Below, in pieces: positions 1 to 64,000 of a stretch of DNA of 64,000 bases (the first letter of the stretch is position 1; every line of letters begins with the position of its first letter). The notes below the pieces were generated by a model, which ran no database searches, was not told the origin of the DNA, and worked only from the letters and a program-made list of their open reading frames with translations. The stretch is from Sulfuricurvum sp. (GTDB taxonomy: Bacteria > Campylobacterota > Campylobacteria > Campylobacterales > Sulfurimonadaceae): NCBI GenBank assembly GCA_020721585.1, contig DYMK01000001.1, forward strand, positions 124,001 through 188,000, given 5' to 3'. The position numbers and the translations under genes are program-made.

Positions 1-12
1 AGGTATCTAACC

Positions 13-303
13 ATGCGTGAGATTCGTCTCGATAAAAATTTTCAAAAAGATATAGAAAGAGATAAACACAGTGGTCACTATTCAGAAGAGGATTTTGCAC
101 TCCTAAAAACAGTCATTGTCGAACTTCAACACGATGATGTGATCCCCCATCACTATCGAAGACACCCGCTAAAAGGAGATATGAGAGGCTATGAATGTAT
201 TCATATCAAAAGTGATTGGCTCTTGATTTTTAAAGTCGATACGGAGACATTAAAATTAGCCATGCTGGGAAAACATACCCAAGTGTACAAAAAATTCAAA
301 TAA
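13..303 (+). CDS. YafQ/RelE-type mRNA interferase toxin
   Basis: A 96-residue protein with the RelE/ParE-superfamily look: an N-terminal basic helix, a central 'HPLKGDMRGYECIHI' segment and 'DWLLIFKVD' strand, and a basic C-terminus. This pattern is typical of YafQ-like ribosome-dependent mRNA interferases. Bases 2-10 read Gly-Ile-stop, so an upstream gene ends 2 bp before this ATG; by family precedent that gene, outside the window, would be the DinJ/RelB-type antitoxin. The 3' end overlaps the convergent rlmC by 8 bp. The catalytic set cannot be verified without an alignment. Confidence 0.75.
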   Translation: MREIRLDKNFQKDIERDKHSGHYSEEDFALLKTVIVELQHDDVIPHHYRRHPLKGDMRGYECIHIKSDWLLIFKVDTETLKLAMLGKHTQVYKKFK

Positions 304-1417
304 TTTTGACCAACTCTACCAACGTCTCATAATGTTCCGTATGGGGGAACATATCAAACAGTTGCACACGCGCAACACGGTAATCACGTAAACAGCCAAG
401 GTCTTTTGCCAAACTCACCGCATTGCAACTGGAGTAGATGATGGTTGGTGTACCCGTAGACTCAAGCCAATGACATAACGATTCTCCCAATCCTCGGCGG
501 GGGGGATTAACGATAACGACCTGTGGTTTTTCCCCTGCATGGGCGTGAAATTGGGCGGTATCCATCGACTCAAATCGTAGATGGTCATACCCTAAGGATC
601 GGGCTGAATCCCGCGCGCATTCGATCGCTTCAGCTTGAATCTCAATCCCCACAAGGATTCGATTGGGTGTCGCACAATGAAGAGCAAACCCTCCCACACC
701 ACAAAAAAGATCCCACAGTATCGTAGGATTCGATTCATCGATCCATTCGGAGGCGGTTTGATAGAGTTTTTCCGCCACCGTAGGGTTGGTTTGAAAAAAA
801 CTTTTGGGGCGGATAAAAAGGGGAATGCCATTGAATTGCTCTTCCAAACGATGGCAAGGTGTCAAAAACAGCTCCTCTTCCCCCTCCAAAATAGCGGCAT
901 GAAGGGGCTGAATATTGGCGGTCACGACCGTAATGTGCGGTTCTTGGGAAAGAAGTTCTTCTAAAGCTTTTTGGATCCGTTTAAGTACTCCATGCGAGCG
1001 CAGCACCAAGCGCACCATCATCGATCCATCGTAACAGCTTTGGGTGAGGAGAACGTACTTAAGTTCCCCCTTTTTTTTCTCCACGTCGTAGGCTTTTATC
1101 CCCAAATGATTGAGCCACGCTTGAATACTGTGTAACGCCGTGTGCATAGCGGTATCGTATAAAGGGCAGTGGGTGAGACTCACCCCATCGGATAACCCCA
1201 AGGTGATTCCACTGGAAGTAGCACTCGCGACCATTTTGGCTTTATTACGAAACCCTAAAGAGGGGCTTTCAACGGAGGGTACATACGATTGGGGCGAAAA
1301 AGGGTCAAGCAAGGTACGAAGCATTTCCCCTTTTTGGGAGAGTTGCTGAGGGTAAGAGGTCTGTATCCAACCGCACGAACGGCACGTATGGGCGTTATAA
1401 AAAGGGCAAAAGCTCAA
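296..1417 (-). CDS. rlmC: 23S rRNA (uracil-C5)-methyltransferase, RlmC/RumB-like
   Basis: TrmA/RlmCD-family SAM-dependent methyltransferase of 373 residues that methylates a uracil C5 in RNA. N-terminal cysteines (C4, C12, C15, later in 'THCPLYD') match the [4Fe-4S]-binding set. The SAM-binding loop is 'WDLFCGVGGFAL', 'VNPPRRG' follows, and the nucleophilic Cys lies in 'IYSSCNA'. The N-terminus 'CPFYNAHTCRSCGWI' resembles RlmC rather than RlmD or TrmA. The start is TTG, needed to keep the first cysteine, and lies 2 nt after the TAG of the upstream CZB gene, so the two are probably co-transcribed. The exact target uridine is inferred from family only. Confidence 0.85.
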   Translation of the reverse strand: MSFCPFYNAHTCRSCGWIQTSYPQQLSQKGEMLRTLLDPFSPQSYVPSVESPSLGFRNKAKMVASATSSGITLGLSDGVSLTHCPLYDTAMHTALHSIQAWLNHLGIKAYDVEKKKGELKYVLLTQSCYDGSMMVRLVLRSHGVLKRIQKALEELLSQEPHITVVTANIQPLHAAILEGEEELFLTPCHRLEEQFNGIPLFIRPKSFFQTNPTVAEKLYQTASEWIDESNPTILWDLFCGVGGFALHCATPNRILVGIEIQAEAIECARDSARSLGYDHLRFESMDTAQFHAHAGEKPQVVIVNPPRRGLGESLCHWLESTGTPTIIYSSCNAVSLAKDLGCLRDYRVARVQLFDMFPHTEHYETLVELVKII

Positions 1418-1419
1418 GA

Positions 1420-1890
1420 CTATAACGTTCCCTGTTCAGCCGCATCAAAAACATTTTGAGAAATGCCATATAACCGACGTTCCAAACGACCAATGTGTTC
1501 TAAAATATCATCCGAAGAAACTTGTAGTCGACTGAAATACTCTTTGGCGATCTCCCGTTCTTGCTCACCAATCTTCTTTTGGGAACTAAAAATTTTGGAA
1601 AAAAAGGAACGGTCACTGGTGTCAAAATAGATTTTAAAAATTTTAGTATAGTGTTCATGTACTTCAAAATGGGCTTTTTCAATGTCATGTAAACACTCTG
1701 TCGCCCCCAGCGCATTGAGTTGTTGCCCTTTGTCATAAAACCATTGCCCAAAATCGCAATCGGTACAATTCAACGGTATGGCATCTTGGTCAACGGGGAG
1801 TCCCCCAATCAATAATTTTGCCCGTTGCACCCATTTAACGTGCGATTTTTTTGCTTCAGCAAGCAATTGTAACGTAGCGGTTCGATCCAT
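1420..1890 (-). CDS. CZB-domain (chemoreceptor zinc-binding) protein
   Basis: Stand-alone CZB-like protein of 156 residues. It has the characteristic 'CTDCDFGQWFYDKGQQL' segment with the Cys of the zinc site, an early His in 'KSHVKWVQRAK', and later His residues in 'KAHFEVHEHY' that would complete the 3His/1Cys site. No transmembrane or signalling domain is attached. I start at the ATG at 1890 because AGAAGGAAA lies just upstream; an ATG at 1923 would add 11 residues without a clear ribosome site. CZB proteins in Campylobacterota are tied to chemotaxis or c-di-GMP sensing, but the partner is not visible here. Confidence 0.8.
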   Translation of the reverse strand: MDRTATLQLLAEAKKSHVKWVQRAKLLIGGLPVDQDAIPLNCTDCDFGQWFYDKGQQLNALGATECLHDIEKAHFEVHEHYTKIFKIYFDTSDRSFFSKIFSSQKKIGEQEREIAKEYFSRLQVSSDDILEHIGRLERRLYGISQNVFDAAEQGTL

Positions 1891-1984
1891 GGATATTTCC
1901 TTCTGACGAATTAAATGCGACATTATAACTTAACCTTGTTACACTAGTGTAATGACCGATGATTAACTATTAATCATGAATACT

Positions 1985-2075
1985 GCGCACGTAGCGTAAA
2001 ACCGCCCCGATCACATCATCATCGTCTTTGCTTTTACTTTGCAGGGTCTCTTTGCGACCATTATGGTATTCGATC
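1985..2075. repeat. Duplicate of the mfd 3' end (copy A)
   Basis: Bases 1992-2075 are identical over 84 bp to 2782-2865, the 3' end of mfd; the match extends to 1985 with two mismatches. Read on the minus strand copy A encodes the Mfd C-terminus (...GRKETLQSKSKDDDDVIGAVLRY) and then ends V-R-S-I-H-D-stop, against M-R-L-T-E-G-stop in the gene. The two copies bracket the toxin-antitoxin pair at 2098-2722. Confidence 0.95.
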
Positions 2076-2085
2076 CCATTTTTGA

Positions 2086-2091
2086 TATAAT
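2086..2091 (+). promoter_or_regulatory. -10 box TATAAT before the HigB-like gene
   Basis: A perfect TATAAT ends 6 nt before the ATG at 2098, so transcription would begin at about the start codon. No ribosome-binding site is visible between them. It lies just outside the mfd duplicate, so the promoter belongs to the inserted segment. Confidence 0.5.
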
Positions 2092-2097
2092 AAACGC

Positions 2098-2427
2098 ATG
2101 AAATGGGAAATTGATTTTTTTAACGAGACCATAGAAGCAGAGATTCTCGCTTTCCCTCCCAAAATTTTGGCGAAAATGCTCCACATTTTTGAGATGATTG
2201 AAGTGTATGGTCCCAATCTCGGAAAACCCTACACGGATGCATTCGGAGATGGACTTTTCGAGGTTAGAGCAAAAGGTGCTGAGGGAATAGGAAGAAGCTT
2301 TTTTTGTTATGCGCATGGGAAAAAAATCATTATCCTCCACGCATTTGTTAAAAAAACGCAAAAAACACCCCAAAGAGAGATCGAAATCGCATTAAAGCGA
2401 AAAAAGGAGATTCATCATGACCAATAG
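2098..2427 (+). CDS. HigB-like toxin (RelE superfamily, phage Gp49-like)
   Basis: 109-residue protein with the layout of Gp49-like/HigB toxins: 'KMLHIFEMIEVYG', 'GDGLFEVRAKGAEGIGRSFFCYAHGKKIIILHAFVKKTQKTP' and a basic tail 'EIALKRKKE'. The 'LFEVR...R..F.......I.LLHAF.KK..KTP' pattern is diagnostic of the family, which cleaves mRNA at the ribosome. It overlaps the downstream antitoxin gene by 11 bp, the toxin-first order of higBA systems. Convergent to mfd. Confidence 0.88.
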   Translation: MKWEIDFFNETIEAEILAFPPKILAKMLHIFEMIEVYGPNLGKPYTDAFGDGLFEVRAKGAEGIGRSFFCYAHGKKIIILHAFVKKTQKTPQREIEIALKRKKEIHHDQ

Positions 2428-2722
2428 ACCTTCTTTTGAAACATTCAAAGAAAAAGCTCTCCAAAATGGAGAAGTAAAAGCCCAGTACGAAGCGTTAAAA
2501 CCCATCTTTGCACTCAAAAAACAGATGATAAAAGCGCGCCTTGATGCAAAACTTTCCCAAGAGGATGTTGCCATCCTATTGCACACACAAAAAAGTACTA
2601 TTTCGAGATTAGAGAGTCCTAATAGTAAAAGTTTGCCGAATTTATCCACCTTAATGGAATACGCAAAAGCTGTCGGATTTCATTTGGAAATCACTCTAAC
2701 GAAAAACCATTTAGCGTTATAA
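2417..2722 (+). CDS. HigA-like XRE antitoxin
   Basis: 101-residue helix-turn-helix protein. The HTH spans roughly residues 38-63 ('RLDAKLSQEDVAILLHTQKSTISRLES'), followed by 'LPNLSTLMEYAKAVGFHLEI', typical of HigA antitoxins. It should neutralise the upstream toxin and repress the operon. RBS AAAGGAGA precedes the ATG. It ends 37 bp before the mfd stop codon on the opposite strand. Confidence 0.88.
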   Translation: MTNRPSFETFKEKALQNGEVKAQYEALKPIFALKKQMIKARLDAKLSQEDVAILLHTQKSTISRLESPNSKSLPNLSTLMEYAKAVGFHLEITLTKNHLAL

Positions 2723-2759
2723 AAAACAAAAGACATCCACCTATGCTCGATAGTCACTA

Positions 2760-5738
2760 TCAACCCTCTGTCAGGCGCATATAGCGTAAAACCGCCCCGA
2801 TCACATCATCATCGTCTTTGCTTTTACTTTGCAGGGTCTCTTTGCGACCATTATGGTATTCGATCGTGATATTTTGATGATAGTTGCTCACCATTTTGAT
2901 CTTCTTTTGGATTGCTAATACCTTAATGACCATCAGCTCAAAAAATTGTTGGGTAGGGATGTCGGGTTTACCAAACCGATCTTCCACCTCTTCGAGAATC
3001 GCATAAATGGCACGGGGTGATTCACAGTGACTTAGTCGTCGGTACAGCTCTAAGCGCAATCGATCTTCGGTCACGATGTCATCGCTAATAAAGGCACTGA
3101 TGGTGAGTTTAATGTCCACTTTAGCTTTGACTTCATGGGTTTGGTTGGTGAGAATTTTAATCGCATCTTCGAGCATTCTCAAATAAAGGGAATAGCCGAT
3201 GTTTTTGATATGACCACTTTGGGCATCCCCTACAAGATTGCCTCCACCGCGAATTTCGAGGTCGTGATGCGCCAACATCGAGCCGCTGCCCAAAAAGGAG
3301 TTGGATTCGAGTGCAACCAACCGTTTTTTTGCTTCAGGGGTGAGATGCTCTTTATCATCAACGATAAAATAGGCATACCCCTCACTGTGACCGCGCCCCA
3401 CACGACCACGCAATTGATGCAAATCCGCCATCCCGAACCGATCCGCCCCATCGATAATCATCGTATTGACCGTGGGCATATGGATCCCCGATTCGATGAT
3501 GGAGGTAGCAAGGAGTACATCGTACTGCCGATCAGCAAATTTGGCTAACTCCTCTTCGGTGTGGGTCGCACTGATTTGGGAGTGCAAGATGAGGATACGC
3601 AAGTGGGGAAGAATGGCTTTAAGTTCGCCTGATTTGATGATCATGGAATCAATCGAGTTATGGACATAAAACACCTGCCCACCCCGTCGGAGTTCCCGTA
3701 AAATGACCTCTTTAATCAGCTTTTCGTCGTAATTTTTGACAAACGTCCGCACGCCCAACCGTTCACTGGGTGGGGTGAGGAGTTCGGACATGGTTTTGAT
3801 CGAGCTAAGCGCTTGGTTAAGACTGCGCGGGATGGGGGTGGCACTCATGCTAAGCAGATGGACGTTTTCGTAGAGATTTTTGAGTTTCTCTTTTTGTTTC
3901 ACCCCAAATTTATGCTCTTCATCGATGATGACGATCCCAAGCTTCGCACACCGTACCCCAAAGAGGGCATGGGTTCCCACCACACAATCCAGTTCCCCTG
4001 CTTCCAGTGCGCGAAGGGTTGCATTTTTCTCTTTGGTCGTAATGAACCGATCCAATTTTGCCACCCGAAGCCCAAAGGGTTCAAGACGACTTTTGAGGGA
4101 TTGGAAATGTTGGGAACTCAACAACGTCGTGGGGACAACCAACAGCGATTGGAATCCCCCTTTGGCCGCGGCGAAGATAGTATTCATCGCTACTTCGGTT
4201 TTCCCAAATCCCACATCCCCACTCAAAAGACGATCCATAATCTGCCCCGAAGCAAGATCGGTGATGATGGCATCAATCGCACGGGATTGGTCAGGGGTAT
4301 ACTCAAACCCTGAGGCGCGTTGAAAACGGCGCAATTCCCCCCCATCGACCCTGATCACCGAAGCACGAATCAAGGCACGGCTGGCGGCAATCCCCACAAT
4401 TTCGGAGGCAATCTCAAACAAACGCGCTTTAACCGAGGCTTTGAGCTTCCCAAAACTCCCTTTCCCCAAACGATCCAACACGGGCAACGACCCTGAGGCG
4501 ATATAACGGTCAATCGTATCGAGATTTTCAACGGGGAGGAGGAGTTTATCATCACCCATGTATTTGAGAACGACGAGGTCTTTGATACCGCCCAAAATTT
4601 CGGCTTGCTCAATCCCCTCGAAAATCCCCACGCCGTACTCTTCATGGACGACATAATCACCCACTTTGAGATCATCAAGGAGGATGGTCGTGCGACGAGT
4701 GCGACGTTTTTTCTCTACGTGATTCAGGGAAAAAATAATCTCATCGTTCCCGATAAGATTGAGGACGATCCCCGAATAGACCACCTTTACCCCCGCAAGA
4801 TCAAAAATCTCTGCGGCTTTACATTGGGTCTCACTGGCGGTAATAAGGGTCATTTTTTTGGTTTTATGCAACGCACGAAGGGTCTGAAACTGTCCCCCCA
4901 CCAAGGGGGTATAGTGGTGTGCTTCGGGGATGATCTCCCCCTCAAAGCGTTGGCGGGGCAAAGCATACGAATCCAGACCATACGCTTCATCCAACACGCT
5001 TTTCATCTCACGGATACGCACCACCTTTTTTTCCGCACACAGATCACTCCCATACTCCCCCAAAACCCAAAACCCCAGCGAGGCGATGTCTTTGACAAAG
5101 CTATCACTAGAAGCGGTGTTAATGGCATTTTCAAACGCGGTGTATTGGGTTGCATTCAGGGAAAAAAAGGCACTGGTCACCTCAATCGAAGCCAACTCCT
5201 CTTTGTTCGTACGTTGGGTCTCCACATCGAAAGCTTTGATCTCTTCGATCTCATCATCGAACAAACTGATACGATAAGGATGGGGCTGATCGGGGACGTA
5301 AATATCGAGAATATCCCCCCGATGAGAGACCTCTCCTTCCATCTCGACCATATCGACAAACGTGTATCCCCAGTGAAGCAATTGTCCTTTAAAGGCACCA
5401 AGATCAAGGCGTGAAGCAAACTCTATCGTCTGACTTTGGAGCAAGGAGGACTTTGGCATGGGAAACAGTAACGTTTTGAGCGGAGCGATAATGAGCGGTT
5501 TTTTTGTCGCCGTATAATAACTACGCAATGCAGCAAAAAGGGCAAAAAGCTCTTCACTAAAGGGGCGTAAATCGTCCATGTACGTCGCCCGAAAATCGGG
5601 TAATACGATAGAATTCACCCCTAAAAAGGTCGATACATCACGTAATTCTGAAGCTTCTTTTGCATCCTCACAGACCACAATATCGGGAAGGTTTTTGGGA
5701 TTATTTTTGAGGTATTCATACCAGCGTGCTTGGGACAT
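2760..5738 (-). CDS. mfd: Transcription-repair coupling factor Mfd
   Basis: ATP-dependent translocase that removes RNA polymerase stalled at lesions and recruits UvrA. The 992 residues show the UvrB-like N-terminal part, the RNAP-interacting domain ('DYVVHEEYGVGIFEGIEQAEILGG'), helicase motif I 'LLSGDVGFGKTEVA', the 'DEEH' Walker B box, 'SATPIPRSL', the 'QLRGRVGRG' motif and the TRCF C-terminal domain. It is shorter than E. coli Mfd (1148), as expected in Campylobacterota. I chose the ATG at 5738 because GAGGAAAG sits upstream; an ATG 13 codons earlier lacks this. The last ~30 codons are duplicated at 1985-2075, so the C-terminal six residues have probably been replaced (see findings). Confidence 0.95.
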   Translation of the reverse strand: MSQARWYEYLKNNPKNLPDIVVCEDAKEASELRDVSTFLGVNSIVLPDFRATYMDDLRPFSEELFALFAALRSYYTATKKPLIIAPLKTLLFPMPKSSLLQSQTIEFASRLDLGAFKGQLLHWGYTFVDMVEMEGEVSHRGDILDIYVPDQPHPYRISLFDDEIEEIKAFDVETQRTNKEELASIEVTSAFFSLNATQYTAFENAINTASSDSFVKDIASLGFWVLGEYGSDLCAEKKVVRIREMKSVLDEAYGLDSYALPRQRFEGEIIPEAHHYTPLVGGQFQTLRALHKTKKMTLITASETQCKAAEIFDLAGVKVVYSGIVLNLIGNDEIIFSLNHVEKKRRTRRTTILLDDLKVGDYVVHEEYGVGIFEGIEQAEILGGIKDLVVLKYMGDDKLLLPVENLDTIDRYIASGSLPVLDRLGKGSFGKLKASVKARLFEIASEIVGIAASRALIRASVIRVDGGELRRFQRASGFEYTPDQSRAIDAIITDLASGQIMDRLLSGDVGFGKTEVAMNTIFAAAKGGFQSLLVVPTTLLSSQHFQSLKSRLEPFGLRVAKLDRFITTKEKNATLRALEAGELDCVVGTHALFGVRCAKLGIVIIDEEHKFGVKQKEKLKNLYENVHLLSMSATPIPRSLNQALSSIKTMSELLTPPSERLGVRTFVKNYDEKLIKEVILRELRRGGQVFYVHNSIDSMIIKSGELKAILPHLRILILHSQISATHTEEELAKFADRQYDVLLATSIIESGIHMPTVNTMIIDGADRFGMADLHQLRGRVGRGHSEGYAYFIVDDKEHLTPEAKKRLVALESNSFLGSGSMLAHHDLEIRGGGNLVGDAQSGHIKNIGYSLYLRMLEDAIKILTNQTHEVKAKVDIKLTISAFISDDIVTEDRLRLELYRRLSHCESPRAIYAILEEVEDRFGKPDIPTQQFFELMVIKVLAIQKKIKMVSNYHQNITIEYHNGRKETLQSKSKDDDDVIGAVLRYMRLTEG

Positions 5739-5860
5739 TAGATTTTTCTTTCCTCTTCTAGGTTTAATTTTATACATATTACAGTAGAATTCCTATCAAA
5801 GGTTCCCAGCTACTGACAAGACTCCAAGGGAGACTTCTTCGGATAGGTAGCATGGGTCAT

Positions 5861-6850
5861 TTAATAATGAACTTCCACTCTGTCTTTTGTCATAACCTCT
5901 TCTTCCAATAAATACTGTTTAATCATTTCATAATAGCTTGGATCGCCTTGCTCATACTTTCGATTTATAGCCCATCCGATATAGTCGATGATTTGTAAAT
6001 TTGAACTTGATGCACTGCAATGGTGATGAATTGAATATCGTAGCACCTTGCCGTTCGCCCTCAAATATTGCTTGATCCCTTTTTTAAGTGCTTTAATCAA
6101 AGCACTTTTATTCGCTTGAAGTGGTAATCTGTCCGTGATAATAATAAAATTTCTGTCGATTTTAATTTTATCCAGTAGCTGTGTGGTTGCAAGCGTGAGA
6201 TTATCGACATAAAAAACGGAGTTCTCTTTTCGTTTATCGGGATTGACTTTTGGCTTTTCGAGGATATAGGAATATACTTGTACCGCTTCTTTGGTAAAAG
6301 TGCTGATGGTTTCAAACATTCTTTGTCGAATATATTTATTGTCTTCACACGCATGAAACGCTTCTATATTCAAAACTTTATCCAGTGTCGGATCAAGATT
6401 TCGTTCCAGTAGCTCATAGCGATAATTGGCAATATACTCATGCAGTTGAAACGGACGTGTTTTAACCAAAAAGTTAAACATATAATGTTTGCTACCCTTG
6501 GGTGAAAAATCCATATCACCCGCTTCGTCAACGAAAATATAAACCGTATCGCTGATAGTAGAGGACTCTATTTTTTCATTGATGGCAAATTTGATTGATG
6601 AGATTTTGTCATAGTCGCGCTCCATTCCATTTACAATCTCTAAAATCAAACTTTTCTCATCTTCATCGATTTTTTTTAATTCAAAAAAATAAATTGGATT
6701 GACATAAAATATTGCAATTTTATAGGTTTCATTCCATTCTCTGTGTACATCCTTTTCAATATAAGCATTTTCAAATTTCAATGCCAAATCAAAGCGTTTT
6801 TGTATTCTTAAAAGATTTTGGATAGTTTTTATGGTGTTATCTTGTTTCAT
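5861..6850 (-). CDS. DUF3800 protein, predicted RNase H-like fold
   Basis: 329 residues. The segment 'YIFVDEAGDMDF' (about 104-115) and a distal 'LQIIDYIGWAINRKYEQGD' (about 282-300) are the hallmark blocks of DUF3800, whose conserved acidic residues suggest a RNase H-like nuclease. The biochemical role is unknown; members often sit in mobile or defence-rich DNA. The gene is visibly more A+T-rich than folC and mfd. Its ATG overlaps the folC stop by 4 nt (ATGA), so it is translationally coupled to a housekeeping operon. A 120-bp gap separates it from mfd. Confidence 0.75.
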   Translation of the reverse strand: MKQDNTIKTIQNLLRIQKRFDLALKFENAYIEKDVHREWNETYKIAIFYVNPIYFFELKKIDEDEKSLILEIVNGMERDYDKISSIKFAINEKIESSTISDTVYIFVDEAGDMDFSPKGSKHYMFNFLVKTRPFQLHEYIANYRYELLERNLDPTLDKVLNIEAFHACEDNKYIRQRMFETISTFTKEAVQVYSYILEKPKVNPDKRKENSVFYVDNLTLATTQLLDKIKIDRNFIIITDRLPLQANKSALIKALKKGIKQYLRANGKVLRYSIHHHCSASSSNLQIIDYIGWAINRKYEQGDPSYYEMIKQYLLEEEVMTKDRVEVHY

Positions 6851-8037
6851 GGTTTCCCTTTCACCGTGTGAGCTATTTCAATACGCTTCAAAAACGCCTC
6901 AGCCACACTAAAAGATCCAAAGACCAAATAGTTTTTTGTGGGGTCAATGGCGTGAAAAGAGCCATAATCGATCCCCAAATTGCGCAAGACAGCTTCCAAT
7001 GCTTCGCGTGGGGCAATGCGGGATTCGTTCACATCGATAATTTCTACCGATGCAATAATCGGCTTTAAGATACGCAAAATCTCATGGTACTCTTTATCGG
7101 CATAGGTGTTATAAATCAAGGTCACCTTTTGCCCTTGAAAATGGTGGGCGATGGAGGTGGCCGCAAGGGCATTATGTCCTACATCAAGGGTAATATTAGG
7201 GGCAATGGGGGTTAATCGTCCAAAAAGGGCATTTTGATCAAATACGCGCTGCGTCGCTTCGTGTCCCAACACCTCAAAAGCCGCCATGGCAAGGATAAGG
7301 TTATCACGCAAAGCATCACTGAGATGATTTTTCTGGGCAAGCTTTTGGGCAAGAGCGAGGATGGTTTCGCTTGCCATCCCATCAATGCACAGCAGGGTAC
7401 ACCCTTTTTCGGTGGCGATCTGACGGGCGATAATTTTGGTTTGGATATGGGGTTGTTTGCCCAATAACGCTTTGGTGTGCATACTGCGCAGTTTCGTCCC
7501 TGCAATGGAGTGAATGGTTGTCCCCAAAAAAGCGGCATGATCAAAATCGATGGGGGTAAAAACACTCAACGTTTTAGCAAATACATTGGTCGCATCAAAC
7601 TCCCCTCCAAGCCCCGCTTCGAGTACCACATAGTCACACCCCTCATACACGATCATCGCCAAAAGGGTAGTGTATTCAAAATAGCTCAATGCGTCAGAAT
7701 CCTCATCGTCTAACAAACAGAGAAGTTTGTGGTGGGCATTCTCCAACAGCGCATCCGCTACGTCTGCACCATTGAGCCAAATGCGTTCATTGAATTGGAG
7801 AATATGGGGAGAGGTGTAATGCCCTACGGTGTAACCTGCACGGTGCAAGGCGGTCGCCAAAAATCGCCCTGTGGAGCCTTTGCCATTGGTTCCGACAAGG
7901 TGGATGATGGGGGGAAGTGATAGTTTTTCGTGGAGAGTGGCGTAGATTGTGGGGAAACGGTTAACCTCAATCACCTCATAAAAAAGAGGCTTTGAGGCTA
8001 GAAATTCAGTAAGAGCCATTGTGATCGCTTTGGTCAT
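6847..8037 (-). CDS. folC: Bifunctional folylpolyglutamate/dihydrofolate synthase FolC
   Basis: Mur-ligase-family enzyme that adds glutamate to dihydropteroate and folates. It carries the P-loop 'HLVGTNGKGSTGRFLATAL', 'YTSPHILQFNERI', 'YFEYTTLLA' and 'EAGLGGEFDATN', all FolC signatures, in 396 residues. Two in-frame ATGs, at 8037 and 8019, both overlap lptE; neither has a strong ribosome site, so translation is probably coupled to lptE. I kept the longer form, but Met7 (8019, 'MALTEFL') is as likely. Confidence 0.92.
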   Translation of the reverse strand: MTKAITMALTEFLASKPLFYEVIEVNRFPTIYATLHEKLSLPPIIHLVGTNGKGSTGRFLATALHRAGYTVGHYTSPHILQFNERIWLNGADVADALLENAHHKLLCLLDDEDSDALSYFEYTTLLAMIVYEGCDYVVLEAGLGGEFDATNVFAKTLSVFTPIDFDHAAFLGTTIHSIAGTKLRSMHTKALLGKQPHIQTKIIARQIATEKGCTLLCIDGMASETILALAQKLAQKNHLSDALRDNLILAMAAFEVLGHEATQRVFDQNALFGRLTPIAPNITLDVGHNALAATSIAHHFQGQKVTLIYNTYADKEYHEILRILKPIIASVEIIDVNESRIAPREALEAVLRNLGIDYGSFHAIDPTKNYLVFGSFSVAEAFLKRIEIAHTVKGKP

Positions 8038-8542
8038 TGTCCGCAGTGACCCCCTCAGTAGCTACTTGGGCGATAAACCCATCCAGTGCTTTGGTCGCAC
8101 CCTCTTGGATCGCGGTAAAACGGGCTTGATCGGATAAAATGGCATTGGCTGCAATATCAAAATCATACACCCCTGAGGCGGTATACTCTTGTTGTTTTTC
8201 GGACGATTGTCGATGAATCCCAAGGACAACCGAGGCACGATACGTACTCACATACCCATTGAGGTCATAGCGTAAGGGGGTAAATCCCACCCCTAAAATT
8301 CTAACGGTTAAGTGCGTTTGGGCATTTTCCTTGGAGGTTACATTAACTCGAAATTTGGTAATGACCGCCGTATCCACAGCATCTTTAATCAAGACCGTAT
8401 TTTGGGGATCTTCCATCGAGACCTTCACTTCGGTACTGACACCCTCCCCCAATACATTACGGGCATACTGACTGGCAGGGACGTACCCACACCCCATGAT
8501 CACCATGACAATTCCCAACCAAAGCAGGTGTCGCATACTCAT
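8006..8542 (-). CDS. lptE: LPS-assembly lipoprotein LptE-like
   Basis: 178-residue lipoprotein with signal peptide and lipobox 'VIMGCGY' (acylated Cys18). The body is a small alpha/beta domain with '[15 protein letters not shown]' and '[36 protein letters not shown]', as in LptE proteins that plug LptD in the outer membrane. The position between leuS and folC also fits lptE. It overlaps leuS by 4 nt (ATGA) and folC by up to 32 bp. Family assignment rests on pattern and context because LptE is poorly conserved. Confidence 0.75.
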
Positions 8543-10989
8543 CCTTTTATCACGATATTCACCAATTTAGCGGGGACGATAATGGTTTTGACGATGGTCT
8601 TATCCTCAAGCCATTTTTCAACCGCCGCTGTGGCAAGGGCAATCATTGCATCCTCAGATGCTCCCACCGCCACGTCAATCGTAGCGCGGTTTTTTCCATT
8701 GACCGATACCCCTAAAACCAGTGTGTCTACCTCAAACACTTCATCCAAAACGCAGTGTTGAGTGAGATTGGCACGTCCAAAAAGGGTTGTAGAGAGTTCC
8801 CAACACAAATGGGGGATGATCGGTTCCATAATGGAGGTCAAAATCCAGTACCCCTCACTCCATATCTCAGAGTTGGATTGTTCGTTTAGCGCGTTCATCG
8901 CCTCCATCACCCCTGCAATGAGGGTGTTAAAAGTATACCGCTCGACAAACACCTCTTGGGCGCGTTTGAGGGCTTCGTACACTTTTTTACGGGCGTGTTT
9001 TTCCTCTTTGGTCAAGGAGGCGTGATCGATGATAGGGATCACGTGGGTCGTATTCACATTCTGGGATCGCTCTGAAAAACGTCTCAAAAAGCGAAATGCC
9101 CCCTCAACCGCACTGTCATTCCACTCCAACTCTTGGGTGGGAGGGGCAGCAAAAAGGATAAACAATCGCGCCGTATCGGCACCGTATTTTTCGATGATGG
9201 CATCGGGATCGACGGTATTTCCTTTGGATTTGGACATTTTTGCCCCGTCTTTGAGTACCATCCCCTGCGTCAACAGTTTTTCAAATGGCTCATCAAACTC
9301 GATGTATCCCAAATCACGGAACACTTTGGTAAAAAATCGGGCGTACAAGAGATGCAAAATGGCGTGTTCAATCCCCCCGATGTAGTGATCCACACCCATC
9401 CAGTACTGGATTTGCTCCGCTGAAAACGCTTGACTTTCCCAATTTTCAGGGGAAGCGCAAAAACGGAGGAAATACCAGCTTGACTCGACGAACGTATCCA
9501 TCGTATCGGTTTCACGAACTGCATCTTTTCCACACTTCGGACATTTACAATGTTTCCACGTGGGATGTTTTTCGAGAGGATTACCCTCCCCCGTGATCTC
9601 AATGTCATGCGGTAAGGCGATGGGGAGATTGGCTTTTTTCTCCATCACCAAACCACACTCCTCACAATGGACAAACGGCAGTGGCGCACCCCAATAGCGT
9701 TGGCGGGAAACGCCCCAATCTTTGAGTTTGTAATTGGTCGTTTTTTGTCCGATTTTCAGTGATTCAAAGTGTTCGATCACTTTAGCTTGCGCTGCTTTGG
9801 AGTTTAGTCCATCAAACGCTTGTGAGTTAACCATAATCCCCGCATCGGTATAGGCTTTGCTTAAATCCAATTCACCCTCAAGCGGTTTAATCACGGCATG
9901 AATCGGTAAATCGTACTTTTGGGCAAAATCAAAATCACGATCATCGTGCGCCGGAACCGCCATCACCGCACCGCTGCCGTAATCCATCAAAACGAAATTC
10001 GCCACCCACACCGGAACCGTTTTGTGAGTGAGTGGATGGATGACATTAAGCCCTAACGCAACGCCCGATTTCTCTTTTTGGCGATCGATGCTGGAGCTGT
10101 TTTTCATCGCTTTAATTTGCTCAATGACCGTAGCGCTCAAAAGCGCGTTTTCTATCATATACGAAACAATAGGATGTTCAGGGGCAAGCGCGGTATAGGA
10201 AACCCCATAAATCGTATCGGGACGGGTGGTAAAGACATCGAAACGGTCAAACTGACCGCCCAGTGTGGCTTGGCTTGCCTCGTCCAAAAGAAGATCAAAC
10301 GCCAATCCATTGGATTTACCGATCCAGTTCTCTTGCATCGTCAAAACCTGTTTTGGCCATCCACCCTCTAACTTTTTGAGATCTTCCAAAAGCTCATCAG
10401 CGTAGTGGGTGATTTTAAAATAGTATTGATTCATCTCTTTTTTAACAATGGGGGTATCGCAACGCCAACAGCACCCATCGACCACTTGCTCATTGGCAAG
10501 TACGGTCAGATCGTGCGGACACCAATTAAGCATCCCCTCTTTACGGTACAAAAGCCCACGTTCGTACATATCGATGATAAACCCCTGCTCGAACTTCGTA
10601 TACAATTCATCACTGGTCGCCAATTCACGCTCTTTGGAGAACGAAAATCCCAAAGAGGCAAACTCTTTTTTCATGTAATCGATATTATCGTACGTCCATG
10701 TTTTGGGGTGAGAACCGTTTTTAATCGCCGCATTTTCCGCTGGCATCCCGAAGCTATCAAAACCGATAGGGTGCAAAACGTTAAACCCTTGTTGACGGTA
10801 ATAACGGGCAAAGGTATCGCTTAGGGTGTAGTTACGGACATGACCCATATGGAGCCGTCCGCTGGGGAAAGGGAACATGCTGAGGATATATTTTTTGGGT
10901 TGGGTAAAATCTTCACTTGGCTCAAAGCTTTTATGCTCTGCCCAAAATTTTTGCCATTTGGCTTCGATGATCGAGGGGGAATAATTCAT
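8539..10989 (-). CDS. leuS: Leucyl-tRNA synthetase
   Basis: Class I aminoacyl-tRNA synthetase of 816 residues. It has the HIGH motif as '[11 protein letters not shown]', the editing (CP1) domain with '[20 protein letters not shown]', a zinc-type cysteine cluster (CPKCGKD) and KMSKS as '[14 protein letters not shown]'. I place the start at the ATG at 10989 ('[16 protein letters not shown]'), where LeuS homologues begin. It is the first gene of leuS-lptE-folC-DUF3800, all joined by overlaps. Confidence 0.97.
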
Positions 10990-11103
10990 ATTGCTGCTAC
11001 CTAATCGGGTTTGTCTAATGGTGGCGATTTTACCGCATTTACGATAAGCCAACGATTAAACGCGTTCCCTCCCCTACTCTAGGAAATGGTGAGGATGTCT
11101 CCC

Positions 11104-13059
11104 CTAAGCATCAGGGAAGGAATTTGGCTTTCCAATAAAATACCCTTGCGCATAATCAATCCCTAAGGCTTTTACTTTATGATAGATCGCTTCGCTGGAG
11201 ACAAATTCGGCAATGGTCTTTGCCCCCATTTTTTTGGCAAAATCAGCAATGGTCTCGACAACAATCGCATGACGTTCCTCCGTATCCACATTGCGAATAA
11301 GGGAACCATCGATTTTGATGTAATCAATATTGAGCTTGAGGATGTTCTCAAAGCTTGAGTATCCTGTCCCAAAATCATCGATAGCGATATGCCCCCCTAA
11401 GGCTTTGATGGTTTGGATAAACGCAGAGACCACCTCAAAATTATCAATCCCTTCGGATTCTAAAATTTCAAACGTGATGCGATCGGCTGTGTGGGTTTGG
11501 GTAATGGTATCAATGATAAAGTGGGACAATTCAGGATCGGTAATATCACTACTGGAGAGATTAATCGAAACCTGATCGGTTCGTGTTGCGAAAAGGTGAC
11601 ACGTTTGGCGCACCACTTCACGGGTGATGTAGGGGTAGTGTTTGGTTTTTTTCGCCAATTCCAAAAAGTGGATGGGAGAAATAAGGGTATCGTGTTCATC
11701 ACGAATTCGCACCAAGGCTTCGTATTTTTCCACTTTTCCCGTATCCAAGGCAAGAATGGGTTGAAAATAACACACCACTTTGGAGTGAAGCAGTGCTTTT
11801 TTAATGGTCTTTGCCATGGTGAGATTGTTTTGAAAATGATTCCGTATTTTTTCATCTTCATTATAGACGGCAAGGGGAATTTTGTTGATTTTGGCTTGAT
11901 CTACGGCGATGTCAGCGGAGATGAGATTGGCATTCTCCCCGTGCGCCAAACCAATGGAAAGACGCATGGGGATACTTTGCCCCTCAATAAAAAACTCTTT
12001 TTCGTCTACTTCCTTGATGAGGGTTTGAAGGAGAAACAAAATCTCGTCTAAAAAGGTCCCTTGGGGAAACAGTAACGCGAATTGATCCCCTGAGATACGA
12101 TAAGCGGGGTGATACGAATCGATAAAACGGGCAAATTGGAGCAAAATAGCATCCCCCGCAAGGATCCCAAAAAAGTCATTAATCTCTTTGAACGCATCAA
12201 TATCGATAATTGCAAGGGCAAAAGGGTGAGAACTATGAATATCCTCTTGCAACTTATTCCGATTGGGGAGGGTGGTGAGGGTATCGTGGTAAAACTGCTT
12301 GAGAAGCTCTTGGGTTTGGTGAGAGACTTTTTCTTGGAGATGTTCATTGATTTTTTTGAGTTCAACCGTTGCTTCATCAATTTTGCGTTGCAAAAGGGTG
12401 TTGTCCCGTTGAAAAAGATTTAACAGATACAACAGTGGGGTTAATGCCAGTAAAATCAACAAAATTCCCACCACCTCTTTGATGGCAGCAGCACGGGAAA
12501 GATCATTAATAAGTTTCATATCAATATCCACGCCGATGATATACGCTTTCCCCTTGGGGGTGGTATGAGGGATAAACACGCTGCTAAAGACCCCCCATTT
12601 ATCTTTCACCCACGCATCAAAAAGGACCTGTTTGGTTTTGAAGGTTTTATCAATATTTTTATTGAATGGGCAAGTATCGTAATAACGGGTGAGCATCTTC
12701 CCTGTCTCAATCTCATGATCGGTAGCACTGCTGGCAATAAATCGGGTCTTATTATGATCATCCAGAATAAGGACGTAGACGTAACGCGCTTTGGCGGCTT
12801 TGGCAAACTTGGAGAGGGAGAGGATGTTTTGCATATCCGCTTGGGGTGAAATGGCATTTTGATCGATGGCACGATCGGCAAAACGGTTCCCCATAATCGC
12901 TTCGGTCGCCACCGCCGTGGAAAAAAGTTTTCCGTACATATTGTGTAAAATTTCTTCCCGTTTAGAGAGGTAACTAAAGATTCCATACGCGGTAATAACG
13001 ACGAAAAAAAAACTAAAAGAGAGCAGAATTTTATGCCGAGCAAAAAAAAGTTTAAGCAT
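11104..13059 (-). CDS. Membrane c-di-GMP phosphodiesterase with degenerate GGDEF and intact EAL
   Basis: 651 residues. TM helix at about 10-30, a periplasmic sensor region (about 31-192), second TM at about 194-215, a coiled coil (220-255), GGDEF domain (256-400) and EAL domain (about 415-651). The GGDEF signature is SGDQF (residues 323-327), which should not make c-di-GMP but may bind GTP. The EAL part keeps 'YEALVR' (E447), 'INLSS', 'FEILESE', 'IDDFGTGYSS' and 'IKIDGSLI', the metal and catalytic set, so it is predicted to hydrolyse c-di-GMP. It stands alone, 59 bp downstream of dedA. The signal it senses is unknown. Confidence 0.9.
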   Translation of the reverse strand: MLKLFFARHKILLSFSFFFVVITAYGIFSYLSKREEILHNMYGKLFSTAVATEAIMGNRFADRAIDQNAISPQADMQNILSLSKFAKAAKARYVYVLILDDHNKTRFIASSATDHEIETGKMLTRYYDTCPFNKNIDKTFKTKQVLFDAWVKDKWGVFSSVFIPHTTPKGKAYIIGVDIDMKLINDLSRAAAIKEVVGILLILLALTPLLYLLNLFQRDNTLLQRKIDEATVELKKINEHLQEKVSHQTQELLKQFYHDTLTTLPNRNKLQEDIHSSHPFALAIIDIDAFKEINDFFGILAGDAILLQFARFIDSYHPAYRISGDQFALLFPQGTFLDEILFLLQTLIKEVDEKEFFIEGQSIPMRLSIGLAHGENANLISADIAVDQAKINKIPLAVYNEDEKIRNHFQNNLTMAKTIKKALLHSKVVCYFQPILALDTGKVEKYEALVRIRDEHDTLISPIHFLELAKKTKHYPYITREVVRQTCHLFATRTDQVSINLSSSDITDPELSHFIIDTITQTHTADRITFEILESEGIDNFEVVSAFIQTIKALGGHIAIDDFGTGYSSFENILKLNIDYIKIDGSLIRNVDTEERHAIVVETIADFAKKMGAKTIAEFVSSEAIYHKVKALGIDYAQGYFIGKPNSFPDA

Positions 13060-13118
13060 ACCAAATACCCCATAAATGTGTGGATAGAGTATTATAGCTT
13101 AGTTAGATCAGTGACGTA

Positions 13119-13679
13119 TCACTTTTTTTTCGTTGCTTGGGAGAGATACAGCCACACACTCCCCCCAATAACAATCAACGCAACGGGAGCAAGATAGGGT
13201 TTATCGGCGATAAGAGCATACCCTTTGATCAACGCTCCCCCAAAAAAATAGCTCAATCCCCCGACCGTAACCGCCCAGATCAAGGCACCAATGAGGTTGT
13301 AAAGCATAAACTTCATAAAATCGTATTTGGTCAATCCAATGGCAACGGGGATAAGGGTTTTAAGCCCATAGATAAATTTTTTGAGGATGATGATCCATGA
13401 ACTGTGCCGTTTGAGCAAAAGGTGAGAAAACGCCAATTTGCGACGGTGTTGTCGTAGGTACTCCATCATCTCTGCTTTGTGGTACCGTGCCATGTAAAAC
13501 AGCAATCCATCCCCAATGACATTGGCAACAAACGCTAAGGTAATCGAGAGGGTCAAATCCATTTTGCCCATAAAACTTAACACACCTGCCCCCAAAAGGG
13601 CTAAAAATCCCCCCCCAAGAGAGTAGATAAAGACCACCACATAGCCGTAAGTGGAGAGGTTATTGAGCATATCTTGCAT
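13119..13679 (-). CDS. DedA-family inner membrane protein
   Basis: 186-residue polytopic membrane protein of the DedA/SNARE-associated family, implicated in lipid-carrier flipping and membrane homeostasis. 'GGGFLALLGAGVLSFMGKMDL' and 'DGLLFYMARY' lie N-terminally, and the family's 'KKFIYGLKTLIPVAIGLTKYDFMKFMLYNLIGALIWA' follows, with the conserved Arg usually found there replaced by Lys/Tyr-Gly. The C-terminus is a TM helix and a basic tail. Confidence 0.85.
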   Translation of the reverse strand: MQDMLNNLSTYGYVVVFIYSLGGGFLALLGAGVLSFMGKMDLTLSITLAFVANVIGDGLLFYMARYHKAEMMEYLRQHRRKLAFSHLLLKRHSSWIIILKKFIYGLKTLIPVAIGLTKYDFMKFMLYNLIGALIWAVTVGGLSYFFGGALIKGYALIADKPYLAPVALIVIGGSVWLYLSQATKKK

Positions 13680-13729
13680 GAAGCAGTTTCCTTTTTGGGT
13701 GTTGCACTTAGGATGGGAATGGGTGCGTG

Positions 13730-14194
13730 TTATTTTTTCATAAACTTCTGATTTTCAGGATTCGACAACAACGCACTCATTGAGTTTTGTACCCCTTCAT
13801 CGTTGACTTTGACACTCTTTTGGGTCTCTGTTTTGGGGGATGGGAGGGCTAAATTAACCATTACAGGGGTATCATCCACAATCACTTGGACAATAGAGAC
13901 CAAAGGGACACTTACGAAGCTACCGAAGTTTTCTGCTCCAAATCCCGCTTCAAACATCAAAATATCCTCATCAATCCGTGCGCTTTCAAAACTGTACCCC
14001 GCCAAGAAAAAGAGGGTCATTCCCCGAAATTCATCACTGATATAGCTTGGGAGAGTGGGGTCAAAATGAACCGCCTCGATGTTACACAAAACACCAAAAT
14101 TTTGGTTATTTTCAAACAAATAGATAAGCATATCGCGAACCTGAGATTCCATGAGGTGTGCGAAAGAGGGACTTTTAATAATATCATACAGCAT
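13730..14194 (-). CDS. SspB-like protein (possible ClpXP adaptor)
   Basis: 154 residues. I recognise a weak but continuous resemblance to the SspB fold: 'FGVLCNIEAVHFDPTLP', a beta-rich core 'MTLFFLAGYSFESARIDEDILMFEAGFGAENFGSFVSVPLVSIVQVIVDD', then a polar flexible tail ending 'NPENQKFMKK'. SspB proteins have the same order: a substrate-binding core with a '...F.V.FGG....VSVPL.AI..I' strand pair and a disordered tail that carries a ClpX-binding motif. The ATG at 14194 has AGG 9 nt upstream; a TTG at 14203 overlaps the PabC-like gene. Function is inferred, and a conserved hypothetical of other role remains possible. Confidence 0.5.
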   Translation of the reverse strand: MLYDIIKSPSFAHLMESQVRDMLIYLFENNQNFGVLCNIEAVHFDPTLPSYISDEFRGMTLFFLAGYSFESARIDEDILMFEAGFGAENFGSFVSVPLVSIVQVIVDDTPVMVNLALPSPKTETQKSVKVNDEGVQNSMSALLSNPENQKFMKK

Positions 14195-14199
14195 AGCGT

Positions 14200-14790
14200 T
14201 CAACCTAGTCTCGTGTTTATGGGGAGGATTATACCATTTTCCATTTCACGAAACCCTATCATGGCATTCATCAGCGCGATTTTCGTCGCTTTTGGAAGAT
14301 CATCGGGGGTCAAGGGGGCAATAAAAAGTTTCCCCTCGTCTACTAAACGCGCACGGGTTGTCCCCTCCAACAGCGGTGTATGGGGGGTGAGCCACTGACC
14401 CTCCACATACAAGGCGATATTGGCAATGGTGGTATCGGTGAGATAGCCGTTTTGGATAATGAGTATCTCATCATACGCGCTATAACGGTGTAAAAGGTCA
14501 TTAAAAGGGGTTCGGTCGGCGTATTTGACACCATAGTCGATCGTTTCATCCGCAATCCACCCGATTTTTTGGATCATTTTGGGGGTATAGGGGAAATAAT
14601 CACACGAAAAATGGTGTGCATCATACACACATCGACACCGATAGAGACCTTTAGGAGGGGGAGCAATACGGTCACTAAGGGTGTAATGGGGGTAAAACGC
14701 GAATTTTTGGAGGGTCGCGTTGAGTCGATGTTGATGGTAGGGGAGATGGAAAGCTTTTCCCCCCTCACATCGGATGGTCTCAATGAACAT
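14200..14790 (-). CDS. Class IV aminotransferase, aminodeoxychorismate lyase-like
   Basis: 196-residue fold-type IV PLP enzyme, shorter than typical PabC (~270). Lys in 'YGVKYADRTPFNDLL' is the expected Schiff-base residue; 'DEILIIQNGYLTDTTIANIAL' and 'PLLEGTTRARLV' are the family's phosphate-binding blocks. It probably forms 4-aminobenzoate for folate synthesis. Compact PabC-like proteins of this size are common in Campylobacterota. It starts at ATG 14790 and its stop lies within 6 nt of the next gene. Confidence 0.8.
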   Translation of the reverse strand: MFIETIRCEGGKAFHLPYHQHRLNATLQKFAFYPHYTLSDRIAPPPKGLYRCRCVYDAHHFSCDYFPYTPKMIQKIGWIADETIDYGVKYADRTPFNDLLHRYSAYDEILIIQNGYLTDTTIANIALYVEGQWLTPHTPLLEGTTRARLVDEGKLFIAPLTPDDLPKATKIALMNAMIGFREMENGIILPINTRLG

Positions 14791-14843
14791 TGTTAGACGT
14801 TACAACGATTGATTTTTTCATATAATACATATTCTCCTCTGAC

Positions 14844-14859
14844 TCCCGTTTTCACGGGA
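14844..14859. terminator. Small hairpin downstream of secF
   Basis: TCCCGT / ACGGGA 6-bp stem with a TTTC loop, 16 bp past the secF stop. It lacks a run of T on the minus strand, so it may be a weak terminator or an mRNA 3' stabiliser between the sec operon and the PabC-like gene. Confidence 0.35.
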
Positions 14860-14875
14860 AGTTTAATGAGAAATT

Positions 14876-15847
14876 TTAGACAATGCCTTGCTCAAACTGA
14901 GCGCGCATTTTCTCTTTTTCGATCCGATTTTTTGCTTTTTCTGCCAACATCTGACGGTAGCTAGCAACGCTAAATCCTGTCCAGACAACCAACTGTGCCG
15001 CGACGAAAATCGAGCTGTAGGTTCCTACGATTACCCCAATGAGCATCGGGAAGCTAAAGCCTAACATAATATCCCCACCAAAGACAAACAAAGTCAAGAC
15101 TACGAAAAAGACGGTCAATGAGGTGAGGGTCGTTCGGGACTGCGTACGAGAGACGGCTTCGTTAACGATCATCACAAAATCGGTTACTTTGGACTCTTCG
15201 ATATGTTCACGGATACGGTCATAGACGATGATGGTATCGTGAATCGAGTAGCCCAAAATCATGAGCAGTGCCGCGACACTTTCGATATTGAAATCGACCT
15301 CAAAATAGGAGACAAATCCAAAAGTAATGACAATATCGTGCACAATCGCAATAATCGCTGCAAGGGCAAAACGCCACTCATAGCGGAAGGTGACCGTTGC
15401 CATAATCGCCATAAGGGTCAATAAAAAGGCGGTTAGCCCTTTGGTACGCAACTCATCACCCACTTTAGGTCCGACCATATCGACGCGGCGAATCTCAAAT
15501 TTACCCGTTCCACTAAGGATCGTTTTGGTGGTGTCGCCGATGTCGTTGTTCAATCCTACCGTGGAGGCGGGCGTTTTAATCACCACCTCTTGGGGAGAGC
15601 CAAATTCGGTGACCGTAGCGTGTTTAAACAACTCATTTTTTTCTAACGCTTTGCGAATTTTATCGATGGGAGCGGTATTAGCATATTTGACCTGCACCAC
15701 GGTTCCCCCGGTAAAGTCAATCCCAAACGAAAACCCTTTGACCGCGATAATCCCAATGGCAAGGAAAAACAGGACAAAAGAGGCGATAAAGAAAATTTTC
15801 CCTTTACCCAAAAAGTTATAAATCTTATCTTCTTTAAACAATTCCAT
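14876..15847 (-). CDS. secF: Protein translocase subunit SecF
   Basis: 323-residue RND-type membrane protein that uses proton-motive force with SecD to complete Sec export. N-terminal TM, then 'GIDFTGGTVVQVKY', a short periplasmic domain, and a C-terminal block of helices with 'GYSIHDTIIVYDRIRE' and 'LTSLTVFFVVLTLFVFGG', all SecF signatures. It starts one base after the secD stop. Confidence 0.97.
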   Translation of the reverse strand: MELFKEDKIYNFLGKGKIFFIASFVLFFLAIGIIAVKGFSFGIDFTGGTVVQVKYANTAPIDKIRKALEKNELFKHATVTEFGSPQEVVIKTPASTVGLNNDIGDTTKTILSGTGKFEIRRVDMVGPKVGDELRTKGLTAFLLTLMAIMATVTFRYEWRFALAAIIAIVHDIVITFGFVSYFEVDFNIESVAALLMILGYSIHDTIIVYDRIREHIEESKVTDFVMIVNEAVSRTQSRTTLTSLTVFFVVLTLFVFGGDIMLGFSFPMLIGVIVGTYSSIFVAAQLVVWTGFSVASYRQMLAEKAKNRIEKEKMRAQFEQGIV

Positions 15848-15848
15848 C

Positions 15849-17423
15849 TTAGCGTCCTTTTCGTGTCATACCAAACCACAACGTGTAGTTTTTGGTTCTT
15901 TCAATACGGGGCATAAAGAACTGATAAATCCCATACGATCCCACGATAGCGGTGAGCATCGATGCCAAAAGTCCCATACTCAACGTCACCGCAAACCCTT
16001 TAATGGCTCCCGTTCCGTAGACGTACAAGATGGTACATGCCAAAATTTGGGTGATATTGGAATCCAAAATCGCCCGCATCGCTTTGTCATACCCCTCAGA
16101 AATGGCGCGACGGGTGGGAAGACCCGCGCGAAACCCTTCCCGTATCCGTTCGTTGATGATAATGTTCGCATCGACTGCTAGCCCGATGTGCAAGACAATC
16201 CCCGCCATCCCCGGTAAGGTCAGCGTCGCCCCCATAAGGGACATCAATGCCAAAATCACAAACAAGTTAATCACGACCGCAAGATTGGCAATTACCCCCG
16301 CAAGACCGTAATAGAACATCATGAACAAGACCACCAGCCCAAAACCGCTGACCAATGCCAACAACGAGGCGTGAATACTATCTGCCCCCAAGCTAGGACC
16401 AACCGAGCGTTTTTCCATCATGTAAATGGGTGCTAATAATGCCCCTGAACGCAACGCAATGGCTAAGTCATTGGCTTCGGCGGTGGTGTAGTTTCCACTG
16501 ATTTGACCACTTCCCCCCCCGATACGCTCGTTAATGACGGGTGCGGAATAGACTTTACCATCCAACACAATCGCCAAACGTTTACCGACACTTTTGGCGG
16601 TGAAATCCCCAAAAATTTGAGCCCCTTCGGCGTTGAGGGTGAAATTGATGGTGGGGTTATTGTTTTGGTCATACCCCACTTGCGCATTGGTAAGCATCGT
16701 CCCATCCAAGATAGGGAGTTCATGCACCAGATATTTCATCTGCGGTTTCATCGCATCGGTAAGGAGTTTATCCCCATAGCCCAACGCTTCCATTTCACTC
16801 ATCTCATTGGCACGGCTAGCACGATCTTCATCGACTGCCATGAGTTCCAGTTTCGCCGCACGGGAGATCAACTCTCTGGCACGCTGCTCCTCTTGAATGG
16901 TTTTAATCCCCGGTAATTCAACCAAGATTTTATCCACCCCTTGTTTGGCAACGGTAGGCTCTGCCAGACCAAACTGATCCAAACGGTTACGAATGGTTTC
17001 GATGGCTTGGTCTACGGCTTGAACTTTGAGTTTTTCGACCGCCACAGGGGTCATGGTCACCGTGTATTTTCCCCCTGAGGATTGAACCACCATCCCTTCA
17101 ATTTTTTTGAAATAGTCGGTAATAAAATGGGTATCATCACTATCAAGGAGTTCAAAGGCAATGGTGTCATCCTCAACATTGAGACCATCTAATGCGATGT
17201 CGTTGTTCTGCGCAAAACGGTTTAATCCCGATGCCGTTGATTTGAGTTGTGACATTACGGCTTCTTGGGTTTTTACCCCTAAAAGCAGATGCAATCCCCC
17301 CTGCAAATCAAGCCCCAAGGTCACTTTAGCCCCCGTTTTGCTTTGGGTTAGGGAGGGAAGCGAAAAAAGGATCCCAAAAATGGTAGCCGCGATCAATAAG
17401 ACCAGACGAAAATTAAGCTTCAT
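15849..17423 (-). CDS. secD: Protein translocase subunit SecD
   Basis: 524-residue partner of SecF. It has the 'GLDLQGGLHLLLGV' motif, a large P1 periplasmic region with 'RNRLDQFGLAEPTVAKQG', and the membrane block 'GLAVDANIIINERIREG' near the C-terminus. The ATG at 17423 overlaps the yajC stop by 11 bp; the longer reading from a TTG at 17441 has no support. Confidence 0.97.
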   Translation of the reverse strand: MKLNFRLVLLIAATIFGILFSLPSLTQSKTGAKVTLGLDLQGGLHLLLGVKTQEAVMSQLKSTASGLNRFAQNNDIALDGLNVEDDTIAFELLDSDDTHFITDYFKKIEGMVVQSSGGKYTVTMTPVAVEKLKVQAVDQAIETIRNRLDQFGLAEPTVAKQGVDKILVELPGIKTIQEEQRARELISRAAKLELMAVDEDRASRANEMSEMEALGYGDKLLTDAMKPQMKYLVHELPILDGTMLTNAQVGYDQNNNPTINFTLNAEGAQIFGDFTAKSVGKRLAIVLDGKVYSAPVINERIGGGSGQISGNYTTAEANDLAIALRSGALLAPIYMMEKRSVGPSLGADSIHASLLALVSGFGLVVLFMMFYYGLAGVIANLAVVINLFVILALMSLMGATLTLPGMAGIVLHIGLAVDANIIINERIREGFRAGLPTRRAISEGYDKAMRAILDSNITQILACTILYVYGTGAIKGFAVTLSMGLLASMLTAIVGSYGIYQFFMPRIERTKNYTLWFGMTRKGR

Positions 17424-17679
17424 CCTCGTACTTTCGCGCAACTGCGTCTTTGACCAAACGCCCCTCTACGTCATGATTAAATTTGATCACAAAAAATGTC
17501 TCTTCCACTTTTTTGATTTCGACCACCAAACCACCCACGGTGACCACTTTGTCCCCTTTGGTAAGCTCATCCAACATAGCAGCGTGCTTTTTAGCTTGTT
17601 GTTGTTGCGGGCGAATAATGACAAAATACATAATCGCAATCAAAAAAATGAACGGGAGAAGCTGTTTTACAATTTCCAT
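17413..17679 (-). CDS. yajC: Preprotein translocase accessory subunit YajC
   Basis: 88-residue single-TM protein: a TM at 7-23 followed by 'IIRPQQQQAKKHAAMLDELTKGDKVVTVGGL', the YajC signature. It binds SecDF. The start at 17679 has AAGGAT just upstream. First gene of yajC-secD-secF. Confidence 0.96.
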   Translation of the reverse strand: MEIVKQLLPFIFLIAIMYFVIIRPQQQQAKKHAAMLDELTKGDKVVTVGGLVVEIKKVEETFFVIKFNHDVEGRLVKDAVARKYEDEA

Positions 17680-17713
17680 ACATATCCTTTTGGAGGTGTT
17701 AAAAGTTGGCGCA

Positions 17714-17745
17714 TTATACTCAAAAGAGATTAACATCGCTATAAT
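17714..17745. promoter_or_regulatory. Divergent -10 boxes for yajC-secDF and lnt
   Basis: In the 73-bp gap, ATTATA at 17714-17719 reads TATAAT on the minus strand, 35 bp before yajC. TATAAT at 17740-17745 on the plus strand ends 7 nt before the lnt ATG, so lnt may be transcribed without a leader. Confidence 0.5.
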
Positions 17746-17752
17746 TGCCCCC

Positions 17753-18970
17753 ATGAAGTTACCAGCCACCACCCCCTACCCACTCCTTGTTGTTCCGTTG
17801 TTGATTGCCCTTTTTTTGAGTGCGTTTATCTATTGGGAGGCACTCCATCTTACCTCATGGATACTCAATACGCTCAGCGGTCTCATCGCCGTGTATGGGC
17901 TTTTGGTCGCACCCCGCAAAATGCTCCCCATCGCAGGATTTTGGATTGGGCTGTTATGGTTTTACTGGATTGGGTACAGCTTTACCTACTACGACATGGA
18001 GTGGGCGAAATGGCCGGTGGCGTTGGGATTTGGGGTGGTCTATGCGCTGTATTTTGGGGTATTGGGGCTTACGTCATCGCCATGGTTGCGTGCGGGAATG
18101 CTCTTTGGACTGACCTTTTTTTGGCCGATGGATTTTAACTGGATGCAACCGGAAGTGATCTTTGTGGAGAGCTATATCGGGGTCGAAAAATGGCAATTTG
18201 CCCTTGTCCTCGCCCTTTTAGCCGCTTCAACGTGGTTTAAAGGAAAAGGCAAAGCTTTCCCCCTTTTGATGTTGGTCGTGACGTTTCATGCTCCGTATAC
18301 CCCCCCTCCCCTGCCATCACTGAAGATCAAACTCGTCTCCACTGAGCTTTCCCAAGACATGAAGTGGGAACAATCGACCCTTCAGAGGATCGTTGGGGAC
18401 AACCTCCGTGTCATCGATGATGCTATTGACAAACGCTACGATATGGTGGTCTTACCGGAAGCCGCGTTTCCGTTATTTATGAACCATAATCCTCAACTCA
18501 TGGCGTTCCTCCAAGAAAAATCCCACCACATCACCATCCTCACAGGGACGCTTCACGAAGAGAATCATCTCAATTACAATGTCTCGTATCTCTTTCATCA
18601 GGGGAATGTCACTGTTGCCAAAAAAACGATTCTCGTCCCGTTTGGGGAGTATATCCCCCTCCCTTCGTTTCTCAAACAATGGGTCGATGACCATGTTTAC
18701 CAAGGGGCAGCGAATTTCGTCACGGCCAAACACCCCACCGATTTTGGGATACAGGGAGTTACGTTTCGCAATGCTATTTGTTATGAAATCACCCGCGAAG
18801 AGCTGTATGACCCCAAGGTGCATTATATGATCGCCATGAGCAACAACGGATGGTTTACCCCCTCCATCCAACCTACGCTCCAAAATTTGCTGATTCGACT
18901 GTACGCCCGACGCAATCATGCCATGGTGTTTCATTCCGCGAACAGTGGCGGTAGCGGGGTGGTGTATTGA
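17753..18970 (+). CDS. lnt: Apolipoprotein N-acyltransferase Lnt
   Basis: 405 residues: an N-terminal multi-TM block (about 1-170) and a nitrilase-like domain. The catalytic triad is visible as Glu in 'VVLPEAAFPLF', Lys in 'AKKTILVPFGEYIPLP' and Cys in 'NAICYEI'. It transfers the third acyl chain to lipoproteins in the inner membrane. It is shorter than E. coli Lnt (512), as is usual in this phylum. An in-frame upstream extension from 17483 covers yajC in antisense and is not coding; ATG 17753 is the start. Confidence 0.93.
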   Translation: MKLPATTPYPLLVVPLLIALFLSAFIYWEALHLTSWILNTLSGLIAVYGLLVAPRKMLPIAGFWIGLLWFYWIGYSFTYYDMEWAKWPVALGFGVVYALYFGVLGLTSSPWLRAGMLFGLTFFWPMDFNWMQPEVIFVESYIGVEKWQFALVLALLAASTWFKGKGKAFPLLMLVVTFHAPYTPPPLPSLKIKLVSTELSQDMKWEQSTLQRIVGDNLRVIDDAIDKRYDMVVLPEAAFPLFMNHNPQLMAFLQEKSHHITILTGTLHEENHLNYNVSYLFHQGNVTVAKKTILVPFGEYIPLPSFLKQWVDDHVYQGAANFVTAKHPTDFGIQGVTFRNAICYEITREELYDPKVHYMIAMSNNGWFTPSIQPTLQNLLIRLYARRNHAMVFHSANSGGSGVVY

Positions 18971-18996
18971 TGAGAGAAAATCTTCCAAAAATACGC

Positions 18997-19010
18997 TATA
19001 CTGACGTATA
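18997..19010. promoter_or_regulatory. Palindrome, candidate RHH operator
   Basis: TATAC-TGAC-GTATA, a perfect 5-bp inverted repeat 21 bp before the RHH antitoxin gene and overlapping its likely promoter. Ribbon-helix-helix antitoxins bind such short palindromes to autoregulate, so this is a plausible operator. Confidence 0.4.
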
Positions 19011-19031
19011 AATCTACATAAGGAATTATGT

Positions 19032-19277
19032 ATGCAAAGTAGTATAAAAGTAACCCTTTCCCTCCCTGAGGCGACCAATCTTTTGGCAGAAAAATTCAAA
19101 GATGAACTACACGTCAGTAAATCTGAAGTATTTGCCAGAGCGATGAAACTCTTCGCGCGCGAGCAACGAAAAGAAAAAATCAAAAAAGCGTGTATCCAAA
19201 TGGCACAACTGTATACCACAGACCCTGAGTTAAAAGAACTCAACAGCTTCGTAGGGGACTATCGTGAGACAGTATGA
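19032..19277 (+). CDS. Ribbon-helix-helix antitoxin
   Basis: 81 residues. The N-terminal 'SIKVTLSLPEATNLLAEKFKDELHVSKSEVFARAMKLFAREQ' is a ribbon-helix-helix DNA-binding domain; the C-terminal part (about 50-81) would wrap the toxin. RBS AAGGAATT precedes the ATG. It overlaps the MazF gene by 14 bp, the normal antitoxin-first layout. Confidence 0.85.
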   Translation: MQSSIKVTLSLPEATNLLAEKFKDELHVSKSEVFARAMKLFAREQRKEKIKKACIQMAQLYTTDPELKELNSFVGDYRETV

Positions 19278-19608
19278 TATTTACAGGGTTGATCTTGACC
19301 CCACCATAGGGAGTGAGATAGGGAAGATGCGACCGTGTTTAATCATCAGCGATGACGCATTTGGTGCGTTACCCAGTAAAATTATTGCCCCTATCACAGG
19401 ATGGAACCCCTCATTTGTCGATAAACCTTGGATAATTAAAGTCAATCCCAGCAAAGAAAATGGGTTATCAAAAGTCTCTTCCATTGATTGCTATCAACTT
19501 AACAGTGTCGATATTTCGAGATTCAAGGAGAAACTTGGCTCCATTGAACCTTTTTATATCGATTTTCTTCATGAAGTTTTGGGTGACCTTTTTTCGCTTC
19601 CGATTTAA
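19264..19608 (+). CDS. MazF/PemK-type mRNA interferase
   Basis: 114-residue toxin: 'YDIYRVDLDPTIGSEIGKMRPCLIISDDAFG' is the classical MazF N-terminus with the catalytic Arg (MRP), and 'KIIAPITGW' carries the Thr of the active site. 'LSKVSSIDCYQLNSVDISRF' matches the third conserved block. GTG start with AGGGG 7-11 nt upstream. Endoribonuclease acting on free mRNA, kept in check by the preceding RHH protein. Confidence 0.92.
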   Translation: MRQYDIYRVDLDPTIGSEIGKMRPCLIISDDAFGALPSKIIAPITGWNPSFVDKPWIIKVNPSKENGLSKVSSIDCYQLNSVDISRFKEKLGSIEPFYIDFLHEVLGDLFSLPI

Positions 19609-19694
19609 AGGTGACCCCTCACAATCAAAGAATTCCCTAAGTATTTCCCCCTACAATTGTCCTCATGTTATCCTCACTTTTTTAGGAGCTTTCC

Positions 19695-20618
19695 ATGAAC
19701 ATCGCTGCCAACATCACCGAGCTTATCGGTAATACCCCCCTCATCCGTCTTAATACCGTTTCCTCCCTCTCAGGTGCAACCATTTTGGGTAAATGCGAAT
19801 TTATGAACCCCACCAGTTCGGTCAAAGACCGTATCGGATTTAACATGATCAAAACCGCCATGGCAGAGGGAAAAATCACCCAAGAGACCCTCATCATCGA
19901 ACCCACCAGTGGTAATACGGGGATTGCCCTTGCCTCCATTTGTGCGGCATTGGGGCTTTCGCTTACCCTCACGATGCCCGAATCAATGAGCATCGAACGG
20001 CGCAATATCCTCAAAGCTTTAGGTGCCAATGTGGTCTTAACCCCCTCTGCGTTGGGGATGCAAGGTGCTATCGATGAGGCAAATCGATTGTGCGAAGCCA
20101 ACCCACAAGCGATCGTATTGCAACAATTTGCCAATCCTGCCAATCCCCAAATCCACCGCGAAACCACAGCGAAAGAGATTTTACGTGACACGGAGGGAAA
20201 AGTCGATATTTTCATCGCAGCGGTGGGGACGGGAGGAACCTTAACCGGAACGGGCGAAGCCTTACGTGCGGCACTGCCCAATATTGAGATCATCGCGATC
20301 GAACCCAAAGACTCCCCCGTTCTCTCAGGGGGAAAAGCAGGCGCGCATAAAATCCAAGGGATAGGGGCGGGATTTGTCCCCCCGATACTCAATACCACGT
20401 TATACCATGAAGTGATCACCATTAGTAACGATCACGCCATTGCCATGGCGCAACAATTGGCGCGAACAGAGGGGCTTTTGGTGGGCATTTCCGCCGGTGC
20501 CAATGTCGCAGCTGCGCTGGAAATCGCCTCCCGTCCCGAAAATCAGGGTAAAACCATCGTCACTATCTTATGCGATACCGCGGAACGGTATCTTAGCACC
20601 GCACTTTTTGACTTCTAA
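19695..20618 (+). CDS. cysK: Cysteine synthase A (O-acetylserine sulfhydrylase)
   Basis: 307-residue PLP enzyme making cysteine from O-acetylserine and sulfide. 'ITELIGNTPLIRLN', the PLP Lys in 'NPTSSVKDRIG', the phosphate loop 'PTSGNTGIALA' and 'VGTGGTLTGTGEAL' are all present. RBS TTAGGAG lies 7 nt before the ATG. Single gene, convergent with the TonB receptor. Confidence 0.96.
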   Translation: MNIAANITELIGNTPLIRLNTVSSLSGATILGKCEFMNPTSSVKDRIGFNMIKTAMAEGKITQETLIIEPTSGNTGIALASICAALGLSLTLTMPESMSIERRNILKALGANVVLTPSALGMQGAIDEANRLCEANPQAIVLQQFANPANPQIHRETTAKEILRDTEGKVDIFIAAVGTGGTLTGTGEALRAALPNIEIIAIEPKDSPVLSGGKAGAHKIQGIGAGFVPPILNTTLYHEVITISNDHAIAMAQQLARTEGLLVGISAGANVAAALEIASRPENQGKTIVTILCDTAERYLSTALFDF

Positions 20619-20644
20619 GGAGGTACCAAAAAAAACCTTCTCTC

Positions 20645-20699
20645 CGTCACCCTGAGCTTGGCTCAGGGTCTAAAATTGCGGATCGAGTCCGCAATGACG
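20645..20699. repeat. 55-bp double-hairpin element, full copy 1
   Basis: CGTCA...TGACG termini enclosing two hairpins: CCCTGAG/CTCAGGG and GCGGAT/GTCCGC. The flanks ACCTTCTCT / AGAGAGGTT extend the outer palindrome. It shares the architecture, but not the stem sequences, of copies at 43730 and 60461. It lies between convergent cysK and the TonB receptor gene and can act as a bidirectional terminator. Confidence 0.85.
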
Positions 20700-20707
20700 A
20701 GAGAGGT

Positions 20708-22816
20708 TTAAAATTTGATCGTTAAAGCCGTATTAAACGATCGCCCCATCCCTTGTAAGGGGGTGTAGGTTGTTTTGGCATAATTGACCACATCAATACC
20801 CCCTAGAGGCATCGAATACCCTTTATCCAAAAGATTGGTCACCGCAATATCCCATTGAATATTTTTGGAAATTTGATACCCTGTGCGCAGATCGATCAAC
20901 GCATACCCCGGTGTGAGAGGCTCTTTACGCAGTGTATCGACCGAATCTTTGGCACCAACACCTTGAATGTCGATACCACTGTTCCATCCTCCCATACGAT
21001 GATCGAGACTTACTTTGGCGTGTAATGGCATAATGTGGTACAAAGACCCCCCATTATCCCGCATTCCCCGTGTGTACCCAATGACCGATTTGAGGGTTCC
21101 TTTTCCATAGGAAGTATTATCCCATACGTTGGCATATCCCGAAACATCGGCACCAAAAAGGTGGGCATCGGTATTGGTAAATTGGAGCAATCGGATACCG
21201 CTATACCCTCCGACTGTAGCGGTTCCTAGCACGGTGACATCGATGTAATCATGCACTTTGGTGTAGTAGGGGGTGAATTTAATCCCCCATTCTTTTTGGG
21301 TACTATCATGGAGGGCGAAGGTCGCACTAACGGTATTGGCGATTTCGGGTCTAAGATTGATATTCCCAACATACCCATTTCCATCCCCAAACCAGTTCAC
21401 CATCGCCATATCCATCGCAATAGGGCCACTGATTAGAGGGTTACTTCCATAACCTCCTGCCCATGCGTAACGCTCATAGATATTAGGCGAACGGGTTTTT
21501 CGGGCAAACCCTAATTCAATATCACTGGTATTGCTGTATTCGTATTTAGTGGTTGCGGTCACATCATAATTTTTATCGGTTTTTTGATGATTCAAGGCAT
21601 TAAATGCGGTGGCATCGGCTCCATCATTGATGGTGCTATTGTATCCTTTAACATTGCCCGTATTCATGCTGACACGATCGGTACGGATCCCAAGGTTAGA
21701 AGAGAGTTTCTCACTCCATTGAGAGACCGTTTCGATATAGGCTCCAAAACGATCACGACGACCATCGTTGATATTCCAAAATGTTTCGTTCCCCATCCCC
21801 CCAATGGTTGCACTGACCGGTGGCCACCAGTCGTTTAATCGGTATTGATTGTAATCGGTTCCCATTTTAAGGGTTTGTGCATCAGAGAGCGGTATGGTTG
21901 CTTTGAGATTGTATCCGCGCTCTTTAGCTTGGGTGTACATGGGCATATTTCCCGTACGTTCAGTTAAAATTTTGTTCATATAATGATCGGTTTTTTGTTG
22001 GTACGCATTGGCATCTAAGCGTACATTCCCTACTTTTCCTTGGTAAGCGGCATTAAAATTGGTGGAGGTGTTGTTAAGCATATCCATATACTCGTTGGGG
22101 AAACCCGCAAAATCGACATAGGTTTTCGTCGCTTTAAGGGAGAGAATATTATCTTCATTGATTTTATACGCAACGGTTAGGGCGTGATTGTGTTGTTGCG
22201 CGAGGGTTCCTTTGACGATACGACCATTGCCATCACGGTAGTTTTCCGTTTTTTCCATAAAGCCTGAGTAACGGACACTGAGTTTGTCATTCGCTACATC
22301 CGCATTGAGTGAGGCACCCCGTGCATGACCATTGCTGCGGTAAAACGCGCTGGTATCGCCTGTGATAATCACCTCATTGGGATTTTTGGCAAATACAGGT
22401 GCTTTGGATTTGACCGCGATGGTTCCCCCAATGCTGTCCCCACCCAAACTGACAGGGGTAATTCCTGCCATAACGTCCATGGAGGCAATTTTAGACCCAT
22501 CCAAATACGAGAGGGCAGGGTTCATGTGATTAGGACACGCAGCGGTGATGGTCATCCCATCAATGTCAATTTTAACACGATCATCCGCCATCCCATGAAT
22601 GACAGGGAGAGAGGCAGTACTGCCATTGGTGTACAAACTTACCCCCGGTACGTCGGCTAACAAGGTAGCCGCATCGCCTGTGTGTTGGGTCGCGGGAGAG
22701 AGGTTGGTAATCGCGTTTGCATCGGCGGTACCCTCTACGGTGACTTTGGGGAGAACCGTCGGTTCAGACGCTAGGGCAAGGGTTGCAGCTAACGAGAGAA
22801 GGGTGATTTTTTTCAT
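20708..22816 (-). CDS. TonB-dependent copper receptor, OprC/NosA-like
   Basis: 702-residue outer-membrane receptor with a signal peptide (1-16), plug domain (about 25-140) and a 22-strand-type barrel ending in Phe ('LTIKF'). 'ITAACPNHMNPALSYL' in the plug holds C94xxxM98, the CxxxM copper ligand pair described for OprC; the Met-rich 'NKILTERTGNMPMYTQ' could supply the barrel ligands. OprC/NosA proteins import copper, for example for nitrous oxide reductase. No nos genes are visible here. The assignment rests on the plug motif and overall similarity. Confidence 0.78.
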   Translation of the reverse strand: MKKITLLSLAATLALASEPTVLPKVTVEGTADANAITNLSPATQHTGDAATLLADVPGVSLYTNGSTASLPVIHGMADDRVKIDIDGMTITAACPNHMNPALSYLDGSKIASMDVMAGITPVSLGGDSIGGTIAVKSKAPVFAKNPNEVIITGDTSAFYRSNGHARGASLNADVANDKLSVRYSGFMEKTENYRDGNGRIVKGTLAQQHNHALTVAYKINEDNILSLKATKTYVDFAGFPNEYMDMLNNTSTNFNAAYQGKVGNVRLDANAYQQKTDHYMNKILTERTGNMPMYTQAKERGYNLKATIPLSDAQTLKMGTDYNQYRLNDWWPPVSATIGGMGNETFWNINDGRRDRFGAYIETVSQWSEKLSSNLGIRTDRVSMNTGNVKGYNSTINDGADATAFNALNHQKTDKNYDVTATTKYEYSNTSDIELGFARKTRSPNIYERYAWAGGYGSNPLISGPIAMDMAMVNWFGDGNGYVGNINLRPEIANTVSATFALHDSTQKEWGIKFTPYYTKVHDYIDVTVLGTATVGGYSGIRLLQFTNTDAHLFGADVSGYANVWDNTSYGKGTLKSVIGYTRGMRDNGGSLYHIMPLHAKVSLDHRMGGWNSGIDIQGVGAKDSVDTLRKEPLTPGYALIDLRTGYQISKNIQWDIAVTNLLDKGYSMPLGGIDVVNYAKTTYTPLQGMGRSFNTALTIKF

Positions 22817-22877
22817 TCTTTTTCCTTAAAGACTACATTTTTGTCCCTTATCATAAAAGAAAAGTGTTACAGTAGTG

Positions 22878-23894
22878 TTAAGAGGGGAGTCGCAACGACA
22901 CCTCTTGGGGAAATTGCATGGTCACACAGTGCAACGACCCGTGTTGGCGGATCAAGATGGAACAGTCAATGGGGATGATTTTTCGTCCACGGAACGCTTT
23001 TTCACAGAGGGCAATTGCCTCTTGGTCGTGAACATCGTTATAGATGGGGAGCAATACCGCATCGTTGATGATGAGAAAATTGGCATACGTCGCAGGGAGT
23101 CGCTCCCCCTCATACCAGACAGGGGAACACATCGGCAACGCGATAAGCTTAAATGGCTCCCCCTCAATGTCACGTAAGGCGTGTAGCTCTGCTTCCATTT
23201 GCTTTAGTTGTTCATAATGTTCATCGGTCACATCGTCGCATTTGACGTACATAATCGTATCGGTATCGATAAAACGGGCTAACGTATCGATATGACTGTC
23301 GGTGTCATCCCCCGCCAAATAGCCATGATGGAGCCATAAAATCTGCTCTACGCCAAAATGGGTTTTGAGGGCATCTTCCATCCCTGCTTTATCCAAATGG
23401 GGATTGCGATTGGGGTTGAGCAGACATTCAGCGGTGGTCAAAAGCGATCCATTTCCATTGGTCTCAACACCGCCCCCCTCTAAAATGAAATCAATTGTTT
23501 CCATGGGGGCAGCGTAGATGGAGGCGATAGAAGCACTCATGGCATTATCGCGTGATGCATCAAATTTCCCGCCCCATCCCGTGAAGGTAAAATCCAATAA
23601 CAGCGGTTCATCCTCCTCATCATCGATGACACTCAGCGCACTGCAATCACGCGCCCACGTATCGTCGGTTTGGTAGGGGATAAAAATAAGGTTCTCGTTG
23701 GGGGTAAAGTACGATTGAACAAGGAAGACATCATCACACACGATAATACAGGGTTGGTGTTGGGCGATGGAAGAGGCAATGGTGACAAAACACGCTCTCG
23801 CCTCTTCAAGATACGGCACCCAATCGCTTTGGGGATGGGGAAAAATGAGTTGGACACAACTTTGAAGTTCAAATTCAGCAGGGAAATAGCGCAT
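22878..23894 (-). CDS. aguA: Agmatine deiminase / peptidylarginine deiminase family
   Basis: 338 residues, guanidino-modifying enzyme fold. 'DTWARDCSAL', 'EGGGVETNGNGSLLTT', 'GDDTDSHIDTLARF' and the catalytic Cys in 'GSLHCVTMQFP' match agmatine deiminase, which gives N-carbamoylputrescine. ATG 23894 has AAGGA 6 nt upstream; the TTG at 23900 is unlikely. It is divergent from alr with only 27 bp between the start codons. Confidence 0.9.
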   Translation of the reverse strand: MRYFPAEFELQSCVQLIFPHPQSDWVPYLEEARACFVTIASSIAQHQPCIIVCDDVFLVQSYFTPNENLIFIPYQTDDTWARDCSALSVIDDEEDEPLLLDFTFTGWGGKFDASRDNAMSASIASIYAAPMETIDFILEGGGVETNGNGSLLTTAECLLNPNRNPHLDKAGMEDALKTHFGVEQILWLHHGYLAGDDTDSHIDTLARFIDTDTIMYVKCDDVTDEHYEQLKQMEAELHALRDIEGEPFKLIALPMCSPVWYEGERLPATYANFLIINDAVLLPIYNDVHDQEAIALCEKAFRGRKIIPIDCSILIRQHGSLHCVTMQFPQEVSLRLPS

Positions 23895-23909
23895 TAACAA
23901 TCCTTGGAA

Positions 23910-23915
23910 TATAAT
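23910..23915 (+). promoter_or_regulatory. -10 box TATAAT for alr
   Basis: The perfect TATAAT ends 6 nt before the alr ATG (23922), predicting an mRNA that starts at the start codon. It sits inside the 27-bp gap shared with divergent aguA. Confidence 0.5.
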
Positions 23916-23921
23916 TCCCTC

Positions 23922-24944
23922 ATGGGAACTATTAAATTAAGCCGAGAGGCACTGATACATAATCTTGACATTATCGCACATCACGTCGGTGGAAAAGATA
24001 AAATTGCCGTCGTTTTAAAAGACAATGCCTACGGTCACGGGGCGGTTTTGATCGCGCAAGCTGCTGCTGAATACGGGGTGAAACACGCCGTGGTACGGTT
24101 GGAGAAAGAAGCCGATGCGATTAGAGAATTTTTTGAGACCATTTTGATTTTGGGTCAAATCGCGCATACTCCCCATCCCAAATACCACTATGCCATCAAT
24201 GCGTTGGAGTCGATTGCCGCGTACCCCAAAGGGACAAAAGTAGAGTTAAAGCTTGATACGGGGATGCACCGCAACGGGGTTTCTCCCGATCAATTAGAAA
24301 AAGCGTTTGAGACCATCGCTGCGTGTGGATTGGAGTGTGTGGGGGTGATGAGTCATCTCAAAAGTGCCGAAGCGTTAAGCAGTGAGTGGTTTTGGCAACG
24401 ACATACCTTTGATACCCTTAAGCCCAAAGTCCAACGCTATGCCCAACGCTACGGGTGGACATGCCGTTTTCACCTCTCCAACTCTGCGGGGACGTTTCGC
24501 GCGAGAACGTGTGTCGATGATATGGTACGGGTGGGAATTGCCCTGTATGGCTGTTTGGAGATGGATGTCACCCTTCCCTCTCCCCCTTTGCGCCCCGTAT
24601 TGTCGTTATGGGGGGATAAGATCGCCACCCGAGTCCTTAAAAAAGGGGAGAGAGTGGGATACAATGGATTGTACGAAGCACCCTGCGATACCGTGGTCTC
24701 GACGTATGATTTGGGATACGCGAATGGATTGGATCGATTGGCATCCAATCGCTATCACACCCCTGATGGAGTTGCTCTTTTGGGGCGTATTTCGATGGAT
24801 TGCGCCACGTTTGAGAGTGATTCAGAGGAATTATTGATTTTTGATAATGCCAATGCGTACGCCAAAGCGGTGGGGACGATAGGGTATGAAATTTTGGCGT
24901 GTTTGGATAAAGGGTTACAACGGGAGTGGCGAAAAACCCCCTAA
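23922..24944 (+). CDS. alr: Alanine racemase
   Basis: 340-residue fold-type III PLP enzyme producing D-alanine for peptidoglycan. The PLP Lys is in 'AVVLKDNAYGHGAVLI', 'LKLDTGMHRNGV' follows, and the second catalytic Tyr is in 'RVGYNGLY'; 'LLGRISMDCATF' is the dimer and active-site block. The ATG at 23922 is used; the longer reading begins at TTG within the promoter. Confidence 0.95.
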   Translation: MGTIKLSREALIHNLDIIAHHVGGKDKIAVVLKDNAYGHGAVLIAQAAAEYGVKHAVVRLEKEADAIREFFETILILGQIAHTPHPKYHYAINALESIAAYPKGTKVELKLDTGMHRNGVSPDQLEKAFETIAACGLECVGVMSHLKSAEALSSEWFWQRHTFDTLKPKVQRYAQRYGWTCRFHLSNSAGTFRARTCVDDMVRVGIALYGCLEMDVTLPSPPLRPVLSLWGDKIATRVLKKGERVGYNGLYEAPCDTVVSTYDLGYANGLDRLASNRYHTPDGVALLGRISMDCATFESDSEELLIFDNANAYAKAVGTIGYEILACLDKGLQREWRKTP

Positions 24945-24968
24945 AGTAAAAGGGGATTCAAGTGGCTT

Positions 24969-25580
24969 TTAGACCAAAGACGCTTCTTGCGCGAGTTGGT
25001 TCTTTTTGAGATCGTCGTAAAATTTGGCGATACTGACATTGATATAAGGGACAACCCAAATCAATCCGATCCCTAAAGTTAACATTCCAAGAAGTATCCA
25101 GCCAAAAAAACGGAAAGATAGAAAAAAGAGTTTGGCTTTATTTCCAGCCATCATTTGTTTGCTTTTTGCAATGGCATCGCGCGCGCCAATGGTTTTGTCA
25201 TCAGCCAAGATATAAAACGTCATGGCGTACGAATAAGCGGCAATAATTCCGGGAATAATGAGCAACAACATCCATAAAAGGACAAAAAGAAATTGCAGTA
25301 AGTACGCTGCTAATGCGGTTCCAAATGTGTTAAATCCTTCAAAAAGTTGAGCAATTTGGGCATTTTCATTTCTTGAGATGGCTAAATTGAGGGTGTTTAT
25401 TCCAATTAGCATAGCACCCGTGATGAATAACACAATGATAGAACCAATAATAGGGATAAATTGAAGTCCAACAACAACAAGTGCATAAACTAAGAAACCC
25501 CCAATTGCGATTCCCCAGTGACCTTTGAGGGAAGCCCTCGCCTCTGCCATAAGCTGTTTATTTTCGGTTTGTGAGTGCAT
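24969..25580 (-). CDS. DUF975 membrane protein
   Basis: 203 residues with four to five hydrophobic helices and the family block 'LFEGFNTFGTALAAYLLQFLFVLLWMLLLIIPGIIAAYSYAMTFYILADD', ending 'IGLIWVVPYINVSIAKFYDDL'. Function unknown. Alone between convergent alr and the rsmG cluster. Confidence 0.8.
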   Translation of the reverse strand: MHSQTENKQLMAEARASLKGHWGIAIGGFLVYALVVVGLQFIPIIGSIIVLFITGAMLIGINTLNLAISRNENAQIAQLFEGFNTFGTALAAYLLQFLFVLLWMLLLIIPGIIAAYSYAMTFYILADDKTIGARDAIAKSKQMMAGNKAKLFFLSFRFFGWILLGMLTLGIGLIWVVPYINVSIAKFYDDLKKNQLAQEASLV

Positions 25581-25676
25581 AATGAAACCCCTTTGGAATT
25601 TTTTTGTTAACCATTCATTAACAATTCTCTTTATTGTACGACGTACACAATTACGTTATGCTGAAAGGATAAAAAA

Positions 25677-26069
25677 CTACACGCTCACCAGTGCATCCGG
25701 AAAAATCGCCCCATCCAGTCGCATTGCAATAAGCGATTCAAGGGATGATTCATCGGCGCAATAGCCCAAAATTTTGGCATCGAAGAGGTAGTGTTCGGCA
25801 ACTTTTTGGATGGCTTCTCCCGTGTTTGGTTGTACGATGAGGTAGTGGGCGCGAAGATTCTCACCGATGATGGCTTGGTCGATGGTCTCAATCTCCAGCG
25901 CAAATCGGACGTGATTGGTACGAAGATGGTGCATTAACGCCAGATAATGGGGATGAGAGCTAAAAGGAAAAACGACCATGGCATTGGAGGGAGTATGCAA
26001 AAGAGCCTCAATCGAATCAATCCGATAGAATTTTTCAGAAGGGATAAGGGGATGACCAAAAAGGATCAT
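25677..26069 (-). CDS. Conserved hypothetical protein
   Basis: 130 residues from ATG 26069, which overlaps the PP0621-like gene by 4 nt. I do not recognise a family. The N-terminus is 'MILFGHPLIPSEKFYRID'; the pattern of alternating strands and helices ('NAMVVFPFSSHPHYLALMHHL', 'VRFALEIETIDQAIIGENLRAHYLIVQP', 'DAKILGYCADESSLESLIAMRLDGAIFP') suggests a soluble alpha/beta domain, perhaps nucleotide-binding-like. The coupling to ribA-rsmG implies a housekeeping context. Confidence 0.6.
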   Translation of the reverse strand: MILFGHPLIPSEKFYRIDSIEALLHTPSNAMVVFPFSSHPHYLALMHHLRTNHVRFALEIETIDQAIIGENLRAHYLIVQPNTGEAIQKVAEHYLFDAKILGYCADESSLESLIAMRLDGAIFPDALVSV

Positions 26070-26281
26070 GACCGTTTTTCCAAACATTGGGAACAGCAAT
26101 AGTGTTTTCCACTGCTCATAAGGGTCTCCTTGGCTTGAACATAGATGCCACACGTATCACAGGGGATCATCGCCTCTTCCATCGCTTTTTCCTGTTTTTT
26201 AGGAGGAAATGGTTTTCGTTTAGAAAAAAACATAAAATAAACGATCGCGATGATGGTGATAAAAAAGAGAAGTTTAAACAC
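26066..26281 (-). CDS. PP0621-family small membrane protein
   Basis: 71 residues: an N-terminal TM (3-18), a basic stretch, then two Cys pairs (CDTC and CCSQC) that form a zinc-ribbon-like tail with 'YVQAKETLMSSGKHYC'. This is the PP0621 layout, of unknown role. It begins 3 bp after rsmG stops and overlaps the next gene by ATGA. Confidence 0.75.
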   Translation of the reverse strand: MFKLLFFITIIAIVYFMFFSKRKPFPPKKQEKAMEEAMIPCDTCGIYVQAKETLMSSGKHYCCSQCLEKRS

Positions 26282-26283
26282 CC

Positions 26284-26862
26284 TTAAGCCTTAATGAGGA
26301 GATAGTTGCGGTGATGCTGTTGAATAATTTCGTAATTTAATGAAGGGTCGACTTCGTCATACACTTTTTCCCCTTTGTAAAACAGCAACAGTGACCCCTC
26401 TTTATGAAACGGTTTGGAGAGTTTTAAGAGCATCTGCGTATCGGTCACCGCACGGGAGGTGATCAAATCGTAGGGGGACACAGGCAGCTGTTCCACCCGA
26501 ACTGCTTTTACGTCCACATTGGTCAGTGCCAAATCGGCTTTAATAAATTGCAAAAAACTAGCCCGTTTTTGGAGCGGTTCCACCAACGTAAAATGGGTAT
26601 CAGGGAGGGCAAATGCCAACATCATCCCGGGAAATCCAGCTCCGGTTCCGATGTCCATAGCGTTGGCAATAGGGGGCAAAAAGGTGATGGGGGCGATGGC
26701 ATCTACGATAAACTCATCCAGTTGCGCGTCGTTTTTTACCCCTGTGAGGTTATGGATTTTATTCCATTGCATTAAAAGGGTTTTGTACCGTTGCGCTTTG
26801 GTAAAAAAATCCTCAGGAACGGTAATGCTGTGTTGGTTCAGTTGGCGATGTAAATTAGTCAA
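26284..26862 (-). CDS. rsmG: 16S rRNA (guanine527-N7)-methyltransferase RsmG
   Basis: 192-residue Rossmann methyltransferase: 'QWNKIHNLTGVKN', SAM loop 'AMDIGTGAGFPGMMLA' and 'LVEPLQKRASFLQ', then 'DLITSRAV'. The start is TTG (26862), overlapping the ribA stop by 8 bp, with GGGG 10 nt upstream; the next Met is too far inside the domain to be the start. Confidence 0.93.
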   Translation of the reverse strand: MTNLHRQLNQHSITVPEDFFTKAQRYKTLLMQWNKIHNLTGVKNDAQLDEFIVDAIAPITFLPPIANAMDIGTGAGFPGMMLAFALPDTHFTLVEPLQKRASFLQFIKADLALTNVDVKAVRVEQLPVSPYDLITSRAVTDTQMLLKLSKPFHKEGSLLLFYKGEKVYDEVDPSLNYEIIQQHHRNYLLIKA

Positions 26863-27448
26863 GAATATGCCCCATACACTCTTTTTTGGTTTTTAAATAT
26901 CCCGCATTGTACGGGTTTGCATCGATAATTACGGGGATACGCTCTACGATTTCAATGGCTAGCTTTTCGACCACCGAGACTTTGGCAGGGTTGTTGGTCA
27001 AAAGACGAATCTTCGTAAGACCAAAATCGTTGAAAATTTCTTGGACAACATCGTAGGTGCGCTGATCGGGGGCAAAGCCCAATTCGACATTGGCTTCAAT
27101 GGTATTGCGCCCTTGGTCTTGGAGTGCGTAAGCATTGAGTTTATTAAGTAATCCAATATTACGCCCCTCTTGAGCGTGATAAATCACCATCCCCCCCTCA
27201 GCTGCGATGAGGGCTAATGCTTTGTGAAGCTGATTGTTGCAGTCACATTTGATACTTCCAAAGGTATCGCCGGTGAGGCATTGTGAGTGGATACGTACCA
27301 GTGGCGCATCCACTTGCTCGAAATGGTCGGTAAAAATCGCCAGATGTTCTTGACACCCCTCTTTGTAAGCACGGATCTTAAAGTGACCATACTCAGTGGG
27401 GAGATTGGCGATGGAGGATTTTTCAAAAGTGGGTGAGAAGGTTTTCAT
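26855..27448 (-). CDS. ribA: GTP cyclohydrolase II
   Basis: 197-residue stand-alone RibA, first step of riboflavin synthesis. The zinc cysteines are in 'SQCLTGDTFGSIKCDCNNQL', then 'VIYHAQEGRNIGLLNKLNAYALQDQG' and 'RLLTNNPAKV' complete the GTP site. It heads ribA-rsmG-PP0621-hypothetical. Confidence 0.96.
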   Translation of the reverse strand: MKTFSPTFEKSSIANLPTEYGHFKIRAYKEGCQEHLAIFTDHFEQVDAPLVRIHSQCLTGDTFGSIKCDCNNQLHKALALIAAEGGMVIYHAQEGRNIGLLNKLNAYALQDQGRNTIEANVELGFAPDQRTYDVVQEIFNDFGLTKIRLLTNNPAKVSVVEKLAIEIVERIPVIIDANPYNAGYLKTKKECMGHILD

Positions 27449-27541
27449 GGTGGGTATTATAATCGTTGTTTTTTAAAAATGGATTATTAATTAAACCCTT
27501 GATACAATTTCACCCTTATTTTTTCCACTGGGATGGTACCA

Positions 27542-28507
27542 ATGAACCGTTTTCGCCGTACTCGACTCAATCCTCATTTACGTCATTTAATTCGTGAAAC
27601 GCACGTGAGCGTTAATGATTTTATCTATCCGCTGTTTGTTCGTCCGGGAGAGGGGATTAAAACCGAGGTTGCCTCGATGCCCGGTGTCTATCAAATGAGC
27701 TTGGATGAGATTTTAAAAGAGTGCGACGTGCTTCAAGCCTTGGGACTGCATTCCATCCTCCTGTTTGGTATCCCTGAAGTCAAAGATTCCATTGGGAGCG
27801 ATGCCTTATGTGACCATGGGATTATTGCCACAGCGGTACGGGCGATTAAACGGGCCTATCCCAAAATGTTTGTTGTTACGGATCTGTGTTTTTGTGAATA
27901 TACCGACCATGGTCACTGTGGCATTTTGGATCATGTGCATGAAACGGTAGATAATGATCTGACGCTTGGAATTTCAGCACAGCAAGCACTGGTACATGCC
28001 CGTGCGGGTGTGGATATGATTGCTCCTTCGGGGATGATGGATGGGATTATTACGACATTACGGGATGCGCTGGATGGGGGTGGGTATGAAAATCTCCCCA
28101 TTATGAGCTATTCGACCAAATTTGCCAGTGGCTATTATGGTCCTTTTCGAGATGTAGCAGAATCGGTTCCCAGTTTTGGTGATCGTTCCACCTACCAAAT
28201 GGATCCTGCAAATCGTCGTGAAGCGATTCGTGAAAGCCTTGCCGATGAGGCGCAAGGGGCGGATATTTTGATGGTGAAGCCTGCTTTGGCGTATTTGGAC
28301 ATTATCCGTGATATTCGCGAAGCCTCGAATCTCCCCTTAGCGGTTTACAATGTGAGTGGTGAATATGCGATGCTTAAATTCGCAGGAGCAGCGGGATTGA
28401 TCGATTATAATCGGGTGATGATGGAGACTATGGTGGGCTTTAAGCGTGCGGGTGCGGATATTATCATTAGTTATCATGCCAAAGAAGTGGCACAACGGTT
28501 ATCCTAA
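27542..28507 (+). CDS. hemB: Delta-aminolevulinic acid dehydratase (porphobilinogen synthase)
   Basis: 321 residues. '[11 protein letters not shown]', the metal/substrate segment '[19 protein letters not shown]' with its cysteines, and active-site Lys residues in '[17 protein letters not shown]' and '[13 protein letters not shown]' identify HemB. The ATG at 27542 ('[10 protein letters not shown]') has GGGATGG upstream and is preferred over 27533. Confidence 0.96.
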
Positions 28508-28553
28508 TAAAATAACTTTATGCTATGATTACTTTTTGCAGGGAAGGACAAAC

Positions 28554-29474
28554 GTGAGACATTTTTTAACGTTAAAAGAGTACACCAAAGAAGAGATCTT
28601 GGAGATTATCGATTTATCTTTGGAGATTAAACAAGCCCAAAAGGCCAAACGACCTCACCCCTATTTGGCGGGACAAACCTTGGCGATGATTTTTGAAAAA
28701 AGTTCTACCCGTACGCGGGTCAGCTTTGAGACAGGGATGTTTCAATTGGGGGGTCATGCGCTGTTTTTATCCAACCGTGACATCCATTTGGGGCGTGGCG
28801 AGGCAGTCAAAGATACCGCACGGGTGATCTCTTCGATGAGCGATATGGTCATGATTCGCACGTACGAGCATACTAAGCTTGAAGAGTTTGCTGCCTATTC
28901 TCACGTCCCTGTTATTAACGGTCTCAGTGATAGTTACCATCCCGTTCAATTATTGGCAGATTATATGACCATGGTGGAGTGTGGTCGCCATGAAAATCCC
29001 ATTGTCGCGTACATCGGAGATGGTAACAATATGACCCATTCGTGGTTGATGTTAGCCGCGAAATTGGGCTTTGAATTGCGCGTTGCCACCCCCGTAGGAT
29101 ACGAATGTGATCCTGTGATTGTTCATGAGGCGTTGGAAATTGCAGCCCAAAGCGGTGCGACCCTTACCTTTACGCATGATCCGCACGTTGCCATCGCAGG
29201 GGCAACGGTGGTGACGACCGATACGTGGATTTCGATGGGTCAGGAAGAGGAAAAAGGACAGCGTTTGGAAGACTTTAAAGGCTACATGGTCGATGAAACC
29301 CTCATGCAATTGGCGCATCCGTATGCGATCTTTTTGCATTGTTTACCGGCGTATCGAGGAATAGAGGTGAGTGAAGGGGTATTAGAAGGGGATCAAAGTG
29401 TGATTTTCCAAGAGGCAGAAAACCGCCTCCATGGACAAAAAGGGCTTATGGTGTGGCTGGATCGACACCGTTAG
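28554..29474 (+). CDS. argF: Ornithine carbamoyltransferase
   Basis: 306 residues, the usual length. The carbamoyl-phosphate motif is '[11 protein letters not shown]', the ornithine loop 'HCLPAYRG', and '[13 protein letters not shown]' is present. GTG start with GGAAGGA 7 nt upstream; the reading frame continues upstream into hemB but that part is not ArgF-like. Lies 46 bp after hemB. Confidence 0.95.
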
Positions 29475-29480
29475 GATGTC

Positions 29481-29684
29481 TTAGTTCATTGCTACTTTAA
29501 GGACGAGATCATCTCCCTCTTCGATCACTGAAAAGTTGTGTTTTTTACAAAAAGTTTCATTCATCTCTTCTGCCCAAGCCTGTGCTTCGGTAAGGGCTTC
29601 ATCTTTGTTCTCAAATGCTTTGATTGATGGCATTCCACTTCGTTTGAAACAACCACACTCTTTTTCGATACGTACATTAACCAT
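29481..29684 (-). CDS. Small conserved hypothetical protein
   Basis: 67 residues, 'MVNVRIEKECGCFKRSG' then an acidic, helical 'AFENKDEALTEAQAWAEEMNETFCKKHNFSVIEEGDDLVLKV'. Cys pair CGC and a third Cys suggest metal or redox chemistry, but no family is recognised. Convergent with argF, 6 bp apart. Confidence 0.6.
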   Translation of the reverse strand: MVNVRIEKECGCFKRSGMPSIKAFENKDEALTEAQAWAEEMNETFCKKHNFSVIEEGDDLVLKVAMN

Positions 29685-29830
29685 GACTCAACGCTCCAAA
29701 TAATAATTTTGAAAAGTATAATCGGTAAAGTTTAAAAAAAATAGTCCGAAAACTAAACAATTTTAAATCAAAGAATCCCTTTATTTTTGAGTATTGTAAT
29801 GTTATCAGGAGTAATTATGTTTGTGTAAGC

Positions 29831-29836
29831 TATAAT
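29831..29836 (+). promoter_or_regulatory. Promoter of the DEAD-box helicase leader
   Basis: Perfect TATAAT preceded by T-rich DNA, as in Campylobacterota sigma-70 promoters. It predicts a start near 29843 and an mRNA leader of about 220 nt. The rest of the 380-bp gap upstream (29685-29830) shows nothing I can name. Confidence 0.55.
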
Positions 29837-29852
29837 TCGCTCGAAATTTTTG

Positions 29853-29899
29853 GGTGCCTTCGTAAAGCTTTAAATAATCTAAAACTTTACTAAGGTACC
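29853..29899 (+). promoter_or_regulatory. Long hairpin in the helicase 5' leader
   Basis: The 15-nt arm at 29853-29867 (GGTGCCTTCGTAAAG) pairs with 29885-29899 (CTTTACTAAGGTACC) with one G-T wobble and one mismatch; the loop is 17 nt and A/T-rich. It begins about 10 nt after the predicted transcription start and has no T run, so it looks like a structured leader rather than a terminator. Confidence 0.6.
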
Positions 29900-29983
29900 T
29901 TCCATGGTAAGAGAATAACTCTCTGAAAATTTGTCGTCCAAGAGGACACACACTTCAACGTCATCGTCATACAGCATAGCAAC

Positions 29984-30070
29984 ATGGGCTTTTTAGGAAA
30001 TATTTTCATTCGTGAAAAACGGATTCCTTTTTTGGTTGGCGCGACGTACACACACAAAGGTATAGAATGA
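29984..30070 (+). CDS. Candidate 28-residue leader peptide
   Basis: Reads MGFLGNIFIREKRIPFLVGA and eight more residues, then TGA. That stop overlaps the helicase ATG by 4 nt (ATGA), the same coupling seen between real genes here. No clear ribosome site precedes it, so it may be chance; the exact overlap is the main argument. Confidence 0.35.
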   Translation: MGFLGNIFIREKRIPFLVGATYTHKGIE

Positions 30071-31692
30071 ACAACGTAGAAACAGAATTAGAAGTGGTCG
30101 ATCAAAATCTTCCAACCTTTGCCGCTTTTGGGCTTCGTAAAGAGATTATGCAAAGTATTGATTATGCGGGCTTTAAAGTTCCAAGCCCGATCCAAGCGAT
30201 GGTTATCCCTGTTATTATGGAAGGTCGTGACGTTGTGGGTCAAGCCCAAACGGGTACGGGTAAAACCGCTGCTTTTGGACTTCCTGCATTGAATAAAATG
30301 CACCTCAAAGGGGGGATTGAGATCCTTATCATCACCCCAACCCGTGAACTTGCTAATCAAGTCAGTGATGAAATTTTCAAATACGGTAAACATTTGGGTG
30401 CGCGAACGGTCACGATTTATGGGGGAAGTTCGTACAATCGTCAATTGGATCTGATTGACCGTGGTGCGCAAGTCATTATCGCGACTCCGGGACGATTGCT
30501 TGATATGCTCAGTCGTGATATGCTCAAAGGATTCTCCCCTTCAATGGTTATCTTGGATGAAGCCGATGAGATGTTGGATATGGGCTTTTTGGACGATATT
30601 AACGAAATTTTCACCTATCTTCCCACCGAACGTCAAACCTTGTTGTTCTCAGCAACCATGCCACAACCGATTAAAAATCTTGCTGAGCGTATTTTGGTGA
30701 ACCCATTTTTTGCCTCTATTACCAAATCAGAGACCACCAATATCGATATTGCCCAACAATATTATGTGATCGAAGAATCAGAGCGTGATGATGCAATTAT
30801 CCGTTTGATGGATGCGGAAGATGCGAAAAAAACGGTGGTATTTTGTCGTACCAAAAAAGAGGTTGATCGTCTCTCCAATGTCCTCTCCGCCGCAGGCTAT
30901 TCGGCAAAAGGGCTTCATGGTGATATGGAGCAACGTCAACGGGAGAGCGTTATCAAAGGGGTTAAATCCGATGCGTTTGATGTATTGATCGCAACCGACG
31001 TAGCCGCGCGCGGATTGCACATCGATGGCATTACCCACGTATTTAACTACCATATCCCGTTTGATTCTGAAAGTTACGTTCACCGTATCGGTCGTACCGG
31101 ACGTGCGGGTAAAAAAGGGGTAGCTATTACCCTTGTGACCCCTTTGGAATTCAAAGAGCTTCAACGTATCCGTGCGAAAGTAGGGACCAAAATGGAGCAT
31201 GCGTATATCCCCAGTAAAATTGATGTTAAAAATTCTCAAGTCAATCGTCTTTTGGCAGAAATTGAAAAACAACATATTTATGATGAAGCGCATAAAATTT
31301 TGGATGCCCTCAAAGAAGATTTCGACCAAGAGCAAATTGCGTATAAATTGATTTCGGTTTTGATGGAGCGTAACACCGTTGCAGGCCCTAACCAAATTGG
31401 GATTGCCGCAGAGCGTTTGGATAAAATCTTGAGTAATCTTGAGAGTCGTGGGGGAAGTTCCAATGGTCGTCGCCCAAGTGGTGGTGGATACCGTGGTAAC
31501 AATAACCGTGGCGGAAGCGGTGGCGGATACCGTGGTAACAATGACCGTAATGCTGCTGGTGGTGAGCGTAGTGGTGGTGGTTACCGTGGTAATAACGACC
31601 GTAATGCCTCAGGTGCTGGATCATCTGATCGTGGAGAACGTTCTCGTAGCTTTAGCGGTGGAAATCGATCCGATAGTCGACCACGTAGCTAA
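30067..31692 (+). CDS. DEAD-box ATP-dependent RNA helicase with Gly/Arg-rich tail
   Basis: 541 residues. Q motif at the N-terminus, motif I 'AQTGTGKTAAFG', 'PTRELANQ', 'TPGRLLD', 'LDEADEMLDMGF', 'SATMP', then the second RecA domain with 'DVAARGLHI' and 'HRIGRTGRAG'. The C-terminal ~80 residues are low-complexity with repeated GGGYRGNN(D/N)R units, an RNA-binding RGG-like tail. It resembles the CsdA/DeaD and RhlE groups that remodel RNA in ribosome assembly and cold. RBS AAAGG precedes the ATG. Confidence 0.93.
   Translation: MNNVETELEVVDQNLPTFAAFGLRKEIMQSIDYAGFKVPSPIQAMVIPVIMEGRDVVGQAQTGTGKTAAFGLPALNKMHLKGGIEILIITPTRELANQVSDEIFKYGKHLGARTVTIYGGSSYNRQLDLIDRGAQVIIATPGRLLDMLSRDMLKGFSPSMVILDEADEMLDMGFLDDINEIFTYLPTERQTLLFSATMPQPIKNLAERILVNPFFASITKSETTNIDIAQQYYVIEESERDDAIIRLMDAEDAKKTVVFCRTKKEVDRLSNVLSAAGYSAKGLHGDMEQRQRESVIKGVKSDAFDVLIATDVAARGLHIDGITHVFNYHIPFDSESYVHRIGRTGRAGKKGVAITLVTPLEFKELQRIRAKVGTKMEHAYIPSKIDVKNSQVNRLLAEIEKQHIYDEAHKILDALKEDFDQEQIAYKLISVLMERNTVAGPNQIGIAAERLDKILSNLESRGGSSNGRRPSGGGYRGNNNRGGSGGGYRGNNDRNAAGGERSGGGYRGNNDRNASGAGSSDRGERSRSFSGGNRSDSRPRS
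31480..31617 (+). repeat. Tandem repeats coding GGGYRGNN units
   Basis: Three imperfect direct repeats of about 45-60 bp inside the helicase gene share TACCGTGGTAA(C/T)AA(T/C). They encode the Gly-Gly-Gly-Tyr-Arg-Gly-Asn-Asn tail units and probably vary in number between strains by slippage. Confidence 0.8.
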
Positions 31693-31701
31693 TGATGTAA
31701 T

Positions 31702-31727
31702 CCACCTATCCAAAAAAAGGTAGGTGG
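31702..31727. terminator. Hairpin after the helicase gene
   Basis: CCACCTA / TAGGTGG stem around an A-rich loop, 10 bp past the stop codon. It has no strong T run after it; it could serve both the helicase and the convergent exonuclease operon. Confidence 0.45.
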
Positions 31728-31763
31728 GTTAAAGGTCGTACGCTTACCCTTTTACGGGGATCG

Positions 31764-32348
31764 TTAGAACTTCTGCAGAGGAATAAAACGCTCATTATAC
31801 TTTTTCATATTGATAAATACTCTCCCCTGCATCCGTGCATCGTCAATGGCTCTATGGGTTAGGGTCAAGTTATCAAACCATTCATGGGGATAGTGTTCTT
31901 TGCCACTGTCGGAGTAGCTTTTTTTGAAAAGTGCCATTGCGTAGCTTCGGATATCGATTCCATTGTGACCCAAGGGGGATTGCCCTTTGAAGCGGTGTAA
32001 ATACCAACTCACCCACATAAAATCAAATGCTACGGGATAGGCAACAAAAACAAGTTTTCCACGGGTCTGTAATGCCATCAACCAGTCACAATAATACTCT
32101 ATGGCAAGGTCAGGTTTAACGCACACTTTGCGGGTTTGGTCATAGGCTTCACGGTGAGCATTCCACCATTTCATCGTTGTTTCATCCGCACACGAGCCTT
32201 CCAATTCATGAAGATTAATCTCAAACGAATCGATCTCATTGCCCGCTTCATCGAAAGCGACACTGGCTAAACTCAACATCGCATGAATACCGGGAATCGC
32301 CCCATTGGTTTCGACATCGGTGCTGATGTAAATCTCTTCTCGTCTCAT
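31764..32348 (-). CDS. DEDDh 3'-5' exonuclease (DnaQ-like)
   Basis: 194 residues. Exo I 'STDVETNGAIPG' (DxE), Exo II in 'YPVAFDFMWVSWYLHRF' and Exo III 'LTHRAIDDARMQG' (HxxxxD) give the full DEDDh set. It is a stand-alone exonuclease of the oligoribonuclease/RNase T type; the substrate is not predictable from sequence. It overlaps the YiiX-like gene by ATGA. Confidence 0.85.
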   Translation of the reverse strand: MRREEIYISTDVETNGAIPGIHAMLSLASVAFDEAGNEIDSFEINLHELEGSCADETTMKWWNAHREAYDQTRKVCVKPDLAIEYYCDWLMALQTRGKLVFVAYPVAFDFMWVSWYLHRFKGQSPLGHNGIDIRSYAMALFKKSYSDSGKEHYPHEWFDNLTLTHRAIDDARMQGRVFINMKKYNERFIPLQKF

Positions 32349-32974
32349 TGGTTCAGATTGGGGTATCCCACATTGAGGATCAATTCCAACTCTGGGGCTT
32401 TGGATAAATCTACAGGGGTAATCATCACCCGATCTAAGGGTAAACTCCCCCCATCGAGCTTACGGATGGTCGATTCATACGGTTTCCAGTTCAGCTGACC
32501 CAAGGTTTTTAATTCCCCTAATTCCCGCCCTGAGGCATTTTTAAACGCTTTATAGGGCAATTCTGAACAGTATATATGCGTATCATCCATGGCGTAGCGG
32601 TAGTCATAAGGACGACCATGATATTTTTGTATTTCAGTCATAAATCGAGGAATAAACCCCCGATATTCAGGGCGTAAACGGTACACCGCGAAATGATCCC
32701 ATCGGCTTTTGGCAATGTATCGCCAAAGGGGAGTCTCTTCTACGCCATTCATCGCCTCCACAACGACCCAACTACCATCGTTTTTTTGTTTCACAACTCC
32801 TACATGGGAAAATTCGGAGTTGGTTGCCCCCTCAATGGCGCGTACTAATTCTGCTGGGACTAATGATTCAAAGATAAAATCCCCCACCTGCGGTTTATAA
32901 CGAATCGACCAATAAAGGGGGATACAAAATATATCAATAATAACGTAGACAAAAATAAGGAGTATCCCATACAT
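32345..32974 (-). CDS. YiiX/YebB-like permuted papain-fold hydrolase
   Basis: About 209 residues: one N-terminal TM helix, then 'QVGDFIFESL', His in 'SEFSHVGVVKQK', and Cys in 'IYCSELPYKAFKNASG'. This order of His before Cys is the circularly permuted NlpC/P60-papain (DUF830, YiiX) arrangement, predicted to hydrolyse amide or ester bonds in the envelope. The start at 32974 is chosen because longer readings run into der; no strong RBS is seen there, so the start is uncertain. Confidence 0.7.
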   Translation of the reverse strand: MYGILLIFVYVIIDIFCIPLYWSIRYKPQVGDFIFESLVPAELVRAIEGATNSEFSHVGVVKQKNDGSWVVVEAMNGVEETPLWRYIAKSRWDHFAVYRLRPEYRGFIPRFMTEIQKYHGRPYDYRYAMDDTHIYCSELPYKAFKNASGRELGELKTLGQLNWKPYESTIRKLDGGSLPLDRVMITPVDLSKAPELELILNVGYPNLNQ

Positions 32975-33049
32975 CCGTATTTTTGCCCATTTGGTTGTGG
33001 GGAAGAGAGGTAGTGTAAAGATTGAATCATCCTTTCGTGTCAATTCAGG

Positions 33050-33082
33050 AGATAGATTCCCGATTACATCGGGAATGAGGGA
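33050..33082 (-). repeat. Half copy of the double-hairpin element
   Basis: On the minus strand TCATTCCCGATGTAATCGGG and AATCTA(T)CT follow the first half of the element at 43730. The stem ATTCCCGAT/ATCGGGAAT (33056-33076) is perfect over 9 bp. It lies 4 bp after the der stop. Confidence 0.7.
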
Positions 33083-33086
33083 AAAA

Positions 33087-34622
33087 TTACCACATCGCTC
33101 GTGTTTTGTGGGTTTGTGGTTTTTTGCTGGCACTTTTGGCTTTGGCTTTGAACAGTACCGGTGTCCCTTCAAAATCAAACTGCGCACGCATTTGATTGGT
33201 CAAATAACGACGATAACTAAAATGCAACCCTTGGGGTTTGTTCATAATCAACGCGATACGCGGAGGACGAATGTCATATTGGGTCGCGAAATAAAGACGG
33301 ATGTTCATGCCGTTGATACTGGGAAGAATATGTTTACGCATCGCCGCTTGGATCACTTCATTGAGCTTACTGGTTGAGATGCGTTGGGAATAATTTTCAT
33401 TGATTTTGAGCAGCATCTCGAAAATCTTATGTACCCGCTGTTTGCTTTGAGCTGAGATGGTGATGATGGGAGCATAACTCAAAAATTTAAAACGGTCCCG
33501 AACCTCTTCGATGATTTTGTCATAATCCTCTTTGGGGGCCATATCCCATTTGTTGAGGACGATTAAACACGCAAGACGGTTTTTATCAACAAAGCCTGCA
33601 ATTTTTTCATCCAAATCCATAAAGGGTTGAGACGCATCCAATACCAAAAGGGCGATGTCCGCATTTTCCAACATCTCTTCGGTGCGCATCAGGGCGTATT
33701 TTTCAATCCCTAAAATTTTTCCCCGTTTACGAATTCCTGCGGTATCGATAAAGGTAATTTCTTTGTCTTGGTACTCAATGGTCTCATCGATGGGATCGAT
33801 GGTCGTCCCTGCTACAGAACTGACCACCGAACGCTCTTCCCCCAATAATGCGTTCAGCAAAGAGCTTTTCCCTACATTGACACGACCGATGATGGCCACT
33901 TTCATTTTATCTGAATCAGTAGGCTCATACTCTTTGACCAGCCCTTTAAACGCCTCTTCCATTTCAGCTAGATCACCCTCTAGCTCCCCATCATCGTCGT
34001 CATCGTCCATATCATCATCAGACTCTTCATCATCAGACTCTTCATCATCATACGATTCAACAAACGACTCAAAACCATCCATTTGGTCATCTTCGTCTAG
34101 CTCACCTTCTTCGGGTTCAGGAGAGACGATGGCTGATTCAGGCAAAACCGAAGCAACCCAATTGAGCAATGGCAAAATTGAGCGGTTATGGGCAACGGAG
34201 ATACCAAAGATAGTATTGGTACCAAACTCAAAATATTCCCACAATTTCTCTTGCATCTTGTCATTGTCAATTTTATTGACCACCAAAGCAATTGATTTTC
34301 CCATTGCTTCAAGCTCATAAAAAAGTTTTTTATCATCCTCTTCAGGGAGACTTTTTCCATCTACCATAAAGAGGATAATATCGGCTTTATGTGCTGCTTC
34401 AAGCGATTTTTCTTTGATCCGATCAAAGAGTTCACACCCCTCATCCAATCCTCCTGTATCGAGGATTTCAACTTGTTTATCGACGATAATCGCAACCCGT
34501 TTTTTGACATCACGGGTAGTTCCCGCTTGTTCCGAAGTAATCGCGTCACGTTGTTTGAGTAATCGGTTAAACAGGGAGCTTTTGCCCACGTTTGGTTTAC
34601 CGATAATGGCTAATTTTTGCAT
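33087..34622 (-). CDS. der: GTPase Der (EngA), ribosome biogenesis
   Basis: 511 residues with two G domains: P-loops 'GKPNVGKSS' (8-16) and 'GRVNVGKSS' (246-254), 'DTGG' and 'DTAG' G3 boxes, 'NKID' and 'NKWD' G4 boxes, and a C-terminal KH-like domain. Needed for 50S subunit maturation. Between the G domains (about 170-222) sits a strongly acidic linker with runs of Asp and Glu, coded by near-repeats of TCATCATCAGACTCT. The start is ATG 34622. Confidence 0.95.
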   Translation of the reverse strand: MQKLAIIGKPNVGKSSLFNRLLKQRDAITSEQAGTTRDVKKRVAIIVDKQVEILDTGGLDEGCELFDRIKEKSLEAAHKADIILFMVDGKSLPEEDDKKLFYELEAMGKSIALVVNKIDNDKMQEKLWEYFEFGTNTIFGISVAHNRSILPLLNWVASVLPESAIVSPEPEEGELDEDDQMDGFESFVESYDDEESDDEESDDDMDDDDDDGELEGDLAEMEEAFKGLVKEYEPTDSDKMKVAIIGRVNVGKSSLLNALLGEERSVVSSVAGTTIDPIDETIEYQDKEITFIDTAGIRKRGKILGIEKYALMRTEEMLENADIALLVLDASQPFMDLDEKIAGFVDKNRLACLIVLNKWDMAPKEDYDKIIEEVRDRFKFLSYAPIITISAQSKQRVHKIFEMLLKINENYSQRISTSKLNEVIQAAMRKHILPSINGMNIRLYFATQYDIRPPRIALIMNKPQGLHFSYRRYLTNQMRAQFDFEGTPVLFKAKAKSASKKPQTHKTRAMW

Positions 34623-34647
34623 TAATTGCCCTTTAAAATAAGTTTTT

Positions 34648-34653
34648 TATTAT
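34648..34653 (+). promoter_or_regulatory. -10 box TATTAT before the phosphoribosyltransferase gene
   Basis: Predicts transcription start at about 34660, in the 62-bp gap divergent from der. If the ATG at 34661 were used the message would be leaderless; if the ATG at 34685 is used the leader is about 25 nt. Confidence 0.4.
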
Positions 34654-34684
34654 AGCAAAAATGGACTTAGGGTATGATTGCATC

Positions 34685-35140
34685 ATGATGTACTATAACT
34701 ATAACCAATTTAACCATGACGTCCCCAAGCTTGGGATTTTGTGTGAATCGTTTGAAGCCGACACGATCATCGCCGTTGCCCGTGGAGGGATGATGTTAGC
34801 CCATGCGTTGAGTATGTATTTGGATATACGCAGTCTCCACAGTATCCGATGTGAAAGCTACGATGGAACCTCTCAACGTTCATCCCTTACGTTTTGGGGA
34901 GAACTGACCTTTCCCCTTGCCAAAAAGATATTGATTGTGGATGATATTGTTGATAGTGGCAAAACCTTACACACACTACTCCCAGTGTTACACACCCATA
35001 ACCCCACCGTTGTTTTCAAAACCGCTTCCCTCTTTTGCAAGTCAAGCGCGATGATCCAACCTGACTTCTCCTTACACGAAGCTCATGATTGGATTGATTT
35101 TTTTTGGGAAAGAGATTTCTTAAAAAGCAATTTGCTATAA
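34685..35140 (+). CDS. Purine phosphoribosyltransferase (Gpt-like)
   Basis: 151 residues. The PRPP-binding loop '[23 protein letters not shown]' and '[16 protein letters not shown]' identify a type I phosphoribosyltransferase; size and 'HDWIDFFWE' C-terminus resemble xanthine-guanine PRTs for purine salvage. In-frame ATGs exist at 34661, 34685 and 34688; I prefer 34685, with TTAGGG upstream, but spacing is long. Confidence 0.8.
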
Positions 35141-35141
35141 T
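35136..35141 (+). promoter_or_regulatory. Extended -10 TGCTATAAT for metK
   Basis: TATAAT with TGn before it overlaps the stop codon of the preceding gene and lies 49 bp before metK. AAGGA sits 7 nt before the metK ATG. Confidence 0.5.
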
Positions 35142-35189
35142 CCGATTAACCACAATTTTCTTCCTATTTTATCCCTTTTAAGGATTTTT

Positions 35190-36347
35190 ATGCCAAAAGA
35201 ATACATTTTCACCTCTGAATCGGTCACCGAAGGTCACCCCGATAAAATGGCGGATCAGATCAGCGATGCCATTTTAGACTACATTATCGAGCATGATCCT
35301 CAAGCACGTGTTGCGTGTGAGACCTTGGTCTCGAATGGTTTTTGTGTTATTGCGGGCGAGTTAAAAACACACGCTTACGCCCCTATGCAAGAGATTGCCC
35401 GTCAAGTGGTGCGCGAAATTGGGTATACCGATGCCACCTACGGATTTGATTACCGCTCCTGCGCTGTCCTCAATGGAATCGGAGAACAATCGCCCGATAT
35501 TAACCAAGGGGTTGATCAAGCCGATGGTGAAATCGGTGCGGGGGATCAAGGGTTGATGTTTGGGTACGCGTGCCGTGAAACTGATGTCCTTATGCCTTTG
35601 CCGATCTATCTTTCCCATCGCTTGGCGGAGCGTTTAGCCCAAGTACGTAAAGAAGGAATTATTCCCTATTTACGTCCCGATGGAAAAACCCAAGTGAGTA
35701 TCCGTTATGTGGATGACAAACCCGTTTCGGTCGAGACGGTCGTTGTCTCTACGCAACACGCCCCTGAGGTGGATCAAGCCAAATTGCACGAAGATGTGAT
35801 CAAAGAGGTGATCGAATACGTCATCCCTCACGAACTTATGAGTCCCACGATTGTGTATCATATTAATCCTACAGGCAAATTTGTGATCGGTGGACCCCAA
35901 GGGGATGCGGGATTAACCGGACGTAAAATCATTGTCGATACCTACGGCGGAGCGTGTCCTCACGGTGGCGGTGCCTTTAGTGGGAAAGATCCTACCAAGG
36001 TGGATCGTTCGGCTGCGTACGCCGCCCGTTATGTTGCCAAAAATTTGGTCGCATCCGGTGCGTGTGAGCGAGCTACCATCCAAGTTTCGTATGCTATTGG
36101 AGTGGTTCAACCGATCTCTATTATGGTAAATTCCCATGGAACCGCCATCGTCTCTGAAGAAAAACTCGAAGCGTGCGTCAAAGCATTGTTCAATCTCACC
36201 CCCAAAGGGATTATTGAATCACTTGATTTGTTACGCCCTATTTATCGTAAAACTGCTGCTTATGGTCACTTTGGACGGGAACTTCCTGAATTTACGTGGG
36301 AAAAAACCGATAAAGTGGAAGCGATTCAAGCCTACTTAGGGATTTGA
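35190..36347 (+). CDS. metK: S-adenosylmethionine synthase
   Basis: 385 residues. '[23 protein letters not shown]', '[12 protein letters not shown]' and '[22 protein letters not shown]' are the three MetK signatures covering ATP, metal and phosphate sites. No riboswitch is seen upstream. Confidence 0.98.
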
Positions 36348-36363
36348 TTTGCCCGATAATGCA

Positions 36364-36383
36364 ATTTCCTTTCCTAAGGAAAT
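36364..36383. terminator. Hairpin after metK
   Basis: Perfect ATTTCCTT-TCCT-AAGGAAAT stem-loop 16 bp past the metK stop. Without a T run, so probably a 3' stabiliser or weak terminator. Confidence 0.45.
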
Positions 36384-36505
36384 GGGCGTCATCGTTGCTT
36401 TAGTAACATATCCCCTCAAAAATCCCCATAATCCCTAAACTTTTTAGCTACCTTTAACATTTTTTTGTTTATAGTTGTCCATATTTATAATTAGAGGAGA
36501 CCCCG

Positions 36506-36790
36506 ATGTCGGTATATATTAATGATACGTGTATTAACTGTGGTGCGTGTATTGATGAATGTCCAGTAGAAGCAATTGTTGATGAGGATGATAACCCAAC
36601 GGGTGAAGAGGTCTATTACGTTTATGGCGACAAATGTGTTGAATGTGTAGGGCATCACGATGTTCCAGCGTGTGCAACAGCGTGTCCAACTGAAGGTTGT
36701 ATTACATGGGATGAAATTGGCGAAAGCCCTGCTCACCGTGATGACATTACCGCTGAAATGCGTTCAAACAAAGCCAATATTGTTGACTAA
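36506..36790 (+). CDS. 2[4Fe-4S] ferredoxin
   Basis: 94 residues. The first cluster motif is 'CINCGACIDECP' and the second 'CVECVGHHDVPACATACP', with the enlarged second loop and C-terminal helix of the Allochromatium-type ferredoxins. It is a low-potential electron carrier. Own leader with GAGGAGA before the ATG, and a strong terminator after it, so a single-gene transcript. Confidence 0.93.
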   Translation: MSVYINDTCINCGACIDECPVEAIVDEDDNPTGEEVYYVYGDKCVECVGHHDVPACATACPTEGCITWDEIGESPAHRDDITAEMRSNKANIVD

Positions 36791-36802
36791 ATCGTAGCTA
36801 CT

Positions 36803-36834
36803 TTAGGATCAAAAGTTACTTTTTTTGATCCTAA
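36803..36834 (+). terminator. Rho-independent terminator after ferredoxin
   Basis: 12-bp stem TTAGGATCAAAA / TTTTGATCCTAA with an 8-nt loop, followed by CTCTTTTTTCTCTTTT. The clearest terminator in the window. Confidence 0.9.
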
Positions 36835-36920
36835 CTCTTTTTTCTCTTTTCTTAATGTTATTCAAATTATTTTTTTGCTAAAATTCTACTCTATTTTTTA
36901 CACACAAAACAGGAGTATTG

Positions 36921-37334
36921 ATGCAACAAACATTATCAATTATCAAGCCTGATGCCGTAGCCAAAGGTGTCATTGGAAAAATTTTGGATCGCTTTGAAAC
37001 AAATGGTCTTAGAATTGCTGCTACTAAAAAAGTTCAGCTTAGTCGTCAAGACGCAGAAGCGTTTTATGCCGTACACGCTAATCGCCCTTTTTTCAACGAT
37101 CTTGTTGATTTTATGATTAGTGGACCCGTTGTTATCTCTGTTTTGGAAGGAGAAAATGCTGTTCTCAAAAACCGTGAGTTGATGGGTGCAACCAATCCAA
37201 AAGAGGCAGAAGCGGGAACTATTCGTGCAGATTTCGCTGAAAATATTGATGCTAATGCGGTTCATGGAAGTGATTCTGTTGAGAATGCAGCTATTGAAAT
37301 TGCATTTTTCTTTTCAGGTCGCGAGATTTCATAA
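36921..37334 (+). CDS. ndk: Nucleoside diphosphate kinase
   Basis: 137 residues. '[17 protein letters not shown]' N-terminus and the phosphorylated His in '[20 protein letters not shown]'. The start is ATG 36921 with AGGAG upstream (the reading from TTG 36918 is not needed). Heads ndk-yceD-rpmF-plsX-fabH. Confidence 0.97.
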
Positions 37335-37709
37335 GTGACGTACATTCCGTTTAAACATCTCAATTCTACCCCTTTGGACTTTGAAGTTTCTGTGGGAAAC
37401 ACCCTTTTTATTGGGAATTTGGTTCATAAAAAAGGTAAGATTGCGCAGTTAAACGGTACAATAACAGGAACTGTTTTGATATTTTGTGATGTATGCGCTG
37501 AACAGGTTGAAAAAACTCTTAATGAAGAGGTTTCTTTTTACCTTTCAGATGGTATTATAAGCGAAAATGAAAATGAGCTTGATATTGTAGAAATCACGAC
37601 ACCCATGATAGAGATGGAAGAGCTTTTACACTCAGAAATTGAACTCATTAAGAGTGATTATTTTTGTTGTTCACAGTGCGAAGGTAAAACGCTTGATAAA
37701 GAGTTTTAA
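37335..37709 (+). CDS. yceD: DUF177/YceD-family protein
   Basis: 124 residues starting with GTG directly after the ndk stop. It has the YceD layout: 'FIGNLVHKKGKIAQLNGTITGTVLIFCDVCAEQV', an acidic segment, and 'CCSQCEG' near the C-terminus. YceD precedes rpmF in most bacteria and affects 23S rRNA accumulation. Context and cysteine pattern support the call. Confidence 0.8.
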   Translation: MTYIPFKHLNSTPLDFEVSVGNTLFIGNLVHKKGKIAQLNGTITGTVLIFCDVCAEQVEKTLNEEVSFYLSDGIISENENELDIVEITTPMIEMEELLHSEIELIKSDYFCCSQCEGKTLDKEF

Positions 37710-37790
37710 AGAACCTTTGGCATTAATAAATACAAGGTCATACGAAGTTTACTTCTTTGACTCAATTAACCATAAGAAAGGGCTATAACC

Positions 37791-37940
37791 ATGGCAGTAC
37801 CAAAAAGAAGAGTGAGTCATACTCGCGCTGCAAAACGCAGAACTCACTATAAAGTTTCACTTGCGCGTCCAGTAAAAGACAAAGACGGCACGTATAAATT
37901 ATCTCATTATGCTAACCCTGTTACCGGTGAGTATAAATAA
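37791..37940 (+). CDS. rpmF: 50S ribosomal protein L32
   Basis: 49 residues, '[20 protein letters not shown]' then a basic body ending 'NPVTGEYK'; a typical L32, here without the C-terminal Cys zinc pair. RBS AAGAAAGGG lies before the ATG. It is only 3 bp before plsX. Confidence 0.97.
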
Positions 37941-37943
37941 TCG

Positions 37944-38933
37944 ATGATTAGAATTGCAATTGATGCAATGGGTGGGGACTTTGGTCCCGAACCAATTGTT
38001 AAAGGAACCGTTGAGGCTTTAAAAGAGAAGAAATTTCAAGCGATTCTTGTCGGCAAGAAAAGTGAAATTTTATCTTTACTACCTAAGGGTTATAAAGATA
38101 AAATTTTGATTGTAGAAGCGGATGATGTCATCAGTATGAGTGATGCGGCAACCGATGCCCTTAAACGCCAAGATAGCTCTATTTATAAAGCGGTTGAATT
38201 GGTTCGCAATGGACAAGCAGATGGTGTTGTGAGTGCAGGACATAGTGGTGCCACTATGACCCTTGCTACCCTTCGATTGGGACGCTTGAAAAATGTTTTA
38301 CGTCCCGCTTTGGTTACCCTTATGCCCACCAAAAGTGGTAAACGAAGTATCCTGATGGATGCGGGTGCCAACGTTGATTGCAAGGCAGAGCATCTCTTTC
38401 AATTTGGAATTATGGGATATTATTACGCCAAAGATATGCTTAAAATTACAGACCCTCGTGTAGGTCTTTTGGCCAATGGCGAAGAAGATTCTAAGGGGAA
38501 TGAAGTTACCAAAGAGACTTTTAAACTTTTAGCAGATCAGCAAGGCTTTGTTGGGAATGTTGAAGGTAATAATATTTTCGATGGTTCGTGTGATGTTATT
38601 GTTTGTGATGGATTTATTGGCAATTTAGTCCTCAAAGCCTCCGAAGGGGTTGCTTCGACTATCAGTTTCTTTATTAAAGAGTACATCCGAAAGTCACCCA
38701 TTGCTATCACGGGTGCTTTATTGATGCGAAAAGTCTTCCATCTGCTCAAAAAAGAGATTGATTATGCTGAAATTGGGGGAGCACCTTTGGTTGGTATCAA
38801 AGGATGCGCTATCGTTAGTCACGGTAAAAGCAACCAAAAAGCAATCAAAAACGCTATTTTCCAAGCCATTCGCTATGTAGATACAGGCATTAATATTCAC
38901 ATTGAAAATCGTCTTGAAGAACTAAAAAATTAA
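37944..38933 (+). CDS. plsX: Phosphate acyltransferase PlsX
   Basis: 329 residues. '[18 protein letters not shown]' at the N-terminus, '[10 protein letters not shown]', '[15 protein letters not shown]' and 'GEEDSKGNE' are the PlsX blocks. Converts acyl-ACP to acyl phosphate for phospholipid synthesis. Confidence 0.97.
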
Positions 38934-38957
38934 ACTCGGCACACGCAAAGGTCAACC

Positions 38958-39953
38958 ATGTACGCAGTGTTTCGCTCCATTGGAGCTTATATCCCAGAAA
39001 AAATACTTACCAATAGCGATTTAGAACAGATGGTTGATACGACCGATGAGTGGATTTTTAAGCGCACTGGCATTAAAGAGCGTCACATTGCAGCTGACAA
39101 TGAAACAACGAGTGACTTAGGTGTTCGTGCCGCAGAATTGGCCATAGAGCGCGCTGGAATCAATTCTAGCGATATTGATATGCTCATTTGTGCTACCATC
39201 TCTCCTGATTATTTTTGTATGCCTTCCACTGCAACCATTATTGCAACCAAGCTTGGGCTGGACAAAGTAACCTCGTTTGATCTCTCCGCTGCGTGCACTG
39301 GGTTTGTGTATGCGCTGAGTGTTGCCCGTGCTTTTATCGAATCAGGAATGAAAAAAAATGTCCTTATTGTGGGGGCTGAAAAACTCAGCGCCATAACCGA
39401 TTATACCGATCGTGGAACCTGTATCCTTTTTGGGGATGGGGCAGGAGCGGCGGTTATTAGTGCTAGCGACGATAAAACGCACGCTATTATTGATATTCAT
39501 ACGGGTTCAGATGGGGCGTATGCCGATTTACTTATGAGTCCCAACGGAGGAAGTGGTTCATTGCACGATGATCCCCTTAAAGAGTCTGCATGCTTCATGA
39601 AAATGAAAGGGAATGAAACCTTTAAAGTTGCCGTTCGTACTCTAACTAGCGATGTTGTTGCCATTTTAAAAGAGAACAATATCTCTTCCTCTACCATTGA
39701 TCATTTTATCCCCCATCAAGCTAATTATCGCATCATCAAAGCAGTTGGGGATGCTCTGAATATGGAAGAGCGTCAAGTTGTACTCACGGTCGAAAAATAC
39801 GGGAATACCTCTGGAGCTTCTATTCCTATGGCAATTAACGATATTTACGAATCAGGTCGTCTTCAGCATGGAGATTTAATGCTTTTGGATGCGTTTGGTG
39901 GAGGACTTACGTGGGGAAGCGCGCTGGTTCCCTTTGGTGGAAAAGGGAAATAA
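38958..39953 (+). CDS. fabH: 3-oxoacyl-ACP synthase III
   Basis: 331 residues. The catalytic Cys is in '[13 protein letters not shown]', His in '[12 protein letters not shown]', Asn in '[11 protein letters not shown]'; '[17 protein letters not shown]' is the N-terminal signature. Starts fatty-acid synthesis by joining acetyl-CoA and malonyl-ACP. Confidence 0.97.
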
Positions 39954-39998
39954 AACCCTGACTTCGCTACAATAAGCGACTTTTTTTAAAGGTTGCTT

Positions 39999-40370
39999 AT
40001 GATTTACTCTAACTCACTTATTGCTATCGAACTTCATGAATCTACAATCCCTTGGCTTAAAATTTTTACCCACACACCCCATAAAGAGTTCTCTGAATGT
40101 TCCATGGAGGAAAAAAAAATGATTTGGGAGGCAATTGACCTCATCGAAAAAGAGATGCTCAGCTATTTCAAGCCTGAAAAAATTAATATCGCTTCATTTG
40201 GCAATATGCTTCCACGTGTTCATTGGCACATTATGGCACGTTTTAGCCATGACAGCCATTTTCCAGAACCCATGTGGGGGACGAAACAACGAGAGGGGAG
40301 TGATCAAATAGCTCCCATAAAACCATTTTTAGAAGAACTAAAAAAGAAGTTAAGTGTCACTTTTGGATAG
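39999..40370 (+). CDS. HIT-family protein with altered triad
   Basis: 123 residues. 'NIASFGNMLPRVHWHIMARF' is the histidine-triad block, but the first His of HxHxH is Arg (R-V-H-W-H); the middle His, the nucleophile in HIT hydrolases, is kept. Probably a nucleotide hydrolase or transferase of the HIT/Fhit-like group. ATG 39999 is used instead of TTG 39993. Convergent with accA. Confidence 0.8.
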   Translation: MIYSNSLIAIELHESTIPWLKIFTHTPHKEFSECSMEEKKMIWEAIDLIEKEMLSYFKPEKINIASFGNMLPRVHWHIMARFSHDSHFPEPMWGTKQREGSDQIAPIKPFLEELKKKLSVTFG

Positions 40371-40376
40371 TTAACG

Positions 40377-41312
40377 TTATTCGCTAAACTGTCCAATTCC
40401 AACAAGACGGCTATAGCGTGCTTCAAGACGCTCATTTTGATCCATTTTGCGTAGGGTGACCAACTGACTTAAAAAATATTCTTTAAGGGCTTTAGCAGCA
40501 CCTGTTTTATCGCGATGTGCACCAATTAAGGGTTCATCGATAACATCATCAATTAAATCCAAGGACTTAAGATCGGAGCTGGTGATTTTTAACGCTTTGG
40601 TAGCCGCCTCTACTTTAGTGGGATCATTCCATAAAATTGCAGAACACCCCTCAGGCGAAATAACACTAAATACCGAATAGCGCATCATCGCAAGACGATC
40701 CGCCACCCCAATGGCTAGGGCACCGCCACTTCCCCCCTCGCCAATCACCACAGAAATGGTAATGGTACTCAACGTGGAAAGTTCCAATAAATTACGCGCA
40801 ATGGCTTCACTTTGATTGCGCTCTTCAGCACCCAATCCAGGATAAGCACCCGGAGTGTCAATTAACATCAAAACAGGAATCCCAAATTTTTCCGCCATTT
40901 TCGCCATACGTAACGCTTTACGGTACCCCTCAGGATTAGGCATACCAAAGTTACGCTTGAGCTTATTTTTGGTTCCACGCCCTTTTTGCTCACCAATGAT
41001 CATTGCTCGCTCACTGCCAATCATCCCAAGATAACAAACAATAGCAAGATCGTCTCGAAAATGGCGATCCCCGTGCAACTCATATTTTTTATCGAAAAGG
41101 AGATTAATATAATCAAGGGCATACGGTCGATCCGCATGGCGTGCCAACTGTAACTCTTGATAGGGAGAGAGGTTGGCATACGTTTGCTGAACCTCTTTAT
41201 CAAGGTCTTGCTTTAAAATAGCAACCGCATGATGGTCATAACGAACCTCTGCTGCGACAATCTCCTCTTGTATTTGGCAAATAGTTTGTTCAAAATCGAG
41301 ATAGGTAGCCAA
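40377..41312 (-). CDS. accA: Acetyl-CoA carboxylase carboxyltransferase subunit alpha
   Basis: 311 residues. '[22 protein letters not shown]', '[25 protein letters not shown]' and '[12 protein letters not shown]' are AccA signatures. Starts with TTG, AGGG 8-11 nt upstream. Last gene of the gpmI-fabG-acpP-fabF-accA run. Confidence 0.96.
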
Positions 41313-41321
41313 AACGATACC

Positions 41322-42545
41322 CTAGATTTTTTTGAAAATAACAACACCATTGGTGCCGCCAAATCCAAAAGAGTTAGACATAACTGTGCTCAATTGCGCT
41401 TTTCGAGCGACATTAGGGACAATATCCAAATCACAATCAGGGTCCTCAATCTCGTAATTGATGGTTGGAGGGATAATACCATCACGCATTGCCATAATAC
41501 TAATAATGGCTTCAATCGCACCGGCAGCCCCCAAACAATGCCCTGTTTGTCCTTTGGTTGAGCTAATAGGGGGACAATTTTCTACCCCACCAAAGGTCGC
41601 TTTAGTCGCCATGGTTTCGTACCAATCGTTATATTTGGTGCTGGTTCCATGGGCATTAATATAGTCAATTTTTGGATTACCCGCCATTTTCATCGCGGCT
41701 TTCATTGCACGAGCAGCACCCTCACCCCCAGGAGCTGGCGTTGTGATGTGATTTGCATCGCCACTTTCACCAAATCCGATTAACTCTGCATAAATATGTG
41801 CGCCACGTGCCACAGCACTTTCATATTCTTCAAGTACCAACGCAGCTGCACCCTCTCCCATGACAAATCCAGTACGATCCGCATCAAAAGGGCGAGAGGC
41901 TTTTTTAGGCTCATCATTACGGGTTGAAAGGGCTTTCATGGCGGCAAATCCACCGATTCCTGCACCACAAATAGCCGACTCAGCAGCAACGACCAACATT
42001 TGATCTGCGCCACCAAGCATAATGGTTTTTGCCGCTTCTGTAATACCATGAGTTCCTGCAGCACATGCCGTAACGGATGAAAGATTTGGACCTTTAAGTC
42101 CATGTTCAATAGAGACAAATCCCCCCAACATATTAACCAAGGCTGAAGGGATAAAGAAAGGAGAAAGACGTTTAGGCCCTTTGGTTTCTAATACGATTGA
42201 ATTAGCTTCAATGGTCGCCAAACCCCCAATACCGGCTGCTGCACTAATACCAAAGTAATCCTTATCAATATTTTGAGGAATGTTAGCATCCAGCATCGCT
42301 TCTTGCGCTGCCTTGAGTCCAAAATGGATAAAACGATCTGCTTTTTTGACCTCTTTGGGAGGCATAACCGTTGTCGGATCAAACCCTTTGACCTCTCCTG
42401 CAATTTGTACGCTGTGTTGAGATGCGTCAAAAATGGTAATCATATCAATACCGCATTCACCCTCACAAATCGCTTTAAAAGAACTCTCTTTATCATGACC
42501 CAATGCGTTGATCATTCCCATTCCGGTTACTACTACTCGTTTCAC
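41322..42545 (-). CDS. fabF: 3-oxoacyl-ACP synthase II
   Basis: 407 residues. Catalytic Cys in 'SVTACAAGTHGI', His in 'INAHGTSTKYND' and 'STKGQTGHCLGAAGAIE'. Elongating condensing enzyme. GTG start with GGAG just upstream. The 102-bp gap to acpP holds two hairpins. Confidence 0.97.
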   Translation of the reverse strand: MKRVVVTGMGMINALGHDKESSFKAICEGECGIDMITIFDASQHSVQIAGEVKGFDPTTVMPPKEVKKADRFIHFGLKAAQEAMLDANIPQNIDKDYFGISAAAGIGGLATIEANSIVLETKGPKRLSPFFIPSALVNMLGGFVSIEHGLKGPNLSSVTACAAGTHGITEAAKTIMLGGADQMLVVAAESAICGAGIGGFAAMKALSTRNDEPKKASRPFDADRTGFVMGEGAAALVLEEYESAVARGAHIYAELIGFGESGDANHITTPAPGGEGAARAMKAAMKMAGNPKIDYINAHGTSTKYNDWYETMATKATFGGVENCPPISSTKGQTGHCLGAAGAIEAIISIMAMRDGIIPPTINYEIEDPDCDLDIVPNVARKAQLSTVMSNSFGFGGTNGVVIFKKI

Positions 42546-42573
42546 ATTTTCTCCTGAATATCCATGGTCTTAA

Positions 42574-42640
42574 ACGATGGCTTCTGTATAAAAAAGCCAA
42601 CAGTTAAAATCACTTTCACCAAGGGAATCCCCTTGATGGT
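42574..42640. promoter_or_regulatory. Two hairpins between acpP and fabF
   Basis: TGGCTT/AAGCCA at about 42574-42600, and ACC-AAGGG-AATC-CCCTT-G..GGT at about 42618-42640 close to the acpP stop. In the direction of transcription they fall between acpP and fabF; they could attenuate read-through or protect the acpP message, giving more AcpP than FabF. Confidence 0.4.
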
Positions 42641-42647
42641 TCTGTGA

Positions 42648-42878
42648 TTATTTTTTGCCTTCGATGTAATTGATTACATCTTGAACGGTTTGAATTTTTT
42701 CTGCTTCATCATCAGGAATTTCGATATCGAATTTCTCTTCAAGCGCCATTACCAATTCAACAACATCCAAACTGTCCGCACCAAGATCTTCTACGAATTT
42801 AGAATCCGCTTTTACTTCGTCCGCGTTTACGCTGAGTTGCTCAACCACTACTTCTTTAATGTCTTCCAAAAGTGCCAT
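42648..42878 (-). CDS. acpP: Acyl carrier protein
   Basis: 76 residues, acidic, four-helix ACP with the phosphopantetheine Ser in '[17 protein letters not shown]'. RBS AGGAG precedes the ATG. Carries growing acyl chains. Confidence 0.98.
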
Positions 42879-42963
42879 AATAGCTCCTGTTCTTTATGAA
42901 TAAATGTCGTAAAAGTATAGCATATTTAACTTAAGAGGAAAAAATGTTCCCTTAAGTTTGAGA

Positions 42964-43707
42964 TTACATTGACATACCACCGTTGACTTTAAGGGTCTCT
43001 CCCGTGATATAGCTTGCATGATCACTGAGCAAGAAGGCGGTTGCTTCGGCTACTTCTTTAGCATCCCCAAAGCGAGCCATAGGGATTTTGGCGGTAAAAG
43101 CGATTTTTATCTCCTCTTTAAGCTCATCGGTCATATCGGTCGCAATGAAACCCGGAGTGATGCTGTTGTAGCGGATACCGCTGGTCGCTGCTTCAATCGC
43201 AAAACTTTTGGTCATCGCAATCATCCCCCCTTTGCTGGCGGCATAGTTGGTTTGTCCTGCATTACCGGTTTCCCCTACGATCGATGCCATATTAACCACC
43301 GCACCAAACTTTTGTTTGCGCATTACCTTCATTGCTTCACGACATCCAATAAACGCGGAAGTCAAGTTGGCGTGAATCACACTGTTAAACTCTTCCGTTT
43401 TCATCCGCAATGCCAATTTATCGTTGGTAATCCCAGCATTATTGACCAAATACGACAACTGACCATCCGAATCCACAATCGTTTTAATCGCATCGACAAA
43501 CGCTGCTTCATCACTCACATCGAATCCGATAACCGCTGCTTGACCACCGAAAGCTTCAATCTCTGCTTTAACCGTATCAGCGGCCTCCGCACCACTACGG
43601 TAGTTGATCCATACCTTAAGACCATAGCCTGCTAATACACGTGCCACTTCCGCACCAATTCCTCTACTTGAACCCGTTACCAATACATTTTTACCCGTGA
43701 ATTTCAT
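42964..43707 (-). CDS. fabG: 3-oxoacyl-ACP reductase
   Basis: 247-residue short-chain dehydrogenase. NADPH motif 'TGSSRGIGAEVARVLA', 'VNNAGIT', catalytic Ser in 'NMASIVGETGNAGQTNYAASKGG' with YxxxK, and 'YITGETLKVNGGMSM' C-terminus typical of FabG. Confidence 0.96.
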   Translation of the reverse strand: MKFTGKNVLVTGSSRGIGAEVARVLAGYGLKVWINYRSGAEAADTVKAEIEAFGGQAAVIGFDVSDEAAFVDAIKTIVDSDGQLSYLVNNAGITNDKLALRMKTEEFNSVIHANLTSAFIGCREAMKVMRKQKFGAVVNMASIVGETGNAGQTNYAASKGGMIAMTKSFAIEAATSGIRYNSITPGFIATDMTDELKEEIKIAFTAKIPMARFGDAKEVAEATAFLLSDHASYITGETLKVNGGMSM

Positions 43708-43729
43708 CTTTTTCCTTCTTATAGATTTT

Positions 43730-43784
43730 CGTCATTCCCGCGAAGGCGGGAATCTAGCTGGATCTCCGCCTTCGCGGAGATGAC
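43730..43784. repeat. 55-bp double-hairpin element, full copy 2
   Basis: CGTCATTCCCGCGAAGGCGG start; hairpins ATTCCCGC/GCGGGAAT and ATCTCCGC/GCGGAGAT; ends ATGAC. It lies between gpmI and fabG, 4 bp past the gpmI stop, so transcripts crossing it fold into two adjacent stems. Confidence 0.9.
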
Positions 43785-43788
43785 AAAG

Positions 43789-45264
43789 TCAAATTAATGG
43801 TGCATCCATTTCTGAGGGAATTTCCAGATCCATCAGCTTAAGCACCGTGGGAGCAATATTATTCAAAGCCCCCACGTGAACATTTTCTACCCCATCACCC
43901 ATCACAAAACACCACACTTTGCCTACGGTATGATTGGTCAAAATATTTCCTGCATCATCGCGCATCTCTTCACAATTACCATGATCGCTGGTTAATACCA
44001 TGGCATATCCCTTCGCTTCGACGGCTTTAACGATACGCCCCACTTCATGATCGACGGCTTCGACAGCTTTGGTCGCCGCTTCAAAATTGCCCGTATGCCC
44101 TACCATATCGCCATTGGCAAAATTAACGACGATAAAGTCATACCCCTCTTCAATAGCGTTAAGGACGGCATCCCCAACCGCAGGTGCGGACATTTCCGGC
44201 TGCATATCGTAGGTTTTCACTTGGGGACTGGGGATTAATACCCGTGTTTCATTTTCATACGGTTCCTCAATGCCCCCATTAAAGAAAAAAGTGACGTGCG
44301 CGTATTTTTCGGTCTCTGCGGTATGCAGTTGTCGCAATCTTGCACGACTAATTACTTCGGCTAACGTGTTTATCGGAGCATCTTTGGGAAACAATACCGG
44401 ATAGGGAAAATTCTTATCGTATTGGGTGATCGTTGCCAAATGGATAGGGACGAATGTCCGTGAAAATCCTTGAAATTCAGGATCTCCCAAGGCAACGGTG
44501 AATTCTCTCATTCGATCACTTCGGAAATTCAGAGTCAAGACACTGTCCCCTTCCTTAAATCCTTCATAGTTTCCAAAGGCTGTGGGGAGGATAAATTCAT
44601 CCTGTTCCCCTTTGGCATACGAATTTTCGATGTAATCAAACACACTTTGGTCACTTTTTGGCGTTGCATTAACAATCGCATCGTAGCCACGTTCTACCCG
44701 TTCCCAACGGTTATCCCGATCCATGGCATAAAAACGTCCCCCCAACGAGGCAACTTTGATATTTTTACGACCATGAGTTTTGATAATCTCTAAAAAATGC
44801 AGTGCCGATGTGGGCGAAACATCTCGACCATCGGTGATAAGGTGCAACCACACCTCTTTACCCTCATCCGCTGCCATCTCAGCCACACCAATAATATGAT
44901 CGATATGGGAGTGAACTCCTCCATCGCTCATTAAGGCAATAAGATGCAGTCGATTGCTTTGTTCCAACAGTGTCGTAAATGCGCTGTTCCGTCCAAAACT
45001 TCCCTCTTCGATTGCCAACGAAATTTTGACCAAATCTTGGTACAAAACACGACCACTCCCAATGGACATATGTCCCACTTCGGAATTACCCATTTGTCCC
45101 TCAGGTAATCCAACGCTCAGACCAAAAGTATCAATCAACGAATGGGGTGTATGCGCAAACAGATGATTATACGTCGGTTTATGCGCTGCATGAAATGCGT
45201 TAAAAGTGTGTTTTGGAGAGTATCCAATCCCATCCGTAATTACTAAAACGGTTTTTTGACCCAT
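43789..45264 (-). CDS. gpmI: 2,3-bisphosphoglycerate-independent phosphoglycerate mutase
   Basis: 491 residues, alkaline-phosphatase fold. The metal site begins 'VLVITDGIGYSPKHTFNAF'; the catalytic Ser is in 'GNSEVGHMSIGSGR', and 'LTSDHGNCEEM' and 'TNHTVGKV' complete the Mn sites. Interconverts 3- and 2-phosphoglycerate. Divergent from mraY. Confidence 0.96.
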   Translation of the reverse strand: MGQKTVLVITDGIGYSPKHTFNAFHAAHKPTYNHLFAHTPHSLIDTFGLSVGLPEGQMGNSEVGHMSIGSGRVLYQDLVKISLAIEEGSFGRNSAFTTLLEQSNRLHLIALMSDGGVHSHIDHIIGVAEMAADEGKEVWLHLITDGRDVSPTSALHFLEIIKTHGRKNIKVASLGGRFYAMDRDNRWERVERGYDAIVNATPKSDQSVFDYIENSYAKGEQDEFILPTAFGNYEGFKEGDSVLTLNFRSDRMREFTVALGDPEFQGFSRTFVPIHLATITQYDKNFPYPVLFPKDAPINTLAEVISRARLRQLHTAETEKYAHVTFFFNGGIEEPYENETRVLIPSPQVKTYDMQPEMSAPAVGDAVLNAIEEGYDFIVVNFANGDMVGHTGNFEAATKAVEAVDHEVGRIVKAVEAKGYAMVLTSDHGNCEEMRDDAGNILTNHTVGKVWCFVMGDGVENVHVGALNNIAPTVLKLMDLEIPSEMDAPLI

Positions 45265-45348
45265 TTGTCCCCCTAATTAACCAAACTTTGGCGTAATTAT
45301 ATTAAAATGTCACTTGCTTTACTATTTTTTCAACTAAAGAGTCCTTTA

Positions 45349-46407
45349 ATGTTATATTGGTTTTCTCATTTACTGGGTATTAAGTTATTCCACTACATCA
45401 CCTTTCGAGCAGGAGTTGCTTTTTTTCTAGGGCTTTTGTTTACCCTTTTTCTTATGCCCCGCTTTATCGCATGGGCGCAACGCTCCAGCCGTGTTCAGCC
45501 CATCAACGAATACGTTTCTGCTCATCAAGGAAAGGCTAAAACTCCTACTATGGGAGGGATTATTTTTGGTCTTTCTACGATTTTCGCCTCACTTTTAACG
45601 GTCAATGTCCTTAATCCTTACGCTATTGGGGGGTTATTGACCATCATTTTTTATGCCTACATAGGGTTTACCGATGATTGGGGAAAAATTCGGGGAGCGA
45701 ATAATCTTGCAGGGCTTAGTCCACGGGCAAAACTGATTTTTCAAGTCGTTTTTGGATTAGCCATCGGGATTTTTTTGATTTATGTAGCGAAACTGGAAAC
45801 AGGGTTTTATCTCCCTTTTATCAAATCCAGCCTCTTTGATATGGGCTATTTGAGCGTCCCTTTTTGGGTATTGGTGATTATCGCCACCTCTAATGCGGTC
45901 AATCTCACCGATGGTCTGGATGGATTGGCGACGGTTCCCTCTATCTTTGCCCTATTGTCCTTAAGTGCCATTGTTTACATCGTCGGAAATGCTGCCTTGT
46001 CCCATTACCTCTTAATGCCCAAAATTCCTGCGGGAGAGGTGGCGGTTATCGCAGCGGCACTCATTGGCTCACTGGTGGGCTTTTTGTGGTTTAATTGCCA
46101 CCCCGCTCAAGTGTTTATGGGGGATAGCGGTTCGTTGACATTGGGAGCATTCATCGCATACATGGCGATTATCGCTAAAAGTGAAATTTTATTGATCCTC
46201 ATTGGACTCATCTTCGTGATCGAAACGGTCTCGGTCATCTTGCAAGTGGGAAGCTACAAACTTCGCAAAAAACGGGTCTTTTTGATGGCACCCATTCACC
46301 ACCATTTCGAGATGAAACAGTGGGCAGAAAACAAAATCATCGTCCGATTTTGGATCATCGCATTGCTGTCGAATATCCTCGCCCTTATTACCCTCAAAAT
46401 TCGTTAG
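45349..46407 (+). CDS. mraY: Phospho-MurNAc-pentapeptide-transferase MraY
   Basis: 352-residue polytopic membrane enzyme that makes lipid I. 'KAKTPTMGGIIF', 'GFTDDWGK', 'NAVNLTDGLDGLA', 'HPAQVFMGDSGSLTLGA' and 'PIHHHFEMKQWAENKIIVRFW' are the MraY blocks with catalytic Asp residues. ATG 45349 gives the normal length; the ATG at 45307 lies in the promoter region. Confidence 0.97.
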   Translation: MLYWFSHLLGIKLFHYITFRAGVAFFLGLLFTLFLMPRFIAWAQRSSRVQPINEYVSAHQGKAKTPTMGGIIFGLSTIFASLLTVNVLNPYAIGGLLTIIFYAYIGFTDDWGKIRGANNLAGLSPRAKLIFQVVFGLAIGIFLIYVAKLETGFYLPFIKSSLFDMGYLSVPFWVLVIIATSNAVNLTDGLDGLATVPSIFALLSLSAIVYIVGNAALSHYLLMPKIPAGEVAVIAAALIGSLVGFLWFNCHPAQVFMGDSGSLTLGAFIAYMAIIAKSEILLILIGLIFVIETVSVILQVGSYKLRKKRVFLMAPIHHHFEMKQWAENKIIVRFWIIALLSNILALITLKIR

Positions 46408-46419
46408 AAAAGAAGCCCT

Positions 46420-47472
46420 ATGACCATTGAATTACAGAATATCGGAATGATAAAAGAAGCAAATGTCAAGATAGATGGGCTTACGGTTATAGCTGGAGAG
46501 AATGATACGGGGAAAAGTACCGTGGGAAAAATATTAATGTCTTTAATAAAAGCAGATAATACGGCAAGACATAAAAATGCGATTGGACAATCAAAAAATT
46601 TCAATAGCAATCGAAAAAATAATTTTAATAGACAAATAGAATTACTTTTTGATAAAAAAATATCCCAAAAAGGTGAAGTACGACTAAGTAAAACTTCTGA
46701 AGTTATCTATAAAATTATTATCAAAAATAATGAATGTAGTCAATTTAATGGTATTGATGAAAAAGCTAGCCGTGATTTTTTAGATTGTACCTTTATACAA
46801 ACTCCCTTAGTATGGGATCTGTATGAATTTTTTGTATCTATTGCGACACTTAGAACGGAAGGTGATATATATGGTTATCAAAACAATATTGCCTATCCCT
46901 ATATTTTATGGGATTTATATTCCAAACTTACCAATAAAAGATTGGATTGTGATAAAAATATAAAACTTATAAAACACGTAAAAGAAATAATCAGTGGTGA
47001 ATTTATAAAAGATGATCTGGGAAAGTTTTATTACAGTAAAGAAAATAATCATGGTATAGAAGAAAAAATACCTTTAAAAAATATCGCTACAGGGATAAAA
47101 GTTTTTGGTATTTTACAAATATTATTAGAAAATTGTTATATCAATCCTCATGGATTTTTTATTTTTGATGAACCAGAAAATCATTTGCACCCAAAATGGC
47201 AACTCACAATGGCAAAAATCATAGTCGAATTGGTCAAAAATGGGGTAAAAATTTTGGTCAATTCGCATAGTCCCTATATGATAGAAGCTCTCAAACGCTA
47301 CAGTGACGTAGTAAAAATTGAAGATAAAACGAATTTTTATTTGGCGGAAGAGGGGTATATTAAAAAAATCAATGATAGTAATTCAGAGACATTAGTAGTT
47401 ATTTATGAAAAACTATCTGAACCTTATGACATTTTTGAGCAAATGGAAAGTGACCGTTTTACTAATGGCTGA
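46420..47472 (+). CDS. AAA/ABC-type ATPase (AAA_15/21, OLD-like)
   Basis: 350 residues. Walker A 'GENDTGKST' (26-34), a signature-like 'NIATGIK' (221-227), Walker B 'FFIFDEPENHLHP' (246-258) and the switch His in 'NSHSPYM' (281-287) place it with SMC/OLD-type ATPases used in many defence systems (for example PARIS AriA, Septu PtuA, retron ATPases). The insert between Walker A and signature is long and has no match I can name. DNA is much more A+T-rich than mraY and murD. It overlaps the next gene by 8 bp and lies 12 bp after mraY. Confidence 0.85.
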   Translation: MTIELQNIGMIKEANVKIDGLTVIAGENDTGKSTVGKILMSLIKADNTARHKNAIGQSKNFNSNRKNNFNRQIELLFDKKISQKGEVRLSKTSEVIYKIIIKNNECSQFNGIDEKASRDFLDCTFIQTPLVWDLYEFFVSIATLRTEGDIYGYQNNIAYPYILWDLYSKLTNKRLDCDKNIKLIKHVKEIISGEFIKDDLGKFYYSKENNHGIEEKIPLKNIATGIKVFGILQILLENCYINPHGFFIFDEPENHLHPKWQLTMAKIIVELVKNGVKILVNSHSPYMIEALKRYSDVVKIEDKTNFYLAEEGYIKKINDSNSETLVVIYEKLSEPYDIFEQMESDRFTNG

Positions 47473-48016
47473 CTTTAATCTTTTTTATCAAGAATATAAA
47501 CCTTTTATCTCAACCTTCAAAGAGACTAGCCATGACAGTGACAATAATTTTTACCTATGCACAAATGAGAGTATTGAAGTCATTAATTTTGATGCTATCA
47601 TAGAAAATATTTATCCTGATTCCAATCTTAGACCAAAATCTTTCGATACCATCTATTTTGATAAAACTAATAATCATATATATTTGATCGAATTTAAAAA
47701 CCAAAGAAAGCCTGACAAGCAAGAGATTGAAGAAAAATTAACAGCTGGAAAAAAAGAGTTTGATTTACTATTGAGTCATTTAAATATCTCTCAAAAAAAT
47801 TATAAATTTATATTTTGCTTGGTATACAATAAATTCATACCCAAAGAAGAGCGACATAAAAGAGGATTGTTCAAAAGTATTACCTTTGCATTTTTGAACA
47901 ACTATAAAGACAAGGGGATTGTTGATGATATATTTACAGAAGATGTAAACTTTTTTTCAAAACAATTCAAAAAGAAAACCACTAAGGATTTACAATGTTC
48001 ACCATCACCTCTTTAA
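47465..48016 (+). CDS. Putative PD-(D/E)XK-like effector, partner of the ATPase
   Basis: 183 residues, no family recognised. 'SFDTIYFDKTNNHIYLIEFKNQ' (59-80) has the spacing of a PD-(D/E)XK nuclease core: D61 (or D66), then E76-x-K78 at the end of a strand. A Lys/Glu-rich helix and 'YKFIFCLVYNKFIP' strand follow; the C-terminus is basic. ATG 47465 overlaps the ATPase stop, so both are made from one message. Nuclease activity is inferred from this motif only. Confidence 0.6.
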   Translation: MADFNLFYQEYKPFISTFKETSHDSDNNFYLCTNESIEVINFDAIIENIYPDSNLRPKSFDTIYFDKTNNHIYLIEFKNQRKPDKQEIEEKLTAGKKEFDLLLSHLNISQKNYKFIFCLVYNKFIPKEERHKRGLFKSITFAFLNNYKDKGIVDDIFTEDVNFFSKQFKKKTTKDLQCSPSPL

Positions 48017-48026
48017 AGATTACCCA

Positions 48027-49232
48027 ATGAAAACCCCAACCATCGCCTGTTTCGGCTACGGAAAAACCACCCGCGCTATCGCCAAAAAATTGGGTTCGTG
48101 TACCTTTTTTGATGATAAATTTACCCAAACATCGCTTGACGAAGAGGGAAATGTCCTTAAGCCCATCAGTGAATTCGACACCTGTGATTTTACCCACTGC
48201 ATCCCCTCTCCGGGCTTTCCCCCCAGTCATACGCTGATCCAAAAAGCGTCCCATCTCATCAGTGAATACGATTTTTTTACCCCGCAAATGCCCTTTAGCA
48301 TTTGGATCAGTGGCACCAATGGCAAGACGACCACCACCCAAATGGTCGAACATCTCTTAAGCGACAAAGGCGCCATCAGTGGTGGTAACATCGGTACCCC
48401 TCTAGCGGATATGTCTCCCGAAGCGCCGATCTGGATTTTAGAGACCAGTTCATTTAGTATGCACTACAACCAAATTTCGCGTCCCAACATCTACGCCCTC
48501 CTCCCTGTGACCCCTGACCATGTAAGTTGGCATGGGAGTATGGAAGCCTATTTTGAGGCTAAACTCAAACCCCTCAGCATGATGAAAGAGGGTGAAGCCA
48601 TTATTTTGCCCAAAATGTTTGCCGATGTTCCGACCAAGGCTTTTAAAATTCTTTATGAAACGGAAAAAGATTTGGCAGAGTATTTTGGATTTGATACCAG
48701 TAAGATCAAATTCAAAGGGGCATTTTTGATGGATGCCCTCATCGCCATGGGGATCGATAAAATTTTGTACGATCGTGTCGATTATGAAAAAATCAACGCT
48801 TTTGTCCTCGACCCTCACCGACAAGAGGAGTTCCGTGATAGTAAAAATCGTCTGTGGGTCAATGACTCTAAAGCAACCAATATTGATGCTACTCTCGCTG
48901 CTTTACGTACATACGGTGCTTATCCCATCCATCTGATTTTGGGGGGCGATGATAAAGGGGTAGAGCTTGAAGAGTTATTCACCCCTCTCAAAAAATACGA
49001 AATTACGATCTATGCCATCGGAGCCAATGCGCTACGCTTAGAAAAATTGTCTCAAGAATACGCGATTCCGTACGTAATATGCCATACCCTTGATGTCGCG
49101 GTGCAACAGATCAAACACAAGCATAACCGCCACAGTGTCGCCATGCTCTCCCCTGCGGCAGCTAGCTTGGATCAATTTACTTCGTATGCGCAACGGGGGA
49201 ATTTATTTAAAGAGTTGGCTCTTAAAGATTAA
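48027..49232 (+). CDS. murD: UDP-MurNAc-L-alanine:D-glutamate ligase
   Basis: 401 residues, Mur-ligase fold with short N-terminal domain. ATP loop 'WISGTNGKTTTTQM', 'ILETSSFSMHYN', 'DHVSWHGSMEAYFEAKL' and 'WVNDSKATNIDATLAALR' define MurD. It lies 10 bp after the ATPase/nuclease pair, which separates it from mraY. Confidence 0.95.
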   Translation: MKTPTIACFGYGKTTRAIAKKLGSCTFFDDKFTQTSLDEEGNVLKPISEFDTCDFTHCIPSPGFPPSHTLIQKASHLISEYDFFTPQMPFSIWISGTNGKTTTTQMVEHLLSDKGAISGGNIGTPLADMSPEAPIWILETSSFSMHYNQISRPNIYALLPVTPDHVSWHGSMEAYFEAKLKPLSMMKEGEAIILPKMFADVPTKAFKILYETEKDLAEYFGFDTSKIKFKGAFLMDALIAMGIDKILYDRVDYEKINAFVLDPHRQEEFRDSKNRLWVNDSKATNIDATLAALRTYGAYPIHLILGGDDKGVELEELFTPLKKYEITIYAIGANALRLEKLSQEYAIPYVICHTLDVAVQQIKHKHNRHSVAMLSPAAASLDQFTSYAQRGNLFKELALKD

Positions 49233-49254
49233 GCTACTCTTTAGGATTTTCAGC

Positions 49255-49260
49255 TATAAT
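49255..49260 (+). promoter_or_regulatory. -10 box for tRNA-Phe
   Basis: TATAAT 17 bp before the mature tRNA 5' end, giving a start about 10 bp upstream of the tRNA. Confidence 0.55.
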
Positions 49261-49277
49261 TACACTCCACAAAACGT

Positions 49278-49353
49278 GGCTAATTAGCTCAGTCGGTAGA
49301 GCAGTAGACTGAAAATCTGCGTGTCCTTGGTTCGATTCCGAGATTAGCCACCA
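49278..49353 (+). tRNA. tRNA-Phe (GAA)
   Basis: 76-nt cloverleaf: acceptor GGCTAAT/ATTAGCC, D arm AGCTCAGTCGGTAGAGC, anticodon loop CTGAAAA with GAA anticodon between TAGA and TCTG, T arm with GGTTCGATTCC, discriminator A and encoded CCA. An integrase stub begins 170 bp downstream, so this tRNA was probably an integration target. Confidence 0.97.
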
Positions 49354-49493
49354 CCCTATAAAACAATCCCCTCTAATACATTCCAAAAAGATCAATTAAA
49401 CCCCCTAAAATAGGCACTTTGATAGCTATTTATCCTCTAATGCGTACTTATCCCATGCAATAACACCTCATTTCTTAATGTACTTCCTTATAA

Positions 49494-49522
49494 TGTACCT
49501 TATCAATAGAAAAAAAGGTACA
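49494..49522. promoter_or_regulatory. Inverted repeat and -10 before the integrase stub
   Basis: TGTACCTT (49494-49501) and AAGGTACA (49515-49522) form an 8-bp perfect inverted repeat just before the ATG at 49525, next to TATAAT at 49490-49495. It may be an operator or an integrase arm-site relic. Confidence 0.4.
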
Positions 49523-49524
49523 TA

Positions 49525-49911
49525 ATGGCAAACAAAAAAGTACAACCTCTCACCGATACCGCGATCAAAAATGCCAAAGCACGGGAAAAAGAGTACACTT
49601 TATCCGATGGTAACGGCTTACAGCTCGTAATTAAACCTAATGGTCGCAAAGTGTGGGAGATACGGTACACCGTAAACGCCAAAGCCAAAAAGACCACGGG
49701 GGGAACGTATCCCGTCGTCTCTTTAAAAGATGCACGAGTCAAACTGGATGAACTCAAAAACAAAGTACTCAACGGTATTGACCCCATCCAAGAGAAAAAA
49801 GCACTTAAAGCAATTGGCGAATTCGCATTGCAAAGGAATACCCCTAAAAGTTGGCGAATTCGCATTACAAAGGAATACCCTTACAAAGCGTCCTTGGTGT
49901 TTGTTTTCTAG
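49525..49911 (+). pseudogene. Truncated tyrosine-recombinase (DUF4102) integrase
   Basis: The first ~93 residues ('QPLTDTAIKNAKAREKEYTLSDGNGLQLVIKPNGRKVWEIRY' and 'YPVVSLKDARVKLDELKNKVLNGIDPI') are the N-terminal arm-binding domain of P4-type integrases. After about residue 95 the frame enters a tandem repeat and antisense transposase debris, and the core-binding and catalytic domains (~300 residues) are gone. This is the dead end of an element that used the tRNA-Phe site. Confidence 0.88.
49814..49880. repeat. Tandem 30-bp repeat with GCGAATTCGC palindrome
   Basis: TTGGCGAATTCGCATTGCAA... at 49814-49843 is repeated at 49851-49880 with one mismatch (period 37 bp). Each unit has a 10-bp palindrome. 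It sits exactly where the integrase and transposase remnants are broken. Confidence 0.85.
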
Positions 49912-50028
49912 GTTGGTTGCCACCAACCAATTATCTTTAAGTGCTGCAATAAAATCTTTTTTACGTTTGACAATGAATTGGCGGTGTATTAAAACTGACC
50001 TTGCGCACCAAAGAACAATTTTGGCATA
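49876..50028 (-). pseudogene. IS transposase remnant (internal part)
   Basis: Minus-strand frame reads about 50 codons, including 'HRQFIVKRKKDFIAALKDN' followed by W-L-V-A and 'NLENKHQGRFVRV', which resembles the internal part of IS4/IS701-like DDE transposases ('..FI.ALK.NRLVA......KQG.F.R'). It is cut by the tandem repeat at its 3' end and has no start codon. Confidence 0.6.
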
Positions 50029-50067
50029 AAATATGCTTGTGCTTGGATATGAAAACAGATTATTTGA

Positions 50068-50952
50068 TCAGTCCCCTTTTACCCGCGCGATACGTGCTTC
50101 TTCTTGTGATTTGTACAGTTCCGCACACCCACGGGCGAGTTCTCTGATCTTCAAAATATAATTCGCCCGTTCCGTGACCGAAATGGCTTTGCGTGCATCG
50201 AGGGTATTAAAGGTATGGGATGCCATCATGCACAAATCGTAGGCGGGAAGCGGTAATTGGGCCTCAAGGCATCGTTTACATTCAGTGGCTTTGGACTCAA
50301 ATTCGGCAAAGAGCATGGCAGTATCAGCGATTTCAAAATTATATTTACTAAACTCAATCTCCCCCTCTTTGTGGATGTCACGGTAGAGGGTTTTGCCGTA
50401 GTGGTTTTCGCTCCATACGATGTCAAAGACCGTATCGACCCCTTGGAGATACATGGCCAGACGTTCCGTTCCGTAGGTGATTTCGACCGCAACGGGATCA
50501 CACGCGATACCGCCTACTTGTTGGAAATAGGTAAACTGCGTCACCTCCATCCCATTGAGCCACACTTCCCATCCAAGCCCCCACGCACCCAATGTGGGTG
50601 ATTCCCAGTTATCCTCCACAAAACGAATGTCATGATCTTTGAGGTTCAGCCCCAAATACTCCAAACTTTTGAGATACAGCTCTTGGATATTTTCCGGAGA
50701 GGGTTTAATCAATGCCTGAAACTGATAGTAACTCCCCAAACGGTTGGGGTTCTCACCGTAGCGTCCATCGGTCGGGCGACGTGAGGGGGCGACATACGCC
50801 ACTGACCATGGTTTAGAGTCCAGTGAGCGTAAAAACGTAGCAGGGTGAAACGTCCCCGCACCCGCAGGAATATCATAAGGCTGGACGATAGCACACCCTT
50901 GATCATTCCAAAATTGTTGTAGTTTTAAAAGCATATCACCAAAGGTTAGCAT
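50068..50952 (-). CDS. glyQ: Glycyl-tRNA synthetase alpha subunit
   Basis: 294 residues, class II synthetase subunit of the alpha2beta2 type. '[31 protein letters not shown]', '[27 protein letters not shown]' and '[13 protein letters not shown]' are GlyQ signatures. The partner glyS is not in the window. It is flanked on both sides by transposase debris. A TATAAT on the minus strand at 50980-50985 is its probable promoter. Confidence 0.97.
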
Positions 50953-51081
50953 ACCAAAATCCCTGTAAAAAAGTGGGGTATTATAGCCAAAGTGAGCTTG
51001 CTATTATGTTATCACGGTGGAGATGATTAGGGAAGTAAAGGGGGTAGAGTGTGAAAATAACCCAATTTACCCTTGAAAAAT

Positions 51082-51225
51082 TTAACTGACATTACGCCAC
51101 AAATTTCTTAAATTAAATTCCTTCCCCGCTAGAAAACGGGTTACTTGATCATGGCTAATCTCGTTGTCCATCATCGCTGATAATCCTGTCGCCGTAGCAA
51201 AACCTCCATTACTGATCAAATAATT
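51082..51225 (-). pseudogene. IS transposase remnant (N-terminal part)
   Basis: A 47-codon minus-strand frame with 'GFATATGLSAMMDNEISHDQ' followed by V-T-R-F-L and then 'NLRNLWRNVS' and a stop. This matches the N-terminus of DDE transposases that begin '..ATGLS.MLD..ISHD..TRFL...'. The rest of the 393-bp gap (50953-51345) holds only the glyQ and pgbA-like promoters. Confidence 0.7.
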
Positions 51226-51306
51226 TCATTATTTTTGTCACGAGGTGATAGGCTAGTGTCATTGGTGGAATACGAATAAAAGTTTAGAATAAAAGGTTTA
51301 ACAAGC

Positions 51307-51312
51307 TATAAT
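51307..51312 (+). promoter_or_regulatory. -10 box for the PgbA-like gene
   Basis: TATAAT preceded by GC and T-rich DNA; ATG follows 33 nt later with AAAGG between. Confidence 0.5.
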
Positions 51313-51345
51313 CCCTCCCACTTACCCCAACAAAGGTTGACGTTT

Positions 51346-52140
51346 ATGCGTATACTATTTTTTCTTTTAATCAGTGTCGGAATACTGGGAGCTTCTTCGA
51401 TTTCAACCCCTCTTTTGGAAGTCCAAGGGCAACGCGGTGCGATTGAAGCACCCCAACTTCAAGTCGGTATGAGTGGCTTTGTAGTGCGTCATTTTGATGC
51501 TACCCACAGTGCGATTATTGCCAATGCCCGTGTGAGCAGTATCAACCCCGCTTCGAGTCGGGCTTTGGTCGAATTTTCCCCTTATGATGGGGTCTATCAA
51601 CGCTCATTGCCCACAGGGTCGTGGAGTCCCAAAGCGCACGATGAAGTGGTCATCGCGTATGATTATGCTCGCGCGTTGCTGATTGCCCCCAATGATGATA
51701 CGTATGCCACTTTGACCACGAAAAATCCGACGGTGCAATGGGTTCACCCCGATATTTACGCCACGTATCTCTCCCGTGAGGGACATCCGACTCCGCTAGC
51801 TAGCGATTTTCACCGTTTTTGTACTTCCTATTCGGTGGGATTACTGTTCGTCCAAAGCGCACAAACCCTCTTTACCTTGGATTGTAAAGATCTAACCCTT
51901 CTTCACATGGCACCCTCAGTGACCACCAGCAAAGAGACCACCCTCCCCTTTTATACCCGTGTTCCTAAAATTCGTGCTGCATGGTGGGGTGAGGGAAGTT
52001 CTAAGCTCACGTCGTATGATCCGTATTATCTTGAAATGATTATTTTAACGAATCCTCAAAATAAAGAACTCTACACCCTCATTAAAGCAAAATTAGGGGA
52101 CAAAAGCCCATTATTACGCTATTTTAGTTTCAAGGAATAA
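51346..52140 (+). CDS. PgbA N-terminal-domain protein
   Basis: 264 residues with a signal peptide (about 1-16, 'RILFFLLISVGILGASS'). The body, 'SGFVVRHFDATHSAIIANARV' to 'KAKLGDKSPLLRYFSFKE', resembles the N-terminal domain of Helicobacter plasminogen-binding PgbA. It lacks the Lys-rich C-terminal extension that binds plasminogen, so that activity is not implied. Likely a periplasmic or surface protein; 2 bp before glcD. Confidence 0.65.
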   Translation: MRILFFLLISVGILGASSISTPLLEVQGQRGAIEAPQLQVGMSGFVVRHFDATHSAIIANARVSSINPASSRALVEFSPYDGVYQRSLPTGSWSPKAHDEVVIAYDYARALLIAPNDDTYATLTTKNPTVQWVHPDIYATYLSREGHPTPLASDFHRFCTSYSVGLLFVQSAQTLFTLDCKDLTLLHMAPSVTTSKETTLPFYTRVPKIRAAWWGEGSSKLTSYDPYYLEMIILTNPQNKELYTLIKAKLGDKSPLLRYFSFKE

Positions 52141-52142
52141 TC

Positions 52143-53528
52143 ATGCTCTCTTCTACTGCCCTTGACTTTTTTATTGCCCTTCTTGGCAAAGAGAATGTCT
52201 ACAGCGATAAAGCCCATCTTATCGCCTACAGCTACGATGCAACCCGTGAAAAATTTCAACCCGATGCGGTCATCTTTCCCCGTCATGAAGAGGATGTAAG
52301 TGCCATTTTAACCTACTGCAATGAGCATCGTATCGTGATCGTCCCCCGTGGTGCGGGGAGTGGTTTTACCGGTGGCGCGCTCCCTTCTTCGGGGGGGATT
52401 GTCCTTGCGTTTGAAAAACACATGAATAAAATTCTCGAAATTGATATGCAAAACATGGTCGCCATCGTCCAACCGGGGGTGGTCAATATGGATCTTCAAC
52501 GCGCCGTGGAAGCGGTGGGACTTTTTTATCCCCCCGATCCTGCCAGTCAAGAGTACTCCACCATCGGGGGCAATGTCAACGAAAACGCGGGGGGTATGCG
52601 CGCGGCAAAATACGGCATTACCAAAGATTACGTCATGGCAATCCGTGCGGTACTGCCCAATGGAAACATCATCAAAGCGGGTAAACGCACCATCAAAGAT
52701 GTCGCAGGGTACAACATCGCAGGGATTCTCATCGCCTCTGAGGGAACCTTAGCCGTGACCACCGAAGTGACCCTCAAACTCCTCTCCAAACCCAAAATGA
52801 CCAAAACCGCGATGGGAATTTTTCCCACAGTCAATGCTGCGATGGAGGCGGTCTACAAGACCATGGCGGGGGGGGTGACCCCTGTGGCAATGGAGTTTTT
52901 GGACAATCTTACCATCCGCGCGGTGGAACAAACCTATCACAAAGGACTCCCTATCGAAGCGGGGGCGATTTTGGTCACCGATGTCGATGGGAACCTCGAA
53001 GAAGATTTGGATTTTCAACTCGAATTGATCCGTAAAATCTTTACTGAAAACGGGTGCAGTACCTTTAAAATTGCCAAAGACAAGCAAGAAGCCTCCGATT
53101 TGTGGTTTGCACGACGCAATGCCAGTCAATCTCTCTCCGTTTACGGATCTAAAAAAATCAACGAAGATGTCACCGTTCCGCGCTCCGCATTACCCGAACT
53201 GTTGGAAAAATTTTATGCCATTGCCAACAAATACAACATCAATATTCCCTGTTTCGGTCACACAGGAGATGGTAACGTTCACACCAACGTCATGGTAAAT
53301 GGCAAAGACCCTGAACAGGTCAAAATCGGCTACGAAGCGATCCGTGAAGTGTTCCAAGCGACCATTGATTTGGGGGGAACCCTTAGCGGTGAACATGGGA
53401 TTGGACTTGCTAAAGCTCCCTATATGTCGATGGCATTTACCCCCGAAGAGATGGCACTGTTTCAGTCGATTAAACTCGCCTTTGATCCCAACAATATCCT
53501 TAATCCCGCCAAAATGGGACTGAACTAA
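52143..53528 (+). CDS. glcD: FAD-linked glycolate/lactate oxidase subunit GlcD
   Basis: 461 residues, FAD-binding PCMH fold. 'VPRGAGSGFTGGALPSSGG', 'EYSTIGGNVNENAGGMRAAKYG' and 'GHTGDGNVHTNVM' with 'SGEHGIGLAKAPYM' are GlcD signatures. It oxidises 2-hydroxy acids; no glcE/F is seen here. Confidence 0.9.
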   Translation: MLSSTALDFFIALLGKENVYSDKAHLIAYSYDATREKFQPDAVIFPRHEEDVSAILTYCNEHRIVIVPRGAGSGFTGGALPSSGGIVLAFEKHMNKILEIDMQNMVAIVQPGVVNMDLQRAVEAVGLFYPPDPASQEYSTIGGNVNENAGGMRAAKYGITKDYVMAIRAVLPNGNIIKAGKRTIKDVAGYNIAGILIASEGTLAVTTEVTLKLLSKPKMTKTAMGIFPTVNAAMEAVYKTMAGGVTPVAMEFLDNLTIRAVEQTYHKGLPIEAGAILVTDVDGNLEEDLDFQLELIRKIFTENGCSTFKIAKDKQEASDLWFARRNASQSLSVYGSKKINEDVTVPRSALPELLEKFYAIANKYNINIPCFGHTGDGNVHTNVMVNGKDPEQVKIGYEAIREVFQATIDLGGTLSGEHGIGLAKAPYMSMAFTPEEMALFQSIKLAFDPNNILNPAKMGLN

Positions 53529-53530
53529 CT

Positions 53531-54439
53531 ATGGGATTTCCCATTCTCCAGAGATTAAAGCAGACCTTTTTTTACTCTGATTTTAAGACCATGATGAGGG
53601 ATATTAAGCTTTTTTTCTTGACGATGTTTGACCGTGACATTACCGTCTATGCCTCAAGTTTAAGTTTTTATACCATTTTTACCGTGGTTCCCTTGCTCAT
53701 CATCTCGTTAAGTTTGATTGCCAATGTTCCCGTTTTTGTCGAACAATATGCCCAGATTCAACAATTCATTTTTGAAAATCTCCTCCCCGGGCAAGCGACA
53801 AATGCGATGGTTAACTATTTGGATTCATTTTTCAAAAATTCCATTCGATTGGGGATGATTGGGTTTATCACCATGATTATCTCCTCCTTGCTCTTTTTTC
53901 AAAATTTTGAGCATATTGTGGGGAAAATCTTCCACTCTCCCAAACGTAAACTCCTTGATGCCATTACCACCTATTGGACGTTGATCACCCTCACCCCCAT
54001 TGTCTTGATTGGTTCTATGAGTCTTAAAGCCTATTTGGAAGCGACGATTACCGGTTTTGCCCTTAATGCCCTTTCGATTTTCCCTTTTTTACTCTTATGG
54101 GGGATTTTTTTCCTCATCTATAAAATTGCGGTCAATGCCAATGTTGTACCACGAGCAGCTGCCATTAGCTCCTTTGTGGTCGCATTGGTGTGGGGATTGG
54201 CAAAAAACAGTTTTGTCCACTACGTCTTTTACAACAAAACCTACGCTACGATGTACGGCTCTTTGTCGGCGTTGATCTTTTTTTTCTTGTGGATTTATGT
54301 CTCATGGATTATTGTCATTTATGGGATGAAACTATGCTATTTGATACATGGCGTATACCAACGTCAACCCGCCCATCACCCCACTAAGCCACACTCCCCA
54401 TCGCCATCGAATAGCCAAGAGGGTGAAAAAAACGCTTAA
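53531..54439 (+). CDS. YihY/BrkB-family inner membrane protein
   Basis: 302 residues with six TM helices; 'YASSLSFYTIFTVVPLLIISLSLIANVP' and 'AISSFVVALVWGLAKNSFVHYVFYNKTYATMYGSLSALIFFFLWIY' are the family blocks. Once mis-named RNase BN; function unsettled. Its 3' 108 bp overlap the convergent comEC 3' end. Confidence 0.9.
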   Translation: MGFPILQRLKQTFFYSDFKTMMRDIKLFFLTMFDRDITVYASSLSFYTIFTVVPLLIISLSLIANVPVFVEQYAQIQQFIFENLLPGQATNAMVNYLDSFFKNSIRLGMIGFITMIISSLLFFQNFEHIVGKIFHSPKRKLLDAITTYWTLITLTPIVLIGSMSLKAYLEATITGFALNALSIFPFLLLWGIFFLIYKIAVNANVVPRAAAISSFVVALVWGLAKNSFVHYVFYNKTYATMYGSLSALIFFFLWIYVSWIIVIYGMKLCYLIHGVYQRQPAHHPTKPHSPSPSNSQEGEKNA

Positions 54440-55600
54440 AAGGGCCACCCAAAAAGGCATTACAATCGTGTGAATCACCGCTGAGGCAAGCAGTGCTTTT
54501 AGGTAAGGGTCAAACATGGCTCCCCACGGGGTCACCCCATGCAAAAGCAACACGAGGGGATAATAGAGATTAAAGAGCAATGAGAGGGGAATAGAACCAA
54601 TATTCCACCAACTAAACGTATGAAACAGCCCCAATGAAAGGGGTAAAAGGGCTAAATAGCACCAGACGTTTAATGCCAAAAAAATCTGCCATGGCTTCCA
54701 GTGACCATAATGGCGGACAAAAACAAAAATGGACAACACCCCCAAGGATGAAAACCAAAATCCCCACGAAAACCACAATCGGGGCAAAAATGCCAACAAT
54801 ACCCCCAAGGTAATCCCCAAAGTCTGAAACGAGACCATTTTGATCCCACGGTCATAGAGCCAATATCCCACGACAATCATCCCAAATGAGCGTACCATAG
54901 GGGGAATACACTCCAGTACCCACAAATACCCAAAAAGCAATCCAAGGACAATCCCAAAAAGATCCCGATTCCCATGACGATACGGAAAATAGCGGTTATG
55001 CAGCCACCGGTAGGGGAAACGGAGAAAAAAATAGGCAATAAGACTCAAAATTCCAAAATGGTAGCCGCTAATGGAGAGGATAGCACTTAACCCCATCGCC
55101 CCTACCAATGCTTGCAAATCGTGCGACATCGGGGTTGCCACAAACAACGCCCCATAAAGCTGTTGCATCCATGGGTGATCGTGCTGTGAAGCGATCCACC
55201 GATACCCTGTTTCTTTGAGGCTCAACGAAGGGTAGAGGGCATACAAGGTTGCATGGGCATAAAACCCCTTGAGATAGTCCCAAAAGGTGACGTTTTTGAC
55301 CTGCAGTTCGACCAGTACTTCGCGTCCTCGCATATCACGAAGATAGGGGCTGAGGGTGCATCGACACACTGCGCCATGGTCTAATTGCACTTTGAGAAAG
55401 GTTTTAGGGTGATGCCCAGCAAAGCGAACCTCTTGGTCAATCACCAACGCACGAACCAACGGATCATGAAAATATTTCAACGCCCGATAGTGATAATACT
55501 CATACCCCAAAGAGAAAAAGGTGACTCCCAGTAGCATGAGCAGAAACCAAAGGGTACTTTTACGATCAAAAAGTTCAATCCTCTCTAGTTTCTGACTCAC
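54332..55600 (-). CDS. comEC: ComEC/Rec2-family DNA-uptake channel
   Basis: 422-residue polytopic protein with the competence domain: an N-terminal OB-like region (about 60-130), 'GLSAILSISGYHFGILSLIAYFF' and 'VRSFGMIVVGYWLYDRG', then TM helices. The metallo-beta-lactamase domain of larger ComEC proteins is absent, as is common in this phylum. It moves single-stranded DNA across the inner membrane. GTG start with GGGAG upstream. Confidence 0.88.
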   Translation of the reverse strand: MSQKLERIELFDRKSTLWFLLMLLGVTFFSLGYEYYHYRALKYFHDPLVRALVIDQEVRFAGHHPKTFLKVQLDHGAVCRCTLSPYLRDMRGREVLVELQVKNVTFWDYLKGFYAHATLYALYPSLSLKETGYRWIASQHDHPWMQQLYGALFVATPMSHDLQALVGAMGLSAILSISGYHFGILSLIAYFFLRFPYRWLHNRYFPYRHGNRDLFGIVLGLLFGYLWVLECIPPMVRSFGMIVVGYWLYDRGIKMVSFQTLGITLGVLLAFLPRLWFSWGFWFSSLGVLSIFVFVRHYGHWKPWQIFLALNVWCYLALLPLSLGLFHTFSWWNIGSIPLSLLFNLYYPLVLLLHGVTPWGAMFDPYLKALLASAVIHTIVMPFWVALLSVFFTLLAIRWRWGVWLSGVMGGLTLVYAMYQIA

Positions 55601-55738
55601 CGACGTTTCTCCCCTATAGCATCCTGACGTGTCGCTTATTGTAACATGAGTATCTTGGTTTAAGTCAATCTATGGGATACTTTCTCCCCTATTCAACCCC
55701 AAAAAAACCAAAATTATACGATAAGTGATGGTGATACG

Positions 55739-56578
55739 ATGAATACAAAAAACACACTATCGGTGTGCTTGTTCCCCGCAGCGGGATATGGAACCCGATT
55801 TTTACCCGCGACGAAAGCGATGCCCAAAGAGATGCTCCCCATCTTAACCAAACCCCTTATCCAATACGGAGTCGAAGAGGCGATGGAAGCAGGCATGAAT
55901 ACGATGGCGATTGTCACGGGTCGAGGAAAGCGCGCCATTGAAGACCATTTTGACATCAGTTATGAGTTAGAACAACAAATCAAAGGGACGTCCAAAGAAA
56001 AAATGCTCTATGGAGTGCGCCACATCATCGACCAGTGTACCTTCTCGTATACCCGTCAAATTGAGATGAAAGGGTTGGGTCACGCGATCTTAACGGGAGA
56101 GACCCTCATTGGCGAGCAACCCTTTGCGGTGGTATTAGCCGATGATTTGTGTGTCAATGAATCCGAGGGGGTATTAACGCAGATGGTGAAATTGTATCAA
56201 CAGTATCACTGTTCCATCGTCGCCATTGAAGCCATTGACCCCTCAAAAACCCATCAATACGGAGTGATCGCAGGAGAAATGATCGAAGAGGGGATCTATC
56301 GTGTCACGACCATGGTGGAAAAACCTTCCCCCAGCGATGCCCCCAGTAACTTAGCCATTATTGGGCGGTATATTCTCACCCCCGATATTTTCGATATTTT
56401 GCGCGAAACTTCGCCCGGCAAGGGGGGGGAGATTCAAATCACCGATGCGCTGATGGAACAAGCCAAACAAGGTAAGGTGATTGCCTACCAATTCAAAGGA
56501 AAACGGTACGATTGTGGGAGTATCGATGGGTATGTCCAAGCCACTATGGAACTTTATCAACAGGAAAAAAGTCAATGA
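55739..56578 (+). CDS. galU: UTP-glucose-1-phosphate uridylyltransferase
   Basis: 279 residues. '[24 protein letters not shown]' nucleotide loop, 'GLGHAI', 'VVLADDLC' and '[12 protein letters not shown]' define GalU. Makes UDP-glucose. Starts a tightly overlapped galU-rmlA-rmlC-rmlD-rmlB operon. Confidence 0.96.
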
Positions 56579-57462
56579 AAGGGATTATTTTAGCCGGAGG
56601 GAGCGGTACGCGTCTCTACCCCATCACCAAAGGGGTCTCTAAACAGCTCGTCCCCATTTATGACAAACCAATGATCTATTACCCTTTGTCGGTTTTGATG
56701 TTAGCGGGGATTACCGAGGTACTCATTATCTCCACCCCTGAAGACCTTCCCCGTTTTGAGGCGTTATTGGGAAATGGAAGTGACATTGGGATGCGCTTTG
56801 CGTATTGCGTTCAACCCTCCCCCGATGGGTTAGCACAAGCGTTTATTTTGGGGGCTGATTTTATTGGCAGTGATGATGTGTGTTTGGTGTTGGGGGATAA
56901 CATTTTTTATGGGCATGGTCTCACCAAAATGTTGGCACAATCGGTTAAAAATGTTTGTGATGAGAAAAAAGCGACCGTCTTTGGGTATTGGGTTAAAGAT
57001 CCCCAGCGGTATGGGGTAGCGGAGTTTGACAAAGAGGGCAATGTCCTCTCGATTGAGGAAAAACCGCTTCAGCCTAAAAGCTCGTACGCGGTGGTGGGAT
57101 TGTATTTTTACCCCAATAGCGTCGTCAAAATTGCCAAAACCATCCAACCCAGTGATCGAGGAGAACTAGAGATTACCACGGTCAATCAACACTATTTGGC
57201 GCAAGGGGATCTTAAAGTAGAACTCATGGGTCGGGGCTACGCGTGGCTGGATACGGGAACGCACGAAAGTTTGCTTGAGGCGAGTTTGTTTATCCAAACC
57301 ATCGAAAATCGCCAAGGGCTTAAAGTCGCGTGTATCGAAGAGATCGCCTACGAGATGGGATACATTACCCAAGCAAAACTCTTAGAACTTGCCCAACCTT
57401 TGAGCAAAAACCAATACGGTCAATACCTCATCCGCAGAGCCAATGAAGGAGCCATCCAATGA
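56575..57462 (+). CDS. rmlA: Glucose-1-phosphate thymidylyltransferase
   Basis: 295 residues. '[37 protein letters not shown]' and '[12 protein letters not shown]', '[18 protein letters not shown]' are RmlA signatures. First step of dTDP-L-rhamnose synthesis. ATGA overlaps with both galU and rmlC. Confidence 0.97.
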
Positions 57463-58031
57463 CGTTTGAACGTACCGCCATCCCCGATGTGGTGATACTC
57501 CATCCCAAAGTCCACGGCGATCATCGGGGCTACTTTGTGGAGACCTTTCGTGCCGATAAACTGGAGGCGTTTTTAGGGTTTCATATCCCTTTTTGTCAAG
57601 ACAATGAATCCTCCAGCTCTTATGGGGTGTTGCGAGGATTGCATTATCAGCTCCCCCCTCATGCCCAAACCAAACTGGTACGGGTCATCGAGGGGGAAGT
57701 GCTGGATGTGGCGGTCGATATTCGAGCGGGTTCCCCTACGTTTGGTCACCATGTGAGCGTTCATCTCAGTGGTGAAAACAAACGGCAACTCCTTATCCCA
57801 CGGGGGTTTGCCCATGGATTTGTGGTATTGAGTGAGAAATGTACCTTTGCGTATAAAGTCGATAACTACTATTCTCCTGAGTGTGACCGTGGGATTGCCT
57901 TCGATGATCCTGCATTAGGAATTGATTGGATCGTTGAGACACCCTCTTTGCAACTCTCTGCCAAAGATACTCAACAACCCCTCTTTGCCAATGCCGACCA
58001 TTTTACGTTTGGAGAAAATCTCTATGTCTAA
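57459..58031 (+). CDS. rmlC: dTDP-4-dehydrorhamnose 3,5-epimerase
   Basis: 190 residues, cupin fold. '[15 protein letters not shown]', '[37 protein letters not shown]', '[14 protein letters not shown]' with catalytic His and Tyr of the family. Overlaps rmlD by 8 bp. Confidence 0.97.
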
Positions 58032-59361
58032 TATTCTCATCACCGGGGCAAACGGACAATTGGGAAGCGAGATTCATGCCCTAAGCGCGTCGTATCCCCA
58101 ACACCATTTTACCTTTGTGGAGCGTAGCGCATTCGATCTTGGCAATTTGTGCAAAATGGAAGATTTTTTTGAAACCCACGCTTTTGATGCCCTCATCAAT
58201 TGCGGTGCCTATACTGCGGTGGATAAAGCGCAAAGTGATGAAGAGATGGCCAATACGTTAAATCATCGCAGTGTCTCTTTATTGGCAAAAATAGCCAAAA
58301 AACAAAAAATGACCTTTGTCCATATCTCTACAGACTATGTTTTTGATGGCAAGAACCATCGCCCCTACCTCGAAACCGATCCCACCGATCCCCAAGGGGT
58401 GTATGGAAAAACCAAGCGCGATGGGGAAAATGCCATCCTTGCGGTCAATGCCCCCAACACCGTGATTATCCGCACCTCATGGGTCTACTCTTCGTTTGGG
58501 AATAATTTTGTCAAAACGATGCTGCGCTTAGGGGGCGAACGGGAGAGCTTGGGGGTTATTTTTGACCAAGTGGGAACCCCCACCTACGCACGGGATTTAG
58601 CTCAAGCGATTTTGGACATACTCCCTACCATCACCAATACCTCCCCTGAAATATACCATTATTCCAATGAAGGAGCTGCCAGTTGGTACGATTTTGCCCA
58701 AGCGATCTTTGAACTTTCTAGCGTGGAATGTCGTGTCAATCCGATCACAACCGATCAGTATCCCACCCCTGCGGTTCGACCCCATTACAGTCTGCTTGAC
58801 AAAACCAAAATTAAAAATGACTTTGGTATCACAATTCCGTATTGGAGAGAGTCACTCAAACACTGTCTTGCCAAAATTAATGAAGCTCAAGATAATCATT
58901 TTGATATTTGGAATACCGCCAAAAAAAAGATAGCTAAAAAAGGGGATATACTTGGTTTTAATGAACAAGATATTCTTTTTGTCTCTATCGGACAAAATAT
59001 AGGGTATGAAACATTCGGAAAAGGGGATGATTTTTTAAGACCTGTTATCGTAATGAAAAAATTCGGGAAATACAGTTTTTTAGGTATACCCCTAAGCTCA
59101 AAGATTAAAGAAGGGGAATTTTTTTATAAAGTTCAATTTAAAAATAGGGAAAATACCGCTTTGTTAAATCAGATAAAAACCTTTGATACACGGAGAGTAA
59201 AATATAAGCTAGGATATCTTGGAAAAACTCAATTTGAGGAACTTAAAAAAATTGTTGCGGAAAAGTTAACCCCACTCACAAGAGGGGGAGCGCGCGTAGG
59301 CGAAAATCATCATAATTGTACTTTAAACCCATCAAACTGTCAAGAGGATGCAAAACCATGA
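58024..59361 (+). CDS. rmlD: dTDP-4-dehydrorhamnose reductase fused to a PemK/MazF-like domain
   Basis: 445 residues against ~285 for normal RmlD. Residues 1-285 are a complete RmlD: 'LITGANGQLGSEI', 'DYVFDG', catalytic YGKTK in 'PQGVYGKTKRDGE', ending '...YWRESLKHCLAKI'. Residues ~290-415 are a PemK/MazF-type domain: 'FDIWNTAKKKIAKKG', 'DILFVSIGQNIGYETFGKGDDFLRPVIVM' with the catalytic-type Arg (R339-P340), 'GIPLSSKIKEGEFFYKV' with the Ser/Thr position, and 'FEELKKIVAEKL'. The frame is open throughout; no ATG, GTG or TTG starts the toxin part alone. The tail (416-445) is unlike either family. The toxin-coding DNA is A+T-rich. Overlaps rmlB by ATGA. Confidence 0.88.
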   Translation: MSNILITGANGQLGSEIHALSASYPQHHFTFVERSAFDLGNLCKMEDFFETHAFDALINCGAYTAVDKAQSDEEMANTLNHRSVSLLAKIAKKQKMTFVHISTDYVFDGKNHRPYLETDPTDPQGVYGKTKRDGENAILAVNAPNTVIIRTSWVYSSFGNNFVKTMLRLGGERESLGVIFDQVGTPTYARDLAQAILDILPTITNTSPEIYHYSNEGAASWYDFAQAIFELSSVECRVNPITTDQYPTPAVRPHYSLLDKTKIKNDFGITIPYWRESLKHCLAKINEAQDNHFDIWNTAKKKIAKKGDILGFNEQDILFVSIGQNIGYETFGKGDDFLRPVIVMKKFGKYSFLGIPLSSKIKEGEFFYKVQFKNRENTALLNQIKTFDTRRVKYKLGYLGKTQFEELKKIVAEKLTPLTRGGARVGENHHNCTLNPSNCQEDAKP

Positions 59362-60407
59362 AAACCATTTTAGTCACCGGATGCGCCGGATTTATTGGGA
59401 GCAATTTTGTCCCCTATTTTTTAGAAAAATACCCTGAGGTTCGTTTGATTAATCTTGATCTCCTCACCTACGCAGGGGATATGAACAATCTTAGTGATGC
59501 GCCCCAAAGCAAGCGTCATATCTTCGTCCAAGGGGATATTTGTGACCGTAGTCTCATCGAGTCACTTTTTAGTCAATACGATATTCGCGGAGTGATCCAT
59601 TTCGCTGCAGAAAGTCACGTCGATAACAGCATCAAAAATCCGGGTGTATTTGTCCAAACCAATGTCAATGGCACCTTTACCCTCATCGATGTGGCGTACA
59701 AAGCATGGATGGAAAAACCTTTCGTCTACCGTCATTCCGTACTTGATACGGAATCCAATCCCCCCCGCTTCCACCATATCAGCACCGATGAAGTATACGG
59801 AACCCTCACCGATGATCCCCATGATCTCTTCACCGAAGAGACCGCATACGCCCCCAACAGCCCCTACAGTGCCTCCAAAGCAGGGAGCGATATGATCGTT
59901 CGCTCGTATCACCACACCTATGGGATGAATACGGTCATTACCAACTGTTCCAACAATTATGGTCCCAAACAACATAACGAAAAGCTCATTCCGACCGTTA
60001 TCCGTAAAGCACTCGCGGGAGAAAATATCCCTGTGTATGGGGATGGAAAAAATATCCGCGATTGGCTGTATGTATTGGATCATTGCAAAGGGATTGATTT
60101 GGTCTATCACACAGGACGTTCGGGTGAAGTGTATAACATCGGTGGACGCAATGAACGCAATAACAATCAAATCGTTCATCGTATCTGTAGTTTATTAGAT
60201 GAAATGGCTCCACGTCATTCCCTAGAGAGCGGGAATCCAGCTTCATACAACGATTTAATCACCTACGTCGAAGACCGCGCAGGGCATGACCGACGTTATG
60301 CCATCGATGCGACCAAACTGGAAAAAGAACTGGGATGGAAAGCGGATGAAAATTTCGATACCGGAATTATCAAAACCATTGAGTGGTATTTGAAAAAATA
60401 CCTATAA
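59358..60407 (+). CDS. rmlB: dTDP-glucose 4,6-dehydratase with two repeat-derived insertions
   Basis: 349 residues. NAD loop 'TGCAGFIGSNFVPYFLEKYP', 'HFAAESHVDNSI', 'HISTDEVYGTL' and catalytic YSASK are intact. Two 10-residue inserts, RHSVLDTESN (125-134) and RHSLESGNPA (286-295), are translations of half copies of the double-hairpin element; neither belongs to the family's usual sequence. The first is just before the catalytic 'RFHHISTDE', the second before 'SYNDLITYVEDRAGHDRRYAID'. Both keep the frame. GAGG precedes the ATG. Confidence 0.95.
   Translation: MKTILVTGCAGFIGSNFVPYFLEKYPEVRLINLDLLTYAGDMNNLSDAPQSKRHIFVQGDICDRSLIESLFSQYDIRGVIHFAAESHVDNSIKNPGVFVQTNVNGTFTLIDVAYKAWMEKPFVYRHSVLDTESNPPRFHHISTDEVYGTLTDDPHDLFTEETAYAPNSPYSASKAGSDMIVRSYHHTYGMNTVITNCSNNYGPKQHNEKLIPTVIRKALAGENIPVYGDGKNIRDWLYVLDHCKGIDLVYHTGRSGEVYNIGGRNERNNNQIVHRICSLLDEMAPRHSLESGNPASYNDLITYVEDRAGHDRRYAIDATKLEKELGWKADENFDTGIIKTIEWYLKKYL
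59730..59759 (+). repeat. Half element inside rmlB (copy a)
   Basis: CGTCATTCCG-TACTTGATA-CGGAATCCAAT: the first half of the double-hairpin element with its own stem sequence, exactly 30 nt, adding 10 codons. Confidence 0.85.
60213..60242 (+). repeat. Half element inside rmlB (copy b)
   Basis: 30 nt identical to 60461-60490, the first half of the full copy just downstream of the gene. Adds 10 codons in frame. Confidence 0.92.
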
Positions 60408-60460
60408 TCTGATGTTACGTATTGTATAGGGTGAAATGATTTTACGTCATATTTTAGTTT

Positions 60461-60516
60461 CGTCATTCCCTAGAGAGCGGGAATCCAGCTAGACTCCCGC
60501 CTTCGCGGGAGTGACG
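60461..60516. repeat. 56-bp double-hairpin element, full copy 3
   Basis: CGTCATTCCC-TAGAGAGC-GGGAATCCAGCT then ACTCCCGC/GCGGGAGT and GTGACG. Lies between rmlB and pyk and may terminate the rml operon. Its first 30 bp are also within rmlB. Confidence 0.9.
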
Positions 60517-60534
60517 GACGTTTGTGCTTTTTAC

Positions 60535-60540
60535 TATAAT
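60535..60540 (+). promoter_or_regulatory. -10 box for pyk
   Basis: TATAAT after a T-rich stretch, 82 bp before the pyk ATG. The leader between shows no strong structure; AAAGGGGA is the ribosome site. Confidence 0.5.
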
Positions 60541-60622
60541 TTTAGGATTTTCACGCAGTTCAAACTAAAAAGAATGCACTGCATAGCATCAAGTATACTA
60601 ATGAATACTTAAAGGGGATGAA

Positions 60623-62074
60623 ATGACCAAAAAGACCAAAATTATCGCTACCGTAGGGCCAGCATCGGAAAGTATTGATATGCTTATGGCGTTAATTAAT
60701 GCAGGGGTGAATGTTTTTCGCCTCAATTTTAGTCATGGAAGCTATGACTATCATGGGCAAGTATTAGAAAACATACGCCAAGCCTCAGCGCAAACGGGTC
60801 GTATCGTGGGAGTCATGCAAGACATCAGTGGCCCAAAAATTCGCATCGGAGAACTTCAATCCCCGTTTAAATTACAAGTCAATGATACCATCACCTTTTG
60901 CGCCACGCCCATGATAGGAATGCAAATTGCTCCCAATCACTACGAAACTAGTATCAATTATCCCACAATTTTGCCCCAATTAGCCCTTGGGGATTATGTC
61001 TATTTGTACGATGGGGTAATTCGTACCAAAGTGATCGCGTGTGCAGAGGATCGGGTGAGTGTTCTGGTCGAAAATGAGGGGATACTCTCCTCCAAAAAAG
61101 GGGTTAATTTTCCCTCAACCCACCTTGAATTTGATATTTTGACCCCAAAAGATCGTGACGACATCGCATGGGGAGTCAAGAATGGGGTCGATTATATGGC
61201 AATCTCGTTTGTCCAAAATGCCCAAGATATGGTCAATGCGCGGGAAATCATCAACGCATTGGGGGGCAAAACGATGCTCATAGCCAAAATCGAAAAATTT
61301 GATGCGGTCGAAAACATTGATGAAATTCTCGAAGCTTCCGATGGATTGATGGTCGCACGGGGCGATTTAGGGATTGAAGTCCCCTATTATGAAGTCCCCA
61401 CCATCCAAAAAAGGTTGATCCAAAAAGCCAATGCGCAAGGTAAACCCGTCATCACTGCTACCCAAATGCTCCTGTCCATGACCCATTCCCCCCGTGCAAC
61501 CCGTGCTGAGATTAGCGATGTTGCCAATGCGGTGCTGGATGGCACCGATGCGGTGATGCTCTCTGAGGAGAGTGCCATGGGGGATTATCCCCTCTTAAGT
61601 GTCCAAACCATGACCCAAACCATCCTAGAAGCCGAAAAACATTATCCCTATTACCAATTTCCCCCCATCTCCCATCAAGATGTGACCGATGCCATTGATG
61701 CTTCAGCGGTACGCTTGGGCAAAGAGGTGGAAGTTGCAGGGATCATCTCCCTTACCAGTTCGGGAAATTCTGCCCGAAAACTCTCCAAATATCGCCCCAA
61801 TATCCCTATTTTTGCCATCACCCACGAGGAGACCATCCGAAGACAATTGACCCTTTCGTGGGGAATTGAACCCCTTGCTTCCTTCCCTAAAGAGCCACTG
61901 GAACCACTCATTCACACCATTATCCAACGTGGGGTCATGGAGGAATCGTTTCATCTGGATCAACGCTATGTCCTCACCGCAGGCCATCGAACGGGGGTGA
62001 GTGGTTCAATCAACACCATTAAACTTCTTGGTTCTGATGAGATGACTGCCTTTAATGCCCCCTACCATCTATGA
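60623..62074 (+). CDS. pyk: Pyruvate kinase
   Basis: 483 residues. 'KIIATVGPAS', 'RLNFSHGSYDYH', 'DISGPKIRIGE' and the active-site 'MLIAKIEKFDAVENIDEIL' with 'MVARGDLGIEVP' are the pyruvate kinase signatures; the C-terminal allosteric domain is present. Overlaps the next gene by ATGA. Confidence 0.97.
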   Translation: MTKKTKIIATVGPASESIDMLMALINAGVNVFRLNFSHGSYDYHGQVLENIRQASAQTGRIVGVMQDISGPKIRIGELQSPFKLQVNDTITFCATPMIGMQIAPNHYETSINYPTILPQLALGDYVYLYDGVIRTKVIACAEDRVSVLVENEGILSSKKGVNFPSTHLEFDILTPKDRDDIAWGVKNGVDYMAISFVQNAQDMVNAREIINALGGKTMLIAKIEKFDAVENIDEILEASDGLMVARGDLGIEVPYYEVPTIQKRLIQKANAQGKPVITATQMLLSMTHSPRATRAEISDVANAVLDGTDAVMLSEESAMGDYPLLSVQTMTQTILEAEKHYPYYQFPPISHQDVTDAIDASAVRLGKEVEVAGIISLTSSGNSARKLSKYRPNIPIFAITHEETIRRQLTLSWGIEPLASFPKEPLEPLIHTIIQRGVMEESFHLDQRYVLTAGHRTGVSGSINTIKLLGSDEMTAFNAPYHL

Positions 62075-63135
62075 CTACGTTACTCGAAGAGTATTATCGC
62101 TACGACGTAACCACCCCTTTTTTTAGTCAGCGTAAAACGTCTCTCCCTTCAGAGAGCCTCTGGCTCCAAGGAATCACCCAATCGGGGAAAACGACCCTTA
62201 TCAAACACACCCTCTTAGCCCATAAAAAATCGACCTACTTGTATCTGGATTGTCGTGATCTTCGCCTCGACATCGACGAACTCAATCGTAAACTTGAACC
62301 TTTTTGCCATGACAATGGGATTAAAAGGGTTGCTTTGGATAATTATCGTCCCGACATTACCCTCTTTGACCTAGAGCAATGGATCCTCTCCGGTGAAATG
62401 CCCAATCCTACCCCCTTTAAAACCATCCCCCTTAATCTTTTGGACTATGAAGAGTTCTTGGCGTTTGAATCCAAATACGACTCTACCGCACTGAACCATT
62501 TTTTTCAATTAGGGGGGTTTCCCGCCCTCCATAAAATCCCCACAGAAAATCGGATCTTATACCTCCAAAAAGCCCTCTCCCAAAGCCTCAGTGACATTGA
62601 ACGCTCCTTGCTCATCCAAGTGGCAAAAATGGTTTCCCAAAAAGTCTCCGCCTTTACCCTCTATGAGCGACTGCGCCATGAACGTAAAATCTCCAAAGAC
62701 AAACTCTACCTTAACTTCCAATCGTTGCTGGATAAACGGTATTTGTATGGGTGTGAAAAATTCAATTACCCCAGTGCCATCAAAAAACTCTATGTGTGCG
62801 ACATCACCATTAAGCAAGCCTTCGTCCTCCAAAAACATTTTGGGCGTATCTTTGAAAATTTGGTTTTTTTGGAATTGGTCAAACATAACATTGCGTGCTA
62901 TTATGAGGAAGGGATTGATTTTTATCTCCCTGATCGACACCAAATTGTCTTGGCGTCCCCCTTTGCCAATGAACACGCGTTGTTTAAAAAAGTTGAAGCC
63001 TTAGAGGAGTTTATTGTCACCTATCAAGTACATCAGGTGATTGTGGTGACCATGAATTTGGAAAACACCCTTGCCCACCCCATCGCGACCATTGAGCTGA
63101 TACCTTTTTCCCAATGGGCGTTGGGGGAGGAGTGA
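62071..63135 (+). CDS. AAA_14/DUF4143-like ATP-binding protein
   Basis: 354 residues. Walker A is 'GITQSGKTTLIKH'; 'YLYLDCRDLRLDI' follows, and the C-terminal half resembles DUF4143 ('FGRIFENLVFLELVKHNIACYYEEGIDFYLPDRHQIVLA'), as in archaeal-type ATPases. The classical Walker B (LDE) is not seen; 'RVALDNYRPD' is in its place, so ATP hydrolysis is doubtful. Role unknown. Translationally coupled to pyk. The same gene type is common in Campylobacterota. Confidence 0.75.
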   Translation: MTTLLEEYYRYDVTTPFFSQRKTSLPSESLWLQGITQSGKTTLIKHTLLAHKKSTYLYLDCRDLRLDIDELNRKLEPFCHDNGIKRVALDNYRPDITLFDLEQWILSGEMPNPTPFKTIPLNLLDYEEFLAFESKYDSTALNHFFQLGGFPALHKIPTENRILYLQKALSQSLSDIERSLLIQVAKMVSQKVSAFTLYERLRHERKISKDKLYLNFQSLLDKRYLYGCEKFNYPSAIKKLYVCDITIKQAFVLQKHFGRIFENLVFLELVKHNIACYYEEGIDFYLPDRHQIVLASPFANEHALFKKVEALEEFIVTYQVHQVIVVTMNLENTLAHPIATIELIPFSQWALGEE

Positions 63136-63169
63136 TTTTTTTTTAAATTCGCCAATAGAAGTAATACGT

Positions 63170-64000
63170 TTAGGGGACTACACCCATAATCGCTATCTCC
63201 ACCACTTGGGCTTGTACACTCCGTTTATCGTTCATCGCCTCAAAGCGATCCCCAACACGCAGCGTATCCAAATCGATCACTTTTCCCTCACAGGTGATTT
63301 GAGCAAAGCCGCTTTTGTTTTTATGGCGTGGATGGTTGGCATCCAATCCTTGGGTGAGTTGCGTGATCATAAACTTTTTTTGATGGAGTGTTGATTGAAT
63401 GCTCTGCGTTAGCCGCTCCATCAACGGAGTAATCTCCCTTCGGCTTTGGTCTACGCGTTGTGTCATCTGTCGGTTCAAACGTTCCCGCAACTCTTTGACC
63501 AGCGCATGCTGAACTGCCAAACGGTGTTCTACCCCGTGATGGCTAAACGCCTCTTGCATGCTCGTAAGCTGTTCGTGTTTGCGCTCCAGTCGTTGCAAGA
63601 TCATTCCATAAGCACGATGTTCCATCTCATCGATGTTTTGCAATAGCTCATGGTGATCGGGGAGGAGCATCTGCATCGCAGCACTGGGGGTGGGGGCGCG
63701 CATATCGGCGACATAGTCACTGATAACCCAGTCGATCTCATGCCCTACCGCTGAGACCGTTGGAGTTTTCATCGCATACAGCGCATCGGCAACAATCGCT
63801 TCATTAAACGCCCACAAATCTTCGATGCTTCCACCCCCACGACCCACAACGACCGCATCGGCATGGAGGGTATCGGCGTAACGTAATGCCCTGGCGATTT
63901 GCCCCCCTGCCCGTTCCCCTTGCACCAACACATCGATTACGATGAGGCCAACCAACGGCCATCGTTGCGTTGCGACCCGTTGCATATCCTGCAGTGCCGC
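63170..64000 (-). CDS. xseA: Exodeoxyribonuclease VII large subunit (3' part, cut by window edge)
   Basis: About 276 C-terminal residues are present; the frame is open to base 64000 and the N-terminal OB domain lies outside. 'DAVVVGRGGGSIEDLWAFNEAIVADALYAMKTPTVSAVGHEIDWVISDYVADMRAPTPSAA' is the XseA catalytic signature, followed by the long coiled coil and a C-terminal beta segment. Degrades single-stranded DNA with XseB. Confidence 0.96.
   Translation of the reverse strand, partial: AALQDMQRVATQRWPLVGLIVIDVLVQGERAGGQIARALRYADTLHADAVVVGRGGGSIEDLWAFNEAIVADALYAMKTPTVSAVGHEIDWVISDYVADMRAPTPSAAMQMLLPDHHELLQNIDEMEHRAYGMILQRLERKHEQLTSMQEAFSHHGVEHRLAVQHALVKELRERLNRQMTQRVDQSRREITPLMERLTQSIQSTLHQKKFMITQLTQGLDANHPRHKNKSGFAQITCEGKVIDLDTLRVGDRFEAMNDKRSVQAQVVEIAIMGVVP

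Follow-up and report, generated by a model that had tools for sequence, protein, structure and literature searches.

The analysed window, a 64-kb stretch of a Sulfuricurvum contig, carries an intact mfd gene on the minus strand (positions 2760 to 5777; TIGR00580, 1027.5 bits; confirmed as an open reading frame), the 3′ end of which is present twice. Read in the direction of mfd, the gene is followed by a convergent two-gene operon encoding a HigBA-like toxin–antitoxin (TA) pair, a second mfd end of ∼91 bp, a gene for a CZB-domain protein (1420 to 1890, minus strand; PF13682) and, beyond it, a gene which we take, from recognition of its sequence, to be RlmC/TrmA-like. The sequences at 1992-2075 and 2782-2865 are identical at 84 of 84 bp, and both are the end of mfd, on the minus strand and in the same orientation. 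When extended to 1985-2075 and 2775-2865, the repeat comprises 91 bp with 97.8% identity (two mismatches), which bears out the original prediction of an 84-bp repeat of the mfd end around a HigBA-like pair. Besides it, no direct repeat reaching 40 nt was found in the 64-kb window, and the window together with twenty 20-kb pieces taken from its contig yielded only three other repeats (at least 40 bp, 85% identity, 300-3000 bp apart). As the sole direct repeat of this length in the window, with few comparable ones on the contig, the mfd repeat is not due to chance.

The proximal copy (2775 to 2865, minus strand) is the one in use; mfd now ends in ...AVLRYMRLTEG-stop, its tail after RY (ATG CGC CTG ACA GAG GGT TGA) lying at 2760 to 2781. 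The distal copy (1985 to 2075, minus strand) reads ...AVLRYVRSIHD-stop, the rest of the end, SIHD-stop, being located at 1970 to 1984 (stop codon at 1970-1972). Past the 84-bp block, both ends stay codon-aligned (TAC GTG CGC in the distal and TAT ATG CGC in the proximal copy) and then diverge. Judging from this codon comparison, the present mfd tail was probably imported.

The pair between the two mfd ends resembles HigBA type II TA modules in that the toxin gene (2098 to 2427, plus strand) comes first and overlaps the antitoxin gene (2417 to 2722, plus strand), here by 11 nt, and in the protein families of both products. The toxin is a full-length member of the HigB/Gp49 type (PF05973, 100.9 bits, 4e-29; HigB 6af3, 3e-6); the antitoxin is a HigA-like HTH protein (PF01381 at 2.8e-6), which matched the HigA2 and HigA3 structures weakly (0.005). 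Homologous TA pairs are encoded in eight other Sulfuricurvum genomes, all at other loci. In the other copies, the sequence 5′ of the toxin gene is conserved around AAAAGTTATCATTTTTGATATAAT, and an operator-like palindrome (GTTATCA-N4-TGATAAC-like) is located at the promoter, reminiscent of HigBA operators. Whereas these homologous copies have both palindrome halves, the pair in the window is cut inside the conserved promoter block, at 2076/2077. At the joint with the mfd remnant (2075 to 2077), mfd sequence replaces the left half (GTTATCA in the other copies), and the right half is part of an extended −10 promoter-like element, TGATATAAT (2083 to 2091, plus strand), which is conserved in the other copies and presumably serves as promoter. 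Judging by the families of its proteins, the pair probably works as a HigBA module, with half of its operator lost at the joint.

Because the pair is cut within a conserved block, its left edge is not a fixed element end, and a locus-specific element end was rejected for the same truncation. At the other side, similarity to the other TA copies stops at 2700-2731, and the outer part of the spacer between the antitoxin stop and the mfd stop (2723 to 2759) is unmatched in them. As to microhomology at the joint, inspection showed ATCAAAA near it in both partners, out of register. Members of the toxin family occur commonly on plasmids (best match 67.9%, to one from Sulfurospirillum) and rarely on phages; among the plasmid and phage matches, no direct vector for the pair was identified.

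Age and position of the two mfd ends

The end of mfd was readable in 31 relatives (L051-L081), none of them more than 86% identical at the protein level and none of the same species. In none of the 31 is the TA pair or a second mfd end present at this position, which includes the arrangement that the original prediction had named as speaking against it, namely both copies without the pair. One apparent second mfd end, in L080, was a 23-bp chance match. The CZB gene occupies the same place in the order of the relatives and, where it follows mfd, starts 38-94 bp past the mfd stop; the corresponding distance in the window, measured from the stop of the distal copy, is 79 bp. Given this native spacing to a native neighbour, the distal copy is the old mfd end, as had been proposed. 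As to the C-terminus itself, neither VRSIHD nor MRLTEG is literally ancestral. Both tails match no relative, the usual tail being variable and LRTAKPKVL-like, and it is by position that the distal copy is marked as the original. Among the genome contigs searched, with about 40 genomes of the genus, there was neither a donor candidate combining mfd, this TA pair and the MRLTEG end nor a same-species strain with an empty site.

Duplicated gene ends at other loci

The original prediction had suggested looking for other TA pairs beside duplicated gene ends, and such pairs occur at further loci. In a genome of another family (G042), a homologous TA pair is located between recR and aroE and bracketed by an exact 60-bp repeat of the recR end including the stop codon; in relatives, recR and aroE are contiguous and the insert is absent, that is, the site is empty. 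The recR copies are identical at 60 of 60 positions, with sharp edges and no sign of a foreign end. Elsewhere (G198), a homologous pair follows an 854-codon gene of which the last 69 bp are repeated (94%) beyond the insert, in mosaic surroundings, and in G018 repeats of 68 bp (94%), starting inside the 3′ end of a tRNA-Glu gene, flank a homologous pair near a contig end.

Other cargo is bracketed as well: what is presumably a ParDE pair is flanked by 81-bp copies (87.7%) of a cytochrome-like gene's end (G036), a putative Fic gene upstream of mfd lies between 90-bp copies (L077), and the source genome itself has, beside hisF, a 2.2-kb insert between 84-bp copies of the end of an S2P-like gene, the insert encoding what we take to be oxidoreductase and Crp proteins. 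These protein names come from sequence recognition and not from family searches. The S2P copies differ only near the left edge (ATT/ATG), with six matching bases beyond. As the hisF-side insert carries no TA pair, the process is not confined to TA modules. The detectable duplication spans 60-91 bp in the cases seen, and inspection of these cases revealed no short core sequence common to the inserts. TA copies behind tmRNA (L095, L096) have no bracketing repeat of the required length, and the repeats beside the homologous TA pairs of G025, G026, G029 and G008 were set aside as dispersed repeat families by appearance, not gene ends.

Bracketing was also counted, with cut-offs of our own choosing (at least 50 bp and 85% identity), at distinct TA loci flanked on both sides by 1 kb or more of sequence. 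Five of 88 loci were bracketed, or four after setting aside G008 (dispersed repeat only), compared with one of 490 control positions, which is the Fic insert. The difference between 4/88 and 1/490 corresponds to p=0.002, and to p=0.012 when the window itself is removed (3/87). Given the modest control set and the self-chosen cut-offs, these figures support, but do not prove, that bracketing is enriched at TA loci.

At the ParDE locus of G036, the two gene-end copies differ in 12 codons, and nine of the 12 differences are synonymous, including a TAG/TGA swap. The end of the distal copy and the next bases (GTA ATG CCC ACC TTG CGG GAA TTT TTG AAA CCG TGA GAA) equal those of G034, in which the site is empty. 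The proximal copy is a hybrid: it starts like G034 and ends in CGG GAT TTT TTA AAG CCT TAG GCG, a sequence shared exactly with G013 and nearly so with G035 and G003, and the latter two carry the same ParDE pair directly behind the same gene as in G036. Most simply, the gene end beside the TA pair would have come from a lineage that already had the pair there, the native end being left as a remnant. In the left half of the distal copy, donor and native sequence are not clearly told apart, and an identity-tract comparison at the rpmH locus did not delimit the imported region, as similarity between G036 and its nearest relatives is only about 80-87% along the whole stretch. The codon alignment past the 84-bp block at mfd is a sign of the same kind, albeit a weaker one.

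Origin of the mfd repeat

On balance, we lean towards reading the 0.7-kb segment as an acquired HigBA-like type II TA pair that arrived on the DNA of a related bacterium, in which the pair was already located behind mfd. A donor fragment comprising the mfd 3′ end and the TA pair would have been taken up by the cell, with natural transformation as one possible route, and homologous recombination within the conserved mfd end would have produced a host mfd with the donor tail, intact and ending in MRLTEG. At its second end, within the promoter region of the TA pair, the fragment would have been joined without long homology ∼100 bp before the native mfd end, either on a sister chromosome or through a single crossover of a previously circularised fragment. 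The last ∼100 bp of the native gene, with the VRSIHD end, stayed beside their old neighbour as a nonfunctional remnant, as their location and spacing show. Insertions at a gene 3′ end may be tolerated because the donor DNA brings a complete end with it, and TA addiction would help to retain the insert. By analogy, mfd may have followed the same path as the G036 locus, with the uptake route and the second joint to be pictured likewise.

Among known processes, the one that would describe the mfd locus most closely is insertion with long target duplication, which was reportedly described for R-M systems by Nobusato et al. in 2000 and Furuta et al. in 2010 and is said to have been first proposed from Helicobacter pylori. 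The likeness consists in a small addiction-type unit, long and variable direct repeats of host sequence and the lack of a transposase, and H. pylori belongs to the same phylum; here, however, a TA pair is carried, gene 3′ ends form the repeats, and one copy is foreign at G036. Applied to mfd, ∼90 bp of the host gene would have been copied to both sides, and the proximal tail would stem from the insert or from later mutation. The foreign copy at G036 contradicts a copied target, which does not explain it, and the outermost positions of the mfd and S2P repeats show codon-aligned mismatches. Nor is any transposase or other enzyme known to make such duplications. On the other side, the identity over 84 bp at mfd is equally expected from a fresh target duplication, and the recR copies, identical and sharply edged, likewise count against import. 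Target duplications that are long, variable and of the order of 100 bp (PMC3874152) have been reported for R-M systems (PMC3874152; PMC3031569; PMC4978471). For TA pairs, no such description was found in the searched literature, which largely excludes subscription journals. Because neither an mfd-TA donor nor an empty same-species strain was found, which also weighs against import, plain target duplication keeps an appreciable share of the probability at mfd, even if we consider it rather unlikely. The original prediction had left the choice between a module that brings a foreign gene end along and a long target duplication; the former has become the better option, given the hybrid proximal end at the ParDE locus and the codon-level differences at the mfd edge.

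The locus had also been likened to elements whose insertion rebuilds the 3′ end of a tRNA or gene. The resemblance to such integrative elements is that mfd is intact, its 3′ end exchanged and the old end moved to the far side. A minimal element would integrate at gene or tRNA 3′ ends with the help of an integrase acting in trans, would carry the proximal end itself, and would be flanked by the repeats as att sites. The restored gene ends with a changed tail fit this reading, as do the one case at tRNA-Glu, the homologous TA copies close behind tmRNA genes and the clustering of repeat lengths. Defined site-specific elements, however, have fixed ends and an integrase, whereas the inserts differ in their ends, encode no integrase, occupy many unrelated targets and in part carry non-TA cargo with the same footprint. 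The likeness is therefore not supported, and we consider site-specific integration distinctly improbable.

Least probable of all, and close to negligible, is that the mfd end had been duplicated in tandem before the TA pair landed between the copies, or that the assembly is wrong: short tandem duplications are common in bacteria, but two independent events would be needed at each of several loci and no relative has the duplication without the insert, and the repeat lies well inside a 452-kb contig, is with 91 bp shorter than ordinary short reads, and has analogues in independently assembled genomes.

Taken together, the comparison of gene-end copies favours import of a donor gene end with its cargo, via one-sided homologous recombination, over target duplication and over a site-specific element. 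It points to gene packets that now and then bring a borrowed end of the neighbouring gene with them, the old end of the host being left as scrap.

Relation to known recombination and significance

Import of this kind has experimental counterparts. One is homology-facilitated illegitimate recombination (HFIR), although its classical form usually deletes host DNA and does not duplicate it; another is the recovery of gene-end duplications of 109-950 bp after single crossover of circularised fragments (PMC3240628). In Vibrio T6SS loci, old gene ends displaced behind imported modules have been explained likewise (PMC5361080), and for pneumococcus partial chromosome duplications generated by natural transformation have been described (PMC3784515). 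The import proposed here would share with HFIR and with crossover of circularised fragments the combination of one homologous and one illegitimate joint and the old gene end behind a new module; it differs in that a stretch is duplicated at mfd where typical HFIR deletes host DNA, and in that the uptake route and the joints are here inferred.

It is possible, and we put it forward tentatively, that TA pairs of Campylobacterota spread between relatives by hitchhiking on gene ends: a packet of conserved gene 3′ end and TA pair would recombine homologously at the gene end and illegitimately at the other side, leave the gene unbroken and its old end behind as a remnant footprint. If so, the flanking repeats would allow later loss or re-export of the pair.

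There is little explanation so far of how TA pairs that lack mobility genes come to be in chromosomes. The footprint, a remnant gene end beyond the TA pair together with an exchanged C-terminus, would make one entry route readable in genomes, and the G036 locus illustrates a way to distinguish donor from host sequence. For annotators, this is a warning that a conserved gene beside a TA pair can have an imported extreme C-terminus.

A gene-end footprint around other cargo

A direct repeat of a gene 3′ end, like the one that brackets the HigBA-like pair behind mfd, also occurs elsewhere in the same genome, on the same contig (locus L218 of G000:C33), where two 84-bp copies (12745-12828 and 15031-15114; 98.8% identity) correspond to the end of an S2P-like gene. 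They enclose a 2.2-kb insert, adjoining hisF, that encodes an oxidoreductase and a Crp-type regulator (names here, as at L077 and L223, rest on sequence recognition). The footprint matches that of the mfd locus, yet its cargo lacks a toxin-antitoxin (TA) pair. The S2P-like protein presently ends in TTVPN, the distal copy reads TTVPESH, and the distal end overlaps the stop codon of hisF. At L077, a 90-bp direct repeat (34-123 and 1611-1700; 98.9%), spanning the end of the upstream gene and the start of mfd, brackets a Fic-type gene.

Surroundings of homologous TA copies and other window genes

In genomes from other bacterial families, homologous TA genes follow shortly after the tmRNA 3′ end at two loci (L095, 1934-2304; L096, 5630-6005). 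Within the recR insert of G042 (L093), a palindromic repeat of ~160 bp (about 4940-5099) adjoins the TA genes; at least nine copies, 87-94% identical, occur in that genome. In other Sulfuricurvum genomes (L087-L090), members of a dispersed repeat family of about 80 bp (CGGCATTATCAACTCCCTTTTTATCGG...) adjoin homologous TA copies. L090 also carries a 299-bp direct repeat (5581-5878 and 6610-6908; 89.6%) that corresponds to the 3′ portion of a ferredoxin-like gene and brackets a lipoprotein-like ORF; the TA genes lie adjacent, outside the bracket.

The window itself contains a YafQ-type toxin gene (13-303; PF15738) directly behind an RlmC/TrmA-like gene, and, between mfd and a folC-like gene, a DUF3800 protein gene (5861-6850) whose product weakly matches PADLOC DUF3800_VII.

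A ParDE pair before rpmH

In G036 (L223), a ParDE pair before rpmH is bracketed by two diverged copies (1181-1261 and 1820-1900) of the end of a cytochrome-like gene. The proximal copy is a hybrid of donor and recipient.
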